From Gemmatimonadaceae bacterium (GTDB lineage: Bacteria > Gemmatimonadota > Gemmatimonadetes > Gemmatimonadales > Gemmatimonadaceae), in contig JAICJQ010000001.1 of the NCBI GenBank assembly GCA_025928335.1, positions 30,320 to 94,319 on the forward strand: a stretch of DNA of 64,000 nt, written 5' to 3'. This document shows positions 1-64,000 of this stretch, piece by piece (the first letter of the stretch is position 1; every line of letters starts with the position of its first letter). The notes beneath the pieces are model-generated. The model was given only the letters and a program-made list of their open reading frames with translations, was not told the DNA's origin and did not search any database. Made by a program: the position numbers and the translations under genes.

Positions 1-384
1 CCAGCGATCTACCGCGAGCTATCGCTTCGGCGCGGCGTCTCATTCCCGACCGTGCCTTTCCGGTTTCGGCGCTACTTCGTGAGATGCGGCTGGAGCCGCC
101 GAGCTTCGTCCCCATTCGCCTTTCCCATTCAAGCATGGGACATGTTCAGCCACGTGCAATGGACCTATCGGCTCCTCGCGCGCGCGGACCACGAGCTCGT
201 GCGCCGGGCGAGTAAGGCCGTGGACTGGCTCGTCGAACAGGCGTCCGACTCGTCGAGCATCGTTGCGGTGACGCATGGCGGATTCCGTCGAATTCTCGAT
301 GCGCAACTCGTTGCGCGCGGGTGGACGCGTGGGTTCGCGAAAAAGAGCTACGCGAATTGGAGCGTCTGGTCGTACCGGACTTGA
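1..384 (+). CDS. Histidine phosphatase family protein, C-terminal fragment (truncated at window start)
   Basis: Frame open to the left edge; motif VAVTHGGFRRIL typical of the second catalytic His region of the phosphoglycerate mutase-like superfamily. Confidence 0.6.
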   Translation, partial: PAIYRELSLRRGVSFPTVPFRFRRYFVRCGWSRRASSPFAFPIQAWDMFSHVQWTYRLLARADHELVRRASKAVDWLVEQASDSSSIVAVTHGGFRRILDAQLVARGWTRGFAKKSYANWSVWSYRT

Positions 385-572
385 TCGCCGATCGAACGAT
401 CAATCGGCGCGACGCAGCGTGAGCGCGAGCGCTCGAGCGGATGTGACGGCGACCCTGACAGCCGCAACAACGCCAAGGGAGCGCATGGGCAGAGAGAAAA
501 TACTTTGCAGCCGCGATGTCGCGTGACGATGATCACGCCGCCGATCGTCTGGAATGAAACAGCTTTCCAGCC

Positions 573-1514
573 ATGCGCCAACGCACGCTCGTACTGACCA
601 TCGCACTCACCGCTTGCTCCTCGGCGAGCGACCCAAGCGCCTCGACGCCGGCCGATCAATCGGGCACGGCACCCGGTGCCGGCGCCAGGCTCGACCGGCG
701 ACCATTTCCGGACGACAACCCGTGGAACGCCGACGTCAGCACATCGGCGGTCGATCCCAACTCGGCGACACTTATCGCATCGTGCGGCGTCCGCAATCTC
801 CATCCGGATTTCGGTACTGTATGGGACGGTGCGCCGAATGGCATTCCGTACCTCGTCGTGAACTCCCGTCAAGCGAAAGTGCCCGTGACCTTCGACTACT
901 CTGACGAGAGCGACGCCGGCCCATATCCGATCCCGACGAACGCGCCGATCGAAGGCGGCTCGGGCTCCAGCGGCGATCGACACGTGCTCATCGTCGACGT
1001 CGACGCCTGGAAATTGTACGAGCTGTACGATGCGCATCCCATCAATGGCGGGACGAGCTGGCACGCCGGCTCCGGCGCGATCTTCGATCTATCGTCGAAC
1101 GCGCTGCGCCCCGCCGGATGGACGTCGGCGGATGCCGCCGGGCTTCCCATCTTCCCCGGCCTGGTGCGCTACGACGAAGCCGCGGAGAAGCACAGCATTC
1201 CGCATGCGTTGCGGTTCACGTGTCCCCGTACGCGGCGCGCATACGTCGCGCCGGCGCGGCATTACGCGAGCAGCGATACGAGCAGCAAGCTGCCCCCCAT
1301 GGGGATGCGCGTTCGGTTGCGCGCCGACTACGACACCAGCGGCTTCTCGCCCACCGTGCGCACAATTCTGCGCGCGATGATGAAGTACGGCATGCTCGTC
1401 GCCGATAACGGCTCCGGGTGGTTCGTGAGCGGCGCACCCGATCCGCGCTGGAACGACGACGATCTCGCGACGCTCGCCCGCGTGCCGTCCTCAGCGTTCG
1501 AAGTCATTCGTTAG
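573..1514 (+). CDS. Secreted/lipoprotein hypothetical protein
   Basis: 313 aa ORF; N-terminus MRQRTLVLTIALTACSS resembles a lipoprotein signal peptide. Confidence 0.7.
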   Translation: MRQRTLVLTIALTACSSASDPSASTPADQSGTAPGAGARLDRRPFPDDNPWNADVSTSAVDPNSATLIASCGVRNLHPDFGTVWDGAPNGIPYLVVNSRQAKVPVTFDYSDESDAGPYPIPTNAPIEGGSGSSGDRHVLIVDVDAWKLYELYDAHPINGGTSWHAGSGAIFDLSSNALRPAGWTSADAAGLPIFPGLVRYDEAAEKHSIPHALRFTCPRTRRAYVAPARHYASSDTSSKLPPMGMRVRLRADYDTSGFSPTVRTILRAMMKYGMLVADNGSGWFVSGAPDPRWNDDDLATLARVPSSAFEVIR

Positions 1515-1531
1515 CAACGACTCCGCTCCCC

Positions 1532-1547
1532 TACGTCAACTGACGTA
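1532..1547. promoter_or_regulatory. Palindrome TACGTCA-AC-TGACGTA, candidate operator upstream of the lipid locus
   Basis: Perfect 7-bp arms with 2-bp spacer in the 1515-1610 intergenic region. Confidence 0.4.
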
Positions 1548-1573
1548 TAGGGCCTGCTGGGCCCAAAACATAC

Positions 1574-1605
1574 CCTCCGCGTGACCCAAGCTCGTCACGC
1601 GGAGG
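1574..1605 (+). promoter_or_regulatory. Perfect 12-bp stem, 8-nt loop hairpin overlapping the Shine-Dalgarno of the desaturase
   Basis: CCTCCGCGTGAC-CCAAGCTC-GTCACGCGGAGG; the GGAGG at 1601-1605 lies 5 nt before ATG 1611. Confidence 0.65.
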
Positions 1606-1610
1606 AATTC

Positions 1611-2582
1611 ATGATCGAGTGTAGCGCGCCCCCGCCCCCGCCCCCGCCCCCCGCGGCGCTGTCACGACTGCGTCCCACCGACGCGGCCGGCGCGATTGTC
1701 GCGCTCTCGTGCACCGCCATCACCGCGAGCGCGGTCGCGCTCTCCCTGTCGTCGCGTTGGTGGGTCTGGGCCGCGGGTCAGCTCGTCCTCGCGCTCGCGC
1801 TGGTTCAGTGGTTTGCACTGCTCCACGAATGCGGACACGAGACGCTCTTCCGCAGCAAGTGGCTTCACGCCCCACTCGGCCAGTTGGCCGGCTTTTTCAC
1901 GCTCATTCCCTTCCGCAACTGGAAGAGTGTCCACCGCCGGCATCACAAGTGGACGGGGTGGCAAGACATCGATCCGACGACCGCAGCGCTGGTGCCGCGC
2001 GCGCTCGGGCGCGTTGAGCGGGCGCTCGTCAACATTGCCTGGCGGTGTTGGATTCCGTTGTTCTCAGTCATCTACCGTGTGAACAACTTCTGGAATTGGC
2101 GAAGGCTCAAGGCATTGTTCGAAAGGCCCGAGGAGAAGCGCGCACTCGCCGTGAATTCGGCGGGACTCCTCGCCGCGTACGTTTCCATCGTTGCGTGGCT
2201 CGGTCCGTCGACATCTCTGCGACTGTTCGGCGTTGCGCTGGCCATGACGTTCGCCGCCGAGGACCTGCTGATCCTCAGCCAGCACACGCATATCCCGCAG
2301 CAGCTGAGCGCCGGCGAGAGCGTGCGTCCGTTCCCGACGATCGAGCAGGAGACCTTCACACGCTCGCTCGTCTTTCCGCGTTGGCTGTCGGCGCTCCTGC
2401 TGCACATCGACGCGCACGAGCTGCACCACATGTATCCGTTCGTGCCCGGCTATCGCCTGGGCGAGGTGCAGTACGAGACGGAGAACGAAGTGGGCCTCCT
2501 CGCATGGATCAGGGGAGCGCACGCGCTGCCCGGTGAAACGCTGCTCTTCCACAACCGGCTCGAGACGGGCGCGGACATCTGA
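1611..2582 (+). CDS. Fatty acid desaturase family protein
   Basis: Histidine boxes HECGHE, HRRHH, HELHH; hydrophobic segments; SD GGAGG before ATG 1611 (the ORF track GTG at 1581 lies inside the hairpin). Confidence 0.85.
   Translation: MIECSAPPPPPPPPAALSRLRPTDAAGAIVALSCTAITASAVALSLSSRWWVWAAGQLVLALALVQWFALLHECGHETLFRSKWLHAPLGQLAGFFTLIPFRNWKSVHRRHHKWTGWQDIDPTTAALVPRALGRVERALVNIAWRCWIPLFSVIYRVNNFWNWRRLKALFERPEEKRALAVNSAGLLAAYVSIVAWLGPSTSLRLFGVALAMTFAAEDLLILSQHTHIPQQLSAGESVRPFPTIEQETFTRSLVFPRWLSALLLHIDAHELHHMYPFVPGYRLGEVQYETENEVGLLAWIRGAHALPGETLLFHNRLETGADI
1628..1653. repeat. CCCCCG hexanucleotide microsatellite encoding a poly-Pro run
   Basis: gcccccgcccccgcccccgccccccg in the sequence; encodes PPPPPPPP. 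Confidence 0.85.
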
Positions 2583-3169
2583 TGATGCGGCCCGACCCAC
2601 TTGCTGCCGCGCTGTTCCTCACCGCGGCGTTTGTTCTCGCGGGCCTCGCCCACTCGGCGTGGTTGCGAACCGCTCTGTCGCGAAGACTGACGATGCCGCT
2701 GGACGGCGGCGCGCGCTTTCGCGGACGACGCGTGTTTGGAGACAACAAGACCATACGCGGATTCGTCGTCATGGTGCCCGCATCGGCTGCTGCCTTCATG
2801 CTGATGTTCACGGTGATTGGTTGGTGGAACTCGGACGCGCTGGTGTCGCTCTGGCCGCTTTCCGTTGGCGAGTTCGCAGCCCTCGGGGCGCTGGCCGGAT
2901 TCGGCTTCATGGCCGGGGAGCTTCCGAACTCGTTCGTGAAGCGACAGCTCGACATCGCGCCGGGGCAGGCACCGGCCGGCGCATTCGCGACGACGGTCAG
3001 CTTCGTCGCCGATCGCATCGATTCGATTCTGGGAATGCTCATCGCCCTGTCTTGCGCAGTCGCTGTTCCGGCGATGACCTGGTTCTATGTGCTCCTCATT
3101 GGGCCAGGAATCCACTTCGCGTTCAGCGCGCTGCTTTACCGAATGGGCGTGAAGGCAAGGGCCGCATGA
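2582..3169 (+). CDS. CDP-archaeol synthase (CarS/DUF46)-like membrane protein
   Basis: GDNKTIRGF motif, PLDGGARFRGRRVFGDNKT, GFMAGELPNSFVKRQLDIAPG; multiple TM segments; start overlaps upstream stop. Confidence 0.75.
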   Translation: MMRPDPLAAALFLTAAFVLAGLAHSAWLRTALSRRLTMPLDGGARFRGRRVFGDNKTIRGFVVMVPASAAAFMLMFTVIGWWNSDALVSLWPLSVGEFAALGALAGFGFMAGELPNSFVKRQLDIAPGQAPAGAFATTVSFVADRIDSILGMLIALSCAVAVPAMTWFYVLLIGPGIHFAFSALLYRMGVKARAA

Positions 3170-5721
3170 CGGCGACGGCAACCCGCTCAGAGGTTCTCGA
3201 TCTCGCCGATTGCCACGATGTCGCGCTGGTCGGTGAGAAGGCGCACACGCTCGGTCGGTTGTTGCGCGCGGGATACAACGTGCCGCCCGGTGCGGTCCTG
3301 ACGGCGGAGGCGTTCGCCCGTCATCACAGTTGCGGCACTGCATGCGGCGCACTCGACGACTGCACGCTCGATTCGCTTGCGGCCGCGTCACCCAGCTTCG
3401 TGAGCGGCCCGGTCGTCGTACGGAGCTCGGCGATCGGCGAAGACGGCGCAGCGCAGTCGTTCGCCGGTCAGCTCGAATCAGTCCTGAACGTTCGCGACGC
3501 GGCCGCACTGGAGCGAGCGGTCCTTGTCGTATGGGCCTCGTACTCGTCTGATCGCGTGCAATTCTATCGGCAGGCACGCGGAGTCGCCGACGCGGGGATG
3601 GGCGTGATCGTGCAGCAGCAAGTGGAAGCGCGAGCGGCCGGCGTGATGTTCACCTCGACCGTCGAAGGCCACATGCTGGTGGAGCTCACCGCGGGCCTGG
3701 CGGATCGGTTGGTCGCTGGTGAAGTCGACGCCGAGCGCATCGTACTGAATCGCGCGGGTCACGCGCTCGTTCGCGACGACCACTCGGAGCGGATGAGCGA
3801 GGATGTCATCGCCCAGCTGCATCGTCTGGCGCTGTCGCTCGAGCGAGAGCTTGGCGGACCGCAGGATGTCGAATGGGCGTTGGCCGCAAACGGCATCGTG
3901 TACGTGGTGCAGTCGCGCGCGATCACGGCGCCGGTGAGCGTGGCATCACTCATCGGCGAGACGGTTCCGGTTTCCGTACGACGTGTGGCTTGGTCGAACG
4001 CGAACATCAACGAGAACTACCCGCGCCCGGTCACACCGCTGCTCTACTCGATCGCCACCGCGGGCTACGCGAATTACTTCCGCAACCTGACGGTGGCCTT
4101 CGGAGTTGCGGAGTGGCGGATCGAAGCGATGGAGCGGGCGTTCCGGCGGATCATCGGCGCGCATGGCGCCCGGATGTACTACAACCTGTCGGCCATTCAT
4201 TCCGTGCTGCGCCTCGCACCGTTCGGACGAGCGCTCGCCGCGTCGTTCGACGAATTTGTCGGCGCGGACGGACGCGATGTCAAAACAGAAACGCCGCGAT
4301 CGGTTTCCACCGCGGGGCAGGTTCTCGAGGCGGCGAGGATCGTCGCGCGCGCCGGCTGGCATTTCGCCACACTCGACCAGCGAGTCCGTCGATTCGAGCG
4401 CCGCGCGGATGACTTCGCGACGAGAGCCGACCCGGCCCGGTTGGCTGGCCTTACCAACACTGAGCTCGGTGAGCTCATCGCTGAATTCATGGACATTCGG
4501 CGACGACATTGGGTCGACGCGTCGCTCGCCGATGCGGCTTCAATGCTGTGCTATGGCGCACTCGCCGGACTGTTGCGTCGCGCGTATGCCGGGACGGAGC
4601 GCAACGACATACATACGTCGCTATTGAAGGCCATTCCTGGTGTCGTCAGCGGCGAGCCGGTCCTAGCGCTGTGGGAGCTGTCGCGCGCCGTCCGCGCCGA
4701 TCGCCGGCTCCACGGTGTTGTCGAGCGTGAGTCGCCGAACAAGGTCATGGAGGTCGTGGCGACTGATGAACGATTCGCGAGTTTCCATCGCGGTCTGACA
4801 AAGTATCTCGACGACTGGGGTTTTCGCTGTTCCGAAGAACTGATGCTCGACACGCCGAGCTTTCAGGAAGACCCCGCGCCGGTTATCGACATGCTGCGTG
4901 CGTACGCGCGGGTCGAAGGGCCGTCGCCCGCGGAGTCGATGCGCCACCAGGCGGCGGAGCGCGAGCTGGAGACGTCGCGAGTGCTCGAAGAGTTGCGCGG
5001 GCGTTTGGTGTCGCGTCGCCTACCCGTTGGATACGCCGCGATCGTGCGCGCGCTGCTTCCGCGAACGCACGCCGCCATACGCTACCGAGAACGGGTTCGT
5101 CTGAAGCAGGCATTGCTGTATTCGCGCTGCCGGCGGATCGTGCTCGCGTTGGGCGAGGCGCTGATGACTCGCGAGATGATTGCGCGCGCGGACGACGTCT
5201 TTTTTCTCACGGCCGACGAGTTGACCGAGGCGGCATCCGGCGGCGCCTTCCTCCCCGCGGCGACGAGTGCTGTGGTCGCCGTCCGGCGAGCCGAGTACGA
5301 ACGGGCATCGGCGTTGAATCCGCCGGACGCGTTCACGCTGGCTGAGGGAGAGTATTTCTCTCCATGCGCGGCGCGACCCGTGGCGCCCGACGAAAGTGAC
5401 GCCCCGATGCGGGGGATGTCGGCATGTGGCGGCCATGCGCGCGGACGCGCAACGATTCTCTCGAGCGCAACCGAAGCCGAGCGGCTCGCCGCGGGCGATA
5501 TCCTCGTTACGCGACAGACGGATCCAGGGTGGGCTCCAGTCTTCTTTCTCATCTCCGGACTCGTCATCGAGCGCGGCGGGATGCTGTCGCATGGCGCGAT
5601 CATCGCGCGCGAGTTCGGCATTCCATGCGTGGTTGGCGTGAAGAACGCCATGAAGCGGATTCCCAGCGGAGCCACGATCGAAGTGGACGGCGGCCGGGGA
5701 GCGGTCCATGTCGTCGACTGA
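3166..5721 (+). CDS. PEP/pyruvate-binding and mobile-His domain protein (rifampin phosphotransferase-like dikinase)
   Basis: PPDK_N-like N-terminus (VALVGEKAHTLGRLLRAGYNVPPG, VVRSSAIGEDGAAQSFAGQ) and C-terminal swivelling His domain (GGMLSHGAIIAREFGIPCVVG); ATG at 3166 overlaps preceding stop. Confidence 0.8.
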   Translation: MTATATRSEVLDLADCHDVALVGEKAHTLGRLLRAGYNVPPGAVLTAEAFARHHSCGTACGALDDCTLDSLAAASPSFVSGPVVVRSSAIGEDGAAQSFAGQLESVLNVRDAAALERAVLVVWASYSSDRVQFYRQARGVADAGMGVIVQQQVEARAAGVMFTSTVEGHMLVELTAGLADRLVAGEVDAERIVLNRAGHALVRDDHSERMSEDVIAQLHRLALSLERELGGPQDVEWALAANGIVYVVQSRAITAPVSVASLIGETVPVSVRRVAWSNANINENYPRPVTPLLYSIATAGYANYFRNLTVAFGVAEWRIEAMERAFRRIIGAHGARMYYNLSAIHSVLRLAPFGRALAASFDEFVGADGRDVKTETPRSVSTAGQVLEAARIVARAGWHFATLDQRVRRFERRADDFATRADPARLAGLTNTELGELIAEFMDIRRRHWVDASLADAASMLCYGALAGLLRRAYAGTERNDIHTSLLKAIPGVVSGEPVLALWELSRAVRADRRLHGVVERESPNKVMEVVATDERFASFHRGLTKYLDDWGFRCSEELMLDTPSFQEDPAPVIDMLRAYARVEGPSPAESMRHQAAERELETSRVLEELRGRLVSRRLPVGYAAIVRALLPRTHAAIRYRERVRLKQALLYSRCRRIVLALGEALMTREMIARADDVFFLTADELTEAASGGAFLPAATSAVVAVRRAEYERASALNPPDAFTLAEGEYFSPCAARPVAPDESDAPMRGMSACGGHARGRATILSSATEAERLAAGDILVTRQTDPGWAPVFFLISGLVIERGGMLSHGAIIAREFGIPCVVGVKNAMKRIPSGATIEVDGGRGAVHVVD

Positions 5722-6283
5722 GCTCGTCGTCGGGTACCTCGCCGAACGCGCCAGGCTAACTGTGTTCGTTCCACTCGCCTTGCTCGTCGCCGAAACGGCA
5801 TGGCTCGTCGCGCCCGAGTCCGCGCCGAGTGCGTTGGCGTTCGCGACGTGTGCGTCGCAGGCGCTGCTTTTGATCCTCGCGCTCCGCATCTGGGATGACC
5901 TGCAGGACCGCGAGCGCGACGCGAGGCGTCATCCGGACCGGGTGACAGTTCGCGCGCACAGCACTGCACCGCTCGTTGGGCTCAGCTCCGTCCTTGCCGT
6001 CAGCGGAACGCTTTCGTTGATGCGCGCGACGGTTCCTTTACTACGAGTCACCATGCTCGCCGCGATCGTGGTCGGCTTGCTCGTTTGGTATCGCGCCCGT
6101 CCAGAGGCGCCATCGCGCATGGCGAGCGTGGTGCTCCTCGCGAAATACCCGGCGCTGGCGATCCTGCTTGCCCCGAGGCTCGGCGACCTGGCGCCAGTGC
6201 GCGCCGCAATCAGCGCCGGTGCGCTCTACGCCATCGCTTGCACCTACGAGTTCATCGAAGACAAATCCCGAGGTATCTCATGA
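5708..6283 (+). CDS. UbiA-like prenyltransferase family membrane protein
   Basis: Multi-TM; RIWDDLQDRERDARRHPDR resembles the UbiA Asp-rich motif; overlaps the upstream gene. Confidence 0.6.
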   Translation: MSSTELVVGYLAERARLTVFVPLALLVAETAWLVAPESAPSALAFATCASQALLLILALRIWDDLQDRERDARRHPDRVTVRAHSTAPLVGLSSVLAVSGTLSLMRATVPLLRVTMLAAIVVGLLVWYRARPEAPSRMASVVLLAKYPALAILLAPRLGDLAPVRAAISAGALYAIACTYEFIEDKSRGIS

Positions 6284-7266
6284 CTGCCATGGCAACGCCT
6301 GCTTCGCTGCCGGTCGTCGACTCGCACGAACCGGCGTCCCGGTTCGAGTACGTGGCCTGCTACCTCTGCGGCGCCGACGACGCGGATCCATTCATCACCG
6401 CGCAAGACGATTACACCGGGAAGCCGGGGCGATTCACCTTTGTCGTCTGCCGGCGGTGCGGGCTGCGCTATCAGAATCCGCGGCTCACGATCGACGAGAT
6501 CAAGTTCTTCTACGACGACGAGTACATCGCGCACCGCAAGAAGACGGACTGGGGCGTGCTCACCGGCTTCTTCAACTGGGCGATGAGCCGGCACGACCGC
6601 CAGAAGGACGCGATCGTCAGCCGGTTTGTGCCGCTCGGAGAACGAAGTGAAGTGTTGGACGTCGGATGCGCGGTCGGCACGTTCCTCCAACAGCTTCGCT
6701 CGCGGTACGGCGTCGGTGCGACCGGCGTCGACTTCAAGGACCTGAGCGCCAGTCCATCGCTGAGCGGCGTCGATTTCCGCTGCGGGTTGTTCTACGAGCA
6801 GGAGTTCGGCCAGAGGCGCTTCGACTTGATAACGATGTGGCACTTCCTCGAGCACGACTATGACCCAATGCGCACGTTGGGCACGGCGCGCGAGCTATTG
6901 AGCAATGATGGACGGTTGGTCATCGAAGTGCCGCGGCTCGACAGCATGACCTTTCGGATGTTCGGACGCCGCTGGCCCGGCCTGCAGGCGCCCCAACACA
7001 CCGTGCTGTTCGACAAGCGATCGCTCCTCGCCGCGGTGGACGCCGCCGGGCTCGAGGTCGTCGAGTATCTCCCGTACGGCGCGTTTCCGGCGTTTTTCTA
7101 TTTCTTTGCCGGAACCGCGTTCACGATGCTCCGAGGCAAGGGCCTCGACCTGCACAAGGCGATTTATCCGTACTTCATCGGACAGATCCTCATGTCGCCG
7201 GTTCTCGCACTCGAGAAGCAGCTCAACTTCGCGATGCAAACGGTCGTCTGCCGGAGGCGCGCGTGA
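6280..7266 (+). CDS. Class I SAM-dependent methyltransferase with N-terminal zinc-ribbon-like Cys4
   Basis: CYLCG...CRRCGLRYQNP, VLDVGCAVGTFLQ, MWHFLEHDYDP; ATG overlaps upstream stop. Confidence 0.8.
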   Translation: MTAMATPASLPVVDSHEPASRFEYVACYLCGADDADPFITAQDDYTGKPGRFTFVVCRRCGLRYQNPRLTIDEIKFFYDDEYIAHRKKTDWGVLTGFFNWAMSRHDRQKDAIVSRFVPLGERSEVLDVGCAVGTFLQQLRSRYGVGATGVDFKDLSASPSLSGVDFRCGLFYEQEFGQRRFDLITMWHFLEHDYDPMRTLGTARELLSNDGRLVIEVPRLDSMTFRMFGRRWPGLQAPQHTVLFDKRSLLAAVDAAGLEVVEYLPYGAFPAFFYFFAGTAFTMLRGKGLDLHKAIYPYFIGQILMSPVLALEKQLNFAMQTVVCRRRA

Positions 7267-8057
7267 GCCGCCTCGTTCTCTGGGCGCGCGTCACCGTGAC
7301 GTTCGTCGTAATGACCATCGGCGCGCTCGTGATGCTTCTCGTCGCGCTACCGACGCTCTTTCTGGCACGGCGTTTTTACTCCGAGGTAATGGCCCGCACA
7401 CTCGGCGCACTCGTGTTGCGACTCTGGGGCGTGCGCTATCGCGTCCACGGTTCGGCACAGCCGCCGTCGCGGCAAACGGTCTACATCGCCAACCACAGCT
7501 CGACGATCGACTTGTTCGTGTTGATCGCGCTCGGGCTTCCGCGGACACGTTTCTTCCTGAGCGGCTTCCTGCGCAGGATGCCACCGATCGGGATTGTCGG
7601 CGGCCTGATTCGAATATTCTGGACCGTCCCGCAGGAATTCCCCAATCAGCGTCGCGCGATCTTCAAGCGCGCCGCGCGCATCCTGCGCGAGACGGGCGAC
7701 TCGGTGTTCCTCAGTCCAGAGGGCCAACGCGTCACGACCGGCGAGATCGGACGCTTCAACAAGGGCGCCTTCCACCTCGCGACGAGTCTCGGCGCTCCGA
7801 TCGTGCCGATGTACTTCTCGAGTCCTCGCGCGATCGATCCCGGTATGGGCTACGACGCCAAACCGGGCGCGCTCGACGTCCACTTTCTTCCGCCGATCGA
7901 TACCAGTCTCTGGACCGTCGGTGACGTCGAACGCCACAGGGACGAGATTCGCGCGCTCTACGTTCGAGTCCATGACGAGATGCGGCGCACCGCCATTTTG
8001 CCGGCCTCGTTGAATCTTGCCGAGGACGCGCCTCTGATGGAGGAAGCGCTCGCATGA
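7263..8057 (+). CDS. 1-acyl-sn-glycerol-3-phosphate acyltransferase (PlsC-like)
   Basis: NHSSTIDLFVL (NHX4D) and FLSPEGQRVTTGEIGRFNKGAFHLA. Confidence 0.85.
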   Translation: MSRLVLWARVTVTFVVMTIGALVMLLVALPTLFLARRFYSEVMARTLGALVLRLWGVRYRVHGSAQPPSRQTVYIANHSSTIDLFVLIALGLPRTRFFLSGFLRRMPPIGIVGGLIRIFWTVPQEFPNQRRAIFKRAARILRETGDSVFLSPEGQRVTTGEIGRFNKGAFHLATSLGAPIVPMYFSSPRAIDPGMGYDAKPGALDVHFLPPIDTSLWTVGDVERHRDEIRALYVRVHDEMRRTAILPASLNLAEDAPLMEEALA

Positions 8058-9847
8058 CTTACGCCAACCTCATCGATGTTCTTCGCGATCGGGCGCGGGC
8101 GCGACCAACCGACCGCGCGTTCACCTTCCTTCCCGATGGAGAGTCGGAAGGCGAAACGCTGACCTATGGTCAACTCGACGCCAAGGCGCGCTCCATCGCC
8201 GCCTCGCTCGCCATGCATGGCCTCATCCCCGGCGAGCGTGCGCTCCTCCTCTATCCCCCGGGGCTCGAGTTCATCGCTGCGTTCTTCGGCTGCCTGTATG
8301 CCGGGATCATCGCCGTGCCGGCGTATCCTCCGCAGCCGTCGCAGATCACGCGCACGCTGCCGCGTCTCCTCAGCATCCTTGCTGACGCCGACGTCGCCAT
8401 TGTGTTGTGCGACGCGACCGTCTCGCGAGCGGGGAAGACGATGTCCGCGCACGCGCCAGCGCTCACCAACGTTCCTTGGCTATCCACCGACCGACTTGGC
8501 GGGTTGCACGCCGACGACTGGAACGAGAGTAAAATCGCGTCCGACCATCTCGCCTTTCTGCAATACACCTCGGGGTCCACCGCATCGCCGCGCGGTGTGA
8601 TGGTGAGCCACGCAAACCTGCTACACAACCTGGCCTACGCGCGTCAGCAGGGCAGGAACGGCGACGACACGATTTCCGTCTCGTGGTTGCCTGTCATCCA
8701 TGACATGGGCCTGATCGAAGGCGTGCTTCAGCCGATCTTTGCCGGCTACCCGGCGCACCTCATGGCGCCCGCGTCCTTTCTTCAGCGTCCTATGCGATGG
8801 TTGCGGGCGATCAGTCGCTACCGGGCGACGAACAGCGGCGCGCCGAACTTCGCCTACGACCTCTGTGTGCGCAAAGTGAGCGACGATCAATTGCGCGAGC
8901 TCGATCTCTCGTCGTGGCGTGTTGCCTACAACGGCGCCGAGCCGATTCGTTCCGAAACGCTTGTCTCGTTCTACGACCGGTTTCGCAGCGCCGGCTTTCA
9001 TTGGAAGTCATTCTTTCCCGTCTATGGCCTGGCTGAATCGACGCTGCTCGTTTCGACCGGCAATCAGGAGTATGAGCCGGTCGTTCGCGACGCGGACGCG
9101 GAGCAACTCGCGGATGGGCGCATCGTCGCACCGGCGTTCGGATCGACCGTGAAGACACTCGTCTCGAGTGGTCCGCACACCTTCGGTACGCGCATCATCA
9201 TCGTCGATCCGACGACCGCCGTACCGTGCGCCGACGGCGACGTCGGCGAGATCTGGGTGTCCTCACCGAGCGTAGCGCAGGGGTACTGGCGTCGAGACCT
9301 CTCGACCGCCGAGATCTTCCGTGCTCGCCTGGCCAATGGCGCCGGCCCGTTCCTCCGAACCGGCGACCTCGGCGCGATGATCGACGGCGAGCTGTTCGTC
9401 ACCGGGCGAGCGAAGGACGTCATTGTACTTCGCGGCTACAAATACTATCCCCAGGACATCGAACTGACGGTGGAGCGGCAGCACCCGGCGATCCGCGCGG
9501 GGTGCGTCGCGGCGTTCGCGCTCGACGGTGGTGATGGAGAGACCGTCGGCGTGGTGATGGAGCTCGACCCGCGTCAACTGCCGATCGATCGGGAGAGCAG
9601 ACAGCGCACCTTCACCGAGATTGTCGAGGCGGTGCGTGCCGCAGTCGCGACGGAACACGGCGTCATGTTGTCGGTTGTCGCGATGGCGATGGTCGGCGGT
9701 GTTCCGAAGACATCGAGCGGCAAGCTGCGTCGCAGCGCGTGCCGCGACGCGCTCACCGATGGCTCGCTCGAAGAGCTGGCTCGATGGACAGCCGTCGCCA
9801 CGTTCGACAGCCGGTCAGCCGTGGATTTGTTGAGGACCGGAACATGA
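8054..9847 (+). CDS. Fatty acyl-AMP ligase (FAAL)
   Basis: LLLYPPGLEFIAAFFGCLYAGIIAVPAYPP, YTSGSTASPRGVMVSHANL, LRTGDLGAMIDGELFVTGRAKDVIVLRGYKYYPQDIE. Confidence 0.9.
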   Translation: MTYANLIDVLRDRARARPTDRAFTFLPDGESEGETLTYGQLDAKARSIAASLAMHGLIPGERALLLYPPGLEFIAAFFGCLYAGIIAVPAYPPQPSQITRTLPRLLSILADADVAIVLCDATVSRAGKTMSAHAPALTNVPWLSTDRLGGLHADDWNESKIASDHLAFLQYTSGSTASPRGVMVSHANLLHNLAYARQQGRNGDDTISVSWLPVIHDMGLIEGVLQPIFAGYPAHLMAPASFLQRPMRWLRAISRYRATNSGAPNFAYDLCVRKVSDDQLRELDLSSWRVAYNGAEPIRSETLVSFYDRFRSAGFHWKSFFPVYGLAESTLLVSTGNQEYEPVVRDADAEQLADGRIVAPAFGSTVKTLVSSGPHTFGTRIIIVDPTTAVPCADGDVGEIWVSSPSVAQGYWRRDLSTAEIFRARLANGAGPFLRTGDLGAMIDGELFVTGRAKDVIVLRGYKYYPQDIELTVERQHPAIRAGCVAAFALDGGDGETVGVVMELDPRQLPIDRESRQRTFTEIVEAVRAAVATEHGVMLSVVAMAMVGGVPKTSSGKLRRSACRDALTDGSLEELARWTAVATFDSRSAVDLLRTGT

Positions 9848-12510
9848 CCTTGGCGGCACGGCCCGCACCAGGCGAGGTGCGTGAGCGAATAACGATCATT
9901 GTCGCGTCAATCGTGCGAACACCGCCGCAGTGGATCGCTCCGTCCAGCACATTCGCGTCGCTGGGGCTGGATTCGCTCGGCGCCGTCGAGCTCATCGCCG
10001 CCATCGAAGACGAGTTGGCGGTCCAGCTGCCGCTCACCGCGGCGCACGACTATCCGTCCATCGAGGCGCTCGCTCGATTCATCGAGCAGGGCGCGACCGG
10101 CGACGGATCGCCGAGCGGCCGCGACGCGATGCTCGCGGATGCCGTGCTTCCGGCCGACATTCGACCGTGCGCGGGCCGCGCCGCCGCGGTGTGCGACGCA
10201 CGCGACCTCCTGCTCACCGGGGCAACCGGGTTTCTCGGTGCCTATCTCCTCCGCATACTGCTCGACGAGACGGCGGCCGAGGTTCATTGCGCGGTGCGAT
10301 CTTATACCGGCGGTATGGAGCGCGTCCTCAACAATCTCGCGACGTACGACCTCGTTCGTCCGGGCGACCGCTCTCGGATCCACGTCGTTCACGCGGACCT
10401 CACAGAGCCGTTGCTCGGAATGTCTCCCGGTGAATTCGATTTGTTCGGTGAACGAATCGACGCCGTCTATCACTGCGGCGCGACAGTGAACTGGGTGTAC
10501 GGCTATGAACGGCTACGTGCCTCGAACGTGCTCGGAACGCGCGAGCTGTTGCGTCTCGCATCCGCCGGCGCGAAGCCCTTTCACTTCGTCTCGAGCATCA
10601 GCGTGTGCCATTCGACGTCGGCGCCGGTGCAGGTTGACGAAGCGCTCGACGCGCTGCCATCGCTCGATGGGCTGCATCTGGGCTACGCGCAGAGCAAATG
10701 CGTCGCCGAAGCGCTCGTTCGGCAAGCGGCCGAGCGAGGCATCCCGGCGACAATCACTCGCCCGTCCTTGGTGACCGGTGACGCGCGCAGCGGACGATCC
10801 AACACCGACGACCTCACGTCGCGGCTGGTCGCCGGCTGCATTCGCATGAGCGCGGCCCCCGATCTCGACTGGCGAATGGATTGCGTGCCGGTCGATGAGA
10901 CAGCACGCGCCATCGTGCGCCTGACCCGTTCGCGCCGCGACGGATGTGAAGTGTATCACCTCCTCGCCGATCGGCCGCGTCACTGGCGGGAATGCGTCCT
11001 CTGGATGCGGCTCGCCGGGTACGACGTCGAATTGATACCGTACTCCGAGTGGTTGGATCGAGTCCTGCGGACGACGGAACTCGATCATCCGCTCTTCCCG
11101 CTTCGTGCATTCTTCGGAAGGAAGGTCGCCGATGAAGCGGGGTTGACGTTCCCTGAGTTGTTTGAGGAATCGCGTCTGCCACGAGTCGCGGCAGATCGCA
11201 CCCGAGCGGCGCGCGACAATGTCGGCGCCTTGCTGACGAACGTCGGCCCGACCGTGCTGGCGCGCTACTTCGACGACTACGTCGGTCGCGGCGTGATTCC
11301 GGATACTCCGCGATATCATGGATCAAACGGAAATGGTGCCGGGCCGGTCATATCGCACGAGTCTCTTGCCGCGGGGTTGTCGCGACATCTCGGACGAGAA
11401 GTGACGGTCCGCGCCGTCCAGCTGGAACCGGCGTTGAGCGACGAGAGCATCATTGCGGAGCTCACTGGATGGCGAAGCGGACCCGCGACGGGTCTGATGC
11501 GCGGCACCGTGTCGTACATCGATGATCGACGCGTGCCTGGCCTCTCGAAAATCTTCATCAAGGCGAAAACGTTGGACGCGCGATCAATCGAGGTGGCCGA
11601 GGCGCTCGCCGGGCTGGTCTCACCGGCGCTCGGACGCGAGATCGCCAGTAATCGCGACCGGCTTGGCGTCACTGGCTCCCATCTGCGCGAGCTCGCGATT
11701 TACGCGGACGACGATCCGCGGATCGTCACGCATCGCCCGGCTGCCTTGGCCATCGAGCGCGACGACGGTGCGCAGCGCTGGATTCTCGCGCTCGAAGCGA
11801 TCGACGACGCGGTACTCATCAACGCGGTGTCAACCACCGCGTGGACCAGCGAAGCGATCGAAGCCGCGCTCTGCGGAGCCGCCCAGATTCACGCGCGGTG
11901 GAGTAGTGGAAGCGCAGACGTCCCATCTTGCCTAGCAGCCGAGTGGCTTCCGCCGATTCGCGACGCCGCTTCGCGCACCGAGATGACGCCTCTCTGGCGC
12001 GCCCTCGCCGAACACGCTGCGTCGCGGCCGGCCTGGCGCGCCCCACGATTGCGCGCGATCCACGCCGATCTCGTGCGCGATGTCGCGCGTTGGTCGGGAG
12101 AGCTCGATACCGCGCCGCGCACGCTCATTCACAACGACTTCAACCCGCGGAATATCGCGATCCGTCGGCGCGACGGTCGTCTCGCCCTCTGCGCGTTCGA
12201 CTGGGAGCTGGCGACGATTGGCGCGCCGCAGCGCGATCTCGCCGAGTTGTTGTGCTTCGTGCTTCCGGCCAACGCCTCGCGAGACGACATTCGTGCGTGG
12301 GTCGAGCGATCGCGGGTGCTCTTTACCGAAGCGAGTCACCTCGTTATCGAACGCCAGGCGTGGGAGCGCGGCTTCTCGGCGGCCCTCTGCGACCTGCTCG
12401 TCGATCGGCTCGCGATGTTGGCGATGATCGATCGAGTGAGGCCGCAGAGGTTCCTGCCACGCGTCACGGCCGCGTGGCTGAACCTGTTCGAGTGCTTTTG
12501 TCCGGAGTAG
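9844..12510 (+). CDS. Acyl carrier domain - thioester reductase - aminoglycoside phosphotransferase-like fusion protein
   Basis: ACP motif LGLDSLGAVEL; NAD(P)-binding LLLTGATGFLGAYLL; C-terminal APH-like THIHNDFNPRN-type motif (TLIHNDFNPRNIAIRRRDGRLALCAFDWELATIG). Confidence 0.85.
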   Translation: MTLAARPAPGEVRERITIIVASIVRTPPQWIAPSSTFASLGLDSLGAVELIAAIEDELAVQLPLTAAHDYPSIEALARFIEQGATGDGSPSGRDAMLADAVLPADIRPCAGRAAAVCDARDLLLTGATGFLGAYLLRILLDETAAEVHCAVRSYTGGMERVLNNLATYDLVRPGDRSRIHVVHADLTEPLLGMSPGEFDLFGERIDAVYHCGATVNWVYGYERLRASNVLGTRELLRLASAGAKPFHFVSSISVCHSTSAPVQVDEALDALPSLDGLHLGYAQSKCVAEALVRQAAERGIPATITRPSLVTGDARSGRSNTDDLTSRLVAGCIRMSAAPDLDWRMDCVPVDETARAIVRLTRSRRDGCEVYHLLADRPRHWRECVLWMRLAGYDVELIPYSEWLDRVLRTTELDHPLFPLRAFFGRKVADEAGLTFPELFEESRLPRVAADRTRAARDNVGALLTNVGPTVLARYFDDYVGRGVIPDTPRYHGSNGNGAGPVISHESLAAGLSRHLGREVTVRAVQLEPALSDESIIAELTGWRSGPATGLMRGTVSYIDDRRVPGLSKIFIKAKTLDARSIEVAEALAGLVSPALGREIASNRDRLGVTGSHLRELAIYADDDPRIVTHRPAALAIERDDGAQRWILALEAIDDAVLINAVSTTAWTSEAIEAALCGAAQIHARWSSGSADVPSCLAAEWLPPIRDAASRTEMTPLWRALAEHAASRPAWRAPRLRAIHADLVRDVARWSGELDTAPRTLIHNDFNPRNIAIRRRDGRLALCAFDWELATIGAPQRDLAELLCFVLPANASRDDIRAWVERSRVLFTEASHLVIERQAWERGFSAALCDLLVDRLAMLAMIDRVRPQRFLPRVTAAWLNLFECFCPE

Positions 12511-12516
12511 CGCCGG

Positions 12517-13830
12517 CTACAGGACGCCGAGCCAGCTCTTCTCGTCGCCTTTGAAGCCGGGGAATACGGCGTCCATCTTCGCGGCCCCGAGGTGCTTGAA
12601 CGCGACCTCGGAGAACACGGAACGGAAGTCCGTCGTCAACGCGAGGTCGCGGCCTTCGTTGAGCTGCTCCTGCTCGAGACCGGGCCACTTGCCGTAAACT
12701 TTCTTGCCCTTCACATCGCCGCCGATGACGAACATCGACGTCGCGTGGCCGTGATCGGTACCGCCGTTCCCGTTCTGGCGCGCCGTGCGCCCGAACTCCG
12801 ACATCGTGAGAATCGTGACGTCGGCCATGCGGTTGCCCAGGTCCTGGACCAACGCCCCGATGGACTTGGCGAAATCATCGAGGCGATTGGCGAGCTGGCC
12901 GGTGGCGCCGCCCTGATTGACGTGCGTGTCCCAACCGCCGACGTCGGCGAACGCGACCTCGAGACCTACGTCCGCCTTGATGATCTGCGCGATCTGGCGC
13001 AGATGCTGGCCGAACGGTGTGCGCGGATACTCGGCGCTATTTTGCGGGATGTACTGCTGCGGATTCGCGGCTTGCAGAATCTTCATCGCTTCGAACATCT
13101 CACCGCCCGCGGCGTGGACGACGTCCGCGCTCCCGGTGCGGTACAGCGCCTCAATGCGTTCAGCCTGCGTGCCGTTCGTGCGAATCGAGAACTCGTCGAG
13201 GCTGTTCATCGCGACCGTGGCCGCGTTGCCCTCGAGGATCCGCGGCGTCTGGGGCGTCATCGCGACCGCCTGGAACGGAGAGATCGTCTCGTGCCCCAGT
13301 TTGCACTCGTCGCACGTACCCTTCACCGCGAGATAGCGATTCAGCCAGCCGTCGCGCGTGCCCTTGTTGTCGGGCGTGCCGCTTTCCATGTAGTCCTGCG
13401 CGTCGAAGTGCGAACGCGTATTGCTCGGACTGCCGACGGCGTGCACCGAGGCGAGGATGCCGTCATCCCACAGCCGCTTAAAGGGCGAGAGCGACGGGTG
13501 CAGCCCGAAGAAGCCGTCGAGGTCGATCGCGCTCTGCGCCGTGCCGGAGACGGGGCGCGGGATGGCGATGTTCGGTCGCAGCTTGTAGTACGCCGACTCG
13601 CCGTGCGGCACGACGACGTTGAGTGCGTCCGCCGCGCCGCGCTGGAAGAGGACGATGAGAACCTTCCCGCGCGCGTTGCCATTCGCGGCCGCACCCTTGA
13701 ACAATTCCTGCGCGAACACCGTTCGCCTCAGAAAGCTCGGGCTCAGGCCAATCGTGGCCAACGCCAACGCGCCGGACTTCATGAACACTCGGCGCGAAAC
13801 TTCGTATCCGCTGTCGCCATCTCTCGACAT
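12517..13830 (-). CDS. DUF1501 domain-containing protein, Tat-type signal
   Basis: SRRVFMKSGALALATIGLSP signal; FQRGAADALNVVVPHGE; TEFGRTARQNGNGGTDHGHATSMFVIGG-like DUF1501 motifs. Confidence 0.85.
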   Translation of the reverse strand: MSRDGDSGYEVSRRVFMKSGALALATIGLSPSFLRRTVFAQELFKGAAANGNARGKVLIVLFQRGAADALNVVVPHGESAYYKLRPNIAIPRPVSGTAQSAIDLDGFFGLHPSLSPFKRLWDDGILASVHAVGSPSNTRSHFDAQDYMESGTPDNKGTRDGWLNRYLAVKGTCDECKLGHETISPFQAVAMTPQTPRILEGNAATVAMNSLDEFSIRTNGTQAERIEALYRTGSADVVHAAGGEMFEAMKILQAANPQQYIPQNSAEYPRTPFGQHLRQIAQIIKADVGLEVAFADVGGWDTHVNQGGATGQLANRLDDFAKSIGALVQDLGNRMADVTILTMSEFGRTARQNGNGGTDHGHATSMFVIGGDVKGKKVYGKWPGLEQEQLNEGRDLALTTDFRSVFSEVAFKHLGAAKMDAVFPGFKGDEKSWLGVL

Positions 13831-13847
13831 ATGCGCTCCCAGAACGG

Positions 13848-13932
13848 CGGGTCTGTCCCCAATTAGCGTTCTCTAATCGGGGTCTGACCCCACTAGTACC
13901 AAATCATTGCGGTGTAAACGGGGTCTGACCCC
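13848..13932. repeat. Cluster of three GGGGTCTGACCCC-type palindromes
   Basis: cgggtctgtcccc (13848), ggggtctgacccc (13879), ggggtctgacccc (13920). Confidence 0.85.
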
Positions 13933-13944
13933 GACAGGACGAAA

Positions 13945-15882
13945 TCATCGCCGTTGGAACTCGGGGGCGCCGAGCGCCAGACCGATCACCTGCGGCAAGC
14001 CTTGCAAATTCACTGGACGACCATAGCCCGGAAGCTGCGTGCCGGGGCCCCGCGGTTGGCCTTTGCCCTTTTCCACTGGAGGCATGCGGCCGGCGCGGCC
14101 ACGACCGCCCATCGATGTACTGTCATCTAAGACAGCCATTCCATTCACATCGTTCGCTGGCTTCGACAGCATCGGGTTGTCGCCGGTCAACAAGACCTGT
14201 CGCGTCTCCGCCGACACTTGGCCGCCAAGGATCGATTTCACCACCGCGTCAACCTGCTGCGGGCGAGGTTGTGTCCGTAGAGCGTCGAAATCCGACAGAT
14301 TGCGCGGGCTCGCGCCCGGGATCTGACCGGCGGCGAGGCCCAAACCGAAGTTGATGCGGTTCAGGATCGCACCGGTGTTCATCCACGCGTCGCCGCGATC
14401 TGGCCAACCGTCGGGCGTCTGACGGCCGAAGATCGGCTGGCCGAGCCGCGCGACGAGCTGCGCCGTGCGCGGCGTCGTATCGGGCTCGGCGTTGACGGCA
14501 CGGAGCGCGCTGGCGACGAGCTCGAACGGCGTCTTCACCTTCGCGCGATACGCGGCGCGGCTGAAGAACTCGGGACTCGTGACGACGCAGCGAACTGTCT
14601 CGCGAATGTCGCCGTCGGTCTTCGTAAAGGTCTGGGCGCATCGGTCGACGAGCGCCTTGGGCGGCTCGTCGCTCACGAAATGGCGCGCCAGCTTCGTGGT
14701 GATGAAGCGCGCGGTGGACGGATGGCGCGCGACGATGTCCAGCACGCGCTCACCTTCGTCCTCGCCGTGCCCGGCCGGGAATTTTTGGCCGAGGATGACC
14801 TTCTCGCCGGCGTCATGGATGTTCGGATTGAAGAAGAATTCGCCACTCTGCCGTTGGAATGTCCAGCCGGTCAATGCGCGCGCCACTTCCTGCACGTCCT
14901 TCTGCGTGTAACCGCCATCGACGCCAAGTGTGTGAAGCTCCATCAGCTCACGCGCATAGTTCTCATTGACACCGCGTCGCGCGCGCTGCTGTAGCTGTTG
15001 CATCAGCCGCTGGCGCTCTTCGGGGGTGGCGTTCTGAAGCCGCTCTCGGACCGCCGGGGGCAGCTGGCCGCCGACCTGACCGGGAAACCCGATTCGACCG
15101 GGCCGTCGCGCAATGATTCCGGGACGACCACCACGTCCTCCCCCGCGGTTCGCCGCCAGCGTGGGTTGCGTGCTGTCCGCCGCGCTCTCCCAGTTGTCGA
15201 GGAAGAAGAGCATCGCCGGGCTTTTCGCGACTGCTCCAAGCAGATCGCGGAATTTCCCGAGCGCGTGCGGACGAATCACGTCACGGTCGTACTGCGCGAG
15301 GAAGAGGCGGGTCTGTCCCTTCCCGAAAAAGACGCTGAAGTGGTTCTCCCAGAAATCCACCATCACTTCGTCGATCTGTCGGTCGGTCGTTACGGCGCGG
15401 GCGAGGGTCGCCGATTGGACCTGCCCAACGAGTTGCTGGTTCTGGCGAAGCAACGCGGCGAGCTGAGGGTTTTGCGCGAGCGCGTCCCGTCGCATGTCCT
15501 GCTTCGTCATCGAGGTATCCTTCGCATCGGCGCGCTTCACCTGACGCTGCGTCTGCTGCACGACGTTGTAATCGCGGACGATGTCGGACGTCGGCCTGCC
15601 GAGGATGGAGTAGCGCGCGACGAGTTGCGTCGTCTTGGCATCATCGATCCGCTCGGGATGCAGCTGCAAATCGATCCAATTATCGATGCCCATCGACCGG
15701 ACCTTATCCGCATCGCCGGGGCGCGCGCCGAAGGTCAACCGGTTCAGCACCTGCTGGATTTGCTCGTCCGGCAAGAGATCGCCGGGCATCTGCGACCGAG
15801 GACCGGCGGCGGTCTGCGGAGTCTGCGCGCCGCACGCCGACAGCGCGATCGCGGCGGACGAGACAGCAAAGAAGTAGCGCAT
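13945..15882 (-). CDS. DUF1800 domain-containing lipoprotein-like secreted protein
   Basis: ORF with MRYFFAVSSAAIALSACG signal/lipobox; LNRLTFGARPGDADKVRSMGIDNWIDLQLHPERID and ENYARELMELHTLGVDGGYTQKDVQEVARALTGW are DUF1800 hallmarks. Confidence 0.88.
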   Translation of the reverse strand: MRYFFAVSSAAIALSACGAQTPQTAAGPRSQMPGDLLPDEQIQQVLNRLTFGARPGDADKVRSMGIDNWIDLQLHPERIDDAKTTQLVARYSILGRPTSDIVRDYNVVQQTQRQVKRADAKDTSMTKQDMRRDALAQNPQLAALLRQNQQLVGQVQSATLARAVTTDRQIDEVMVDFWENHFSVFFGKGQTRLFLAQYDRDVIRPHALGKFRDLLGAVAKSPAMLFFLDNWESAADSTQPTLAANRGGGRGGRPGIIARRPGRIGFPGQVGGQLPPAVRERLQNATPEERQRLMQQLQQRARRGVNENYARELMELHTLGVDGGYTQKDVQEVARALTGWTFQRQSGEFFFNPNIHDAGEKVILGQKFPAGHGEDEGERVLDIVARHPSTARFITTKLARHFVSDEPPKALVDRCAQTFTKTDGDIRETVRCVVTSPEFFSRAAYRAKVKTPFELVASALRAVNAEPDTTPRTAQLVARLGQPIFGRQTPDGWPDRGDAWMNTGAILNRINFGLGLAAGQIPGASPRNLSDFDALRTQPRPQQVDAVVKSILGGQVSAETRQVLLTGDNPMLSKPANDVNGMAVLDDSTSMGGRGRAGRMPPVEKGKGQPRGPGTQLPGYGRPVNLQGLPQVIGLALGAPEFQRR

Positions 15883-16000
15883 GAGAACGTCCGTTACGAG
15901 ACAGTGACTTCTGAGTAGACGAGCCGGGTTTACCATCGTTAAGGGTGCCAACCATTTTGAGCTTGCGCGCTTGATACGGCGTTCCTACGGTTCCGGGATC

Positions 16001-19000
16001 GTGCAGCAGTCCCGCCCACACGTCCAGGTCCTGTCCACCATCGACGACCTCGCGGCTCTGGCTCGTCCCATCGTGGCCGCGGCCACGCCGGCCAGCCCGG
16101 TCGCGGTCGTTGTCGTCGAAATCGACGACAGGGCCGCCGCCGACCCCGAGTTCGGCCCGTATACCGCCGCCATCGGCGGTCTGATCGAGCACGCGCTCCG
16201 GGCGGACGATCTTGCCGCTCGCGCCCGTGGTGAGCGGGGATTCATCATTGTGGCATCAAGCGCGTCGTCTGAAGACGGCTGCGCACTCGCCGAACGGCTG
16301 TGCGCCGCGATTCGCGTTCATCCCACAACGAGGGCGACGCACGTCACCATCTCCGCGGGCGCCGCCGCCGCGCCGGAACATGGAACGACATTCGAAGCGC
16401 TGCTCGATTCGGCGACGACGGCGACCGCCAAGATTCAGTCGCAGGGAGGCGACGGTGCCAGCGCCGCGACGCCGATAAGCGATGCGCAGTCGCGCCCGCT
16501 ATCCGTCGACCGTTTCGCCGGCAGAGCGCGCGAGCTCGACTCGCTTGTTCGATGGCTGGATGAAGCCGCAACCGGACAACCGCGCATTGTGTCCGTGTAC
16601 GGTCGCAGTGGCGTAGGCACAACGAGTCTCATGCGACAGCTCGAGACCGAGACGCGCCTACGCGGCGGCATGTTCGCGATGGTATCAGCGCCGGAGCACG
16701 CCGACTACAAGCCATACGGCGTCTGGCAGTCGTTCATTCGATCGACGAGCATCGCGGCGCGCGCCGGCCAACGACGCTGGGCCGAGTTGCAGAATCTCGA
16801 GCCCGCGCTCGGCAACTATCAGGCGCCGGGCCACACGGGCAGCCAATACCGGTTGCTCAGCGAGCTGTCCGAATACGTTCGCGCGATCACGGGCCAACGA
16901 TTGCTCGTCCTCGTCCTCGACGACATGCACCGGGCGGACGCGACGTCGTGGGATGCGCTCGAGCATCTCGTCGGGCAACTGGATGCCGATCACATCATGA
17001 TCTGCGTCCTTCAGGGACCGCATCCCGGACACGAAGCGAGCACGCACCGTCGTCTTCCGATTCATGAAGATTCCGCCCGCGAGTTGATCCTCTCGAATCT
17101 CACGCGCGACGAAGTGAAGCAGTGGCTCGAGGGAGCCTTTCACGGACAACAGATCGAGCGAGAGTTGCTCGCGTTCCTCTACCGACATACGGAAGGGAAT
17201 CCGCTCTTCATCTCACAGATGCTCCGGGCACTCACTGAGGACGGGGACATCTGGCACGGGCGAAATCGTTGGGAATGGACGCCCGTCTCGGAGCTTCGCC
17301 TCCCACCGGGACGTCGCGCGCTCGTTGCGCGTCGCCTGAACCGCTTCTCCTCGAGCACGCAGGCGGTGTTGGCCGCCGCCGCGATTGTCGGGCGCGAGTT
17401 CGATGTCGGCACGCTCTCCGGCGCTGGTGCCGGAAGTGAAGCCGCCGTCCGCCTCGCCGTGAGCGAAGCCGTCGCTGCCGGGCTCATCGTACAGACCAGA
17501 GAGCGCCGGCAGGGCAGCTACGCGTTCGTCCATGAAGAGGTCGCCGACGTTCTCCTCGGCACCTTGCCGCGAGACCAGCTTGCACAGGTGCACCTTCGGT
17601 TGGCGCGATGGATGGAAAAGCGGCGGCCCGACCGTCCGAGCGACATCGCGCTGCACTATGACGCGGCCGGCGCGGCACAGCAGGCCTATCAGTGGGCGTT
17701 GACGGCGGCGACGGCGGCGGAGCGCGTCTATGCGTATCCGATCGCCGGAGCACTCCTGCAGATCGCCGCGCGCAATTCGACCGGTCCGGGCGACCTGGCG
17801 GACATCCGTGTGGCGCTCGCGCACATCTCGGAGACGGGTGGCCGGTTCGATGAGGTCGAGGAGCTGTGCGACCTGGCGATCGAGTGGTTCGCTGGCCAGG
17901 GAGACGACAGACGTGCGCTCACTCTGCGCCGAATGCGTGAACGGGCGCGGATGGAGCTGGGCCAGCCGGCGCGCGTGACCCTCGACTCGCTGACATCGCT
18001 CGACGAGGAAGCGGTCAGGCTTGGCTTCGATCGCGAGCGCGTCGCCATCCTTCTCCTTATCTCGCTGACGTACGCGCGGCTCGGCGACAAGCCCACATCG
18101 GAGCGCATTGCCGCGGAGGGCGTGAAGATGGCGGAAGGGATCGGCGATACGATGCTTCTCGCCGACGCCGTGACCCGCCATGGCAATTCGATGCTGAGCG
18201 ACGCGCCGACACGCGCCCATCCGATCCTCCGGCGGGCCCTCGAGTTGTACGAATCGGCCGGGGACGTACGTGGACAGGCCCGTTCGTACATGAACATTGG
18301 CATCGCGGCGCAATTCGAGTCGCGCCTCGAGGAAGCGAGTCAGGCGTACGGTCGCGCGTTGAGCGTCGCCCGTGCCGGCGGAATGCCGGACGTTTGGGGG
18401 CTTGCTGCGCTGAACCTCGGTGTGCTCTCGCAGAAGCGCGGCGACTACGATCACGCGCGGGAACTCTTTGCCGAGGCGCTCGGGTTATTCGCGGCCGTGA
18501 AGCACAGCGAGTATCAGCTCGGCGCCTTGTTCAACATGGCGGATGTCGATCGCGAGACCGGCGCCTGGGAATCGGCGGCTCAACTGTATGACGCAACGAT
18601 CCCACTCGCGCAGCGAATTGGTCAGGCAGATATCGAGATCGGCGCGATGGCGGGGGCAGGATTGTGCGCGCTCGAGCTGGGGCACTTGAGGGAGGCGGAG
18701 GCCGCGGCGTCGTCGGTGGCTGACCGGGTGCGGAATCGCGCCGAGTGGTTTCAGGGGCGCGAGGTCGTTGAGGCGCTGGCAATCCGAATGGAGGCCCAAG
18801 CAGGCAACCACGCGGCCGCGTTCGAACGACTATCCGCGGCGGTGGCACTTGCCGAGACGGCGGACGTATATACAGCAGCTTGGATCATCGCCGCCGTCGC
18901 GGGTGGAATGGTCGACGCCAATGGCGAGATTCTCACGGGTTTCGTGAATCGTTATGCGGATCGTGTAAAGAAACTTGGCTATGCGGAAATGACCCGGCGC

Positions 19001-19024
19001 TTCGAGGAGCTTCTACGCCAGTGA
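16001..19024 (+). CDS. Large regulatory-type protein: degenerate GGDEF-like domain, AAA/STAND ATPase, TPR-like repeats
   Basis: N-terminal GGDEF-like fold sequence with GERGF in place of GGDEF; Walker A GRSGVGTTSL; C-terminal helical repeats. GTG 16001 or TTG 15971 start. Confidence 0.7.
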   Translation: MQQSRPHVQVLSTIDDLAALARPIVAAATPASPVAVVVVEIDDRAAADPEFGPYTAAIGGLIEHALRADDLAARARGERGFIIVASSASSEDGCALAERLCAAIRVHPTTRATHVTISAGAAAAPEHGTTFEALLDSATTATAKIQSQGGDGASAATPISDAQSRPLSVDRFAGRARELDSLVRWLDEAATGQPRIVSVYGRSGVGTTSLMRQLETETRLRGGMFAMVSAPEHADYKPYGVWQSFIRSTSIAARAGQRRWAELQNLEPALGNYQAPGHTGSQYRLLSELSEYVRAITGQRLLVLVLDDMHRADATSWDALEHLVGQLDADHIMICVLQGPHPGHEASTHRRLPIHEDSARELILSNLTRDEVKQWLEGAFHGQQIERELLAFLYRHTEGNPLFISQMLRALTEDGDIWHGRNRWEWTPVSELRLPPGRRALVARRLNRFSSSTQAVLAAAAIVGREFDVGTLSGAGAGSEAAVRLAVSEAVAAGLIVQTRERRQGSYAFVHEEVADVLLGTLPRDQLAQVHLRLARWMEKRRPDRPSDIALHYDAAGAAQQAYQWALTAATAAERVYAYPIAGALLQIAARNSTGPGDLADIRVALAHISETGGRFDEVEELCDLAIEWFAGQGDDRRALTLRRMRERARMELGQPARVTLDSLTSLDEEAVRLGFDRERVAILLLISLTYARLGDKPTSERIAAEGVKMAEGIGDTMLLADAVTRHGNSMLSDAPTRAHPILRRALELYESAGDVRGQARSYMNIGIAAQFESRLEEASQAYGRALSVARAGGMPDVWGLAALNLGVLSQKRGDYDHARELFAEALGLFAAVKHSEYQLGALFNMADVDRETGAWESAAQLYDATIPLAQRIGQADIEIGAMAGAGLCALELGHLREAEAAASSVADRVRNRAEWFQGREVVEALAIRMEAQAGNHAAAFERLSAAVALAETADVYTAAWIIAAVAGGMVDANGEILTGFVNRYADRVKKLGYAEMTRRFEELLRQ

Positions 19025-19133
19025 CAGGGATCACGGACGCATTTTTTCTCATGGCGCAACCTATTGCAGTCTCCTATCTTCGAACACGGATTCTCGGCCT
19101 GTTTGAAGTCGGGGCAGAACGACGGGTGAACTC

Positions 19134-19859
19134 ATGAAAACACGCATCGCAGGACTCTCGACGCGCATTGCCGTCGTGGGAGCAGTGGTTTCGGCGCTCA
19201 TGGTCGGGGGATGCTCGGAGTCCACGGCGCCGACCAACGTGCCGCGCGGTCTCTCGGTCGGCCCCGATGGCCGACCCGATTTGAGACCGTTGGCACTCTT
19301 TGGCGGCTTCCGATCGACCACTTTTACGCTCACGTCCGCCGGAGGTTCGTTCGACGTCGGCATGTTCACGGTGAACTTCCCCGCGAACTCCGTGTGCGAT
19401 CCCAAGACGAGCAGCTACGGTCCCGGCACTTGGGACTCGTCGTGCGCGACGCTGGGCGATGGTCAGTCGGTAACCGTGACGGCCACGTATGGCTTCACGT
19501 TCGCCGGCGGGCCGGTGGTGGACTTCTTGCCCGCCCTCCGGTTCAATCCGAACACGGCGGTCATCATTTCGACCGACGCCTACGCCCCGGTCTTGACCTA
19601 CTTCCGGAGCTACTGGCTCGCCAACCCCGGCGCACTCCGCTACTTCGGCATGTACTACACGCCGGATCTCGGTGCGACCGCATTTACGGATGCTGGTCTC
19701 GACGACAGCCAGGCGACCCACGTAAACCTGACCACGGGTCTGGTGTGGCGTCGGGTCAAACATTTTAGCGGCTACAACATCAGCAGCGGCTTGCCCTGCG
19801 ATCCGTCGCCGGACGATCCGGACTGCATCGACACCGGCGGACCGACCATCGATCAGTAG
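19134..19859 (+). CDS. Hypothetical lipoprotein
   Basis: Signal peptide with lipobox ALMVGGCSEST; 241 aa. Confidence 0.75.
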   Translation: MKTRIAGLSTRIAVVGAVVSALMVGGCSESTAPTNVPRGLSVGPDGRPDLRPLALFGGFRSTTFTLTSAGGSFDVGMFTVNFPANSVCDPKTSSYGPGTWDSSCATLGDGQSVTVTATYGFTFAGGPVVDFLPALRFNPNTAVIISTDAYAPVLTYFRSYWLANPGALRYFGMYYTPDLGATAFTDAGLDDSQATHVNLTTGLVWRRVKHFSGYNISSGLPCDPSPDDPDCIDTGGPTIDQ

Positions 19860-19861
19860 GA

Positions 19862-20638
19862 TCAACGGCGAGACGAACGAGAAGGCGGCCCACTGCCGCC
19901 TTCTTTTTTTCGTCGCGACCGAGGGTGCGCCTTTTCAGGCGCCCGAAGGACGTAGCCAACACCGCGGACGGTGTGCAGCATGGGCTCCTCGCCCTGGGCG
20001 TCGAGCTTCTTCCGCAGATAGTTCACGTAGACGTCCACGATGTTGGTCTCCTCGCGTGACGCGGGTGGGCCGCCCCAGACTTCCTCGGCGATCGCTCGGC
20101 GCGCCAGCTCCTTACCGGGGTGGCGCATGAAGTACTGAAGGACCGCGAACTCCCGTTGGGTGAGTGACAGCTTGCGGCGCCCGCGATGGACCTCGCCCGT
20201 CGATGGGTCGAGTGCGAGGTTGCCGACAACGAGGCGAGGATTGCGTTCCGCATGTCTTGCGCGGCGGACCAAAGCCCGAATGCGGGCGATGAGCTCGTCC
20301 ACCTCGAAGGGCTTTCCGAGGTAGTCGTCGGCGCCGGCGTTCAAACCGGCAATGCGGTCCTCGAGGTCGTTCCTGCCGGTCAGCATCAGCGCCGGCGCGC
20401 CAACACCGTGAGCGCGGAGCTCCTGAATGAGCTCGATGCCGTCGTTCGGACGACGCAATCCGATGTCGAGGATGAAGACATCGGGCTCGCCGGCGAGCGC
20501 GCGGGCGAGGGCGGACTCGCGGTCCCGCACGGCCCGGACCACGAAACCGTGCTCCCGCAACGCACGCTCGAGGAGGGCGATTAGTCGAACATTGTCTTCG
20601 ACGATCAAGACGCTGCTTGCGCGTTCAACAATACGCAT
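19862..20638 (-). CDS. OmpR-family winged-helix response regulator
   Basis: VLIVEDNVRLIALLERAL, FILDIGLRRPNDGIEL, LGKPFEVDELIARIRAL; C-terminal wHTH with VWGGPPASREETNIVDVYVNYLRKKL. Confidence 0.92.
   Translation of the reverse strand: MRIVERASSVLIVEDNVRLIALLERALREHGFVVRAVRDRESALARALAGEPDVFILDIGLRRPNDGIELIQELRAHGVGAPALMLTGRNDLEDRIAGLNAGADDYLGKPFEVDELIARIRALVRRARHAERNPRLVVGNLALDPSTGEVHRGRRKLSLTQREFAVLQYFMRHPGKELARRAIAEEVWGGPPASREETNIVDVYVNYLRKKLDAQGEEPMLHTVRGVGYVLRAPEKAHPRSRRKKEGGSGPPSRSSRR
19881..19910 (+). terminator. Rho-independent terminator
   Basis: GAAGGCGGC-ccact-GCCGCCTTC followed by a T-rich tract. Confidence 0.8.
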
Positions 20639-20758
20639 TAGAACGAAAATATTGTTCGCCGAGAGCGCGGCAACTGTGAACGTGCGTATTCTCGTCTCGG
20701 CGTGTCTACACAGTTAGACGGACAAATTGCAAGACTTGAGTCCGCGCAATGACGCCGC

Positions 20759-21226
20759 TTGTTTTGGGGCGTGTCCTCCCGGGCTTCCGCGGGGCCGGCA
20801 TCGACCGGCGTGATTGTCGGCGGCGTCGCGGCAGCAGCCACCACCGGCGCGCTCATCGCGATGGGCCATCGCATGGGCAGCGCCGCCGTCCCGTTCGCGG
20901 CGATCAGCGCAACCGTGTTTCGACGCACCGTCGCCAGCGGCGCCGTTGGCCTCGTGTTCACCGGCATTGTGCTCCACATCACAGTGATGTTCGTGTGGTC
21001 GGTCGTTTTCGTGTGGCTCGTCGACCGGCTGCGTTGGTCGTCGATGATTGCCGGCGTCTTCATCGGACTCGCACAGTTCGCGCTGTCGTGGCTGGTCGCG
21101 TGGGGCACCGGCGAGGGGCTGGCGTCCATTCTCCCCCTCGGCGATCGGATCGTTTTCGCGTTGATTCTGACCATGTCCCTCGTGGTGGGCATGCGCTTTG
21201 CCTTTTTTCCCTTGCGAAGTGCATGA
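20759..21226 (+). CDS. Hypothetical multi-TM membrane protein
   Basis: 155 aa with about four hydrophobic segments. Confidence 0.55.
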   Translation: MFWGVSSRASAGPASTGVIVGGVAAAATTGALIAMGHRMGSAAVPFAAISATVFRRTVASGAVGLVFTGIVLHITVMFVWSVVFVWLVDRLRWSSMIAGVFIGLAQFALSWLVAWGTGEGLASILPLGDRIVFALILTMSLVVGMRFAFFPLRSA

Positions 21227-21272
21227 CACGTCCGAGCGAGCCGCTGGCTCGACGACGGTGATGTGACGCGCG

Positions 21273-21295
21273 TCGGTACACGACGGTTGTACCGA
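21273..21295. promoter_or_regulatory. Inverted repeat TCGGTACA-N7-TGTACCGA
   Basis: Perfect 8-bp arms in the region before the 21403 ORF. Confidence 0.45.
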
Positions 21296-21402
21296 TGAAA
21301 GGAGGAACATTGCGCGCGTTCGCGGGGTTGGATTTTGTGACGCCCGCGATGTCGCCGGAGCGAAATGAAACTCTGGCGCCTCAAGGATCGTCGAGGTAGG
21401 CA

Positions 21403-21978
21403 GTGATGGCAGAGCAGTATCATTTTCAGGAGGGGGGAATGGACATCCTCGTCATGCTCGAGGAGAACCCCGATCACTCGCCGGTGCTGGCGCATGTGAA
21501 CTCCGTCCCGTCGCCGTTGCATTCGTCCGAGCGGCCGTCGCGAGACATCGTGACGTTGTACGGGGAGCCGAACCCGGAGTCGGTAGCGCTTGCTCTCGCG
21601 GCTGCGGTGGAGTCGCACCGCTCAGGCGATGGCCGAGTCGATTCGATTCGCCATCTCGGGATCTGGCCGGAACGCGGAGCCATTGGCGACGCGGCGTGGC
21701 GAGATGCGTCGGGGCAGTTGGTGACAAGCGATCTCGAGATCCCTCTCGAGACGCTGCATTCGACCGCGTCACAGTTGCTGGTCGAATGCAAGCAGCTGAT
21801 TCAACGGTTGGTCGCGGGCTTGTCGATGCCCGACTGGCCGGAAGGCGCGCGACGGGCGATCAGCATCTCGATCGGACCCATCGTGGGGCTGACAGGACCG
21901 GTGTTCGCTCCGCTCGAGTCGGTCATTGAGCGGCTTCGTGAGGCGGACGGGCTGGCGTTTGAAACGGAAGGAGACTGA
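21403..21978 (+). CDS. Hypothetical protein
   Basis: 191 aa ORF followed by a strong terminator; start may be 21406 or 21439. Confidence 0.55.
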   Translation: MMAEQYHFQEGGMDILVMLEENPDHSPVLAHVNSVPSPLHSSERPSRDIVTLYGEPNPESVALALAAAVESHRSGDGRVDSIRHLGIWPERGAIGDAAWRDASGQLVTSDLEIPLETLHSTASQLLVECKQLIQRLVAGLSMPDWPEGARRAISISIGPIVGLTGPVFAPLESVIERLREADGLAFETEGD

Positions 21979-22008
21979 ACGGGAAACGTTCTTTGTCAGA
22001 CGAACGAC

Positions 22009-22041
22009 GACGGGGCAGCCTTTTGGCTGCCCCGTCTGTAT
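22009..22041 (+). terminator. Rho-independent terminator-like hairpin
   Basis: GACGGGGCAGCC-tttt-GGCTGCCCCGTC perfect 12-bp stem. Confidence 0.75.
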
Positions 22042-22207
22042 TTGGTGAGGCCATCAGCCAAATAGCTCACGGCTAAGGCTCGCGGCCATGGCTCGCACCG
22101 ATGCAAAGGTGGCCGAACCCACCAATTGACTCTGAGCGGCCCATCCGTGGTTATGCCATAAAAGACAGACTCACCGACGCGCCGCGGAGTTGGCCGATGT
22201 GTCCAAC

Positions 22208-23863
22208 ATGAGGATTCCGAAGTTTGCCTGGGCGCTCGCTCTGACGGCCGCCGCATGTCATCTGAATGAACCGGCGGCACCGGTTGTGGAACTCTCGGCC
22301 GCACCCCGCGCGCTCTTCATTGCCCCCAACGCTCTCGAGCTCACCGGCTTCATGCCGTCTGAGATCGTCTCGGCGCGCATGTCTACCGGCGTCGGACCGT
22401 CCGTGACATGGACAAGCGACGACACGACGATCGTTGCACTGGCCTCTGTGGACGAGCGCAGCGTCAAGCTTACCGGCCGTCGAACCGGACAGACAACGAT
22501 TCGGGCCACTGCTCCGGACGGATCACGTGCGGCGGCGACTGTCCTCGTGACCATGACCCCGCCCGCGCGCTTCCCGATCCCGCCCCGGGCTGTGGCGACG
22601 GCCGGGCTGATGGTCGAAGCATCGACGCGGGCCGACTCTACTTCCGGCGATCCCCTCGACGGGCCGAAGGGGGCGGTCCGCTACACGACAACCGCCACGA
22701 TTCGGAACATCGACTCGCGCGAACGAACGATCGCGCTCGACGCCTGTCCGATTTGGATCACCGTACACGGCGGCGGCGGCTGGGAGCTTCAAGACGTGCA
22801 CTACCTCCTCTGGGACGAGATGCGAACCAATTCGGGATGCGCGGAGGAGCCCAAGCGTGTCACTCTGGCCCCCGGCTCCCGGTACACGCTGAGCGCCAGC
22901 GTCTTTGCACACGAGTTGCTCGCAGCCGGTCTTGCGTCGAACTATCGATACTTTTTTCACGCGCACGTCCGGTTCGACACGACTCAGGCCGTCGTGACCG
23001 CGGATAGCGCCGTGATCTCGTATCCAACCAACGTCATCGCCACTGCCGCGAACGTAAGCCTCGGAAGCCGCGATACGGCGGCGATTCTGAACGGCGCAAT
23101 GACCATTGCCAACAATGGGGAGCTGAAAAGCCACTTGGAGTTCGGTGGCTGCGCGCTCCGTCTACTCGCCTTCGCGTCGAGCGACCGCAGCGGAGCGCCG
23201 AAATGGAATTCGGATGCGCGGCGACCGTGGGAGGGGTCGTTTGGCTACGCCTGCGCCTCGATTCTGTATACGCGCGACCTCGATCCGGGCGGATCGATTT
23301 CGTTCAACTTCCAGTCGCCTCTCATCGAAATGATGGGGGATTCGCTCCCCGACGGCAGGTACTATTTCTCGGCGGACCTTCGCTTTTCGAATCGGCCCAA
23401 TCTGACGGTTCCGGCGGGGAGCCTCGACCTCGCCCTGCCGCGTCCGCCGCTCCCCGCCGAGCGAACGGCCGATCTTATGGTATATCACGCCAGTGGCGTG
23501 ACGGTCGATGGCTCGTCGGTGCTGCACGCCCACGCAACGGCTACGCTCGGCTACGCGAACTCTGCGCTCGTCGGCTTCTCCAATGATTGCCCAATTGTGA
23601 TCTACGCGTATCGGGACCGTGCGAGGCGGGACTCCGCTCCACGGTCCGGGGTGGCAGATTGGGTCCAGAGGACCTCGTGCGGAACCCAGGAAACGTCGGT
23701 CGGGATGGGCCGGGGCGAAACGCGATCGTTGGACACCTCCGTGCCAGTTCGGGACATCCTCGGAGCGTCTCTACCATCGGGAACCTACTATTTCGCGATC
23801 GCGATTCGCGCGCAAACGAACCGGGTCTTCCTGTCGGCGGGTGAGGCGGTGCTGGTGCGCTAG
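22208..23863 (+). CDS. Secreted protein with Ig-like (BIG2-type) N-terminal region and three related C-terminal segments
   Basis: Signal MRIPKFAWALALTAAACH; VTWTSDDTTIVALASVDERSVKLTGRRTGQTTIRAT resembles BIG2; three YYF-containing segments. Confidence 0.65.
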   Translation: MRIPKFAWALALTAAACHLNEPAAPVVELSAAPRALFIAPNALELTGFMPSEIVSARMSTGVGPSVTWTSDDTTIVALASVDERSVKLTGRRTGQTTIRATAPDGSRAAATVLVTMTPPARFPIPPRAVATAGLMVEASTRADSTSGDPLDGPKGAVRYTTTATIRNIDSRERTIALDACPIWITVHGGGGWELQDVHYLLWDEMRTNSGCAEEPKRVTLAPGSRYTLSASVFAHELLAAGLASNYRYFFHAHVRFDTTQAVVTADSAVISYPTNVIATAANVSLGSRDTAAILNGAMTIANNGELKSHLEFGGCALRLLAFASSDRSGAPKWNSDARRPWEGSFGYACASILYTRDLDPGGSISFNFQSPLIEMMGDSLPDGRYYFSADLRFSNRPNLTVPAGSLDLALPRPPLPAERTADLMVYHASGVTVDGSSVLHAHATATLGYANSALVGFSNDCPIVIYAYRDRARRDSAPRSGVADWVQRTSCGTQETSVGMGRGETRSLDTSVPVRDILGASLPSGTYYFAIAIRAQTNRVFLSAGEAVLVR

Positions 23864-23950
23864 GGTGGATAGCTGACAGCTCGGCCCGGCGTTCCACCCT
23901 TGACGCCCCCCCGTTCTCCCGCCAGTCTCCCTAGAGAGGGGCCTTATCGC

Positions 23951-24199
23951 ATGCCCAATCTGTCTGGCGGGAGCACCACACCAAGCTCGCAGTCAACCGT
24001 CCGCGAATTCGTCGACGAGTCGGGGAAACTGTGGAGCGCCGTCCTTCGAGGCGACGCCCTCATTTTCACCGCGATCGATGCCACTCGCGGCGGGACGCGA
24101 GCGATCACGGTGGAGCTTAACGCCCTCGACGACTCGGTCAGCGACGACGCCCTGCGCGCGTGGCTCGACGCAGCCCCGCGCATCGGCACTCTGCTGTAG
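23951..24199 (+). CDS. Hypothetical small protein
   Basis: 82 aa ORF MPNLSGGSTT... immediately upstream of the EF-G-like gene. Confidence 0.5.
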   Translation: MPNLSGGSTTPSSQSTVREFVDESGKLWSAVLRGDALIFTAIDATRGGTRAITVELNALDDSVSDDALRAWLDAAPRIGTLL

Positions 24200-24226
24200 G
24201 CCTCTGGCCGCAAGGAGTTGACGCGT

Positions 24227-26335
24227 ATGAGGGAGTACAAAGGATCTGAAATCCGCAACATCGCGGTGGTGGGACACGGGGCGAGCGGCAAGACCAGTTT
24301 GGTCGATGCGCTCGCCTTCGTGTCAGGGAGCTCAAAGCGACATGGATCGGTAAGAGACGGCACCGCCCTCACCGACCACGCCCAGGAAGAGATCGAACGC
24401 GGTTACTCGATCAACCTCGGCCCCGCATACGCCGAGTGGCAGGACACCAAGATCAACCTCATCGACACGCCAGGGTATCTCGACTTCCAGGGCGATGCGG
24501 TCGCCGGTCTCGCGGCAGCGGACGGCGCCCTCTGCGTCGTACCTGCGACGTCCGGCGTCGAAGTCGGCACCGAGCGGATGTTCCGCGAAGCCGTCGCCCG
24601 CCGTGATCCCGTGTTGTTCGTCGTGTCGATGATGGACAAAGAACACGCCGACTTCGATCGCATCTATCAACAGATCAAGACGCGGCTCTCCAACAAAGTG
24701 ATCCCGGTCGAGATCCCGATCGGTCAGGGCGCCGAATTCCACGGCGTTGTGAATCTTTTCACGAAGAAAGCGCACCAGTTCAAGCGCGGCCTGAAGACCG
24801 GCGAATATCAGGAGACCGACATCCCGGACGAGGCGAAGCCACAGTTCGACAAGTACTACAACGAGCTCATCGAAGCCATCTCGGCGACTGACGACACCCT
24901 GCTCGAGCACTACCTCGAGGGCGGCGAAATCTCGCGCGACGAGGCGATCAACGGGATGAAAGAGGCCATGAAGCGCATGGAGCTCTTCCCGCTGTTCTGC
25001 ATCTCGAGCGAGCTCAATTATGGTATGCAAGCGGTGCTCAGCACGATCGTCGAGGTCATGCCGAATGCCTACGAGATGGAAGAGCTACACGGGTTCACCG
25101 GCGCCGAGGGCGACGCGACCGTCGAGATCCACGCGAAGGACGACGGCCCATGCGTCGCGCACGTCTTCAAAACGATGTCAGAGCCGCACGTCGGTGACGT
25201 CACGTTCTTCCGGCTCTTTTCCGGCACGATCAACAACGGCGACGAGCTGTACAACGTCACCCGCAGCGGCGCCGAGAAGCTGAATCATCTCTCCGTCGCT
25301 CAAGGCAAAGAGCGAATCGAGATTCCGAGGCTGCATGCCGGCGACATCGGCTGCGTCGCGAAGCTTCGCAACACGCACACGAATGACACCCTGTCGTCAC
25401 GGCAACACCCAGTGCGCCTGCCGCTGATCTCGTTCCCCGAAGGGACCATTCAGATGGCCGTCCACGCGGCAAACCGTGCGGACGAAGAGAAGCTTCAGAT
25501 GGGTCTGCACCGCTTGCACGATGAAGACCCGACTTTCGAGGTCCACTACAACGCCGAGACGCACGAGACGATCGTTTCCGGATTGGGCGAGCGACACCTC
25601 GAGGTGGCGATGGCAAAGCTCAAGCGGAAGTTCAGCGTTACCGCCGAGCTGTCGAAGCCGAAGATCGCCTACCGCGAGACACTCAAAGGCAAAGGCGAAG
25701 GGCAGGGACGTCACAAGAAGCAATCCGGTGGACGCGGCCAATTCGGCGACTGCTGGGTGCGTTTCGCGCCGCTTCCTCGCGGTTCGGGCTACCAGTTCGT
25801 CGACGAGATTGTCGGCGGCGCCATCCCCCGGCAATACATTCCGGCCGTCGATAGAGGAATTCAGGAGGCGTCCGTCCGCGGCATCATCGCCGGCTATCCG
25901 CTGGTCGACTTCAAGGTCGAGATCTTCGATGGCTCGTATCACACGGTCGACTCGAACGAAATGTCGTTCAAGATGGCCGGAATCCTCGCGTTCAAGGCCG
26001 TCGCCCCAAAGTGCAAGCCGGTATTGCTCGAGCCGCTGGACGAGCTCGAGGTCACGACCCCTGACGATTACATGGGCGATGTCCTCGGCGACCTGTCCTC
26101 ACGTCGCGGCCATATCCTCGGCACCGAGCCGTCCGACGCCGGCACGGTCATTCGCGCGATCGTGCCGCAGGCGGAGCTCCACACCTACGCCAGCTCTATC
26201 TCATCCATGACCCAAGGCCGGGCGACGTTCAAACGGCGCTTCAAAGGGTACGAGGAGGCGCCGCATGAAGTGGCGCAGAAGGTGATCGAGGAGCATGCGA
26301 AGGAGAAGGAAGAGGAGCTAGTCGCGGCGCATTAG
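24227..26335 (+). CDS. Elongation factor G-like translational GTPase paralog
   Basis: GHGASGKTSL, DTPGYLDF, GRGQFGDCWVRFAPL and ISSMTQGRATF C-terminal EF-G domain motifs; SD aaggag before ATG 24227. Confidence 0.88.
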   Translation: MREYKGSEIRNIAVVGHGASGKTSLVDALAFVSGSSKRHGSVRDGTALTDHAQEEIERGYSINLGPAYAEWQDTKINLIDTPGYLDFQGDAVAGLAAADGALCVVPATSGVEVGTERMFREAVARRDPVLFVVSMMDKEHADFDRIYQQIKTRLSNKVIPVEIPIGQGAEFHGVVNLFTKKAHQFKRGLKTGEYQETDIPDEAKPQFDKYYNELIEAISATDDTLLEHYLEGGEISRDEAINGMKEAMKRMELFPLFCISSELNYGMQAVLSTIVEVMPNAYEMEELHGFTGAEGDATVEIHAKDDGPCVAHVFKTMSEPHVGDVTFFRLFSGTINNGDELYNVTRSGAEKLNHLSVAQGKERIEIPRLHAGDIGCVAKLRNTHTNDTLSSRQHPVRLPLISFPEGTIQMAVHAANRADEEKLQMGLHRLHDEDPTFEVHYNAETHETIVSGLGERHLEVAMAKLKRKFSVTAELSKPKIAYRETLKGKGEGQGRHKKQSGGRGQFGDCWVRFAPLPRGSGYQFVDEIVGGAIPRQYIPAVDRGIQEASVRGIIAGYPLVDFKVEIFDGSYHTVDSNEMSFKMAGILAFKAVAPKCKPVLLEPLDELEVTTPDDYMGDVLGDLSSRRGHILGTEPSDAGTVIRAIVPQAELHTYASSISSMTQGRATFKRRFKGYEEAPHEVAQKVIEEHAKEKEEELVAAH

Positions 26336-26433
26336 TCATCCTGAGGAGCGCAGCGACGAAGGATCTCCCATCCCTGACCAGGTACCCGACCGGGACAGTA
26401 GATCCCTCGCTCGCTGCGTTCGCTCAGGATGAC
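26335..26433. repeat. Inverted repeat pair of GTCATCCTGAG/CTCAGGATGAC type
   Basis: gtcatcctgaggagcgcagcgacgaaggatct ... agatccctcgctcgctgcgttcgctcaggatgac. Confidence 0.8.
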
Positions 26434-29400
26434 TACCACTGCGGATCGAAGCCGGCCGTCGGCCTCGCCGCCATCAGTCGCTTGATGTCGAACGACGCCC
26501 GCAACAATGGCGGGAACTCGTTGATCTGCTCCGGCGTGAAGATCTCGCGCGCTTGCCGCATCCCGTCGACCACCACGTCGAATAGCTGGTTCGACATCAC
26601 CAGGACGCGCGCGAGAACTTCCGTCTCGTTGTAGTTGTTCGGCAAAGTCGCCAGCCACTCGGCCGCCGGCGTGATGATCGAATCTTCTTTCGCCGACACC
26701 CGCCGGTCGAGAGCCGTGAGCGCCTTCAGTTGCTCATTTGTCAGAATGCTCAATGAATCCTTCGCCTGGAGGAGCCCGCGAACCGGATTGTAGACCGCGC
26801 CATTGAGACGCTGCTTCAACTGCCCGACGTTCAGCTTGTCGCCGCGCTTCGTGCGACCCGGCGCTAGCGTCTGCTCGATTTCCTGACGCGTAAAGTCGCG
26901 GCCGAGTTGTACTCGCGCCTCGAGTGTAATGAGGAAAGGATTACGAACACCCGTCCGCGCCACCCGCGTGTCGCCGAAGCGGGGGTTCACGTCGTACTGA
27001 TATCGATCTGTCATCGGGTCGAAGCCGCGCACCAGGAGCAGCGTTGGATCCGACGCAGACGACTGTCCCCAACCTTGCAACTTCGACGTGCCGTGGAGCA
27101 AAGCGTCGACTCCAGCCGGCACGTTGGTCAGCGAGAGGGACAACTGCGTGCGGTTCTGCATTCCGAGTCGCTCGGGGTTCAGGATGAGCAGTGCATTCAT
27201 CGTCGCCGTCCACGGGCCATCGCAACTGTTTCGCAGTGCGACATGATCGAGTTGCCGCTCGAGACAGTCGCGCACGCGCAAGGAGGCGCTGTTCACCAGT
27301 GACTTCACCTGCGCCGCTGTCGCTGCGTCGGCGGCGCCCGACGACGGCCCGAACACGAACGCGCGGTCGTTCGGCAATCCGTCGCCGTTGATGTCCGCGT
27401 TCACGACCGGTGTGAACGGCGCGCCGGACGCCACGCGCGCTGTGGTGTTCACCGAAAAGAGTGAACTGACACGCGTCGAGAACGACAGGGTCACCTGGTG
27501 TCGCGTATCGAGCGTCCCGCGAGTCGTCTCGACGTCGAGTGGATTGCCGCCCGTCGTTCCGCCAAAGCCGCGCGACTGCTCGTCGATCTTCGTCAGCGCG
27601 TATGCGGCCTGCCACTGCGTGAAACGGCCGAGTGCGTCGCCCGGGGCGGGGAAGACCGTGAAAATCAGTTGTCGCGTGTTCGAATGTAGAGTCGTGTTGA
27701 GCGAGGTCACCGCGCCATAGGCGGCATCGACGCGTGAATCACGGCTGGTGAGTGCTCCAGTCGCCGGAACGATGCTCGACGGCAGAGCGAACACCGGACG
27801 ATTGCCCTCATTCGTCAGCGTGAACCGCGTGTTCGGCGCGAAATTGAGATCGGTCAACGCCTGTTGATGGAGGTTGAGCGAGTAGACGCCCTCCATCGTC
27901 AGGCGAATGAGCTTCGGGACGAGAAAGGTGTTGAGGGCGAGGTTGGTCCGCCAACTCTGTTGCGCGGCGAAGTGCCGGTCGATCATCCACACGTTGGGGC
28001 GCGTCGTGATGAAGGGCGACGCCGAGGATGTGTCTGCGCATCGCGTCGGAATCGTCGACGGATCGCGGAGGAACGTCGACCAATCCGGGGTCGGGACAGC
28101 CGACCCGATACACCCAATCTGCTGCACACCGCTCGGCAGTCCGGTCGCGAGCATCGCTGGGGCAACGAGCGTCGACGCGACGTCGTTTCGGAACAGGCCG
28201 ACGCCGCCGCGCACATTGCCCCACGGCGCCCCGAAACCGGGAATGCCCGTCGAACCGTTGCTGCCAAACGCGCGGAAGAATCCAATGCGCGGGCTGACAT
28301 CGATCAGTCGCGGCACGTGGTCGGTTCGGCCACCAAATCGCGACTCGACGGCCGCGTTGTATGCCGGCCGGTCCAGGAAGTCGTTCGCGTCGATGCGAAG
28401 TCCGTACAGGAGCTGCGATCGTTGGCCCGGACGCCAATCGTCCCCGAATGACAAGCTTCCCGTGAGCGCGTTTGCCGACGACTGCTGCCCCGACAACACT
28501 CGGCTGAACGTTGCCGGCCGATTCGCCTCGACGTCAGCGATCGAATTGAATGTGTAGATGCCGCGCCTGTTTGGATACTGCTCCTGCGAGAAGCCGTCTG
28601 CGCGAAGATCGGCCATCACACGAAAGCGATGCACGCGATTCAGCGTGAACCAGGAGAGCATGTCGTACACCTCGGCGCCACCCGTGTGGGCCACGCGCGG
28701 CAGTGCCGCGTTGCCGCCGAATTGCAGCGTCGCATTGCCGTTCGTGCTGTCGGTAAACTGCGAGGTCACGAGCACACGAATGTCCGGCAGCCCAACGTAC
28801 GGATCACCGCTCGTCGAATTCAGATGCGCGCCGACGCGCAGGTCGTTGAGATAGTTGTTCGGGAGATACGCCGAAAAAGTTCCGGTGACATCGGCGCCGT
28901 TTGTCCGGAGATCACCACCGTGGCCGGGCACGGCCGTCGCGCCGAGGAACGACGCGCGCGCCACGTTGTGCCGGACGGAGCCGACGACATTACCGACCAT
29001 CGTTGGCGACGGAGTCCAGTCGACTCGTCCGAGCAAGGAAATGTTGTCGGTGAGACGATCGGCCGGAACGGTGTTCGCGGAGAAGGGCACTCCGCGACTG
29101 CCGAGCACATTGAGCAGCCGCGTGACCGAATCGCGCGAGACGCCGACGCGTTGCAGCACGAAGGCATCGCTCGTGACGAGCGATTGGAGATCGCTGCTTC
29201 GCCGGCCCATCTGCGCCGCGACATTATAGAAGACCTTGTCGAGCACGATTGGGCCGGACGCGGCGCCGCTGATCTGTGTGTAGCTGTACGGCGCGCCGAG
29301 TTCTCGCCCGACGGCGTCGGTCGCCTGGAGCGAACGCGAATCGAGGGTGACGTGCGCGAGCCGCTGCGAGAAATTTCCGCCCGAGTTGGCGGAGATCGAC

Positions 29401-30116
29401 AGCTGCCCCCCGCTGAATCCGCCGCGCGACACGTCGTACGACGTGGACGCGACGCGCGTAACGACCAGCGCATCGCGAGGAATATCGCCACCACTGAATG
29501 ACATTCCATTGAGCGTCACGCGATTCTGATCAGTGGATAGGCCGAGCACCGAGAATCCCGGAATTCCGCCGCCGGCATCCGGCACGAGCGTCACCCCGGG
29601 CACCGACGCGGCCATCGCCGAAAGGTTTCCCTGGTCGCCGACAGCGATTGCCCCGGGGAATCCGTCGACCACGCGGTCCGAGCCGACGCGGTCCGGAGCT
29701 CCCTCAGCGCGCGGCGGTCGCTGCCGCCGTTGTTCGACGACGTGGACAGCCCCCAGCTCGACGACGGCCTGTTCCATCTTCACGTCGACTATGATCGGCT
29801 TTCGCGGCTCGCCACGCTTTGCCGGGACGGACCTTGGTACCATGCCGATCGCGGTGACCCGAACGACGTAGTCGCCCATTCCGTCCTGCACGGCGACAAG
29901 CCAGCGTCCCTCGGCGTCGGTGCGCGCCGTTTGCGCAAAGGTGCCGGGTTGGGCGTTCGCCGCGAGCACACTCACCATCGCGCCGGGGATTGGTCCATTG
30001 GGGCCGGTGATATGCCCGGCAAGCACGTCACGCTGCGCGGTCTGCGCGCGCCCAGTCGTTGCGATCGTGAGCATGACGAGCGCGATAACGCGGGGAAATA
30101 CTCTAAATAGTATCAT
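26433..30116 (-). CDS. TonB-dependent receptor-like outer membrane protein with carboxypeptidase-regulatory-like N-terminal domain
   Basis: Signal peptide; DVLAGHITGPNGPIPGAMVSVL (CarboxypepD_reg-like); plug-like VPGVTLVPDAGGGIPGFSVLGLSTDQNRVTLNGMSF; long beta-rich region. Confidence 0.8.
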   Translation of the reverse strand: MILFRVFPRVIALVMLTIATTGRAQTAQRDVLAGHITGPNGPIPGAMVSVLAANAQPGTFAQTARTDAEGRWLVAVQDGMGDYVVRVTAIGMVPRSVPAKRGEPRKPIIVDVKMEQAVVELGAVHVVEQRRQRPPRAEGAPDRVGSDRVVDGFPGAIAVGDQGNLSAMAASVPGVTLVPDAGGGIPGFSVLGLSTDQNRVTLNGMSFSGGDIPRDALVVTRVASTSYDVSRGGFSGGQLSISANSGGNFSQRLAHVTLDSRSLQATDAVGRELGAPYSYTQISGAASGPIVLDKVFYNVAAQMGRRSSDLQSLVTSDAFVLQRVGVSRDSVTRLLNVLGSRGVPFSANTVPADRLTDNISLLGRVDWTPSPTMVGNVVGSVRHNVARASFLGATAVPGHGGDLRTNGADVTGTFSAYLPNNYLNDLRVGAHLNSTSGDPYVGLPDIRVLVTSQFTDSTNGNATLQFGGNAALPRVAHTGGAEVYDMLSWFTLNRVHRFRVMADLRADGFSQEQYPNRRGIYTFNSIADVEANRPATFSRVLSGQQSSANALTGSLSFGDDWRPGQRSQLLYGLRIDANDFLDRPAYNAAVESRFGGRTDHVPRLIDVSPRIGFFRAFGSNGSTGIPGFGAPWGNVRGGVGLFRNDVASTLVAPAMLATGLPSGVQQIGCIGSAVPTPDWSTFLRDPSTIPTRCADTSSASPFITTRPNVWMIDRHFAAQQSWRTNLALNTFLVPKLIRLTMEGVYSLNLHQQALTDLNFAPNTRFTLTNEGNRPVFALPSSIVPATGALTSRDSRVDAAYGAVTSLNTTLHSNTRQLIFTVFPAPGDALGRFTQWQAAYALTKIDEQSRGFGGTTGGNPLDVETTRGTLDTRHQVTLSFSTRVSSLFSVNTTARVASGAPFTPVVNADINGDGLPNDRAFVFGPSSGAADAATAAQVKSLVNSASLRVRDCLERQLDHVALRNSCDGPWTATMNALLILNPERLGMQNRTQLSLSLTNVPAGVDALLHGTSKLQGWGQSSASDPTLLLVRGFDPMTDRYQYDVNPRFGDTRVARTGVRNPFLITLEARVQLGRDFTRQEIEQTLAPGRTKRGDKLNVGQLKQRLNGAVYNPVRGLLQAKDSLSILTNEQLKALTALDRRVSAKEDSIITPAAEWLATLPNNYNETEVLARVLVMSNQLFDVVVDGMRQAREIFTPEQINEFPPLLRASFDIKRLMAARPTAGFDPQW

Positions 30117-30167
30117 AACGCGCCTTATTCGGGTTGGAGCCGAGGCTGGGGTCCGAGCAATGGCCCG

Positions 30168-30860
30168 CTACCGGCTCTTTGGCGGGGTCGGGCGAAGGCG
30201 GATAGTGGTCGATCCGATGCGGAGCGTCGTCGTTCCGCTGGAGTCGGTCGTCGCGATTACCGGCACGTCGCTCTCGATATCCACTGCGGTCGTGCCGACG
30301 CGCGTGTTGAAGTGCGGTTGCCGATCGAAGTCCAGCGGGCCTCCGCGACCGAACCCGCCGCCGCTCATGCGGCCTAACACAAGCGTCACGTCGTAGAACT
30401 TGCCGTTTCGTTCGAGCGTGAGCGAAGCCGAGTCGCCCGCGCGGAGCGCGCTGAACGCCCGCGCGCCCGCATCGGTGATGAGCGACGCCCCGCCGACGTC
30501 GAGCAACAGATCGCCCTGCCGGATCCCAGCCCGCGCTGCCGGGCTACCGTCGACCACCGCGGCGATGCGAGGAAACTCGTCGTAATGCCACGTCGCCATG
30601 GGCCCGGCGCCAAAGCCGCCGCGCCGATTCGTTGCCTGGCATTTCGTGCACTCGAGCGCGAATCCGAACAGCAGTGGACGCGGCCCGCCGGCCTGCCCGT
30701 TGAACCCGTTAAACGCGATCGTGCCGCGGCCGAGCCGCTCTGCTGTGTCAGCGGCGGATTGCGGGCGACCCCGGAATCCGCGCCCGACCTGCGCGTCGGC
30801 CGTCGTCGCGGCGAGGCACAACAACAGTGGCAACCTTCTGAGAGCGGTCGTCAGAACCAT
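30168..30860 (-). CDS. PDZ domain-containing secreted protein
   Basis: Signal MVLTTALRRLPLLLCLAATTADA; VVDGSPAARAGIRQGDLLLDVGGASLITDAGARAFSALRAGDSASLTLERNGK is a PDZ core. Confidence 0.78.
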   Translation of the reverse strand: MVLTTALRRLPLLLCLAATTADAQVGRGFRGRPQSAADTAERLGRGTIAFNGFNGQAGGPRPLLFGFALECTKCQATNRRGGFGAGPMATWHYDEFPRIAAVVDGSPAARAGIRQGDLLLDVGGASLITDAGARAFSALRAGDSASLTLERNGKFYDVTLVLGRMSGGGFGRGGPLDFDRQPHFNTRVGTTAVDIESDVPVIATTDSSGTTTLRIGSTTIRLRPTPPKSR

Positions 30861-31219
30861 ACGACGTACCTCGCGCCCACGGGCGACTGAGTCGACGGGC
30901 TGTCGAGCCGGGCGACCTCGCGAGTGGTACCTCCGCCGGCTCTCGAGAGCGAATCGGGCGATGACATCGCCTGACGTCGCAGGCCCACGCCATAACCCGC
31001 AAGCATACCCGCGGCGAAAATCAGGACCGCCGCGGCCGCCAGTCCGAATACGAACCGCCGTGGCGACCGGCGCGGCTGCGCGGCGCCGATCAGATCGCGT
31101 TCCCGCAGCGCAACCATCGTCCGATTCTTGAGCTCGGACCGCGCTGAGCGATGCAGACCGACTTCGGCCAACTTCGCGCGCTCCTCCGGCGTCCACTCGT
31201 CCAGTGAGTCCTCTGTCAT
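30851..31219 (-). CDS. Hypothetical single-TM protein, possible anti-sigma partner
   Basis: ATG 31219 overlaps the stop of the sigma factor gene; one TM segment (FVFGLAAAAVLIFAAGMLAGYGVG). Confidence 0.55.
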   Translation of the reverse strand: MTEDSLDEWTPEERAKLAEVGLHRSARSELKNRTMVALRERDLIGAAQPRRSPRRFVFGLAAAAVLIFAAGMLAGYGVGLRRQAMSSPDSLSRAGGGTTREVARLDSPSTQSPVGARYVVWF

Positions 31220-31821
31220 AACGCTTTCCTCTCCAATCCTGGAGCCAAGCGCGCGCGAACCGCGCGCCGTGCCTTGAATAGCTGGCCCTTCGACGTCCCG
31301 GCGGTGATTCCCAGACGCGCCCCGATTTCCTCGTGGGTGAAACCCTCGATGTCGTGCAGCACGAGTACGGCCCGGTAGCCCGGCGCGAGCGACAGGATGG
31401 CCGCTTCCATGTCCAACCACTCGACCGACGATTGCTCGCAGACGGCATCGGCATCCGCGTCGAGCTCGAGACGGCCCTGTTTACGAACCACGTCGATCGC
31501 GACGTGCGCGGTGATACCGCGAAACCAGGCGCCGAAATCCGACTGACCGGTCCCCCTCACACTCCCCGTCTCCGTCCCTCTCCACCGCTCGAGCGACGAC
31601 ACTGCGCGCAGCCATGCTTCCTGAACGACGTCCTCGGCTTCGTGCGGATTCCCGCCGACGATTCGCCATGCGGTTTGGAAGCCGCGCGGTGTGTGCCGGT
31701 CGTAAAGCAGCGCGAACGCCGCTTCGGACCGATTCTCTCGAATGGCGGACACCAGCGCTTCGTCGGTCGCCGATGCGTCGATTGCGTCGATCATCCGCAC
31801 ATTCAGTCGAACGGGAGGCAT
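31216..31821 (-). CDS. ECF-type RNA polymerase sigma factor
   Basis: AFALLYDRHTPRGFQTAWRIVGGNPHEAEDVVQEAWLRA (region 2) and LAPGYRAVLVLHDIEGFTHEEIGARLGITAGTSKGQLFKARRAVR (region 4). Confidence 0.9.
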   Translation of the reverse strand: MPPVRLNVRMIDAIDASATDEALVSAIRENRSEAAFALLYDRHTPRGFQTAWRIVGGNPHEAEDVVQEAWLRAVSSLERWRGTETGSVRGTGQSDFGAWFRGITAHVAIDVVRKQGRLELDADADAVCEQSSVEWLDMEAAILSLAPGYRAVLVLHDIEGFTHEEIGARLGITAGTSKGQLFKARRAVRARLAPGLERKAL

Positions 31822-31837
31822 CGAGGGTTTGCCGTTC

Positions 31838-32470
31838 CTAGGGCGTTCGCGTGATGGTCCAACCCTGTCCGAGGTGGACACCACCGACGACGTCGCCGTT
31901 GGTCCCCAACGCCGCCTTGAGCTGCGCACCCTGCATCGCGAACGACACCGAGTCCTTATGGAAGCGCGTCACGGTGAGTTGGGTCGTGTCGCCCGCGCCG
32001 AGTCGAAGTGCCGTATAGGACGCCGATTTTCCAACCTCCAGATGCGAGGCACGAATGATTTGCTCGCACAGCGCGAAGGATACGACGAGAATCGGGATCG
32101 CTTTGCGCGACGGAAACTCGAATTGGTCGGTCTGCCCAGCCACCGACATCTGGGCTTTTACAACGGTATCGAGAAAAAAGATGCTGACGCCGATCGACTG
32201 GTTGTTCTGTGTCACTCGGGTGAACTCGACATGGGAGATCGAGCTGTCCGGTTTGAGATCCATCGTGTATTGGGTGCGCGGTCCATTGGTTTGATAGATC
32301 TCGCTGGTCAGAGCGTTGCCGTCGCGGCTGAACAGCTCGACCGCAACCGTGTCGTTCCCCTTCGTGATCACGAAACGGGAACGCTTGGCCTGCTGCTGTT
32401 GAGCGGCCAGTGGAGACCCGACGAGGAGCAGAAGGAGCAGGCGCAACGCGACCTTCAGAAGATTTGGCAT
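31838..32470 (-). CDS. Hypothetical secreted protein
   Basis: Signal peptide MPNLLKVALRLLLLLLVGSPLAAQ; 210 aa. Confidence 0.65.
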   Translation of the reverse strand: MPNLLKVALRLLLLLLVGSPLAAQQQQAKRSRFVITKGNDTVAVELFSRDGNALTSEIYQTNGPRTQYTMDLKPDSSISHVEFTRVTQNNQSIGVSIFFLDTVVKAQMSVAGQTDQFEFPSRKAIPILVVSFALCEQIIRASHLEVGKSASYTALRLGAGDTTQLTVTRFHKDSVSFAMQGAQLKAALGTNGDVVGGVHLGQGWTITRTP

Positions 32471-32565
32471 AGGATCGAGTAAGGTTGAGTCGATCCTACG
32501 AGAGTCGTATCAGCCGCCCAAAGGGTTTGCGGTGGATGGCAGCAAACCCGCGACGAACCGGGAGA

Positions 32566-33342
32566 CTACTCGATGAGCCCCTGGACGGCCGACCGATATG
32601 TGCGACCCGAGCGCAGCTTCGTGCCGTCGTGCAGAATCAGCACATAGTCGCCCTTGAACCAGGGCTGGACCTCGCGAATTCGCTCGGCGTTCACGACGAT
32701 CGATCGATGGACGCGAACGAAGCGGTTGGCCGGCAACTTTCCCATGATTTCGCCGATCGTGTCGCGAACCACGTGCGTCGCTTTGCCGGCGTGAATCCGA
32801 ACGTAGTCGCCGTCGGCCTCGAGCCAGTCGATGTCGTCCGTCCGGACGAAGCTGACGCTGCCGACGTGCTTGATCGGCAGGCGTCCGCTCCCCGATTGCG
32901 ACGCGGTGGACTGCGCGAGCCGCTCCAGCAGCCGAGTGAGATCGCCGCTCGTGTCACGCTTACCCGTATTCAGTCGCTCGACAGCCCGGCGCACGGCTTC
33001 TTTCAACCTCGGTTCGAGCACCGGCTTGAGCACGTAGTCGACCGCCTGCACCTCGAACGCCTTGATGGCGTGCTCGTCATGCGCGGTCACGAAGACGATG
33101 AGTGGCGGATCATCACCGGCGATCTCGCGAATGACGCCGAAGCCGTCCGTTCCGGGCATCTGAATGTCGAGGAAGACGAGATCGGGACGCTCGCTGCGAA
33201 TCATTCTCACGGCCTCGTTGCCGGAGCCGGCTTCGCCCACGATTTCGAGCGCTCGCTCGGCAGCGAGCAGATCGCGGAGACGCTTCCGCGCCAACGGCTC
33301 GTCGTCGACGATCATCGTCCGTGCTCGCGCCGCGACCATCAT
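32566..33342 (-). CDS. LytTR-family response regulator
   Basis: MIVDDEPLARKRLRDLL, DLVFLDIQMPGTDGF, ADGDYVRIH...RVHRSIVVN LytTR motifs. Confidence 0.93.
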   Translation of the reverse strand: MMVAARARTMIVDDEPLARKRLRDLLAAERALEIVGEAGSGNEAVRMIRSERPDLVFLDIQMPGTDGFGVIREIAGDDPPLIVFVTAHDEHAIKAFEVQAVDYVLKPVLEPRLKEAVRRAVERLNTGKRDTSGDLTRLLERLAQSTASQSGSGRLPIKHVGSVSFVRTDDIDWLEADGDYVRIHAGKATHVVRDTIGEIMGKLPANRFVRVHRSIVVNAERIREVQPWFKGDYVLILHDGTKLRSGRTYRSAVQGLIE

Positions 33343-34430
33343 GCCCCGGCGGTGTGATAGGGGATTTCGATCGTCACCCGCGTCCCCGACGGTAAACGCG
33401 GGGCGACCTCCACCCGATGCTCGCTTCCATAGAGGTGCGCGAGCCGGGACCGCAATCCACCGAGCCCGATGCCCGCGCCTGCGTTGGCCGACGGACCGTC
33501 GCTCACGCCGACGCCGTCGTCCTCCACGACCAATCGCAGTCGCTCGTCCGGTCGTTCCGCCGAAACCCACACCGATCCGCCGGATTCCCGTGGCGCGATC
33601 CCGTGACGGACGGCGTTCTCCACGACCGGCTGCAAGATGAGTTGGGGGACGAGGGCCTGTCTCGCTTCGTCGGTCGAGCGCAATCCGATCGACAACCGAT
33701 CGTTGAAGCGGACGCGCTGAATGGCCAGATACTGCTCGACGAGATGAAGTTCTTCGGCGAGCTGGATTTCCGCACCCGGGTCGGCGCGCAACGATGCGCG
33801 GAGCAAGTCGCTCAGCTGCCCGAGCATCACCTCGGCCGCAGCCGGGTCGTCGCGGATGAGCGCCGCGATCGCGTTCAGTGTGTTGAACAAGAAGTGCGGT
33901 CGCAGCCGGCTTTCGAGCGACGCGAGCTTTGCCTCGGCGAGATCAACCTCGAGACGGACGGCGTGAACGTCCCGCTCCCGGACAGCCTTATTGTAGGCGG
34001 CGGCGTGATACGCCATCGCGACGAACGCGTACGTGAGAAAATTCCTCCCGGACTGGACGACGAACAGGTTGATCGCCCCTTCGATCACACTGTCCACGAT
34101 GTTGATCCCGAGGAGATGCCGGATCAAAGAGACCAGTAGCGAATGCGTGACGGAAAAGAGCAGGCTGAGCCCGAGTTGCTTGAGAAGCCAACGCTTTCGC
34201 GGAGCGCCGAGGACGGGGTATCGCCGAGCGACGGCGATGACCGCCGGAAGGAGGAGTAGCCACGTGAACCAGATGACCGTCTGCCGCTGCAGAGCAACCG
34301 GCAACGACACCTGGTTCGGTCCGGCCGCCCACTGCGGAATGGCGAACAGCACCGTGAGCAGAACGGTGCAGCTCAGCGCGACGCGCCAGTTGACCTTGGG
34401 AGGCGGGGAGTCGATCACAACGTCAGGCAT
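33339..34430 (-). CDS. LytS-type sensor histidine kinase
   Basis: LRPHFLFNTLNAIAALIRDDPAAAEVMLGQLSDLLR, VVEDDGVGV, GIGLGGLRSRL; start MPDVVIDS at 34430; overlaps the response regulator gene. Confidence 0.9.
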   Translation of the reverse strand: MPDVVIDSPPPKVNWRVALSCTVLLTVLFAIPQWAAGPNQVSLPVALQRQTVIWFTWLLLLPAVIAVARRYPVLGAPRKRWLLKQLGLSLLFSVTHSLLVSLIRHLLGINIVDSVIEGAINLFVVQSGRNFLTYAFVAMAYHAAAYNKAVRERDVHAVRLEVDLAEAKLASLESRLRPHFLFNTLNAIAALIRDDPAAAEVMLGQLSDLLRASLRADPGAEIQLAEELHLVEQYLAIQRVRFNDRLSIGLRSTDEARQALVPQLILQPVVENAVRHGIAPRESGGSVWVSAERPDERLRLVVEDDGVGVSDGPSANAGAGIGLGGLRSRLAHLYGSEHRVEVAPRLPSGTRVTIEIPYHTAGA

Positions 34431-34533
34431 TGCGGTACGGTGCGCCGCGGTAGGCCCGCCCGCAACCAGCCTGCGGTGAACGACAGCATTTGAGCGCCGA
34501 ACAGCGTCGCCGAACGGAACGGGGTAACGGAAC

Positions 34534-34691
34534 GGGGTCAGACTCCGTTTTGAAAACGGAGTCTGACCCCGCTGAAAAAACGGAGTCTGACCCCGCATAC
34601 GCAGTTAAGTCGTAAAGCACGAGCCTGAGGCCCGGTAAACGACGAAAAACGACGGAGTCCGCCCGTTCAAAAAGCGGAGTCTGACCCCGTT
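34534..34691. repeat. Array of GGAGTCTGACCCC palindromes (one perfect 37-nt palindrome plus two half copies)
   Basis: ggggtcagactccgtttt-g-aaaacggagtctgacccc (34534-34570); further cggagtctgaccccg copies near 34581 and 34675. Confidence 0.9.
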
Positions 34692-34714
34692 CGCGGCGAT
34701 TGGGAACGATGGAA

Positions 34715-34745
34715 AACGAAAGGGCGCCTTCGGCGCCCTTTCGTT
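34715..34745 (-). terminator. Terminator hairpin downstream of the KamA gene
   Basis: AACGAAAGGGCGCC-ttc-GGCGCCCTTTCGTT perfect 14-bp stem next to the KamA stop. Confidence 0.7.
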
Positions 34746-34750
34746 CCAAC

Positions 34751-35929
34751 TCAAGTCCCTGTTTTCCGTTTTCTCGCCACGGGCTTCTTCCGTGGCTTGG
34801 GCTTCTTGCCCACCTGAATCGGAACGATGTCCGACTCCGCCGCCGCCGCGTCGCCACAACCGGCGACAGCGATCGCCGGCTGGCGCGGCTGCTTATAGAC
34901 GTACCGCTCGCCCGCGTAGTTCCGGAAGACCACCTCGTCCTCGTTGATCTCCTCGACGTACTCCGGAAGCAGAGGAACCTTGCCGCCGCCCCCCGGCGCG
35001 TCGATCACGAAATGCGGTACGGCCAGACCGGAGGTCCATCCTCTCAAAGCCTTCACGATCTCGAGACCCTTCTCGACGTTGGTCCGGAAGTGCTCACCGC
35101 CCGCTACCTGGTCTGCCATATAGATGTAGTAGGGGCGGACGCGGGCCTTGAGGAGCTTCTGCATCAGCTCCTTCATGATCTGCGGGTCGTCGTTCACGCC
35201 GCGGAGGAGCACCGTCTGGCAGCCGAGCGGCACGCCGGCGTCGGCCAGCCGTCCGAGGGCCGCGATGGACTCGGGCGTGAGCTCGGCCGGATGGTTGAAG
35301 TGCGTGTTCATATAGATGGGATGGTACTTCTTCACCATCTCGCAGAACTCGGGCGTGATCCGCGACGGCAGGTGCGATGTGATCCGGCTGCCGAGGCGGA
35401 TGATCTCGATGTGCGGGATCTCGCGCAGACGCTGGAAGAAGTACTCGAGGCGGCGGTCGGAGAGCATCATCGGGTCGCCGCCCGACATGATCACGTCGCG
35501 AATCTCCGTGTGTTCGCGGAGGTATTGGAAGGCCGACTCGAACTGATTGAGTGGGATCTTTTCGGGATCGCCGACTTTCCGGCGCCGCGTGCAGAACCGG
35601 CAGTAGCTCGCGCAAACCGGACTGACGAGGAAGAGCGCCCGATCGGGGTATCGATGCGTGATGTTCGGGACCGGGGAGTCGCCGTCTTCGTCGAGCGAGT
35701 CGATCACGCCGTCGACGATGTCGAGCTCCTGGACCGTGGGCACGTACTGCTGCCACATCGGGTCGCCGATCTCCTTGATCGTGCTCAGGACGTTCGGCGT
35801 GAGACGCATCTGGAAATTGTCGAACGCCGGTTGCAAGGCATCGACGTCGATGACGTCGGACCCGTACCGATCAGCGAGCTTGTCGAGGGTATCGACGCTC
35901 TCGTGGAGGATCTTCTGCCAGTCACTCAT
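34751..35929 (-). CDS. kamA: KamA-family radical SAM protein (lysine 2,3-aminomutase-like)
   Basis: CASYCRFCTRRRKVGDPEK (CX3CX2C) and PHFVIDAPGGGGKVPLLPEY PLP-Lys region. Confidence 0.85.
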   Translation of the reverse strand: MSDWQKILHESVDTLDKLADRYGSDVIDVDALQPAFDNFQMRLTPNVLSTIKEIGDPMWQQYVPTVQELDIVDGVIDSLDEDGDSPVPNITHRYPDRALFLVSPVCASYCRFCTRRRKVGDPEKIPLNQFESAFQYLREHTEIRDVIMSGGDPMMLSDRRLEYFFQRLREIPHIEIIRLGSRITSHLPSRITPEFCEMVKKYHPIYMNTHFNHPAELTPESIAALGRLADAGVPLGCQTVLLRGVNDDPQIMKELMQKLLKARVRPYYIYMADQVAGGEHFRTNVEKGLEIVKALRGWTSGLAVPHFVIDAPGGGGKVPLLPEYVEEINEDEVVFRNYAGERYVYKQPRQPAIAVAGCGDAAAAESDIVPIQVGKKPKPRKKPVARKRKTGT

Positions 35930-35970
35930 GCGCGACGACTCCGTTCAGTCGTGGGGAGGGGGTGCAGCAC

Positions 35971-36483
35971 CTACAAATGCGTGAGACGCTTGATGTACAC
36001 GACCCGGGCATCGCCCGGGGCGTAGAAGTCGGTGAGGCGCGCGGCTTCTGTCATGCCGTGCACTTCGTAAAACTTTCTCGTCGACACATAGTCATCTCGC
36101 GACGACGTTTCGACGACGAGCAACCGAGCTTCACGTTGACGAAGACGGCGCTCGACCTCGTCGAGCAACTGCGATCCGCCGCCTTCACCTTGAAACGCGG
36201 GGTGCATCGCAATCCAATACAGATCGTATGTGCGATCGGTGCCGGGCGTCGCGCCGTAGCACACGTATCCGACGAGCTGCCCTTCGCGCGAGAACGACCC
36301 CACGAACTCGTAGTTCGCCACGCCGTCGCCCGGATCGTACGGCGCGCGTGCCGGTCCCGCCGCGAAGGTTTCGTCGAACAGCTCGAGCGCCACCTGCACT
36401 TCGTCGTCACGAAAGACCGACGTGGCGTCGAGAATCTCACGAATCCGATTGCGATGCCCCCGCTGCAACGCTCCAAGTCTCAC
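35971..36483 (-). CDS. GNAT family N-acetyltransferase
   Basis: YDLYWIAMHPAFQGEGGGSQLLDEVERRLRQREARLLVVETSS; likely GTG start at 36483. Confidence 0.75.
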   Translation of the reverse strand: MRLGALQRGHRNRIREILDATSVFRDDEVQVALELFDETFAAGPARAPYDPGDGVANYEFVGSFSREGQLVGYVCYGATPGTDRTYDLYWIAMHPAFQGEGGGSQLLDEVERRLRQREARLLVVETSSRDDYVSTRKFYEVHGMTEAARLTDFYAPGDARVVYIKRLTHL

Positions 36484-36490
36484 GGCCAAC

Positions 36491-37579
36491 CTACTCCTCC
36501 CCCTCGCCAGCCGTCGCGACGGTGGCGAAGAGATCGAGCTCCGACCGATTGCTTCCGGTCGTGACCTCGACTCCCGACAACCGCTGCGCAAGAACCCATT
36601 CGTCCGCCGGCGGGACCTCGCGACCGCGCACGAGGGCGAGCTCACAAATGCTCCTGATGAGCGCCCCGTACTCGATCCCCGCCACGCCAGCCATCCTCGC
36701 CAATCCCGCATCAGGAGCGATGTCCGGATTGGCATTCACTTCCAGAATCCACGGGCGCCCCTGGTCGTCGATACGCATGTCGACGCGACCGTAGCCGCAG
36801 CCGCCGGAGAGCTTCCACGCGCGGAGCGCGACACTCCGCACTTGGGCGGCGACCTTTGCCGGAAGGCGAGCCGGACATCGCGGTTTCCCGCCGACGTCGT
36901 CGGTGCTCCCGGTGACCCACTTCGAGGTGTACGTAACGATTCGCCAGCGGCCCGCCGGCATTTTCCCGAAGTCGATCTCGGCGATCGGCAGCACCGTGTC
37001 GCCAAGAATGCCGACGTTCACCTCGCGGCCGTCGATGTAGCGCTGAACGAGGACCTCGTCCCATACCTCGAGCATCGCTTCGACGCGCTCTTTGAGCTGA
37101 CGCATGTTCCGCACGACCGACCGCTGCTCGACGCCGAGCGAGGCGTCTTCCGCGGCTGGCTTGACGATAGCGGGGAAGCCGACGCCGACGAGTGGCTCGC
37201 CGCGGCGGATCGCCGTGAATTTCGGAATCGGCAGACCGGCGCGGTCGAGCATGCCGTTGACGACATGCTTCCTGAGGCAGATCGACGCCGTGTAGCTGGT
37301 CGCACCGGTGAACGGGATCTTGAACAGCTCGAGGACCGAAATGACCGAGGACTCGAGATGGGCGATGCCGTCGATCCCCTCGCACATGTTGAAGGCGAGG
37401 TCGAACTTGCCGCGGCGGAGTTTCTCGATCCACTTGCCGTCGTGGAAGACCGGGATGTACCCGACCGTGTTTCCCTCGGCGACGAGCGAGCGTTCGATTG
37501 CCTCGACCGTGCTCAGGATCAGCAAGTCGGGCTTGGTCGCGTACGCGGACGCGCCGTCGAAGAGGATGGCGATCTTCAT
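36491..37579 (-). CDS. ATP-grasp ligase, D-Ala-D-Ala ligase-like
   Basis: MKIAILFDGASAY; FNMCEGIDGIAHLESSVISVLELFKIPFTGAT; RVDMRIDDQGRPWILEVNANPDIAPDAG. Confidence 0.82.
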   Translation of the reverse strand: MKIAILFDGASAYATKPDLLILSTVEAIERSLVAEGNTVGYIPVFHDGKWIEKLRRGKFDLAFNMCEGIDGIAHLESSVISVLELFKIPFTGATSYTASICLRKHVVNGMLDRAGLPIPKFTAIRRGEPLVGVGFPAIVKPAAEDASLGVEQRSVVRNMRQLKERVEAMLEVWDEVLVQRYIDGREVNVGILGDTVLPIAEIDFGKMPAGRWRIVTYTSKWVTGSTDDVGGKPRCPARLPAKVAAQVRSVALRAWKLSGGCGYGRVDMRIDDQGRPWILEVNANPDIAPDAGLARMAGVAGIEYGALIRSICELALVRGREVPPADEWVLAQRLSGVEVTTGSNRSELDLFATVATAGEGEE

Positions 37580-38724
37580 ACTGGCAGGGCGACGGGCGAT
37601 GGGCGACGGGCGGCGGCTCGTCGCTTCGTGCGAAGCTGGACGCCGGTGCGCTCGGCGGCGTGACGTAGCGCGCTCTGAATCAGCTCGTCGTAGCCGAGGC
37701 CCGCGGCTCGCGCGGCCTTGGGCAGGCACGAGTTGTCTTCCGGATTCGGAAGGATGCCGGGAAGCGGATTCACTTCGACAATGTTTGGCGTCCCGTTGGC
37801 GTCGAGCCGGACATCGATGCGCGACCAGTCGCGGCAGCCGAGGATCCGGTAGGCGCGGAGCACCACGTCTTCGATCGAGCGCTGGAGCGCGGGGCTGACG
37901 CGAGCGGGGCACTCGAAGATGTCGAGCGGCTCATCTGGTGTATCCCAGACCCACTTGGCTTCGTAGCCGTAGATCGGCAGAGCACCCTCGGGCAGCGACT
38001 CGAAGTTCATTCCAACGAGAGGAAGCACTTGTGCCGACGCGCCGTTCCCGAGCACGCCGCAGGTGAATTCGGCGCCGGTCAGGAATTCTTCGGTGATGAC
38101 CGGCTGGTCGTAGGTCGTGAGGAGAAAGCGCGCCTGCGCTTCGAGCTCGTCACGGTCGCGGACGAAATTCCTCTCCGTGATGCCCTTCGACGATCCCTCG
38201 TGGATCGGTTTCACAAAGAGCGGGAATTTCGAGAAGATGGAGTCTGACCCCATCTCCGCGGCGAGGAGCCGCGTGAGCGACGCCTCGTCCTCGATCACGG
38301 CAAAGCGTGCGTTCGGGACGCCGTGGGCCCTCAAGAAATCTTTCGTGCGCGCCTTGTCGAGGCAGAGCGAGAGCGTGAACGGGTCGCTGCCAGAGTAGGG
38401 AATCGCGAAAAATTCGCAGATTGCCGGAACGTGGGCTTCGCGGTTCGTGCCGTGAAGTCCTTCGGCGATGTTGAAGACGATGTCGGGGCGTTCAGCGCGG
38501 AGGCGCTCGGGGAGGCTCTCGTTGGCCTCGATGCGGATCACGTCGCCAAAAGCGGAGAGGGCGGAGGCGACGGCGTCGATCGTTTCGGCGGAATCCCACT
38601 CCGCGTAGACGTCGGCGGTACTAGGAGGCTCTTCGTCGGGACGATGATCGATGGCGGCCGTCCCGGTACGGCCCCCTGCACTCAGCTCTGGTTTTTGGTT
38701 GTACGCGAACCCGATCCGCGTCAT
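37576..38724 (-). CDS. ATP-grasp ligase, D-Ala-D-Ala ligase-like (paralog of neighbour)
   Basis: IVFNIAEGLHGTNREAHVPAICEFFAIPYSGSDPFTLSLCLDKARTKDFL; RIDVRLDANGTPNIVEVNPLPGILPN. Confidence 0.85.
   Translation of the reverse strand: MTRIGFAYNQKPELSAGGRTGTAAIDHRPDEEPPSTADVYAEWDSAETIDAVASALSAFGDVIRIEANESLPERLRAERPDIVFNIAEGLHGTNREAHVPAICEFFAIPYSGSDPFTLSLCLDKARTKDFLRAHGVPNARFAVIEDEASLTRLLAAEMGSDSIFSKFPLFVKPIHEGSSKGITERNFVRDRDELEAQARFLLTTYDQPVITEEFLTGAEFTCGVLGNGASAQVLPLVGMNFESLPEGALPIYGYEAKWVWDTPDEPLDIFECPARVSPALQRSIEDVVLRAYRILGCRDWSRIDVRLDANGTPNIVEVNPLPGILPNPEDNSCLPKAARAAGLGYDELIQSALRHAAERTGVQLRTKRRAAARRPSPVALPV
38236..38254. repeat. GGAGTCTGACCCC repeat copy inside the ATP-grasp coding sequence
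   Basis: gatggagtctgaccccatc. Confidence 0.8.
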
Positions 38725-38895
38725 CCCGTCTCTTGTGAGCGTCTGCGGCGTGAGTGCCGCGAGAATTCCGAGCTTCGAGAAGTGCGTCGCGTATTCCAGT
38801 GCGACGGTGGGGGCAAGAGAAATGCCACACCTCTCCGTCGCGCAAAATACGCGCGACGAAAAAAACCCGCAATGATTTTTTCGCTCAGATCGATC

Positions 38896-39693
38896 TCAGA
38901 CCTTGTGATAGAAAACGCGCGCGGCTTCGCGTCGATCGTCGGCCGTGTAGATCTCGAAATCGGAAAAGAATCCCGGCGCCTCGTGCTGCAGGAGACGAAT
39001 CACCACCACCGCCATCCGACGGATCTCGAGCTCCGCGCCCTCGCTCGAGCGCAACTCGAGCATCGTCCGCCATGCGCGAGCGTTCCCCGTCACGACGATC
39101 TTCGTCTCGGTCGCATTCGGCAAGACCGCGCGCGCCGCTTCGCGCGCCATCTTCCGGCGATGGACTTTGTCCGCCACCCAGCTGTAACGCGTCATCAGCT
39201 CGCCGACGAGCTCCACGTATTTCGCCTGCGCCCCTTCCACCTGCTCGCGCCACGCCGACTCGAGCGTGTCGTCGCCGACCATCGCCGGCGGAACGACGAA
39301 GCTCGCCTCCGACTCGTCCACATAGCGCTGCGAGAGCTGCGAGTACGCGAAACCGGCGCGATGACGCACCAGCTCGTGGGTGAGCGACCGACTCACGCCC
39401 TCGAACAGCAGAGAATAGTTCGCATGCTCCAGCACGCTCCCGTGGCCCTGCTTCTTGATGTTCTCGAGGTACTCGCGCGTTTCGCGCTTGGCCGGATTGT
39501 GCTGACTCATGTAACAGAGTCGGCCGGCGAATTCGGCGAGCTGCTCGCCGTCGGTGCTCTCTCCCATCAGGGTCACCGCCAGATGCTCCGGCATCGTGAA
39601 GCTCGGACGGGAGAGCACGGTCACGACGGGTTCAGTGTAGTATCGAGGCGACGTCATCGAGGCACGCGAGGCCTGAGCAGTGGTGGCGGTCAT
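38896..39693 (-). CDS. thyX: FAD-dependent thymidylate synthase
   Basis: THELVRHRAGFAYSQLSQRYVDE ThyX motif; AREAARAVLPNATETKIVVTGNARAWRTMLELRSSEGAELEIR. Confidence 0.9.
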   Translation of the reverse strand: MTATTAQASRASMTSPRYYTEPVVTVLSRPSFTMPEHLAVTLMGESTDGEQLAEFAGRLCYMSQHNPAKRETREYLENIKKQGHGSVLEHANYSLLFEGVSRSLTHELVRHRAGFAYSQLSQRYVDESEASFVVPPAMVGDDTLESAWREQVEGAQAKYVELVGELMTRYSWVADKVHRRKMAREAARAVLPNATETKIVVTGNARAWRTMLELRSSEGAELEIRRMAVVVIRLLQHEAPGFFSDFEIYTADDRREAARVFYHKV

Positions 39694-39739
39694 GAGGACA
39701 AAATCAACCGGATCACCCCCCGCACGACAAGGCGGGATC

Positions 39740-41368
39740 TCACTTCGCGGCGTCGGCCAACAGTGCGAGGCGAAAACTGGAATACGCCCGATCGCGCTCG
39801 ACGCGATCGAGAACAGCGCGTGCCTTGGGCGGAAGCGGCGAGAGACCCAGATCGTACTTGATCTCCCCGAGCGGGCGCTCGCCGGGCAGCGCGGTCTTCA
39901 CGCCCGGGTTCAAGATGCCGAGCGGATCGAACGTCTGCTTCACCGCCGCGAATCGTTCGACGGCAGTGACACTCCACATCCGCGGGATGAGCGGCGTCCG
40001 CAACCGTCCGTCGCCGTGCTCGCCCGTCAGCGTGCCGCCGAGTGATGCCGCTAGTGCCGTGACATCGGTGAGGATTCGCTCGACGCGGTCGCGCCAGCCC
40101 GGCCGTCCGACATCTATCAGTGGGTTCACATGCACGTGTGCGTCGCCGGCGTGGCCGAAAATCACACCCCGAGTCTCATTCGCGGCGAGAATTCGGCGAA
40201 CACCACGCACGTACGCCGGCAATCGCTCCGGCGGAACGGCACAGTCTTCGACGAACTGCATCGAGCGAAGGCGGGCGTCGAGCCGCGCGAGAATCGGACT
40301 CGCCGCGTGGCGTAGCTCCCAGATCTCCGTCTCATGAGCACCGTCGAGCGCCAGGCGAGTCGCGGTCGCGCCGGCATCGCGAAAGGCGCGCTCGACGGCC
40401 CGCGCCGCCTCCGCGGCATCAGTCGTGTAAGCGCCTTCGACCTCGACGAGTAGAGCGGCTTCGGTATCCGCCGGAAGCTCCGTCGCGCCTCCGCTGGCCG
40501 CCACATCGAGGAACGTTCGGTCGAGCAGCTCGCAGGCCGACGCACCGGACGCGCGCGCGCGGCCCGCCGCGACGACGGCGTCTTCGAGCGACGAAAACGC
40601 GCTCAGCAGGCTGCTCGTCGCGCCGGCGACGGGAATGAGCGCCAATTCGAGCTCCACAAAAAACGCTAGCGTGCCCTCGCTCCCCACGAGTACGTCGATC
40701 AACTCTCCAGATCGCGCGAACTCGGCGACCGCGTAACCCGACGAATCCTTGAGAACTCCCGGATGCACGGACGGCTCCACTGCTTCCGCCGGGATCAGCG
40801 TCGCAGCCAACGCCTCAAACCGATCGATCACCGGATTTCCGCGAGGCGGCTCAACCCCACGGCTGAGAAACGCCCGCGAGCCATCAGCGAAGACGCAGTC
40901 GATGGATTTCACCCAGTGCCGCGTCGATCCGAATTTGAGCGAGTGCGCTCCGGCGGCATTCGTCGACGCCATTCCGCCAACCGTGCAGAAGGCGCCGCTC
41001 GACGGATCGACCGGAAAGCGAAGTCCGTGCGACCGAGCCGCGGACTCGACCGCACCGCGCGTCGCACCAGGGCCAACGCGCACCGTGCGGGTTGAAACAT
41101 CGACGTCGCCGATCTGATTCCAGCGGCTGAGATCCACGATCACGCCACGCCCGATGGCGCCGCCCGGCATGCTGCTGCCCGATCCGCGCGGGATCAGCGA
41201 CGTGCGCGCGGCCGCCGCCCAGCGCACGAGGGTGACGAGATCGTCGGCGTCTATCGGGACGGCTACCGCGATTGGAATAGCTTGACCGATACCCGCCGCC
41301 TCGGAGTACGCCGCCCGGGCGTCGTCGTCGGTTCGATACTCGCCGCGAAAACCGGCTGGGCCGGACAA
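39740..41368 (-). CDS. FAD-binding oxidoreductase, glycolate oxidase/D-lactate dehydrogenase-like
   Basis: PRGSGSSMPGGAIGRGVIVDLSRWN FAD-binding; SGYAVAEFARSGELIDVLVGSEGTLAFF; C-terminal GTLTGEHGDGRLRTPLI. Confidence 0.85.
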   Translation of the reverse strand: MSGPAGFRGEYRTDDDARAAYSEAAGIGQAIPIAVAVPIDADDLVTLVRWAAAARTSLIPRGSGSSMPGGAIGRGVIVDLSRWNQIGDVDVSTRTVRVGPGATRGAVESAARSHGLRFPVDPSSGAFCTVGGMASTNAAGAHSLKFGSTRHWVKSIDCVFADGSRAFLSRGVEPPRGNPVIDRFEALAATLIPAEAVEPSVHPGVLKDSSGYAVAEFARSGELIDVLVGSEGTLAFFVELELALIPVAGATSSLLSAFSSLEDAVVAAGRARASGASACELLDRTFLDVAASGGATELPADTEAALLVEVEGAYTTDAAEAARAVERAFRDAGATATRLALDGAHETEIWELRHAASPILARLDARLRSMQFVEDCAVPPERLPAYVRGVRRILAANETRGVIFGHAGDAHVHVNPLIDVGRPGWRDRVERILTDVTALAASLGGTLTGEHGDGRLRTPLIPRMWSVTAVERFAAVKQTFDPLGILNPGVKTALPGERPLGEIKYDLGLSPLPPKARAVLDRVERDRAYSSFRLALLADAAK

Positions 41369-42211
41369 CTATGGCCTGCGGGTCGGAATCGCCGTCGCCG
41401 CGGCGACAATCGCGCCGAGTAGTGAGTCACCGCCTCGCCGGCTGAATTCGCCGCGCTCCAACCGGTCGAGCAGTTGCTCGAGCGCGAGCTGGGCGCGCGT
41501 CACGACGTGATTGTGCATCACGCGCGCGCCAGTCACTCCAAGTGCCGGCGCGATCAGCGCGGGCGCAAAGGCGACGATCGGCACCGCACCGATGATGAGG
41601 AGCGAACCGGCGATCGCCGCGCCGAAGACGACGCCCGCACTGGTCTGCGCCACGGCGGAGCGCCGTTGCGTTCGAAAGTCGGCCTCGAGGGCGACGTGCA
41701 CGCGCTGATCGTCGACGCCGATTGCGGTCGCCGACACTTCGAAGGCGCGCGACAAGACGTAGTCTCGCCCTCCGACGCGAAGCGCGCGCTTGACGCCGAC
41801 GAGAAAATCCTGCCGCGGTTCCCAGACGATTCGCTCGGCGTGATGCCGTTTGACGATGAGCAGCTCCTGCCGTTGCATCCACGCGTCGATGGCCGCGAGA
41901 ATGTCACTCGCGCGTCCGGGCACCGTGCGCCCCGCCGAAATCCGCGCCGGTCCGAACAATCGCGACGCGACGCCGCCTTCGTCCTCCGGTAGCACGGAAC
42001 GGGTCCGCTCCTCGGCGAGCGCCTGCCGCAAATGCTGCGGCGTGAGACCGACTTCCTTGCCGAGCTCGATCAGCTGCTCTTCAGTGAATTCCTCTGACGG
42101 ATCACCGGAGTCACCGGTTTTTCCCTGCAGCTCCGCGGCGCGGGCCAGCACACGCTCCAGTGAAGAGCGGTCGAGCCGGGCGGGAGGACGAGGGACCGGC
42201 GAATCGGGCAT
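41369..42211 (-). CDS. Hypothetical protein with two hydrophobic segments
   Basis: 280 aa; start immediately follows the FAD oxidoreductase region, same strand. Confidence 0.6.
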   Translation of the reverse strand: MPDSPVPRPPARLDRSSLERVLARAAELQGKTGDSGDPSEEFTEEQLIELGKEVGLTPQHLRQALAEERTRSVLPEDEGGVASRLFGPARISAGRTVPGRASDILAAIDAWMQRQELLIVKRHHAERIVWEPRQDFLVGVKRALRVGGRDYVLSRAFEVSATAIGVDDQRVHVALEADFRTQRRSAVAQTSAGVVFGAAIAGSLLIIGAVPIVAFAPALIAPALGVTGARVMHNHVVTRAQLALEQLLDRLERGEFSRRGGDSLLGAIVAAATAIPTRRP

Positions 42212-42294
42212 ATCAAAAGATTAATCGCTGCGCGGTGGGGTGACAGTGAGACGTACTGACGATCATTTGCGGGTTGTTGTCAGCGAGCGGTTGC

Positions 42295-42390
42295 TGTCAT
42301 CCTGAGCGCAGCGAAGGACCTACTGTCCCACGAAGAGTTACTAGTGCGGGAGTCTAGGTCCTTCGGTCGCTGCGCTCCCTCAGGATGACA
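42295..42390. repeat. Inverted repeat pair of TGTCATCCTGAG/CTCAGGATGACA type (second copy in window)
   Basis: tgtcatcctgagcgcagcgaaggacct ... aggtccttcggtcgctgcgctccctcaggatgaca. Confidence 0.82.
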
Positions 42391-42399
42391 TGCTCGCTT

Positions 42400-42470
42400 C
42401 GCCCTCTCGCCCTCTCGCCCTCTCGCCCTCTCGCCCACTCGCCCACTCGCCCACTCGCCCGTCGCCCGCC
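42400..42470. repeat. Octamer tandem repeat CGCCCTCT x4 / CGCCCACT x3
   Basis: Directly visible tandem copies in the 42391-42478 intergenic region. Confidence 0.85.
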
Positions 42471-42478
42471 GCCCAATA

Positions 42479-43609
42479 TCAGATTCCCCCGAGCACCGAT
42501 TCGATCGACCGGCCCAGTGCCGTGAGAATCGGCCCCGGGACGGGGAACGTGGCGGCGAACTGGGCGCTTGGGTCTCCCGCCGGTGCTGCGATGCCGAGCG
42601 TTTGGAGGTAAAAGCGCATGTAACCGGGCCCAAGCTCCGGCGCGACGCGCTGGAGGAGAAGGGCGCCGCCGCGCACCGCCCCGTTGCCGACGTAGCCACT
42701 GGCGGCTCCGGTTCGTTGCTCCGCGGGAGTGGTGTTGTCGCGAATCGCTTCGTCAACGAGGCGAGCGATGGCCTCGTGGACGAAGACGTACAGCGCTTCC
42801 GGTGATGCGTCGGGTGTCCGCGGAAAGACCACGGCGATCGCGTTTGCTTGCTTGCCATCGTTGACCGTTCGCCCTTCTCCGCCGACTGGCAGAGACAAGA
42901 GCAGCTCGCCGGACGGTTGCTGCGTGTTGGCGAGGAAGCGCGAGAGCTTCGGGTAGTATTTGGCGGTCCAGTCCTGGTTGAATTGGGCGTATGCGGCCCC
43001 GCGCGTTTGCTGCTCCTTCGTCCAGTAATCGTGATAGAAGCGGTTGTTCTCGTCCTGCAGCGCTTCGACGAAGCGTTTCACCCAGTCTCGGTCAGCCTGC
43101 GTCGGGAAGTTTGCCGCGAGAAATGCGATCCGCTGCTGCACGTCCGGATTGCTCGATGCGCGCGGGTTGCCGGACGATCGCACGAGAAAATCCGTCGCCT
43201 CGACGATCTCCTGAAAGGAGTTGAAATACATCGCCAGGAACTGCGCGTTGGTCAGCGACGGATTCGTCGCGAAGCGCCGCGACAGCTCCTGTTGGTTCGC
43301 ATCGAGCTGGCTGAAGACGTTCCGCTGTCGCTTGAGTGCCGTGATCTGCTGTTTGTAGCCGCGCGCGAAAAAAGGAACGTGACCGGTGTCGCTGGTCAGC
43401 AGCGCAAAGCCGTGCAGCCAAAGATCGACGTGCTCTTTGGTCATCACGCGCCAGCCGCGCGTCTGTGTCGGTGCGGGGCTCGTCGTCGTGGCCCGGGAGG
43501 ACGACGTGGGGGTCGAGCCGGCGGTCGCCGGAGCGCATCCGCCGAGAGTGATGGTCGTCGCGCCGAAAAGCGCCAGTACTCCGAATCGATGATGAGTTGG
43601 CCGAGCCAT
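42479..43609 (-). CDS. Hypothetical lipoprotein
   Basis: Lipobox-like ATTITLGGCAPATAG; 376 aa. Confidence 0.7.
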   Translation of the reverse strand: MARPTHHRFGVLALFGATTITLGGCAPATAGSTPTSSSRATTTSPAPTQTRGWRVMTKEHVDLWLHGFALLTSDTGHVPFFARGYKQQITALKRQRNVFSQLDANQQELSRRFATNPSLTNAQFLAMYFNSFQEIVEATDFLVRSSGNPRASSNPDVQQRIAFLAANFPTQADRDWVKRFVEALQDENNRFYHDYWTKEQQTRGAAYAQFNQDWTAKYYPKLSRFLANTQQPSGELLLSLPVGGEGRTVNDGKQANAIAVVFPRTPDASPEALYVFVHEAIARLVDEAIRDNTTPAEQRTGAASGYVGNGAVRGGALLLQRVAPELGPGYMRFYLQTLGIAAPAGDPSAQFAATFPVPGPILTALGRSIESVLGGI

Positions 43610-43677
43610 AGGATTAGAACCAACGCTGAGGTCGTCCTATCCTAGTGCAAAAGCAAGGCGAATGATCCCTTGGTCCA

Positions 43678-44406
43678 CTATCCGGGGGTCGCCGCCGGCC
43701 GGCCACAGACCGGGCAGAACTTCCAGCCGACTTCCAGCTCCGTGCCGCAGGCCTCGCAATTCACGACGGTGAGATTCTGACCGCAATGCGGGCAGAAGGT
43801 AATCGTACGGCCGATCGGCAGCAGTTCATTACAATACCGACACCGGTCGCCGGCGTTCGCCACCACGGCGCGCGATCCGATCGGCGAGCGAGACGCGTCG
43901 ACGGGGGTCGGAGTCGAAGCCTGCGCTGAACTCGGCCGAGGCGCCGCCCTCGGTGAAGGCGGCTCCGCAGCATTCGTCGCGGGCGGCACTGCCGCGGGCG
44001 TGTTCGACGCGGCGGGCGTCGGAAGCGCGTCGAAGGCGATTGGCGGTGTACTCCCGTCGTCGGGCCCCGCATCGAGCGAGCGAAGTGCGTTCGGCGACAG
44101 CGCAACAGTCATCGTCGCGAACTGCTTGAACGCCGTCGGATCGGGATTCTTGTTCGCGAGCTCCGAGCGCAACCGCTCCCGCATCGCCTCATCGACGATC
44201 AGGTAATCATGCGCACCCGAGAGAAGCTCGGTCAGGGTGATCTCGTAATCCTCGTTCGTCTCCAGCCCCAACTCGCGGCGATGCAGCCGATAGGGCAGGA
44301 TGCTCTGATGCAACTCGGCCACGGTGAACGGCTGGCTGAGGTACTGCGGATGCTTCGCGCGAACCGTACGCGCGAGATGCCGGAACATCCGATCGAGGTT
44401 GTCCAT
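43678..44406 (-). CDS. Zinc-ribbon domain protein
   Basis: C-terminal CRYCNELL...CPHCG...CEACG...CPVCG double zinc ribbon. Confidence 0.7.
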   Translation of the reverse strand: MDNLDRMFRHLARTVRAKHPQYLSQPFTVAELHQSILPYRLHRRELGLETNEDYEITLTELLSGAHDYLIVDEAMRERLRSELANKNPDPTAFKQFATMTVALSPNALRSLDAGPDDGSTPPIAFDALPTPAASNTPAAVPPATNAAEPPSPRAAPRPSSAQASTPTPVDASRSPIGSRAVVANAGDRCRYCNELLPIGRTITFCPHCGQNLTVVNCEACGTELEVGWKFCPVCGRPAATPG

Positions 44407-44423
44407 GCCGATAAAACTATCGA

Positions 44424-44606
44424 CTAGGGCCTCGAGGCCTCCTCGACCCGCCGCTCTTTGTCGTCGCGCGCAGCGCGCAGCTTCGACGTTCCAAAACGAT
44501 CGAGGCTCCGGGCGACGATCGACGGCTTACCCGCCCAACCTTCGTCATAACCCCAGTGGTACCCCATGGCCAGCCCGAGGAGCAACGCAACCAGAAACTT
44601 CGTCAT
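44424..44606 (-). CDS. Small hypothetical protein with N-terminal hydrophobic segment
   Basis: 60 aa MTKFLVALLLGLAMGYHWGYDEGWAGK...; in series with co-directional genes. Confidence 0.45.
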   Translation of the reverse strand: MTKFLVALLLGLAMGYHWGYDEGWAGKPSIVARSLDRFGTSKLRAARDDKERRVEEASRP

Positions 44607-44639
44607 GACCCACCTCCGTCGTCCGCGCGAAGCGCGGAC

Positions 44640-45311
44640 TCACGTGACCGAATTGGGGCGCGCCACCACCGGGTATTGGCGCGACGCCCGAAATGCGTCG
44701 TCGGTGGGAAATGCTTGCGGCTCCACGGTCACTCGTTGCTTTTCACGTTCTACGGCCAGCCATTCGTCGAACTTCGAGGCGACGATACCACCGGACTGCG
44801 TCTGCTCTCGCGCGGCTCGTACCGCCAAATGATTGGCATACTCGTTCTGCGGATGTCCCTCGTGTCCGCGCACCCATCGCCAGTCCATTTGATGCCCACC
44901 GTCGCGAACCACATCCACTGCTTCCTGCCATAGCTCGAGGTTGAGAATCGGGCCCTCTTTCCTTTTCCAACCCCTCGCCATCCAGCCACGAACCCACTCG
45001 CTCATGCCCTTCACGAGGTACTGCGAATCGCTCGTGAACACCACGCGAAAGCGCACGCCTTTTCGGGAGATCGCGCGTACGGCCTCGATCACGCTGCGAA
45101 GGGCCATGCGGTTGTTCGTCGTTCCGGGCTCGGACACCCAGTAGTCCCACCGGGTGAGATCGCCGTTCCGGCCCATATACTCGATGACGCCCGCCGCCCC
45201 GCCCGGGTTACTCCCTTCGCGGCCATTGCCGAGACACGACTCGTCGGCGTAGATGGCGACGAGTGGGAGCCGCGCGGAGGTGCTCGTTCCCGAAGGGCTC
45301 CCCTTGGTCAC
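44640..45311 (-). CDS. rnhA: Ribonuclease HI
   Basis: LVAIYADESCLGN, TTNNRMALRSVIEAVRA, VFTSDSQYLVKGMSEWVRGW, WRWVRGHEGHPQNEYANHLA. Confidence 0.9.
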   Translation of the reverse strand: MTKGSPSGTSTSARLPLVAIYADESCLGNGREGSNPGGAAGVIEYMGRNGDLTRWDYWVSEPGTTNNRMALRSVIEAVRAISRKGVRFRVVFTSDSQYLVKGMSEWVRGWMARGWKRKEGPILNLELWQEAVDVVRDGGHQMDWRWVRGHEGHPQNEYANHLAVRAAREQTQSGGIVASKFDEWLAVEREKQRVTVEPQAFPTDDAFRASRQYPVVARPNSVT

Positions 45312-45529
45312 CCGAGGACCTCGACGCCGTCGATCTCATCGATGTAGATCTTGAGATCGTGACCAGTAGTTGGGTGGCGGGCGTCGACGACCTCGCGGCC
45401 GTTCTCGATTCGAAGCGCCAACGGAATGACCACGTACTCGCGACGCCCACTCCGCTGAAAGGCGAGGCGTGTGCCCTGCGTCACAGCGCGCTCCAGAGCG
45501 TCGTACTGTTTGTGCGTCAGCTGCGCCAT
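45308..45529 (-). CDS. Small hypothetical protein (73 aa)
   Basis: MAQLTHKQYDALERAVTQGTRLAF...; overlaps neighbours at both ends. Confidence 0.55.
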   Translation of the reverse strand: MAQLTHKQYDALERAVTQGTRLAFQRSGRREYVVIPLALRIENGREVVDARHPTTGHDLKIYIDEIDGVEVLG

Positions 45530-46719
45530 GCGTGTTCCGGGGTGCGACACCATTGAAGCGCCAGTCGCTCCAGCACGCGTGTCGCGCGCTCGATTTCTTC
45601 GATGATCACGTATTCCTCCGCCGCGTGGGCGAGTCCGATATCTCCCGGGCCAAAGCAAATCGCCGGAATACCGGCCGCGTTGAGGAGCGCGGCGTCCGTC
45701 CACGCCGTCATTCCTTGAACGCGAACTTCTTCCCGCGCATCCTGCAGCGCGCCTCGAAGGGCGGTGACGATCGGGGCGGCCACGGAGACGTCGCTCGGTT
45801 CCTGCGCGAAGGCCACGGTGATATCCGCGCGAAAATGCGGATGCCGTTGTCCGGCCCGCTCGCACACCGATTCGATCTCCTGACGCACAAGCTCCGGGGA
45901 TTCACCAGGGATCGTGCGTCGCTCGATTTGGATCGTGCACTTGTCCGGATAGGTCGACATGCCGATGCCGCCGACGATTGTCGAGGCATGCACTGACGGC
46001 CGGCCGAGCAACGTGTGCCGACGCTTCGGCAATTCCTCGGCGTCGAACCGATCCAACTCTGACAACACCAGACCGGCGTGACGGATTGCATCGACGCCGA
46101 GATCCCACCGACTGCCATGCGCCGCGCGCCCGTGAGTGGTGATGTCGAGCCACACGAAGCCGAGGTGCGCCGGCATGATCGCCAATCCGGTCGGCTCCGT
46201 GACGATCGCCGCGTCGGCTCGGATACCGCGCTCGATCAACGACCGCGTTCCCGCGCTCTCGTACTCCTCATCGGCGACGGCGGCGACGACGATCTCGCCT
46301 TCGACATGCTGGGCAACCCGCGCCGCGGCCGCGCACATCGACGCGATTCCCGATTTCATGTCCGACGACCCGCGTCCATAGACGCGATCGCCCCACTCGG
46401 CGGCGTCCCACGGCGCGTGCGTCATCCCCTCGACGCCAACGACGTCGAGGTGGCCATTGAACATCAACGTTCGGCCGCCCCCGCCCCCGCCCCCGCCCCC
46501 GCCCCCCCCGGCCGGGTTGCCGATTCGAGCGATGACATTCGGCCGTCCGGGAAGCGCGTCGTACACATCGACGCGAAAGCCCCAACTCGCGAGCACTCCC
46601 GCAAGGAGCTCAGCGACACTCCGCTCGCCTGGGCCGCCGGGCACGAGCGACGGGTTCCGTGAGTCAACCCGGACCAGTGCTCGAGTCAACGCGACGGCGT
46701 CGCCGAGCGCTATCGACAC
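45517..46719 (-). CDS. M20 family metallopeptidase (ArgE/DapE-like)
   Basis: LMFNGHLDVVGVEGMTHAPWDAAEWGDRVYGRGSSDMKSGIASM and VVAAVADEEYESAGTRSL. Confidence 0.88.
   Translation of the reverse strand: MSIALGDAVALTRALVRVDSRNPSLVPGGPGERSVAELLAGVLASWGFRVDVYDALPGRPNVIARIGNPAGGGGGGGGGGGGRTLMFNGHLDVVGVEGMTHAPWDAAEWGDRVYGRGSSDMKSGIASMCAAAARVAQHVEGEIVVAAVADEEYESAGTRSLIERGIRADAAIVTEPTGLAIMPAHLGFVWLDITTHGRAAHGSRWDLGVDAIRHAGLVLSELDRFDAEELPKRRHTLLGRPSVHASTIVGGIGMSTYPDKCTIQIERRTIPGESPELVRQEIESVCERAGQRHPHFRADITVAFAQEPSDVSVAAPIVTALRGALQDAREEVRVQGMTAWTDAALLNAAGIPAICFGPGDIGLAHAAEEYVIIEEIERATRVLERLALQWCRTPEHAWRS
46477..46510. repeat. CCCCCG microsatellite inside the M20 peptidase gene, encodes poly-Gly on the minus strand
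   Basis: gcccccgcccccgcccccgcccccgccccccccg. Confidence 0.85.
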
Positions 46720-47678
46720 TGGTGCACTCCGTGCTCGTCGATCGCGAAAGGCAACAGCTCTCCCAGGCCGATGATCGCGTCACGCACCGCATTGACGCGA
46801 TCGCGTCCGGCGATCACGAGGACGCAACCGCCTCCCGAAGCGCCGAGCGCCTTCGAGCCGACCGCGCCGGCGCGAGCCGCGCGCTCGATGATCTCATCGA
46901 TGAGCGGCGTCGGAATGGCTGGATGGAGGGAGCGCTGGTGGCGCCATTGTTCGTCGACCAAACCGGCCAACGCATCGAGGTCGCGCGCTTCGAGTGCCCG
47001 CGGCATCTCTTCCGCCGTTTGGCGCATTCGTTCGAGGGCGCGCAACACGCGCGGTTCTCGCGTCTCGTAGGCCCCGAGCACTCCGTTGATCGTCTCGCCG
47101 GAGATCCGACTCTTTCCCGTATAAATGATCAGGCAGCGTCGTTCGATTTCTTCGCGAAACACCGGATCGAGCCGGATGCGCGTGACTTCAGTCTTCCCGG
47201 CGGAGAACCGCAATCCGAGCGCGCCACCGAAAACTGCGGCGTAGTGATCTTGCCTGCCGCCGGGAATTCCCAAGTCTCCGATTTCGATCGCTCGGCTGAG
47301 CTCGGCGATATCGCCTCGAGCCATTTCGTCGCCGCGGGCGCGCGACAATGCGGCAACGGCCGCTACGCCTGCCGCGGAAGAACCGCCAAGTCCCGCGCCG
47401 ATCGGGAAGTCGCTATCGAGCTGAATCTGGGCATCGTCTATCTGGAATCGCCGCGCCGCGGCCGCTGCGATGGATCGATCGGCGGCGCGGTCGCTCGTTG
47501 TATCACTCACCTGCGAGCCGTCGGCCGCGCGCCCACGGGTCACCGTGACAGTGGCGTAGCGGGTGATCGCCACGTTGCAGACAAAGCCGCCCATCTCATC
47601 GGAGTAGGGCGGGACGTCGGTCCATCCGCCGCCGAAATCGATGCGCGTCGGTGCGCGCGTGACGATGATTGCGCTCAA
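46710..47678 (-). CDS. GHMP family sugar kinase (heptose kinase-like)
   Basis: RAPTRIDFGGGWTDVPPYSDEMGGFVCNVAI; DFPIGAGLGGSSAAGVAAVAAL; GSKALGASGGGCVLV. Confidence 0.85.
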   Translation of the reverse strand: MSAIIVTRAPTRIDFGGGWTDVPPYSDEMGGFVCNVAITRYATVTVTRGRAADGSQVSDTTSDRAADRSIAAAAARRFQIDDAQIQLDSDFPIGAGLGGSSAAGVAAVAALSRARGDEMARGDIAELSRAIEIGDLGIPGGRQDHYAAVFGGALGLRFSAGKTEVTRIRLDPVFREEIERRCLIIYTGKSRISGETINGVLGAYETREPRVLRALERMRQTAEEMPRALEARDLDALAGLVDEQWRHQRSLHPAIPTPLIDEIIERAARAGAVGSKALGASGGGCVLVIAGRDRVNAVRDAIIGLGELLPFAIDEHGVHQCR

Positions 47679-47772
47679 GCAACGCTAAACGTAGTCCCCG
47701 CACGAATCTTCGCCAATCGCGCGAAGCGCGGAGCGTTATCGGGCATGCCTGTTGCTGCCCATTCAACCTTCC

Positions 47773-49260
47773 ATGGCCGATTTCACCCACTATCTCAACG
47801 ACTGCAAGTTCATTCTCGTCTCCAACCGCGAACCGTACGAGCACCTTCGCGGGATCCAGGGCGTCGAGGTCAAACAACCGGCGGGCGGACTCGTGACGGC
47901 GCTCGATCCCACGATGCGCCGTACGCACGGAACGTGGGTCGCGTGGGGATCGGGAAACGCCGATCGCGAGGTGTCGGACGAAACCGGCCGAGTGGCCGTG
48001 CCGCCGGGGGAGTCCTGCTACACGCTGAGGCGTGTCTGGCTCGATGAGGCCGACGTCAACGGCTACTACCATGGATTCGCCAATCGCGCGCTCTGGCCGC
48101 TGTGCCACATGCTCATCCAGCACTTCGAGTATCGCACCGAGTTCTGGGAGCGCTATCGGGCGGTGAATCTTCGCTTCGCCCACGCGGTTGCCGACGAAGC
48201 CGAGCGATGCACCGGCCGCGCGATGGCCTGGATTCAGGACTATCACTTCGCGCTCGCACCCGAGTTTCTGCGTGCGATGCGGCCCTCGCTGTTCATCAAT
48301 CAATTCTGGCACATCCCCTTTCCGCCGGCGGACATCCTCCGTCTGTTGCCGTCTGGGACGCATGAAGCGGTGTTGCGTGGCCTGCTCGGCAATGACTTGC
48401 TCGAGTTTCAGATCGATCGTTATGCGGTCAACTTCCTTGATTGCGTCGAGAAGTTCGTTCCCGAATCGCGCGTCGATCACGTCCACCAGACGGTCACGTT
48501 TCGCGATCGCGTCGTGCACGTCGGCGCGTTTCCGATCAGCATCGACGTCGACCGATTCGAAGGAATGGCGTCCTCGCCGGAGAGCCAGGCGCGCGTGACG
48601 ACGTTGCGCGACCGTTACGCGAAGGGCACGCGCCAGCTCGGAGTCTGCGTCGATCGCATCGACTACACGAAAGGAATTCCCGAGCGAATTCGCGCCTTGG
48701 AAACCCTCTGGGCCGAGTCGCCCGAGTTGCGTGAACGGTTCACATTCATCTTCGTGTGTACGCCGTCGCGAACGGATCTTCCCGCGTACAACGCGCTCGA
48801 GCGCGACGTGTTCCAGTCAGTTATCGCGATCAATACACAATTCGGCACGCGCGACTGGACGCCGATCGTCCTGATCAACGAGAACGTCGACTCGGACCTT
48901 CTCGCCGCCGTGTATCGCGCGGCTGATCTGTGCATCGTGTCGTCGCTGCAAGACGGGATGAACCTCGTCGCCAAGGAGTTTGTCGCTTGCCAAGTCGACG
49001 AACGGGGCGTCCTGCTGCTCAGTCGTTTCACCGGGTCCGCCGAGGAAATCGAGGGTGCGGTCCTGATCAATCCGTTCAACGTCGATGGCTTCGTCGCGGC
49101 GATTCGCACCGCTCTCGAGATGTCCCCGGATGAGCGCAAGCGACGGATGCGCCGAATGCGCCGCCAGCTTCACAACTCCACGATCTTCGATTGGCTCGAC
49201 TCGATTCTCGCGCGATCGGCCGAGATCATGGGAGCTCAGCATCAGCCCGCGCTTGCCTGA
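47773..49260 (+). CDS. otsA: Trehalose-6-phosphate synthase (glycosyltransferase family 20)
   Basis: ILVSNREPYEHLRG, PAGGLVTALDP, WIQDYHFALAPEFLR, RIDYTKGIPERIRALE, SLQDGMNLVAKEFVACQ. Confidence 0.85.
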   Translation: MADFTHYLNDCKFILVSNREPYEHLRGIQGVEVKQPAGGLVTALDPTMRRTHGTWVAWGSGNADREVSDETGRVAVPPGESCYTLRRVWLDEADVNGYYHGFANRALWPLCHMLIQHFEYRTEFWERYRAVNLRFAHAVADEAERCTGRAMAWIQDYHFALAPEFLRAMRPSLFINQFWHIPFPPADILRLLPSGTHEAVLRGLLGNDLLEFQIDRYAVNFLDCVEKFVPESRVDHVHQTVTFRDRVVHVGAFPISIDVDRFEGMASSPESQARVTTLRDRYAKGTRQLGVCVDRIDYTKGIPERIRALETLWAESPELRERFTFIFVCTPSRTDLPAYNALERDVFQSVIAINTQFGTRDWTPIVLINENVDSDLLAAVYRAADLCIVSSLQDGMNLVAKEFVACQVDERGVLLLSRFTGSAEEIEGAVLINPFNVDGFVAAIRTALEMSPDERKRRMRRMRRQLHNSTIFDWLDSILARSAEIMGAQHQPALA

Positions 49261-50074
49261 AGCGCCTGCCATCCCGGCACTCCCTCTCACGCCCGCGGTG
49301 GAAGCCAGGCTGCGAGGATCGCCGTTCGCGCTGCTGCTCGACGTGGACGGAACGCTCGCCCCGATCGCGCCGCGTCCCGAGTATGCGACGGTGCCGAACG
49401 ATACGCGACAAATCCTGACCGACCTCGCCGCCACTCCGGACGTGCGCGTCGTCGTCATCTCGGGACGAAGCGCGGACGACGCGCGACGGCTCGTCGACGT
49501 GGCCGGCGTGTGGATCATCGGGAATCATGGGATCGAGGTCGCGGCGCCAGGCGAGAGCGCGGTCGCCCGCGATGCCGTGGCCAGCTACGCCGACGCGATC
49601 GCCGAGGCGGCAACGCGCGCCACGCAAATTGCTGACTCACTTCCGGGGGTGTTTGTCGAGAACAAGCGCTGGACGTTGAGCGTCCACTATCGGCTGGCGC
49701 ACCCCGGCGTTGTTCCGAGCCTGAACGCGCGCATCGCGGCGATCACCAAGGATCTCGGTCTCGCGCTCAGTGTGGGAAAGGAAGTCCTGGAGGTGCGTCC
49801 GCCGGTGGAAATCAACAAGGGAACCGCCGCCCTTCTGCTCGCCGAGGAATTGGACGCTCTGTCCGACGGCGCGTCGCTGCTCTGCGCCGGTGACGACCGA
49901 ACGGACGAAGACATGTTCCAAGCGGTTCGCGCGAGGCAGCCGGCGGCCGTGACTGTGTGGGTCGGTCCGGAATCCGCCGCCGACAAAACCGCCGCGCAAT
50001 TTCGTGTCGCGGACACGTCGGCGATGTGCGAGTTGCTCGAGGCGGTGCTGAGCCTCCGCCGAACGCTCGGCTGA
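49253..50074 (+). CDS. otsB: Trehalose-6-phosphate phosphatase
   Basis: ALLLDVDGTLAPIAPRPEYA, VVVISGRSADDARRLV, GNHGIEV, CAGDDRTDEDMF; likely TTG start at 49253 overlapping the otsA stop. Confidence 0.85.
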   Translation: MPEAPAIPALPLTPAVEARLRGSPFALLLDVDGTLAPIAPRPEYATVPNDTRQILTDLAATPDVRVVVISGRSADDARRLVDVAGVWIIGNHGIEVAAPGESAVARDAVASYADAIAEAATRATQIADSLPGVFVENKRWTLSVHYRLAHPGVVPSLNARIAAITKDLGLALSVGKEVLEVRPPVEINKGTAALLLAEELDALSDGASLLCAGDDRTDEDMFQAVRARQPAAVTVWVGPESAADKTAAQFRVADTSAMCELLEAVLSLRRTLG

Positions 50075-50077
50075 TCG

Positions 50078-50752
50078 CTACTTCCTTTTCTTGGCGCTCT
50101 TTGCCGGTTTAGCCGCTTTCGCTGTGGGTGCCTTGGCGGCCGTCGCGGATTTTTCCCGCTTCGCGGGTTTAGCCGCTGTTTTGGACGCAGCGGGCTTCTT
50201 CTCCGCATCTTTCGCGTGGGCAGCATCTGCCTTCGCCGGCGCACGGTGCGAGCTGTTCGACGGTGGCGGCGGCGGCGACGCCGGACGCGGTGGTATCCTC
50301 GGTGGAGCGGCCGCGAGTTGCGCCGCGGCACGCGCCGCGGCTTCCGCCTTCGCGGTCGCGGCTCGATCCGCGGCAACCTTCGTCGCGGTGGGCCGAGCCT
50401 TTTCGGTCGCCGGCCGTTTGGAGTGCGCCGCCTCGGCCTCGCGAATCAGCTTCTCGCCTTCCTCGGGGGTCATCTGACCACGGCGCACCATGTACTGGAC
50501 GAGATCGCGCGCGCTTTCGATTGCGAAACCGGCGATGCCGGCAGCGGCGCTGACGACGTCTTTCATGGCTGCCGCCACTTTGCCCCCCGCTTCCTGGCTG
50601 ATGATCTGCGCGCGCTCAGCGAGCTCCGCGACCGTATCGCGCATGTCCGCGCCGCGATGGCCGAACGGGCGACGCGGTGCTGCGGCGGCGTTCGGAGCTT
50701 CGTTCGATGCCGGCACGGGGGCACCGGCGGGAGAAGCAGGCTTGTCGGCCAT
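50078..50752 (-). CDS. Hypothetical protein with phasin-like N-terminus and Ala/Lys/Pro-rich histone H1-like C-terminus
   Basis: Amphipathic helical N-region followed by KPAKSAKKRK-type low-complexity tail. Confidence 0.6.
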   Translation of the reverse strand: MADKPASPAGAPVPASNEAPNAAAAPRRPFGHRGADMRDTVAELAERAQIISQEAGGKVAAAMKDVVSAAAGIAGFAIESARDLVQYMVRRGQMTPEEGEKLIREAEAAHSKRPATEKARPTATKVAADRAATAKAEAAARAAAQLAAAPPRIPPRPASPPPPPSNSSHRAPAKADAAHAKDAEKKPAASKTAAKPAKREKSATAAKAPTAKAAKPAKSAKKRK

Positions 50753-50915
50753 GTCGTTGTCGAGCGCGGATGGGCGCGCTATCTTCGCGCGGCCGGGGTT
50801 GGAATGGCGGAAGTATATGATTCGCCAGCAGCTACGCAAGCCGGGCTGGAGAGAGTCGAAGGCAGGCGCACCAGCCCGTTCCCGATTATCAACATAAGAG
50901 CAGTATGGCGATCTA

Positions 50916-52028
50916 ATGCCGCCATCAATAGACCAGTCGATGCTTTTCGGCGTTCGAATCCTCGATCTCTCGCGGGTTCTTGCCGGGCCTCTTTGCACGA
51001 TGATCCTCGGTGATCTCGGTGCCGATATCATCAAGGTCGAGCGGCCAATCGTTGGAGACGATACCCGCGGATGGGGACCGCCGTTCGATGCCGCCGGTCG
51101 GAGCGCCTACTATTTAAGCATCAACCGGAACAAACTCGGGATCGCCGCGGACCTCGACTCGGCGGAGGATCTCGCGCTCATTGAGCGGCTCCTGCGCACG
51201 GCCGACGTCGTAGTCGACAACTTCCGATCCGGGACGCTCGAGCGCCGCGGACTCGGGCCCAATCGATGGTGCGCCGATCGACCCGATCTTATTTGGTGCA
51301 CGATCACTGGCTTCGGGTTGTCAAGCGATCGGCCGGGATACGACTTCGTGGCGCAGGCGGAGTGCGGGTGGATGGCGATTACCGGCGATCCGTCCGGCGA
51401 TCCGATGAAGGCGGGCGTCGCCCTCGCTGACATTCTCGCCGGGAAGGATGCGGCCATCGCCGTATTGGGCGCGCTCGTTCGAAAATCGCGCACGGGGAAG
51501 GGCGGCCGGTTCTCCGTCTCGCTCGCTGACAGTGCTCGGGCGGCACTCGTCAACGTGGCGCAAAACGCGCTTGTCAGTGGTCGCGATGCAACGCGGTGGG
51601 GAAATGCGCACCCCAACCTCGTTCCATATGAGATGTTTCACGCGGCCGATCGCGAAATCGTCATCGCCGTGGGAAGCGACGCCCAGTGGGTCGCCTGCTG
51701 TCGCGCCCTCGGACTCGACGAACTGGCGGACGACCCCGCGCTGGCAACCAACGTCGGGCGTCTGGCGCAGCGCGATCGTATCGTGCGCGCCATCACACGC
51801 CGAGTAGGGGAGAATCAAGCCGCTCACTGGGCAGACCGGCTTTCGCGCGCCGGCGTGCCCAACGGTCTCGTTCAGACTGTGCTCGAGGCGCTGAGAGACA
51901 CCGCCGCATCGCCCGTGACCGGCGTTCCGCCGAGTGTTCCGGGCACGATTCGCTTCGAGCCGCCGGGACTCGACGAGCACGGGTCACAAATTCGAGCTGC
52001 GGGTTGGGGCGCGTTTCGAGGCCTTTAG
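50916..52028 (+). CDS. CaiB/BaiF (family III) CoA-transferase
   Basis: LFGVRILDLSRVLAGPLCTMILGDLGADIIKVERPIVGDDTRGWGPPF, LSINRNKLGIAADL. Confidence 0.92.
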   Translation: MPPSIDQSMLFGVRILDLSRVLAGPLCTMILGDLGADIIKVERPIVGDDTRGWGPPFDAAGRSAYYLSINRNKLGIAADLDSAEDLALIERLLRTADVVVDNFRSGTLERRGLGPNRWCADRPDLIWCTITGFGLSSDRPGYDFVAQAECGWMAITGDPSGDPMKAGVALADILAGKDAAIAVLGALVRKSRTGKGGRFSVSLADSARAALVNVAQNALVSGRDATRWGNAHPNLVPYEMFHAADREIVIAVGSDAQWVACCRALGLDELADDPALATNVGRLAQRDRIVRAITRRVGENQAAHWADRLSRAGVPNGLVQTVLEALRDTAASPVTGVPPSVPGTIRFEPPGLDEHGSQIRAAGWGAFRGL

Positions 52029-52179
52029 AGGCCTGTTACCCGGCAGCGATTGCCGGTGTGACAACCCTGTTACCTCGAATGCACGCGGTCGTCTTTTCCA
52101 CGTGGCGACCCTTCTCGATCAAAGACGCGGGCCCAGCACCGCCCTGTCCGAGGTAAGTGAAGTGGGTTACTCTGTTGTC

Positions 52180-52761
52180 GTGAAGACGACTGAGCAGGCT
52201 CCGCGGACCGATCAGTTGATCGCTGATCCGGAAAACAGCGATCAGATGGTCATCCAACGCGTTTTGAGCGGGAATCGCGACGCATTCAAGATTCTGATCT
52301 CCCGCTACAGCGATCCGCTCTATCGACATGCGCTCTGCATGACCGGTAGTCCGGACGTCGCGGAAGACATCCTGCAACTCAGTTTCATCAAGGCCTATCA
52401 GCACCTCGCCGAGGTGCGTGGCCGGTTCGATGCGTGGGTCTTCAGGATCGTTGCGAATGGCTGCAAGGATTGGCTGAAGAACATTCGACGGTCTCATCTG
52501 AGCTACGACGAGGATGATCAACCGTCGGCGTATGCAACCCCGGACGAAGAGCTGGACCGGACGGAGTTGCGCAGTGATCTCGACCGCGCGCTCGCGACGC
52601 TTCCGGCGTCACTGCGAGAAGCGTTCGTGATGAAACACGTCGAAGGCCGCTCGTACGAAGAGATGGCTGATTTGCTCGGTACTACGGTCGGAGCGTTGAA
52701 GATGCGCGTACACCGCGCGCGCGAAGCGCTCCAAGCACTCTTAGAGGAAAAGTACGCATAA
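52180..52761 (+). CDS. ECF-type RNA polymerase sigma factor
   Basis: DAFKILISRYSDPLYRHALCMTGSPDVAEDILQLSFIKAYQHL; LPASLREAFVMKHVEGRSYEEMADLLGTTVGALKMRVHRAREAL; probable GTG start. Confidence 0.88.
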   Translation: MKTTEQAPRTDQLIADPENSDQMVIQRVLSGNRDAFKILISRYSDPLYRHALCMTGSPDVAEDILQLSFIKAYQHLAEVRGRFDAWVFRIVANGCKDWLKNIRRSHLSYDEDDQPSAYATPDEELDRTELRSDLDRALATLPASLREAFVMKHVEGRSYEEMADLLGTTVGALKMRVHRAREALQALLEEKYA

Positions 52762-53213
52762 TGGTTGACGATCTCCGCTCCGACGACGGCCTTGGCGGAT
52801 TCGAAGGCCACCATCATCGGGTGTCGCGCCGCTCCGAGCAGGAGCGTCCGCTCGCCGATCGAGAGGTGCCGCTTGGCCAACAGGAGTCCGATGCCCGCGT
52901 GCTGTCGCCGCTCGTGCATGCGTGGTTGGACGGCGAGCTTCCCGAAGCGGTCGTCCGCAAGGGTGATACGGCTCGTGACGTCGAGTTTTGGAAGAACATC
53001 AACGTCGAGGTGGAGACGCGCCGTCGCATCCTGACGCCCGTCTTCGTCGAGACGAAAATCATGAACGCGCTGCCCCAGACGGCGCCTGTCGTGATCAGCC
53101 CATGGTGGCGCCGGGAGTTCGTCGTCCGGCCGACCCACGCCCTGGCCCTCGCCGCCGCGCTGGTCGTGGCTGCGTCCGCGGTCACGGTGACCCTCATGGT
53201 CACGATGCGCTAG
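52761..53213 (+). CDS. Putative anti-sigma factor-like single-TM protein
   Basis: Start overlaps the sigma factor stop; LVHAWLDGELPEAV resembles anti-sigma N-terminal helices; C-terminal TM segment. Confidence 0.6.
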   Translation: MVDDLRSDDGLGGFEGHHHRVSRRSEQERPLADREVPLGQQESDARVLSPLVHAWLDGELPEAVVRKGDTARDVEFWKNINVEVETRRRILTPVFVETKIMNALPQTAPVVISPWWRREFVVRPTHALALAAALVVAASAVTVTLMVTMR

Positions 53214-53232
53214 TCGGCTTGTACGAGAAGTG

Positions 53233-53264
53233 AAAAGGCCGGCCCAATCGGGCCGGCCTTTTTT
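53233..53264 (+). terminator. Rho-independent terminator
   Basis: AAAAGGCCGGCCC-aatc-GGGCCGGCCTTTTTT. Confidence 0.88.
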
Positions 53265-53369
53265 CCATTTGGGAGCGATAGCCCTTGTCGAACTGAGCCT
53301 ACGGAACGCAGTTTGCTTCGGCGGACTCATCGTCGAGCAGTCCAATGTGATAGCCAGCGTGAGGGGCGA

Positions 53370-53567
53370 ATGTCACAGGCGGAACGGTTCGAGCACTTAC
53401 TGCACGAGTTCGAGCGTGTTGGGGTCGATCCCAACACGATCAGCGCCGGTCTGGCGGTTCGGGAGGAGGACGTGCTTCGCACCCTCGCCGCGCTCCCAGA
53501 TGGGGCCGGGCCTTCGGCATTCCTTTCCAAGCTTCGCCTGATGGTGACGGAGGAGGCGAAACAGTAG
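53370..53567 (+). CDS. Small hypothetical protein
   Basis: 65 aa MSQAERFEHLLHEFERVGVDPNTISAGLAV..., directly upstream of the DUF72 gene. Confidence 0.5.
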   Translation: MSQAERFEHLLHEFERVGVDPNTISAGLAVREEDVLRTLAALPDGAGPSAFLSKLRLMVTEEAKQ

Positions 53568-53571
53568 CCGA

Positions 53572-54393
53572 GTGACGCGCGCTTTTGTCGGCATCTCGGG
53601 CTACGACTATCGCGGTTGGAAGGACGCGTTCTATCCGCCGGACATTCCGCGGCGATCGTGGCTGGCCTTCGCCAGCCGCGTGTTCAACTCGATCGAACTG
53701 AACGGCACTTTTTACAGTCTCAAGTCGCCCGCCAACTTCGAGCGTTGGACCGCGGATACCCCGGACGACGGGTTCGTCTTCGCCATCAAAGGCGGACGGT
53801 ACATCACCCACAACCTGAAGCTCAGAAACTGCGAGACCGCGCTCGGTAACTTCTTCGCGAGCGGGATCCTCGCGCTCGGGCGGAAGACCGGCCCGTTTCT
53901 CTGGCAGCTTCCCGCAACCTATCGCTTCGAGGCCGCGCGACTCGACGCATTCATTCGCGCGTTACCGAGGGATTCGCGCGCCGCTGAGGCAGTGGCAGGA
54001 CAACACGATTACCGGTTGCGACGCGGCGCGCTGACCCGAGCCGATGAACATGTTCCGTACCGCCACGCATTCGAGGTTCGACACCCATCATACTTCTGCG
54101 ACGAATTCTACGACTTGCTCCGGCGCCACGACTGTGCGTTCGTCATCGCCGACACCGCGGGTAAGTTTTCGTATGCCGAGCAGGTGACCGCCGATTTCGT
54201 GTACGTGCGGCTGCACGGCTCGAGCGCGTTGTATGCGAGCGATTACACCGACGAGGAGCTCGGCGCATGGGCGGCGAAAGTGCGCGAATGGACGGATCCG
54301 AAGAACGGCCTCGACGCGTACGTCTACTTCGACAACGACGCGAAAGTTCACGCGCCGTACAACGCGATGCAGCTCACGGATCTTTTGACATGA
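53572..54393 (+). CDS. DUF72 domain-containing protein
   Basis: GISGYDYRGWKDAFYPPDIP, FNSIELNGTFYSLKSPANFERW, FVFAIKGGRYITH. Confidence 0.88.
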   Translation: MTRAFVGISGYDYRGWKDAFYPPDIPRRSWLAFASRVFNSIELNGTFYSLKSPANFERWTADTPDDGFVFAIKGGRYITHNLKLRNCETALGNFFASGILALGRKTGPFLWQLPATYRFEAARLDAFIRALPRDSRAAEAVAGQHDYRLRRGALTRADEHVPYRHAFEVRHPSYFCDEFYDLLRRHDCAFVIADTAGKFSYAEQVTADFVYVRLHGSSALYASDYTDEELGAWAAKVREWTDPKNGLDAYVYFDNDAKVHAPYNAMQLTDLLT

Positions 54394-55508
54394 TACGACG
54401 CATCGCCAGCGGAATGGTTCTCGCCGCCACACTGGCGAGTCCGGCGTGCACACAGGAGCGGCCGGCCGCCGACTCGTCGTTCGCGGCGGTCGTCGCCCGC
54501 ATCTCGGAGACCGGCGGCTATTTCGACTCCGACAACATCATCTCGAACGAGTCGTCGTACCTCCAGGTCGCGAGCCAGCTTGCCAAGGTCGGAACGCACG
54601 GCGGCGTGTATATCGGCGTCGGGCCCGACCAGAACTTCTCCTACGTCGCGCTCATCCGGCCGTCGATCGCGTTCATGCTCGACATCCGTCGCGACAACAT
54701 GCTCGAGCACCTGCTGTTCAAGTCGATCTTCGCGCAATCGCGGAACCGGCTCGAGTACCTCTGCCGATTGTTTGGGAAGCCGATCCCGGCGGACATCGAT
54801 CTCTGGAACAATCGGTCGATCGGTCTGATCATGGCATACCTGCAGCAGACTCCGACCGATTCGGCGAGCGTGCAGGCCTACCGGCGGGCGAGTAACGATC
54901 GCATCAGCGGGTTCCGCGTCGCCCTCGACGCGCGCGATCGCAGCGTCATCGACAAATACCGCGCCGAGTTCGTCGCCGACGGTCTCGAGACACGATACTC
55001 GAGCCTCGGCCGCAATAACCGAATGGACTATCCCACCTTCGGGCAGCTCATGCTCGCCACCGATCGCGCCGGAAAGCCGATCGGCTATCTGGCAGAGGAG
55101 GACGCGTTTCAGTACGTACGCTCGATGCAGCAACGCGATCGCATCGTACCCGTTGTCGGCAATGTTGCGGGCGACAAGGCGGTCAAGGCGATCGGCGTCT
55201 ACGCGAGAGACCACGGACTCAAGGTGTCCGCATTCTATCTCTCGAACGTCGAGCAGTATCTGATCACGCGCGACGGCGGCTTCGACGAATTTGCCGCGAA
55301 TGTGAAGACGCTTCCGCACGACAGCACAGGCGTCATCGTCCGTAGCTACTTCGGACGATTCGGTGTCGCGCATCCGTTATTCACGCCGGGCCGCGGCACC
55401 ATCAGCGCGTCGATGATCGAGCGTGTCGACTCGTTCCTGAAGCGCTACCAGGCGGGAGAGATCCGAACCTATCCGGATCTGGTGTTCAACGGTTTCGTGC
55501 AGCCGTGA
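54390..55508 (+). CDS. Secreted protein with methyltransferase-fold-like motifs (resembles the LIC_10091 family as I recall it)
   Basis: Signal MIRRIASGMVLAATLASPACT; GGVYIGVGPDQNFSYVALIRPSIAFMLDIRRDNMLEHLLFKSIF; ATGA overlap with DUF72 gene. Confidence 0.65.
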   Translation: MIRRIASGMVLAATLASPACTQERPAADSSFAAVVARISETGGYFDSDNIISNESSYLQVASQLAKVGTHGGVYIGVGPDQNFSYVALIRPSIAFMLDIRRDNMLEHLLFKSIFAQSRNRLEYLCRLFGKPIPADIDLWNNRSIGLIMAYLQQTPTDSASVQAYRRASNDRISGFRVALDARDRSVIDKYRAEFVADGLETRYSSLGRNNRMDYPTFGQLMLATDRAGKPIGYLAEEDAFQYVRSMQQRDRIVPVVGNVAGDKAVKAIGVYARDHGLKVSAFYLSNVEQYLITRDGGFDEFAANVKTLPHDSTGVIVRSYFGRFGVAHPLFTPGRGTISASMIERVDSFLKRYQAGEIRTYPDLVFNGFVQP

Positions 55509-56137
55509 CGGCGGACGCGCCCCCGGCGCCCGCCGCGGAAATTCGGATCCTCGCGCTCGGCGACTCGTACACGATCGGCGAAGGCGTGACCGAGGCGGAT
55601 CGATGGCCCAATCGTCTCGCGGCAATGCTTCGCGCTCGGGGATCGAACGTCCACACGCCAACGATCATCGCCCGGACGGGCTGGACGACCGACGAGCTGT
55701 CCACTGCGATCGACAGGGCACGCCCCGATTCGAATTACGATCTCGTCACCCTTCTCATCGGCGTCAACAATCAATACCGAGATCGGAGCGACGAGGAGTA
55801 TCGCGCCGAGTTTCGAGCGTTGCTCGCGCGTGCGATAACGTTCGCCCGTGGAAAGCCTTCACACGTGATCGTTGTTTCGATTCCTGACTGGGGCGTGACG
55901 CCATTCGCGAATGGACGCGATCGATCATCGATCACGCGAGCGATCGATCGGTTCAACGCGGTAAATCGGGAAGAGGCGGCGCGGGCGGGGGTCGGTTACG
56001 CCGACATCACACCCATATCGCGACGCGCCGCCGGCGATCCGTCGCTCATCGCCGGTGACGGCCTCCATCCGTCGGCTCGGATGTACACCATGTGGGTCGA
56101 CGTCCTGCTTGCGGCCGTCCGGCAAGCCCTGTCGTGA
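55505..56137 (+). CDS. SGNH/GDSL hydrolase family protein
   Basis: ILALGDSYTIGEGV (GDS block), LLIGVNNQ (GxND-like block), DGLHPSARMY (DxxH block). Confidence 0.85.
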   Translation: MTADAPPAPAAEIRILALGDSYTIGEGVTEADRWPNRLAAMLRARGSNVHTPTIIARTGWTTDELSTAIDRARPDSNYDLVTLLIGVNNQYRDRSDEEYRAEFRALLARAITFARGKPSHVIVVSIPDWGVTPFANGRDRSSITRAIDRFNAVNREEAARAGVGYADITPISRRAAGDPSLIAGDGLHPSARMYTMWVDVLLAAVRQALS

Positions 56138-56218
56138 GGGTTTTCAAAACCCGGTCCGCGCCACATCTTCAAGACTGGCGCGATTGAAAGACAGGCGAGT
56201 CCTCGCGACGAGGTTCCC

Positions 56219-56758
56219 ATGAAACGTTTCTCACTGCTGCTCTTCGCCGTCGGCTGCGCCAGCTCGGGCACGACGGTCGAGAACACGACGTCGAAACAAA
56301 CCCCAATCTTCACCAGCGCCGAGACCGGCACGCTGATGACGGATCGACCGCGCGCCACCGCGATCAGCGTCGCGGCGCCCGCGTCGAACGTCTGGCTCGC
56401 CGTCAAATCCGTGTATGCCGAGATGGATATCCCGCTGGTCGTCGATAATCCGGCAATGCACCAGTTGGGAAATGCGAACTTCGCCAAGTCGCGTGTGTTG
56501 GCCGGTCGTCCGATGAACGAGTTCGTCGACTGCGGCTCAGGCATGACCGGCCCCAAGGCGGCGACCTATCGCATTTACATCTCGCTGCTTACCCAAGTCG
56601 CCGGCAACGCCGACGGGACGACCACGGTGCAGACGACCTTCGTGCCGGTGGGTCAGGATGTGAGCGCGGGAAGTTCCGACCGAATCCCCTGCGGCTCGAC
56701 GGGACGATTCGAGCAGCTCTTCCTCGATCGCGTGAAGGCGACGCTCGGGAAGCCGTGA
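56219..56758 (+). CDS. Hypothetical lipoprotein-like secreted protein
   Basis: MKRFSLLLFAVGCASSGTT lipobox; 179 aa. Confidence 0.65.
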   Translation: MKRFSLLLFAVGCASSGTTVENTTSKQTPIFTSAETGTLMTDRPRATAISVAAPASNVWLAVKSVYAEMDIPLVVDNPAMHQLGNANFAKSRVLAGRPMNEFVDCGSGMTGPKAATYRIYISLLTQVAGNADGTTTVQTTFVPVGQDVSAGSSDRIPCGSTGRFEQLFLDRVKATLGKP

Positions 56759-56775
56759 CGCGAAAACGCCCCTGC

Positions 56776-58488
56776 TCACGCAGGCGGCTTGTAGCCCGGA
56801 CCGCGTAGCGCGCGGCCCGGTCGCGCGCCGGTGTGCTTTCCGTCGCGCAGCACCCGGACGCCGTTCACCCAAACATCGCGCACGCCGACCGAGAGCTGTT
56901 TCGGTTGTTCGTACGTCGCGCGATCGGCGATCGTCGTCGGATCGAAGATCACGACGTCGGCGAACATTCCCGCCTTGAGGAGGCCGCGATCGTTCAGCGA
57001 CAATCGCGTCGCGACGGCGGACGTCATCTTGCGCACGGCATCCTCGAGCGGGATGACGTGTTCGTCCCGCACGTACTTGCCGAGGATTCGAGGATAGTTG
57101 CCGAAGGTGCGCGGATGGACGAGTGCGCGCACGCTGTCCGGATCGGGACCACCCGCGTCGGTGCCGATCTTCATCCACGGCTGCTTCAACTGCAGCTTGA
57201 CATTCTCTTCGCTCATCAGGAAGTAGGTCGTCTCGACGCGATTGTGCTCGCTGAGGATGAGGTCCATCGCCGCCTCGAGATAGTCGAGGCTTTTCATTTG
57301 CGCGATCTCCGACAATCGCTTGCCGACGTACTGCTGGTTCGGCGACTGACGAAGACTGGTGATCAACACGCCGGCGGGTGAGGCGAGCTCGCAGAGGTTT
57401 TCCCACTCGCTCGTCGGATGCTCCACCTCCTGCCGGATCTTGGCGCGGATCTCTTTACTCGCCAGGTTGTCGAACAGCTTTCCCTCGGCGGAGTATTCGG
57501 GCGGAAGACACGATGTAAGGCCCGTCGCGCCCGCAGTGTACGGATACATGTTTGCCTGAATGTCGATTCCGTCGGCGCGGGCCGAGTCGATCTTCGAGAT
57601 GACCTGAGCTTCCTTGCTCCAATTGCGCGTTCCGGCGGCTTTGAGATGGTAGATCTCACCGGGGACACCGCCCTCCTTTGCGATGCGAATGACCTCGTCG
57701 ATCGCTTCGAGCAAATGGTCCGCCTCGGAGCGCATGTGAGTGATGTAGACGCCGCCGTACGGCGACATCGCCTTCGCTTCCTCGACCAGCTCCTCCGTCG
57801 TCGCGAAGGTGTTCGGCGGATAGATCAACGCGCTCGCCAAACCAAAGGCCCCGTCTTCCATGGCGCGGCGTACGGCAGCGCGCATGGAGTCGAGGGCGGC
57901 TCCGCGAGCGGCCCCCATGTGCTCGGCCATGCCGTACACGCGGATGGTTCCCGCACCGACGAACGACCCGACGTTCTGCGAGATGCCATGTGCCTGCATC
58001 GCGGTGAGCCAGGCGTCGAAACCGTGGGGCTGCGAGAAGCGCTTCTGCAAGTCGTTGGCGTTCGCCGGAAGTGTGGCGGGGTTGAGCGGCGCCGGCGTCG
58101 AACCTTCTCCGAGTATTCCAGTGGTCACGCCCTGCGTGATCTTGCCGAGCTGGCGACCATCGCCGACGAGCAACTGGCCGCCCGACTGGTCCTGGATGTC
58201 GATGAATCCAGGCGCGACGACGAGATCCCGCGCATCGATGCGGGTTTTCGCGGTCGCTGAGCGGAAGGTCCCCCGGGGCGAGACGGCGGCGATCCGGTCA
58301 CCGCGGATCGCGAGGTCACCGTAGAACCACGAAGCGCCGGTTCCGTCGACGATTCGGCCGTTCTCGATGATGACGTCGTAGGGACCAGACCCGCCGACAG
58401 GAGCGGGGGAGGTGACGGGATTTGAGCGCCCGCAGCCGAGCGCGGCCGCACTGGCGATGAAGAGCCTGAGAAGGGTCGTGAATCGCAT
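56776..58488 (-). CDS. N-acyl-D-amino-acid deacylase / D-aminoacylase family amidohydrolase
   Basis: YDVIIENGRIVDGTGASWFYGDLAIRGDRIAAVSP; VVAPGFIDIQDQSG; VYITHMRSEADHLLEAIDEVI; RKMTSAVATRLSLNDRGLLKAGMFADVVIFDP. Confidence 0.85.
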   Translation of the reverse strand: MRFTTLLRLFIASAAALGCGRSNPVTSPAPVGGSGPYDVIIENGRIVDGTGASWFYGDLAIRGDRIAAVSPRGTFRSATAKTRIDARDLVVAPGFIDIQDQSGGQLLVGDGRQLGKITQGVTTGILGEGSTPAPLNPATLPANANDLQKRFSQPHGFDAWLTAMQAHGISQNVGSFVGAGTIRVYGMAEHMGAARGAALDSMRAAVRRAMEDGAFGLASALIYPPNTFATTEELVEEAKAMSPYGGVYITHMRSEADHLLEAIDEVIRIAKEGGVPGEIYHLKAAGTRNWSKEAQVISKIDSARADGIDIQANMYPYTAGATGLTSCLPPEYSAEGKLFDNLASKEIRAKIRQEVEHPTSEWENLCELASPAGVLITSLRQSPNQQYVGKRLSEIAQMKSLDYLEAAMDLILSEHNRVETTYFLMSEENVKLQLKQPWMKIGTDAGGPDPDSVRALVHPRTFGNYPRILGKYVRDEHVIPLEDAVRKMTSAVATRLSLNDRGLLKAGMFADVVIFDPTTIADRATYEQPKQLSVGVRDVWVNGVRVLRDGKHTGARPGRALRGPGYKPPA

Positions 58489-58618
58489 TGGGAGGTCTGG
58501 GGGAAGGACGCCAGAGTCTGGGCGACCGATGGCACCCGCGCCAGTGTACGGCCGTAGACAGAGTGAGGCGCGTCGCCCAGACTTCGGGTCTCCACTCCAG
58601 CATCGCAGGAGAACGGCT

Positions 58619-60640
58619 ATGCGTTTTCATCCTATTGCCGCTGCCCTCGTTGTCGGTTTCGCTTCGATCGTCGGCGCGCAAAACAGCGTCGCGAAGCGCC
58701 CGATACGCGTCGGTGACATGTACCGCGTGAAGAACGTGAACGACCCGCAGATCTCGCCCGACGGTAAGTGGGTCGCGTACACCGTGACGTCGACTGATTC
58801 GGCGAAGGATCGGAGTGATACGGATGTCTGGATGGCTTCTTGGGACGGCAGCCAGACGATCCAGGTGACGTCGTCGCCGGATGGCGAAAGCAATCCGCGA
58901 TGGAGCCCGGACGGCCGATATCTATCGTTCATTTCGTCGCGGCAGGCGGGGAAGGGCGGTCAGCTCTGGCTGCTCGATCGACGCGGCGGCGAGGCGAAGC
59001 GAGTCACTGAGCTCAAGACGGGCATTCGCGATTATGAGTGGTCGCCGGATGGCAAGCGTCTGGCGCTCGTCATGAGCGACGCCGCTCCGGATGCGGATTC
59101 GACGAACAAGAAGCCGAAGCCGATCGTGATCGATCGCCTCCACTTCAAGAGCGACGCCGGCGGATATCTCGATTCGACGCACACGCACATCTACCTGTTC
59201 GACATCGAGACGCGGCAGTCGACCAATTTGGTGCCGGGCCTGTATGACGAAGGCGAACCGACGTGGTCGCCCGATGGGAAGCGGATCGCCTTCGAGAGCA
59301 AGCGCGCGCCGGGCGATCTCGATCGCTCGAACAACTCCGACGTGTTTGTCATCGAAGCGCGCGCCGGCGCGACGCCGAAACAGCTCACGACGTTCGACGG
59401 CCCCGACGGCGGCCCGTTCGCCTGGAGTCCGGACGGATCGCTGCTCGCCTATTTGCGCGGCAGCGAGGCGAAGTTCAGCGCGTACAACGAGGATCGCCTC
59501 GCCATCGTCCCGGTGACGGGCGGTACGCCGCGCATTCTGACCGAGTCGCTCGACCGTCCGGTGAGCAGCCCGCAATTCACCGCGGACGGGAAGTCGATCG
59601 TCTTTGCCTACACCGACGACCGGGCGCGGTACTTGGGACGGATTCCTCTCGCCGGCGGCTCGGTGGAAAAGTTGGTCGACGGTCGTCGCGTGCTTGGCGC
59701 GTACTCGATGACGCCCGATGGAAAAATCGCTGTCCTCAACGGTGCGGCGAACGCACCCAATGAGGTTTTCGCGCTGGAGAATGGTGCGCTCCGCCAGTTG
59801 TCGCACGTGAACGACGCCTGGGCGAAGGAAGTTCAGCTGGCGACAACGGAGGATATCAGCTTCAAGACGAAGGACGGCAACGAAGCCCACGGTCTTTTGG
59901 TGAAGCCGATCGGATACGCGGCCGGACAGAAATACCCGCTCCTGCTGCGAATCCACGGCGGACCGAACGGACAGGATCAGCACTCGTTCAGCCTCGAGCG
60001 GGAGCTCTTCGCGGCCAACGGCTACGCCGTGCTCAACGTGAACTACCGCGGGAGCAATGGCCGAGGTGAGAAATATCAACAAGCCATTTTCGCGGACTGG
60101 GGTAACAAGGAAGTGGTCGACCTCTTGGCGGGGGTCGACTACGTCGTCTCGATGGGTGTCGCCGACCCGGACCGTCTGGGCATCGGCGGCTGGAGCTACG
60201 GCGGGATTCTCACCGATTACACAATTGCGACGACAAGCCGCTTCAAGGCCGCGATCTCAGGGGCGGGCAGCGCGCTCCAACTTTCGATGTATGGATCCGA
60301 TCAATACATCTACCAGTATGAGCACGAGCTCGGCGCGCCATGGAAGTCGCAGGACCTTTGGATCAAGCTCTCGTATCCGTTCTTCCACGCCGACCGAATT
60401 TCCACGCCGACCCTGTTCATGGGCGGCGACAAGGACTTCAATGTCCCGGTCATCGGCGGGGAGCAAATGTACGAGGCGCTCCGGAGCTTAAACGTTCCAG
60501 CCCAGCTGATCGTCTATCCTAACCAGCACCACGGACTGTCGCTTCCCAGCTTCAATTACGACCGCCTCCAGCGTTACGTGGCGTGGTACGACCGGTTCCT
60601 GAAAAACGCTCCCATCCAGGCCGGAACTGTCCGGCGATGA
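58619..60640 (+). CDS. S9 family (prolyl oligopeptidase) peptidase, secreted
   Basis: Signal peptide; WD/beta-propeller-like WSPDGKRIAFES repeats; LLRIHGGPNGQ, GIGGWSYGGILTDY, YPNQHHGLS. Confidence 0.92.
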   Translation: MRFHPIAAALVVGFASIVGAQNSVAKRPIRVGDMYRVKNVNDPQISPDGKWVAYTVTSTDSAKDRSDTDVWMASWDGSQTIQVTSSPDGESNPRWSPDGRYLSFISSRQAGKGGQLWLLDRRGGEAKRVTELKTGIRDYEWSPDGKRLALVMSDAAPDADSTNKKPKPIVIDRLHFKSDAGGYLDSTHTHIYLFDIETRQSTNLVPGLYDEGEPTWSPDGKRIAFESKRAPGDLDRSNNSDVFVIEARAGATPKQLTTFDGPDGGPFAWSPDGSLLAYLRGSEAKFSAYNEDRLAIVPVTGGTPRILTESLDRPVSSPQFTADGKSIVFAYTDDRARYLGRIPLAGGSVEKLVDGRRVLGAYSMTPDGKIAVLNGAANAPNEVFALENGALRQLSHVNDAWAKEVQLATTEDISFKTKDGNEAHGLLVKPIGYAAGQKYPLLLRIHGGPNGQDQHSFSLERELFAANGYAVLNVNYRGSNGRGEKYQQAIFADWGNKEVVDLLAGVDYVVSMGVADPDRLGIGGWSYGGILTDYTIATTSRFKAAISGAGSALQLSMYGSDQYIYQYEHELGAPWKSQDLWIKLSYPFFHADRISTPTLFMGGDKDFNVPVIGGEQMYEALRSLNVPAQLIVYPNQHHGLSLPSFNYDRLQRYVAWYDRFLKNAPIQAGTVRR

Positions 60641-60687
60641 TGAATACGGATTTCCAAACTCTCTTTTGAACTTCGAGGTTATCGCTC

Positions 60688-61416
60688 ATGACACGAATGC
60701 TCGCTTCTGTGCTCACCCTCGTCCCGCTTGCCGTGGCCGCTCCGCTCGCCGCGCAGCAGTTCGAGGGCACGGTCAACATGAAGATGACGGGCAACGGGCA
60801 GAACGCCGAAGGAATGACCATGCGGATGGCCATGAAAGGCGATCAGCAGGTGACGATCATCACGCTACCGGCGAATTCCGGTCCGATGGCTGGCCAGGAA
60901 GTACGGGCGATCATGGATCCCAAAGCGCAGACGGTGACGACGTTGATCCCGATGCCTCCCGGCATGGGCGCCATGGTCGGTCAGCCCGACGCGAAGGGTA
61001 TGAAGATGATTGTCGATCTGTCGAAGACGGCCGGGCCCGCGGCCGCGTCCAAAGGGGATATCAAGAAGCTTGGCACGACGCAGAAGATCGCGGGCATGTC
61101 GTGCGACGATTACCAGATCACCGATGAGAACGGGAAATCCGTCAAGGCGTGCATCACGTCGAGCCTTGGCCGCTTCGTGCTCCCCGACATGAGCGGCGGG
61201 ATGGGGCGCCGTGGTGGTGGCGGTGGTCAGCCGGCGTGGGTCAAGGCGTTCGGCGATCGTCCGGCGTTTCCGCTCAAGGTTTGGTCGGACGACGGCAGCA
61301 CCAACATGGAAGTGACGTCGGTCGATCGTTCGCCGGTCGCGGCGAGTCTATTCGAAATTCCTGACGGCTACGTCGACATGTCCGGAATGATGCGCGGACG
61401 GAGCGGCGGACGCTGA
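60688..61416 (+). CDS. DUF4412-like secreted protein
   Basis: Signal MTRMLASVLTLVPLAVAAPLAAQ; FEGTVNMKMTGNGQNAEGMTMRMAMKGDQ pattern. Confidence 0.65.
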   Translation: MTRMLASVLTLVPLAVAAPLAAQQFEGTVNMKMTGNGQNAEGMTMRMAMKGDQQVTIITLPANSGPMAGQEVRAIMDPKAQTVTTLIPMPPGMGAMVGQPDAKGMKMIVDLSKTAGPAAASKGDIKKLGTTQKIAGMSCDDYQITDENGKSVKACITSSLGRFVLPDMSGGMGRRGGGGGQPAWVKAFGDRPAFPLKVWSDDGSTNMEVTSVDRSPVAASLFEIPDGYVDMSGMMRGRSGGR

Positions 61417-61423
61417 GCAGTCG

Positions 61424-61906
61424 CTAGAGCGTGCGGCGCAGGAAGGTGAGCGCCACGCCGTCGCGGAAGAAATCAGGAACGCGCGCCTCGTCTCGGAAGC
61501 CATGCTGGCGCAGCAGCGCCAGCGTGGTTCCGAGGGCGGGATCGTCGGGCAGTTCCGCGAGGAGAAAATCGGCTCCGGAGCTTCGGACCGCGCTCGCCAC
61601 GGCGTTCAGCAGACGCATGCCGACGTCCTCGATGTCGACGCCGGGAGCAAGTATCGCCGTGTGGACGCGGGCGCCGCGCGCCGTGCCGGCAATCGTCCCG
61701 AAGAGCGCGAGAGCCGCCACGGTGCCATCGCGGGCGATGACCAGCGCCCGATGCTCGGGGTCATTTCCCCGCTCGGCGAGCTCCAGGACCTCGAGCGCGC
61801 GATCGATGTACGGGGTAATCCCAAGCGCGCCCATGAGCAGCACGCGGGTCGCTTGGGAATCCTCGGGCTGGAGCGGCCGGGGATCGAGCGCGAAGTAGCC
61901 GGTCAC
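61424..61906 (-). CDS. GNAT family acetyltransferase-like protein
   Basis: ALVIARDGTVAALALFGTIAGTARGARVHTAIL; LLRQHGFRDEARVPDFFRDGVALTFLRR. Confidence 0.6.
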   Translation of the reverse strand: MTGYFALDPRPLQPEDSQATRVLLMGALGITPYIDRALEVLELAERGNDPEHRALVIARDGTVAALALFGTIAGTARGARVHTAILAPGVDIEDVGMRLLNAVASAVRSSGADFLLAELPDDPALGTTLALLRQHGFRDEARVPDFFRDGVALTFLRRTL

Positions 61907-61909
61907 GAC

Positions 61910-63352
61910 TCAGATTTGCAGCGCCCGCCCCAAGGTCGCCAGGGCCGCTTCCTTCGTCACTTCGGAAAGCGTTGGATGGGCGTGCACCGTCTCACCGATG
62001 TCATCGGCGGACGCACGGTACTCGAGGCCGAGTACGACTTCGGCGATGAGCTCCGAGACATTCGGGCCGATCATGTGCGCACCGAGGATCTCGTCGGTCT
62101 TCGCGTCGGCGACGAACTTCACGAACCCGGTGGCGTCGCCCAGCGAACGGGCGCGTCCATTCGCTGAGAAGGGGAATCGACCGGTTTTGTAGGCGCGGCC
62201 GCTGTCCTTCAGCTGTTGCTCGGTCAGTCCGACGGACGCAATCTCGGGCCAGGTATAGACGACGTTCGGGATCGACTTGTAGTGCATGTGCGACTTCTTG
62301 CCGGCGATGACCTCGGCGGCAATGACGCCTTCCTCCTCGGCCTTGTGCGCGAGCATCGGCCCCGGGACGCAGTCCCCGATTGCGTAGACGTGCGGCAGGT
62401 TCGTGCGCATTTGATCGTCGACGAGAATCTCGCCGCGCTTGCCGAGGTTGAGCCCGAGCGCGGCAGCGTCGATCCCGGTCGTCGCCGGACGTCGGCCGAC
62501 GGAGACGAGAACGTGGTCGCCTTCGAGGCGCTCGTTCTTTCCGTCGTGCTCGACTTCGACGAACGCACCGCTCTCCGTCAGACCACCGTTGCTGACGCGC
62601 GTGCTGGTGCGGATGTCGAGTCCCTGCTTGCGCAGGGTGCGGTCGGCTTCCTTGATCACATCGGCGTCCATGCCCGGGAGAATCGTGGGCATCAGCTCGA
62701 TGACGGTGACATCGGCGCCGAGCCGTTTCCAGACGGAACCCAGCTCGAGTCCGATCACGCCACCACCGATGACGATGAGGTGCTTCGGGACCTGAGGGAT
62801 GGCGAGCGCGCCGATGTTCGAGAGGACGCGCTTCTCGTCGAATTTGAGGAAGGGGAGCTCGATCGATACGGAGCCGGTGGCAATGATGACGTCTTTTGCC
62901 TGATAGGACGCGATTTTTTCATGGGATGCCCCCGTCGCTCCGACCGCGTGCACGTCGACGACATTCCCCGCCTTCAAAGTGCCGCGGCCCTTCGCCCACA
63001 TGATCTTGTTCTTCTTGAAGAGGAACTCGATCCCGCGCGTGTTCTGCGCCACGACTTCGTTCTTCCGCTGAAGCATTGTCGGAAGATCGAGCGTCAACGA
63101 CCCGATGCCGATGCCGTGTGTCGCCGCGGCGTGTTGTGCGAAATCGTAATGCTCGGACGACGTAAGCAGCGCCTTCGACGGAATGCACCCGACGTTCACG
63201 CACGTCCCGCCGAGCGTCTTGTCCATTTCGACGCAGACCGTGGAGAGGCCAAGCTGCGCCGCGCGGATCGCGGCGACGTAACCGCCCGGTCCGCCGCCGA
63301 TCACCACGACATCAACCGGTATTGAAGCGCTGTCTGAAACGGAAGTAGCCAT
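61910..63352 (-). CDS. lpdA: Dihydrolipoyl dehydrogenase
   Basis: GGGPGGYVAAIRAAQLGL, GGTCVNVGCIPSKALL, VIGGGVIGLELGSVWKRLGADVTVIE, HAHPTLSEVTKEAAL. Confidence 0.95.
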   Translation of the reverse strand: MATSVSDSASIPVDVVVIGGGPGGYVAAIRAAQLGLSTVCVEMDKTLGGTCVNVGCIPSKALLTSSEHYDFAQHAAATHGIGIGSLTLDLPTMLQRKNEVVAQNTRGIEFLFKKNKIMWAKGRGTLKAGNVVDVHAVGATGASHEKIASYQAKDVIIATGSVSIELPFLKFDEKRVLSNIGALAIPQVPKHLIVIGGGVIGLELGSVWKRLGADVTVIELMPTILPGMDADVIKEADRTLRKQGLDIRTSTRVSNGGLTESGAFVEVEHDGKNERLEGDHVLVSVGRRPATTGIDAAALGLNLGKRGEILVDDQMRTNLPHVYAIGDCVPGPMLAHKAEEEGVIAAEVIAGKKSHMHYKSIPNVVYTWPEIASVGLTEQQLKDSGRAYKTGRFPFSANGRARSLGDATGFVKFVADAKTDEILGAHMIGPNVSELIAEVVLGLEYRASADDIGETVHAHPTLSEVTKEAALATLGRALQI

Positions 63353-63479
63353 GACCTGAGAGTGAAGCGTCTGGTAGACAAACCTAGGCCGAGAACGCGC
63401 TCGACAGGAATTTCACCGTCGTACGGGAGCGTACGGGCCCGATGTGGTTCATCAAGGTGCTTCCGGCTAACGTCCCGCC

Positions 63480-64000
63480 TCAGTCGATAAGCATCGACGC
63501 GGGATCTTCCATCAGTTCCTTCACCCGGACGAGGAAGAGCACTGCCTGTTGTCCGTCGATAACCCGGTGATCGTAGGAGAGGGCGATGTACATCATCGGG
63601 CGAATCTCGACTTTGCCGTTCACCGCCATCGGCCGGTCTTGAATCTTGTGCAGCCCGAGAATGCCGACCTGCGGGAAGTTGATGATCGGCGTCGAGACGA
63701 GGGATCCGAAGACGCCACCGTTCGTGATCGTGAACGTGCCCCCCGTGAGATCGTCCATCGTCAGCTTGCCGTCTCTCGCGCGCTTCGCGACCGCGCCGAT
63801 CTCGCGCGAGATGTCGATCAGTCCGCGGCGGTCGGCGTCCTTGATGTTCGGCACGACGAGCCCCGCATCCGACGCGACGGCAATGCCCATGTTCACGTAG
63901 TGCTTGTAGACGATCGCGTCGCCGTCGATCTGCGCATTGACGACCGGGTACGTCTTGAGCGCCATGCACGCCGCCTTCACGAAGAACGGCATGTACGAGA
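63480..64000 (-). CDS. sucB: 2-oxoacid dehydrogenase E2 (dihydrolipoamide succinyltransferase-like), C-terminal part, truncated by window end
   Basis: [52 protein letters not shown] catalytic motif. Confidence 0.85.

Follow-up and report, generated by a model that had tools for sequence, protein, structure and literature searches.

A hairpin over the ribosome-binding site of a Gemmatimonadaceae desaturase operon: a candidate silencer of read-through RNA beneath a NarL-like box promoter

What might a perfect hairpin be doing over the Shine-Dalgarno (SD) sequence of the first gene of a lipid operon? In the window, i.e., the whole stretch of 64,000 nucleotides analyzed from the draft genome of a Gemmatimonadaceae bacterium (G000; ~79% completeness), positions 1574–1605 form the perfect inverted repeat CCTCCGCGTGAC-CCAAGCTC-GTCACGCGGAGG, which is followed by AATTC and then by ATG 1611, the first codon of a fatty acid desaturase gene heading a row of overlapping genes (Table 1). 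A sequence-only reading of this locus had described the repeat as two 12-bp arms around an N8 loop, with GGAGG ending the 3' arm 5 nt before the ATG, all of which was confirmed to the exact base, and had taken the hairpin for an RNA thermometer or a cis-acting translational switch in the mRNA of the operon, or else for a DNA operator with GTGAC/GTCAC half-sites. ATG 1611 is the likely start codon because it has a clear SD and the ortholog alignments begin near it; an in-frame GTG at 1581, within the hairpin, was also considered as the desaturase start and is unlikely. The desaturase has close orthologs in two other Gemmatimonadaceae genomes, G004 (71%; sister species in the same genus) and G064 (67%; same family), both of which are missing a polyproline stretch that is encoded here near the N-terminus by CCCCCG repeats (window positions 1629–1655).

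Table 1. Features of the desaturase operon and its upstream region (positions in the window)
Feature	Position	Strand	Remarks
Upstream tandem gene, lipoprotein-like	573..1514	+	No Pfam match; ends 17 bp before the box
7-2-7 palindromic box TACGTCA-AC-TGACGTA	1532..1547	+	Conserved; probable activator site, centre ~-43.5
-10 hexamer TACCCT	1571..1576	+	+24..+29 from box end; last 3 bases are the hairpin's first 3
Inverted repeat	Arms 1574-1585 and 1594-1605 (12 bp each), loop 1586-1593 (8 nt)	+	
Predicted transcription start	~1583 (range ~1582-1586)	+	From -10 position and leaderless genes; near end of 5' arm
Shine-Dalgarno GGAGG	1601..1605	+	End of hairpin 3' arm; spacer AATTC 1606-1610
Fatty acid desaturase, operon gene 1	1611..2582	+	PF00487, E 3.3e-26
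Rest of the overlapping gene row after the desaturase	2582..9847	+	
CDP-archaeol synthase-like	2582-3169	+	
PEP synthase-like	about 3166-5721	+	
UbiA-like	5708-6283	+	
Methyltransferase	6280-7266	+	
Acyltransferase	7263-8057	+	
AMP-binding acyl ligase	8054-9847	+	

Apart from its placement, a 12-bp perfect hairpin is not rare in this genome: 34 perfect hairpins with arms of at least 12 bp and loops of 3–12 nt were counted in an 846 kb sample of the 4.5 Mb genome (roughly one per 25 kb, well above a Markov expectation of ~2.3 for the whole sample), and 30 of these 34 are intergenic, mostly lying shortly 3' of stop codons. The rare feature is the placement over the SD, as among 681 sampled gene starts (taken from a crude gene caller of our own) ATG 1611 is the only one whose SD lies within an uninterrupted helix of at least 12 bp. 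The hairpin core, CCGCGTGAC-N(2-20)-GTCACGCGG, has a single occurrence in the 4.5 Mb genome, and the fold of 1540–1640 reaches -40.3 kcal/mol (z = -3.3; 0 of 200 shuffles equally good), even if, judged by plain upstream folding energy, the desaturase leader ranks only 9th of the 681 and is not the most structured one. A different palindrome family repeated in this genome, with the core GGGGTCAGACTCCG / CGGAGTCTGACCCC, was seen at 34533-34571 of the window and in three further loci (L089, 19793-19845; L120, 5274-5316; L110, 2290-2330), and is possibly REP-like or IS-related.

What the hairpin could do depends on where the RNA begins. A consensus sigma-70 scan found no promoter, and a candidate pair consisting of TATAGG (1546) as the -10 and CTGACG (1540) as the -35 was dropped once a hexamer at a fixed distance of +24 from a palindromic box had emerged. 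Of the Gemmatimonadaceae genomes with a close ortholog, all three, including the present one, have this box ahead of the operon; in G004 it reads TACGTTAACTGACGTA (one mismatch) at nearly the same distance to the start codon as here, and in G064 the only exact copy in the genome (TACGTCANNTGACGTA) lies ~340 bp upstream of the desaturase. Searching 179 genomes of the family for TACGTCANNTGACGTA returned 35 sites in 26 genomes, with 0 for a reversed-pattern control. When hexamers were counted per offset from the box end in both directions (35 boxes, 70 sides), xAnnnT stood at exactly +24 on 33 of the 70 box sides (0–5 at other offsets) and TAnnnT on 9 of 70 (0–2 elsewhere); the +24 pattern had first been noticed at four sites and was then tested on the full box set, and the two near-matches of the box in the same-genus genomes G001 and G003 fit it as well. 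These counts argue strongly for the promoter part of the model proposed below, i.e., a putative promoter made of the box and a -10 at a fixed distance.

Removal of duplicate flanks left 32 such promoters, which favour C before and T after the box and among which no -35 consensus was found. The class can be written as TACGTCANNTGACGTA, 23 nt and xAnnnT, and its ~32 promoters comprise positions 1532-1576 of the window along with L128, L129, L134-L157 and L159-L166; the genes 3' of them are largely secreted, lipoprotein-like or outer-membrane ones, one being Omp85. Outside the family-level search, a class-wide sample contained the box plus -10 in 3 of 119 genomes, all three of them Gemmatimonadaceae. 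Boxes of the source genome with at least three mismatches showed no -10 enrichment, so the box is a strict one. The gene adjoining box L128 was considered as a homolog of the gene upstream of the present box (573-1514) and rejected, as the two are not homologous. The literature searched yielded no mapped promoters for Gemmatimonadaceae and nothing usable on the box sequence.

Leaderless genes within this promoter class allow the transcription start to be placed: the ATG follows the -10 at a distance of 7 nt in L154 (in both directions) and of 10 nt in L155, so the start was set 7 nt after the -10, and for the desaturase operon we infer a start at ~1583. It is thus very probable that the operon's own promoter starts its RNA inside the hairpin, which had been named beforehand by the sequence-only reading as refuting its own proposal and which comparative promoter geometry now makes the likelier case. 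As this start falls within the 5' arm, the operon's own mRNA would keep 3 of the 12 arm bases and be without the other 9. At other box promoters, hairpins near the start are short (9 bp in one, otherwise at most 7 bp), so the hairpin does not belong to the promoter class; the 9-bp one, a perfect GGGTGAGAG-TGACC-CTCTCACCC, lies directly after the -10 on the reverse box side of L147 (G008:C6), and the predicted start there would also be inside a hairpin.

In the folding model, the SD is sequestered in any RNA that contains both arms: its computed unpaired probability is ~0.001 for RNA starts at or before 1573, compared with ~0.27 for a start at 1583, and opening it costs 13.5 kcal/mol in read-through RNA against 3.0 kcal/mol in RNA from 1583 (for the wider ribosome site, ~21-24 against 4.5 kcal/mol). 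The RNA from 1583 retains moderate structure, in which the SD pairs with the C-rich proline codons. The claim that the hairpin sequesters the SD in mRNA therefore stands for RNA that carries both arms and falls for the predicted own mRNA starting at ~1583.

The hairpin itself is species-specific among the relatives compared. It is missing upstream of the G004 and G064 desaturases, the former having a stem of 5 bp at most at a similar place, and 0 of 21 other desaturase upstream regions contain a matching one. Further orthologs of the desaturase occur in Acidobacteria, Planctomycetes and Gammaproteobacteria, and the distribution of its relatives L041-L062 (46-67% identity; Acidobacteria, Planctomycetes, Gammaproteobacteria and Massilia MAGs or genomes) would suggest a horizontal spread of the gene or of the cluster. 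Several of the acidobacterial orthologs (L044, L045, L061 and L062) have in common, ahead of the gene, direct repeats of the TTCCTCACA / TTCTTCACA type, possibly a different regulatory site.

The neighbouring gene differs as well. Here, the lipoprotein-like gene lies in tandem 17 bp from the box, and a terminator scan found none between it and the box, which makes read-through RNA plausible and the upstream gene its probable source. In G004, the homolog of this gene (L034; 77.6% DNA identity by blastn, minus orientation) is inverted, i.e., divergent and transcribed away from the operon, with no tandem upstream gene there, so RNA may enter the operon here, unlike in G004.

The explanation that we consider best, with a probability of about one in two, is a hairpin of the phage T4 gene e type silencing read-through RNA under an activator-type, NarL-like 7-2-7 box promoter. 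The promoter of the operon would be one of class II and of the activator type, with the 16-bp box, no recognisable -35 and the -10, and its RNA, starting close to where the 5' arm ends, would begin as GACCCAAGCUCGUCACGCGGAGGAAUUC-AUG and have its SD available. RNA entering from the tandem upstream gene would, on the other hand, have both arms, fold into the 12-bp hairpin and hide the SD, and thus would not be translated into desaturase. The hairpin would then be a read-through silencer, reserving translation for RNA from the regulated promoter, and may have been selected for this. In favour of this explanation are the box conservation, the +24 spacing, the leaderless genes, the folding figures and the T4 gene e precedent, as well as a tandem upstream gene together with the hairpin here and a divergent homolog with no hairpin in G004. 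Against it are the occurrence of the hairpin in one species only, hence without covariation or conservation to indicate selection, the varying box-to-gene spacing (given the distant box of G064) and the SD being unpaired at only ~0.27 in RNA from 1583; low-level read-through may also be of no consequence to the cell. As for the history of the locus, it can be tentatively suggested, as a somewhat doubtful scenario, that the neighbouring gene, through an inversion, came to lie in tandem with a regulated lipid operon and that the lineage then gained a promoter-embedded hairpin making all read-through RNA untranslatable.

The same promoter placement that points to a silencer also puts the palindrome (~-9 to +23) exactly over the -10, the start and the early transcribed region, a classic position for a repressor, and a dimeric repressor might bind its GCGTGAC/GTCACGC half-sites, which are about two helical turns apart, with the SD overlap being incidental. 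Such a DNA operator is nevertheless unlikely, as the site has no second copy in the genome, GCGTGAC-N8-GTCACGC is missing from 19 relatives, the sister species' operon has no such site upstream, and the complementarity is perfect over all 12 bases including GGAGG, which is more than operators usually need. A comparably low probability is given to a neutral palindrome, i.e., a recent chance or template-switch product without function, tolerated as the normal mRNA starts inside it. Its species specificity, the fairly common occurrence of such perfect hairpins and the little counter-selection to be expected when RNA from 1583 leaves the SD free would all be in keeping with this; yet most such hairpins sit after stops, the usual place of terminators, this one covers the sole SD of its kind among the sampled starts, and its boundaries fall 3 bp into the -10 on one side and at the very end of the SD on the other.

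That the hairpin begins 60 nt 3' of the upstream gene's stop codon might suggest a 3'-end hairpin or terminator of that gene, all the more so as, of the 68 perfect hairpins of at least 9 bp that lie between genes in the sample, 50 sit within 80 nt after a stop. This is quite improbable: the plus strand has no U-tract (3 T in the 12-base tail against a median of 4), the loop is 8 nt instead of the usual 3-4, the scan calls the hairpin on the minus strand only, where no gene needs one, and the promoter box sits between the stop and the hairpin. The thermometer or cis-acting switch in the operon's normal mRNA, for which the full pairing of the SD in RNA holding both arms would speak, fares worst and is very improbable. 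Besides the predicted start inside the arm, the stem is far too stable, the cost of opening the SD with the full stem being 16.0 kcal/mol at 20 C and still 12.3 kcal/mol at 45 C, so that folding across temperatures gave no melting in the physiological range (in the minimum-energy fold, the stem is intact even at 65 C). Rfam covariance models gave 0 matches in positions 1-10000 of the window, and the comparison of orthologs likewise went against the switch, the hairpin being absent from the close as well as the more distant ones. What survives of the switch idea, and is partly supported, is a cis-acting block limited to read-through RNA.

Arrangements of this kind are known. In IS10/Tn10, RNA entering from outside folds so as to cover the start of the transposase, by means of a protective stem formed with the element's terminal sequence, whereas RNA from the element's own promoter does not; the present locus would likewise have read-through RNA that folds and own RNA that does not, although there is no sign of a mobile element here. 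The closest parallel to be drawn is the lysozyme gene e of phage T4, in which the long early RNA hides the SD and is translated ~100-fold less, while the late promoters lie within the 5' side of the inhibitory stem (PMC3014915). Similar leader hairpins are found in T4 soc, 49 and I-TevI, and the T4 hairpin is itself missing in some T4-like phages (PMC3014915). The desaturase locus resembles gene e in the SD being hidden in a long RNA, as far as folding tells, and in its own promoter lying in the 5' strand and giving a short RNA without that strand, as judged by comparative promoter geometry. It differs in being a chromosomal lipid-biosynthesis operon, in having a box promoter of the activator type where T4 has a late promoter, and in having a hairpin that is not kept in the close relatives G004 and G064. 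By this analogy, we infer that the hairpin's function may be of the T4 gene e type. RNA thermometers (ROSE, fourU and similar) also have the SD paired in a 5' hairpin, but the stem here is a perfect, GC-rich one of 12 bp with neither physiological melting nor an Rfam match, and most of its 5' arm is predicted to lie outside the main mRNA.

For the box, the nearest counterparts are the NarL 7-2-7 promoters of E. coli, i.e., napF, yeaR and ogt1052, with inverted heptamers at a 2-bp spacing (PMC4549865, PMC9314961), the ogt1052 site being a single one centred at -44.5, 32 bp upstream of the -10, with no good -35 (PMC9314961). The box described here is likewise a single site of inverted heptamers with a 2-bp gap, centred at ~-43.5, and, as at NarL/FixJ class II promoters, lies ~31-32 bp upstream of the -10 with no consensus -35, but its heptamers carry GTCA for CCCT (TACGTCA-AC-TGACGTA as opposed to the engineered NarL site TACCCCT-AA-AGGGGTA; PMC4549865, PMC9314961). 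Such geometry probably indicates the mode of action of the box and not which protein binds it, the source genome having 11 GerE-type domains, none of them tied to the box.

An SD-hiding hairpin noticed by eye tends to be taken for a switch. Here, locating the promoter by comparative genomics would reverse the meaning, as the hairpin would play no part in the normal mRNA and act on read-through RNA alone. Gemmatimonadaceae gain with this a well-defined promoter class that lends itself to testing (box, 23 nt and -10), found here before a lipid operon. If the somewhat doubtful inversion scenario is true, the operon would obey only its NarL-like box and the hairpin would be a chromosomal insulator of the T4 gene e type, under an envelope regulon of Gemmatimonadaceae not described so far.
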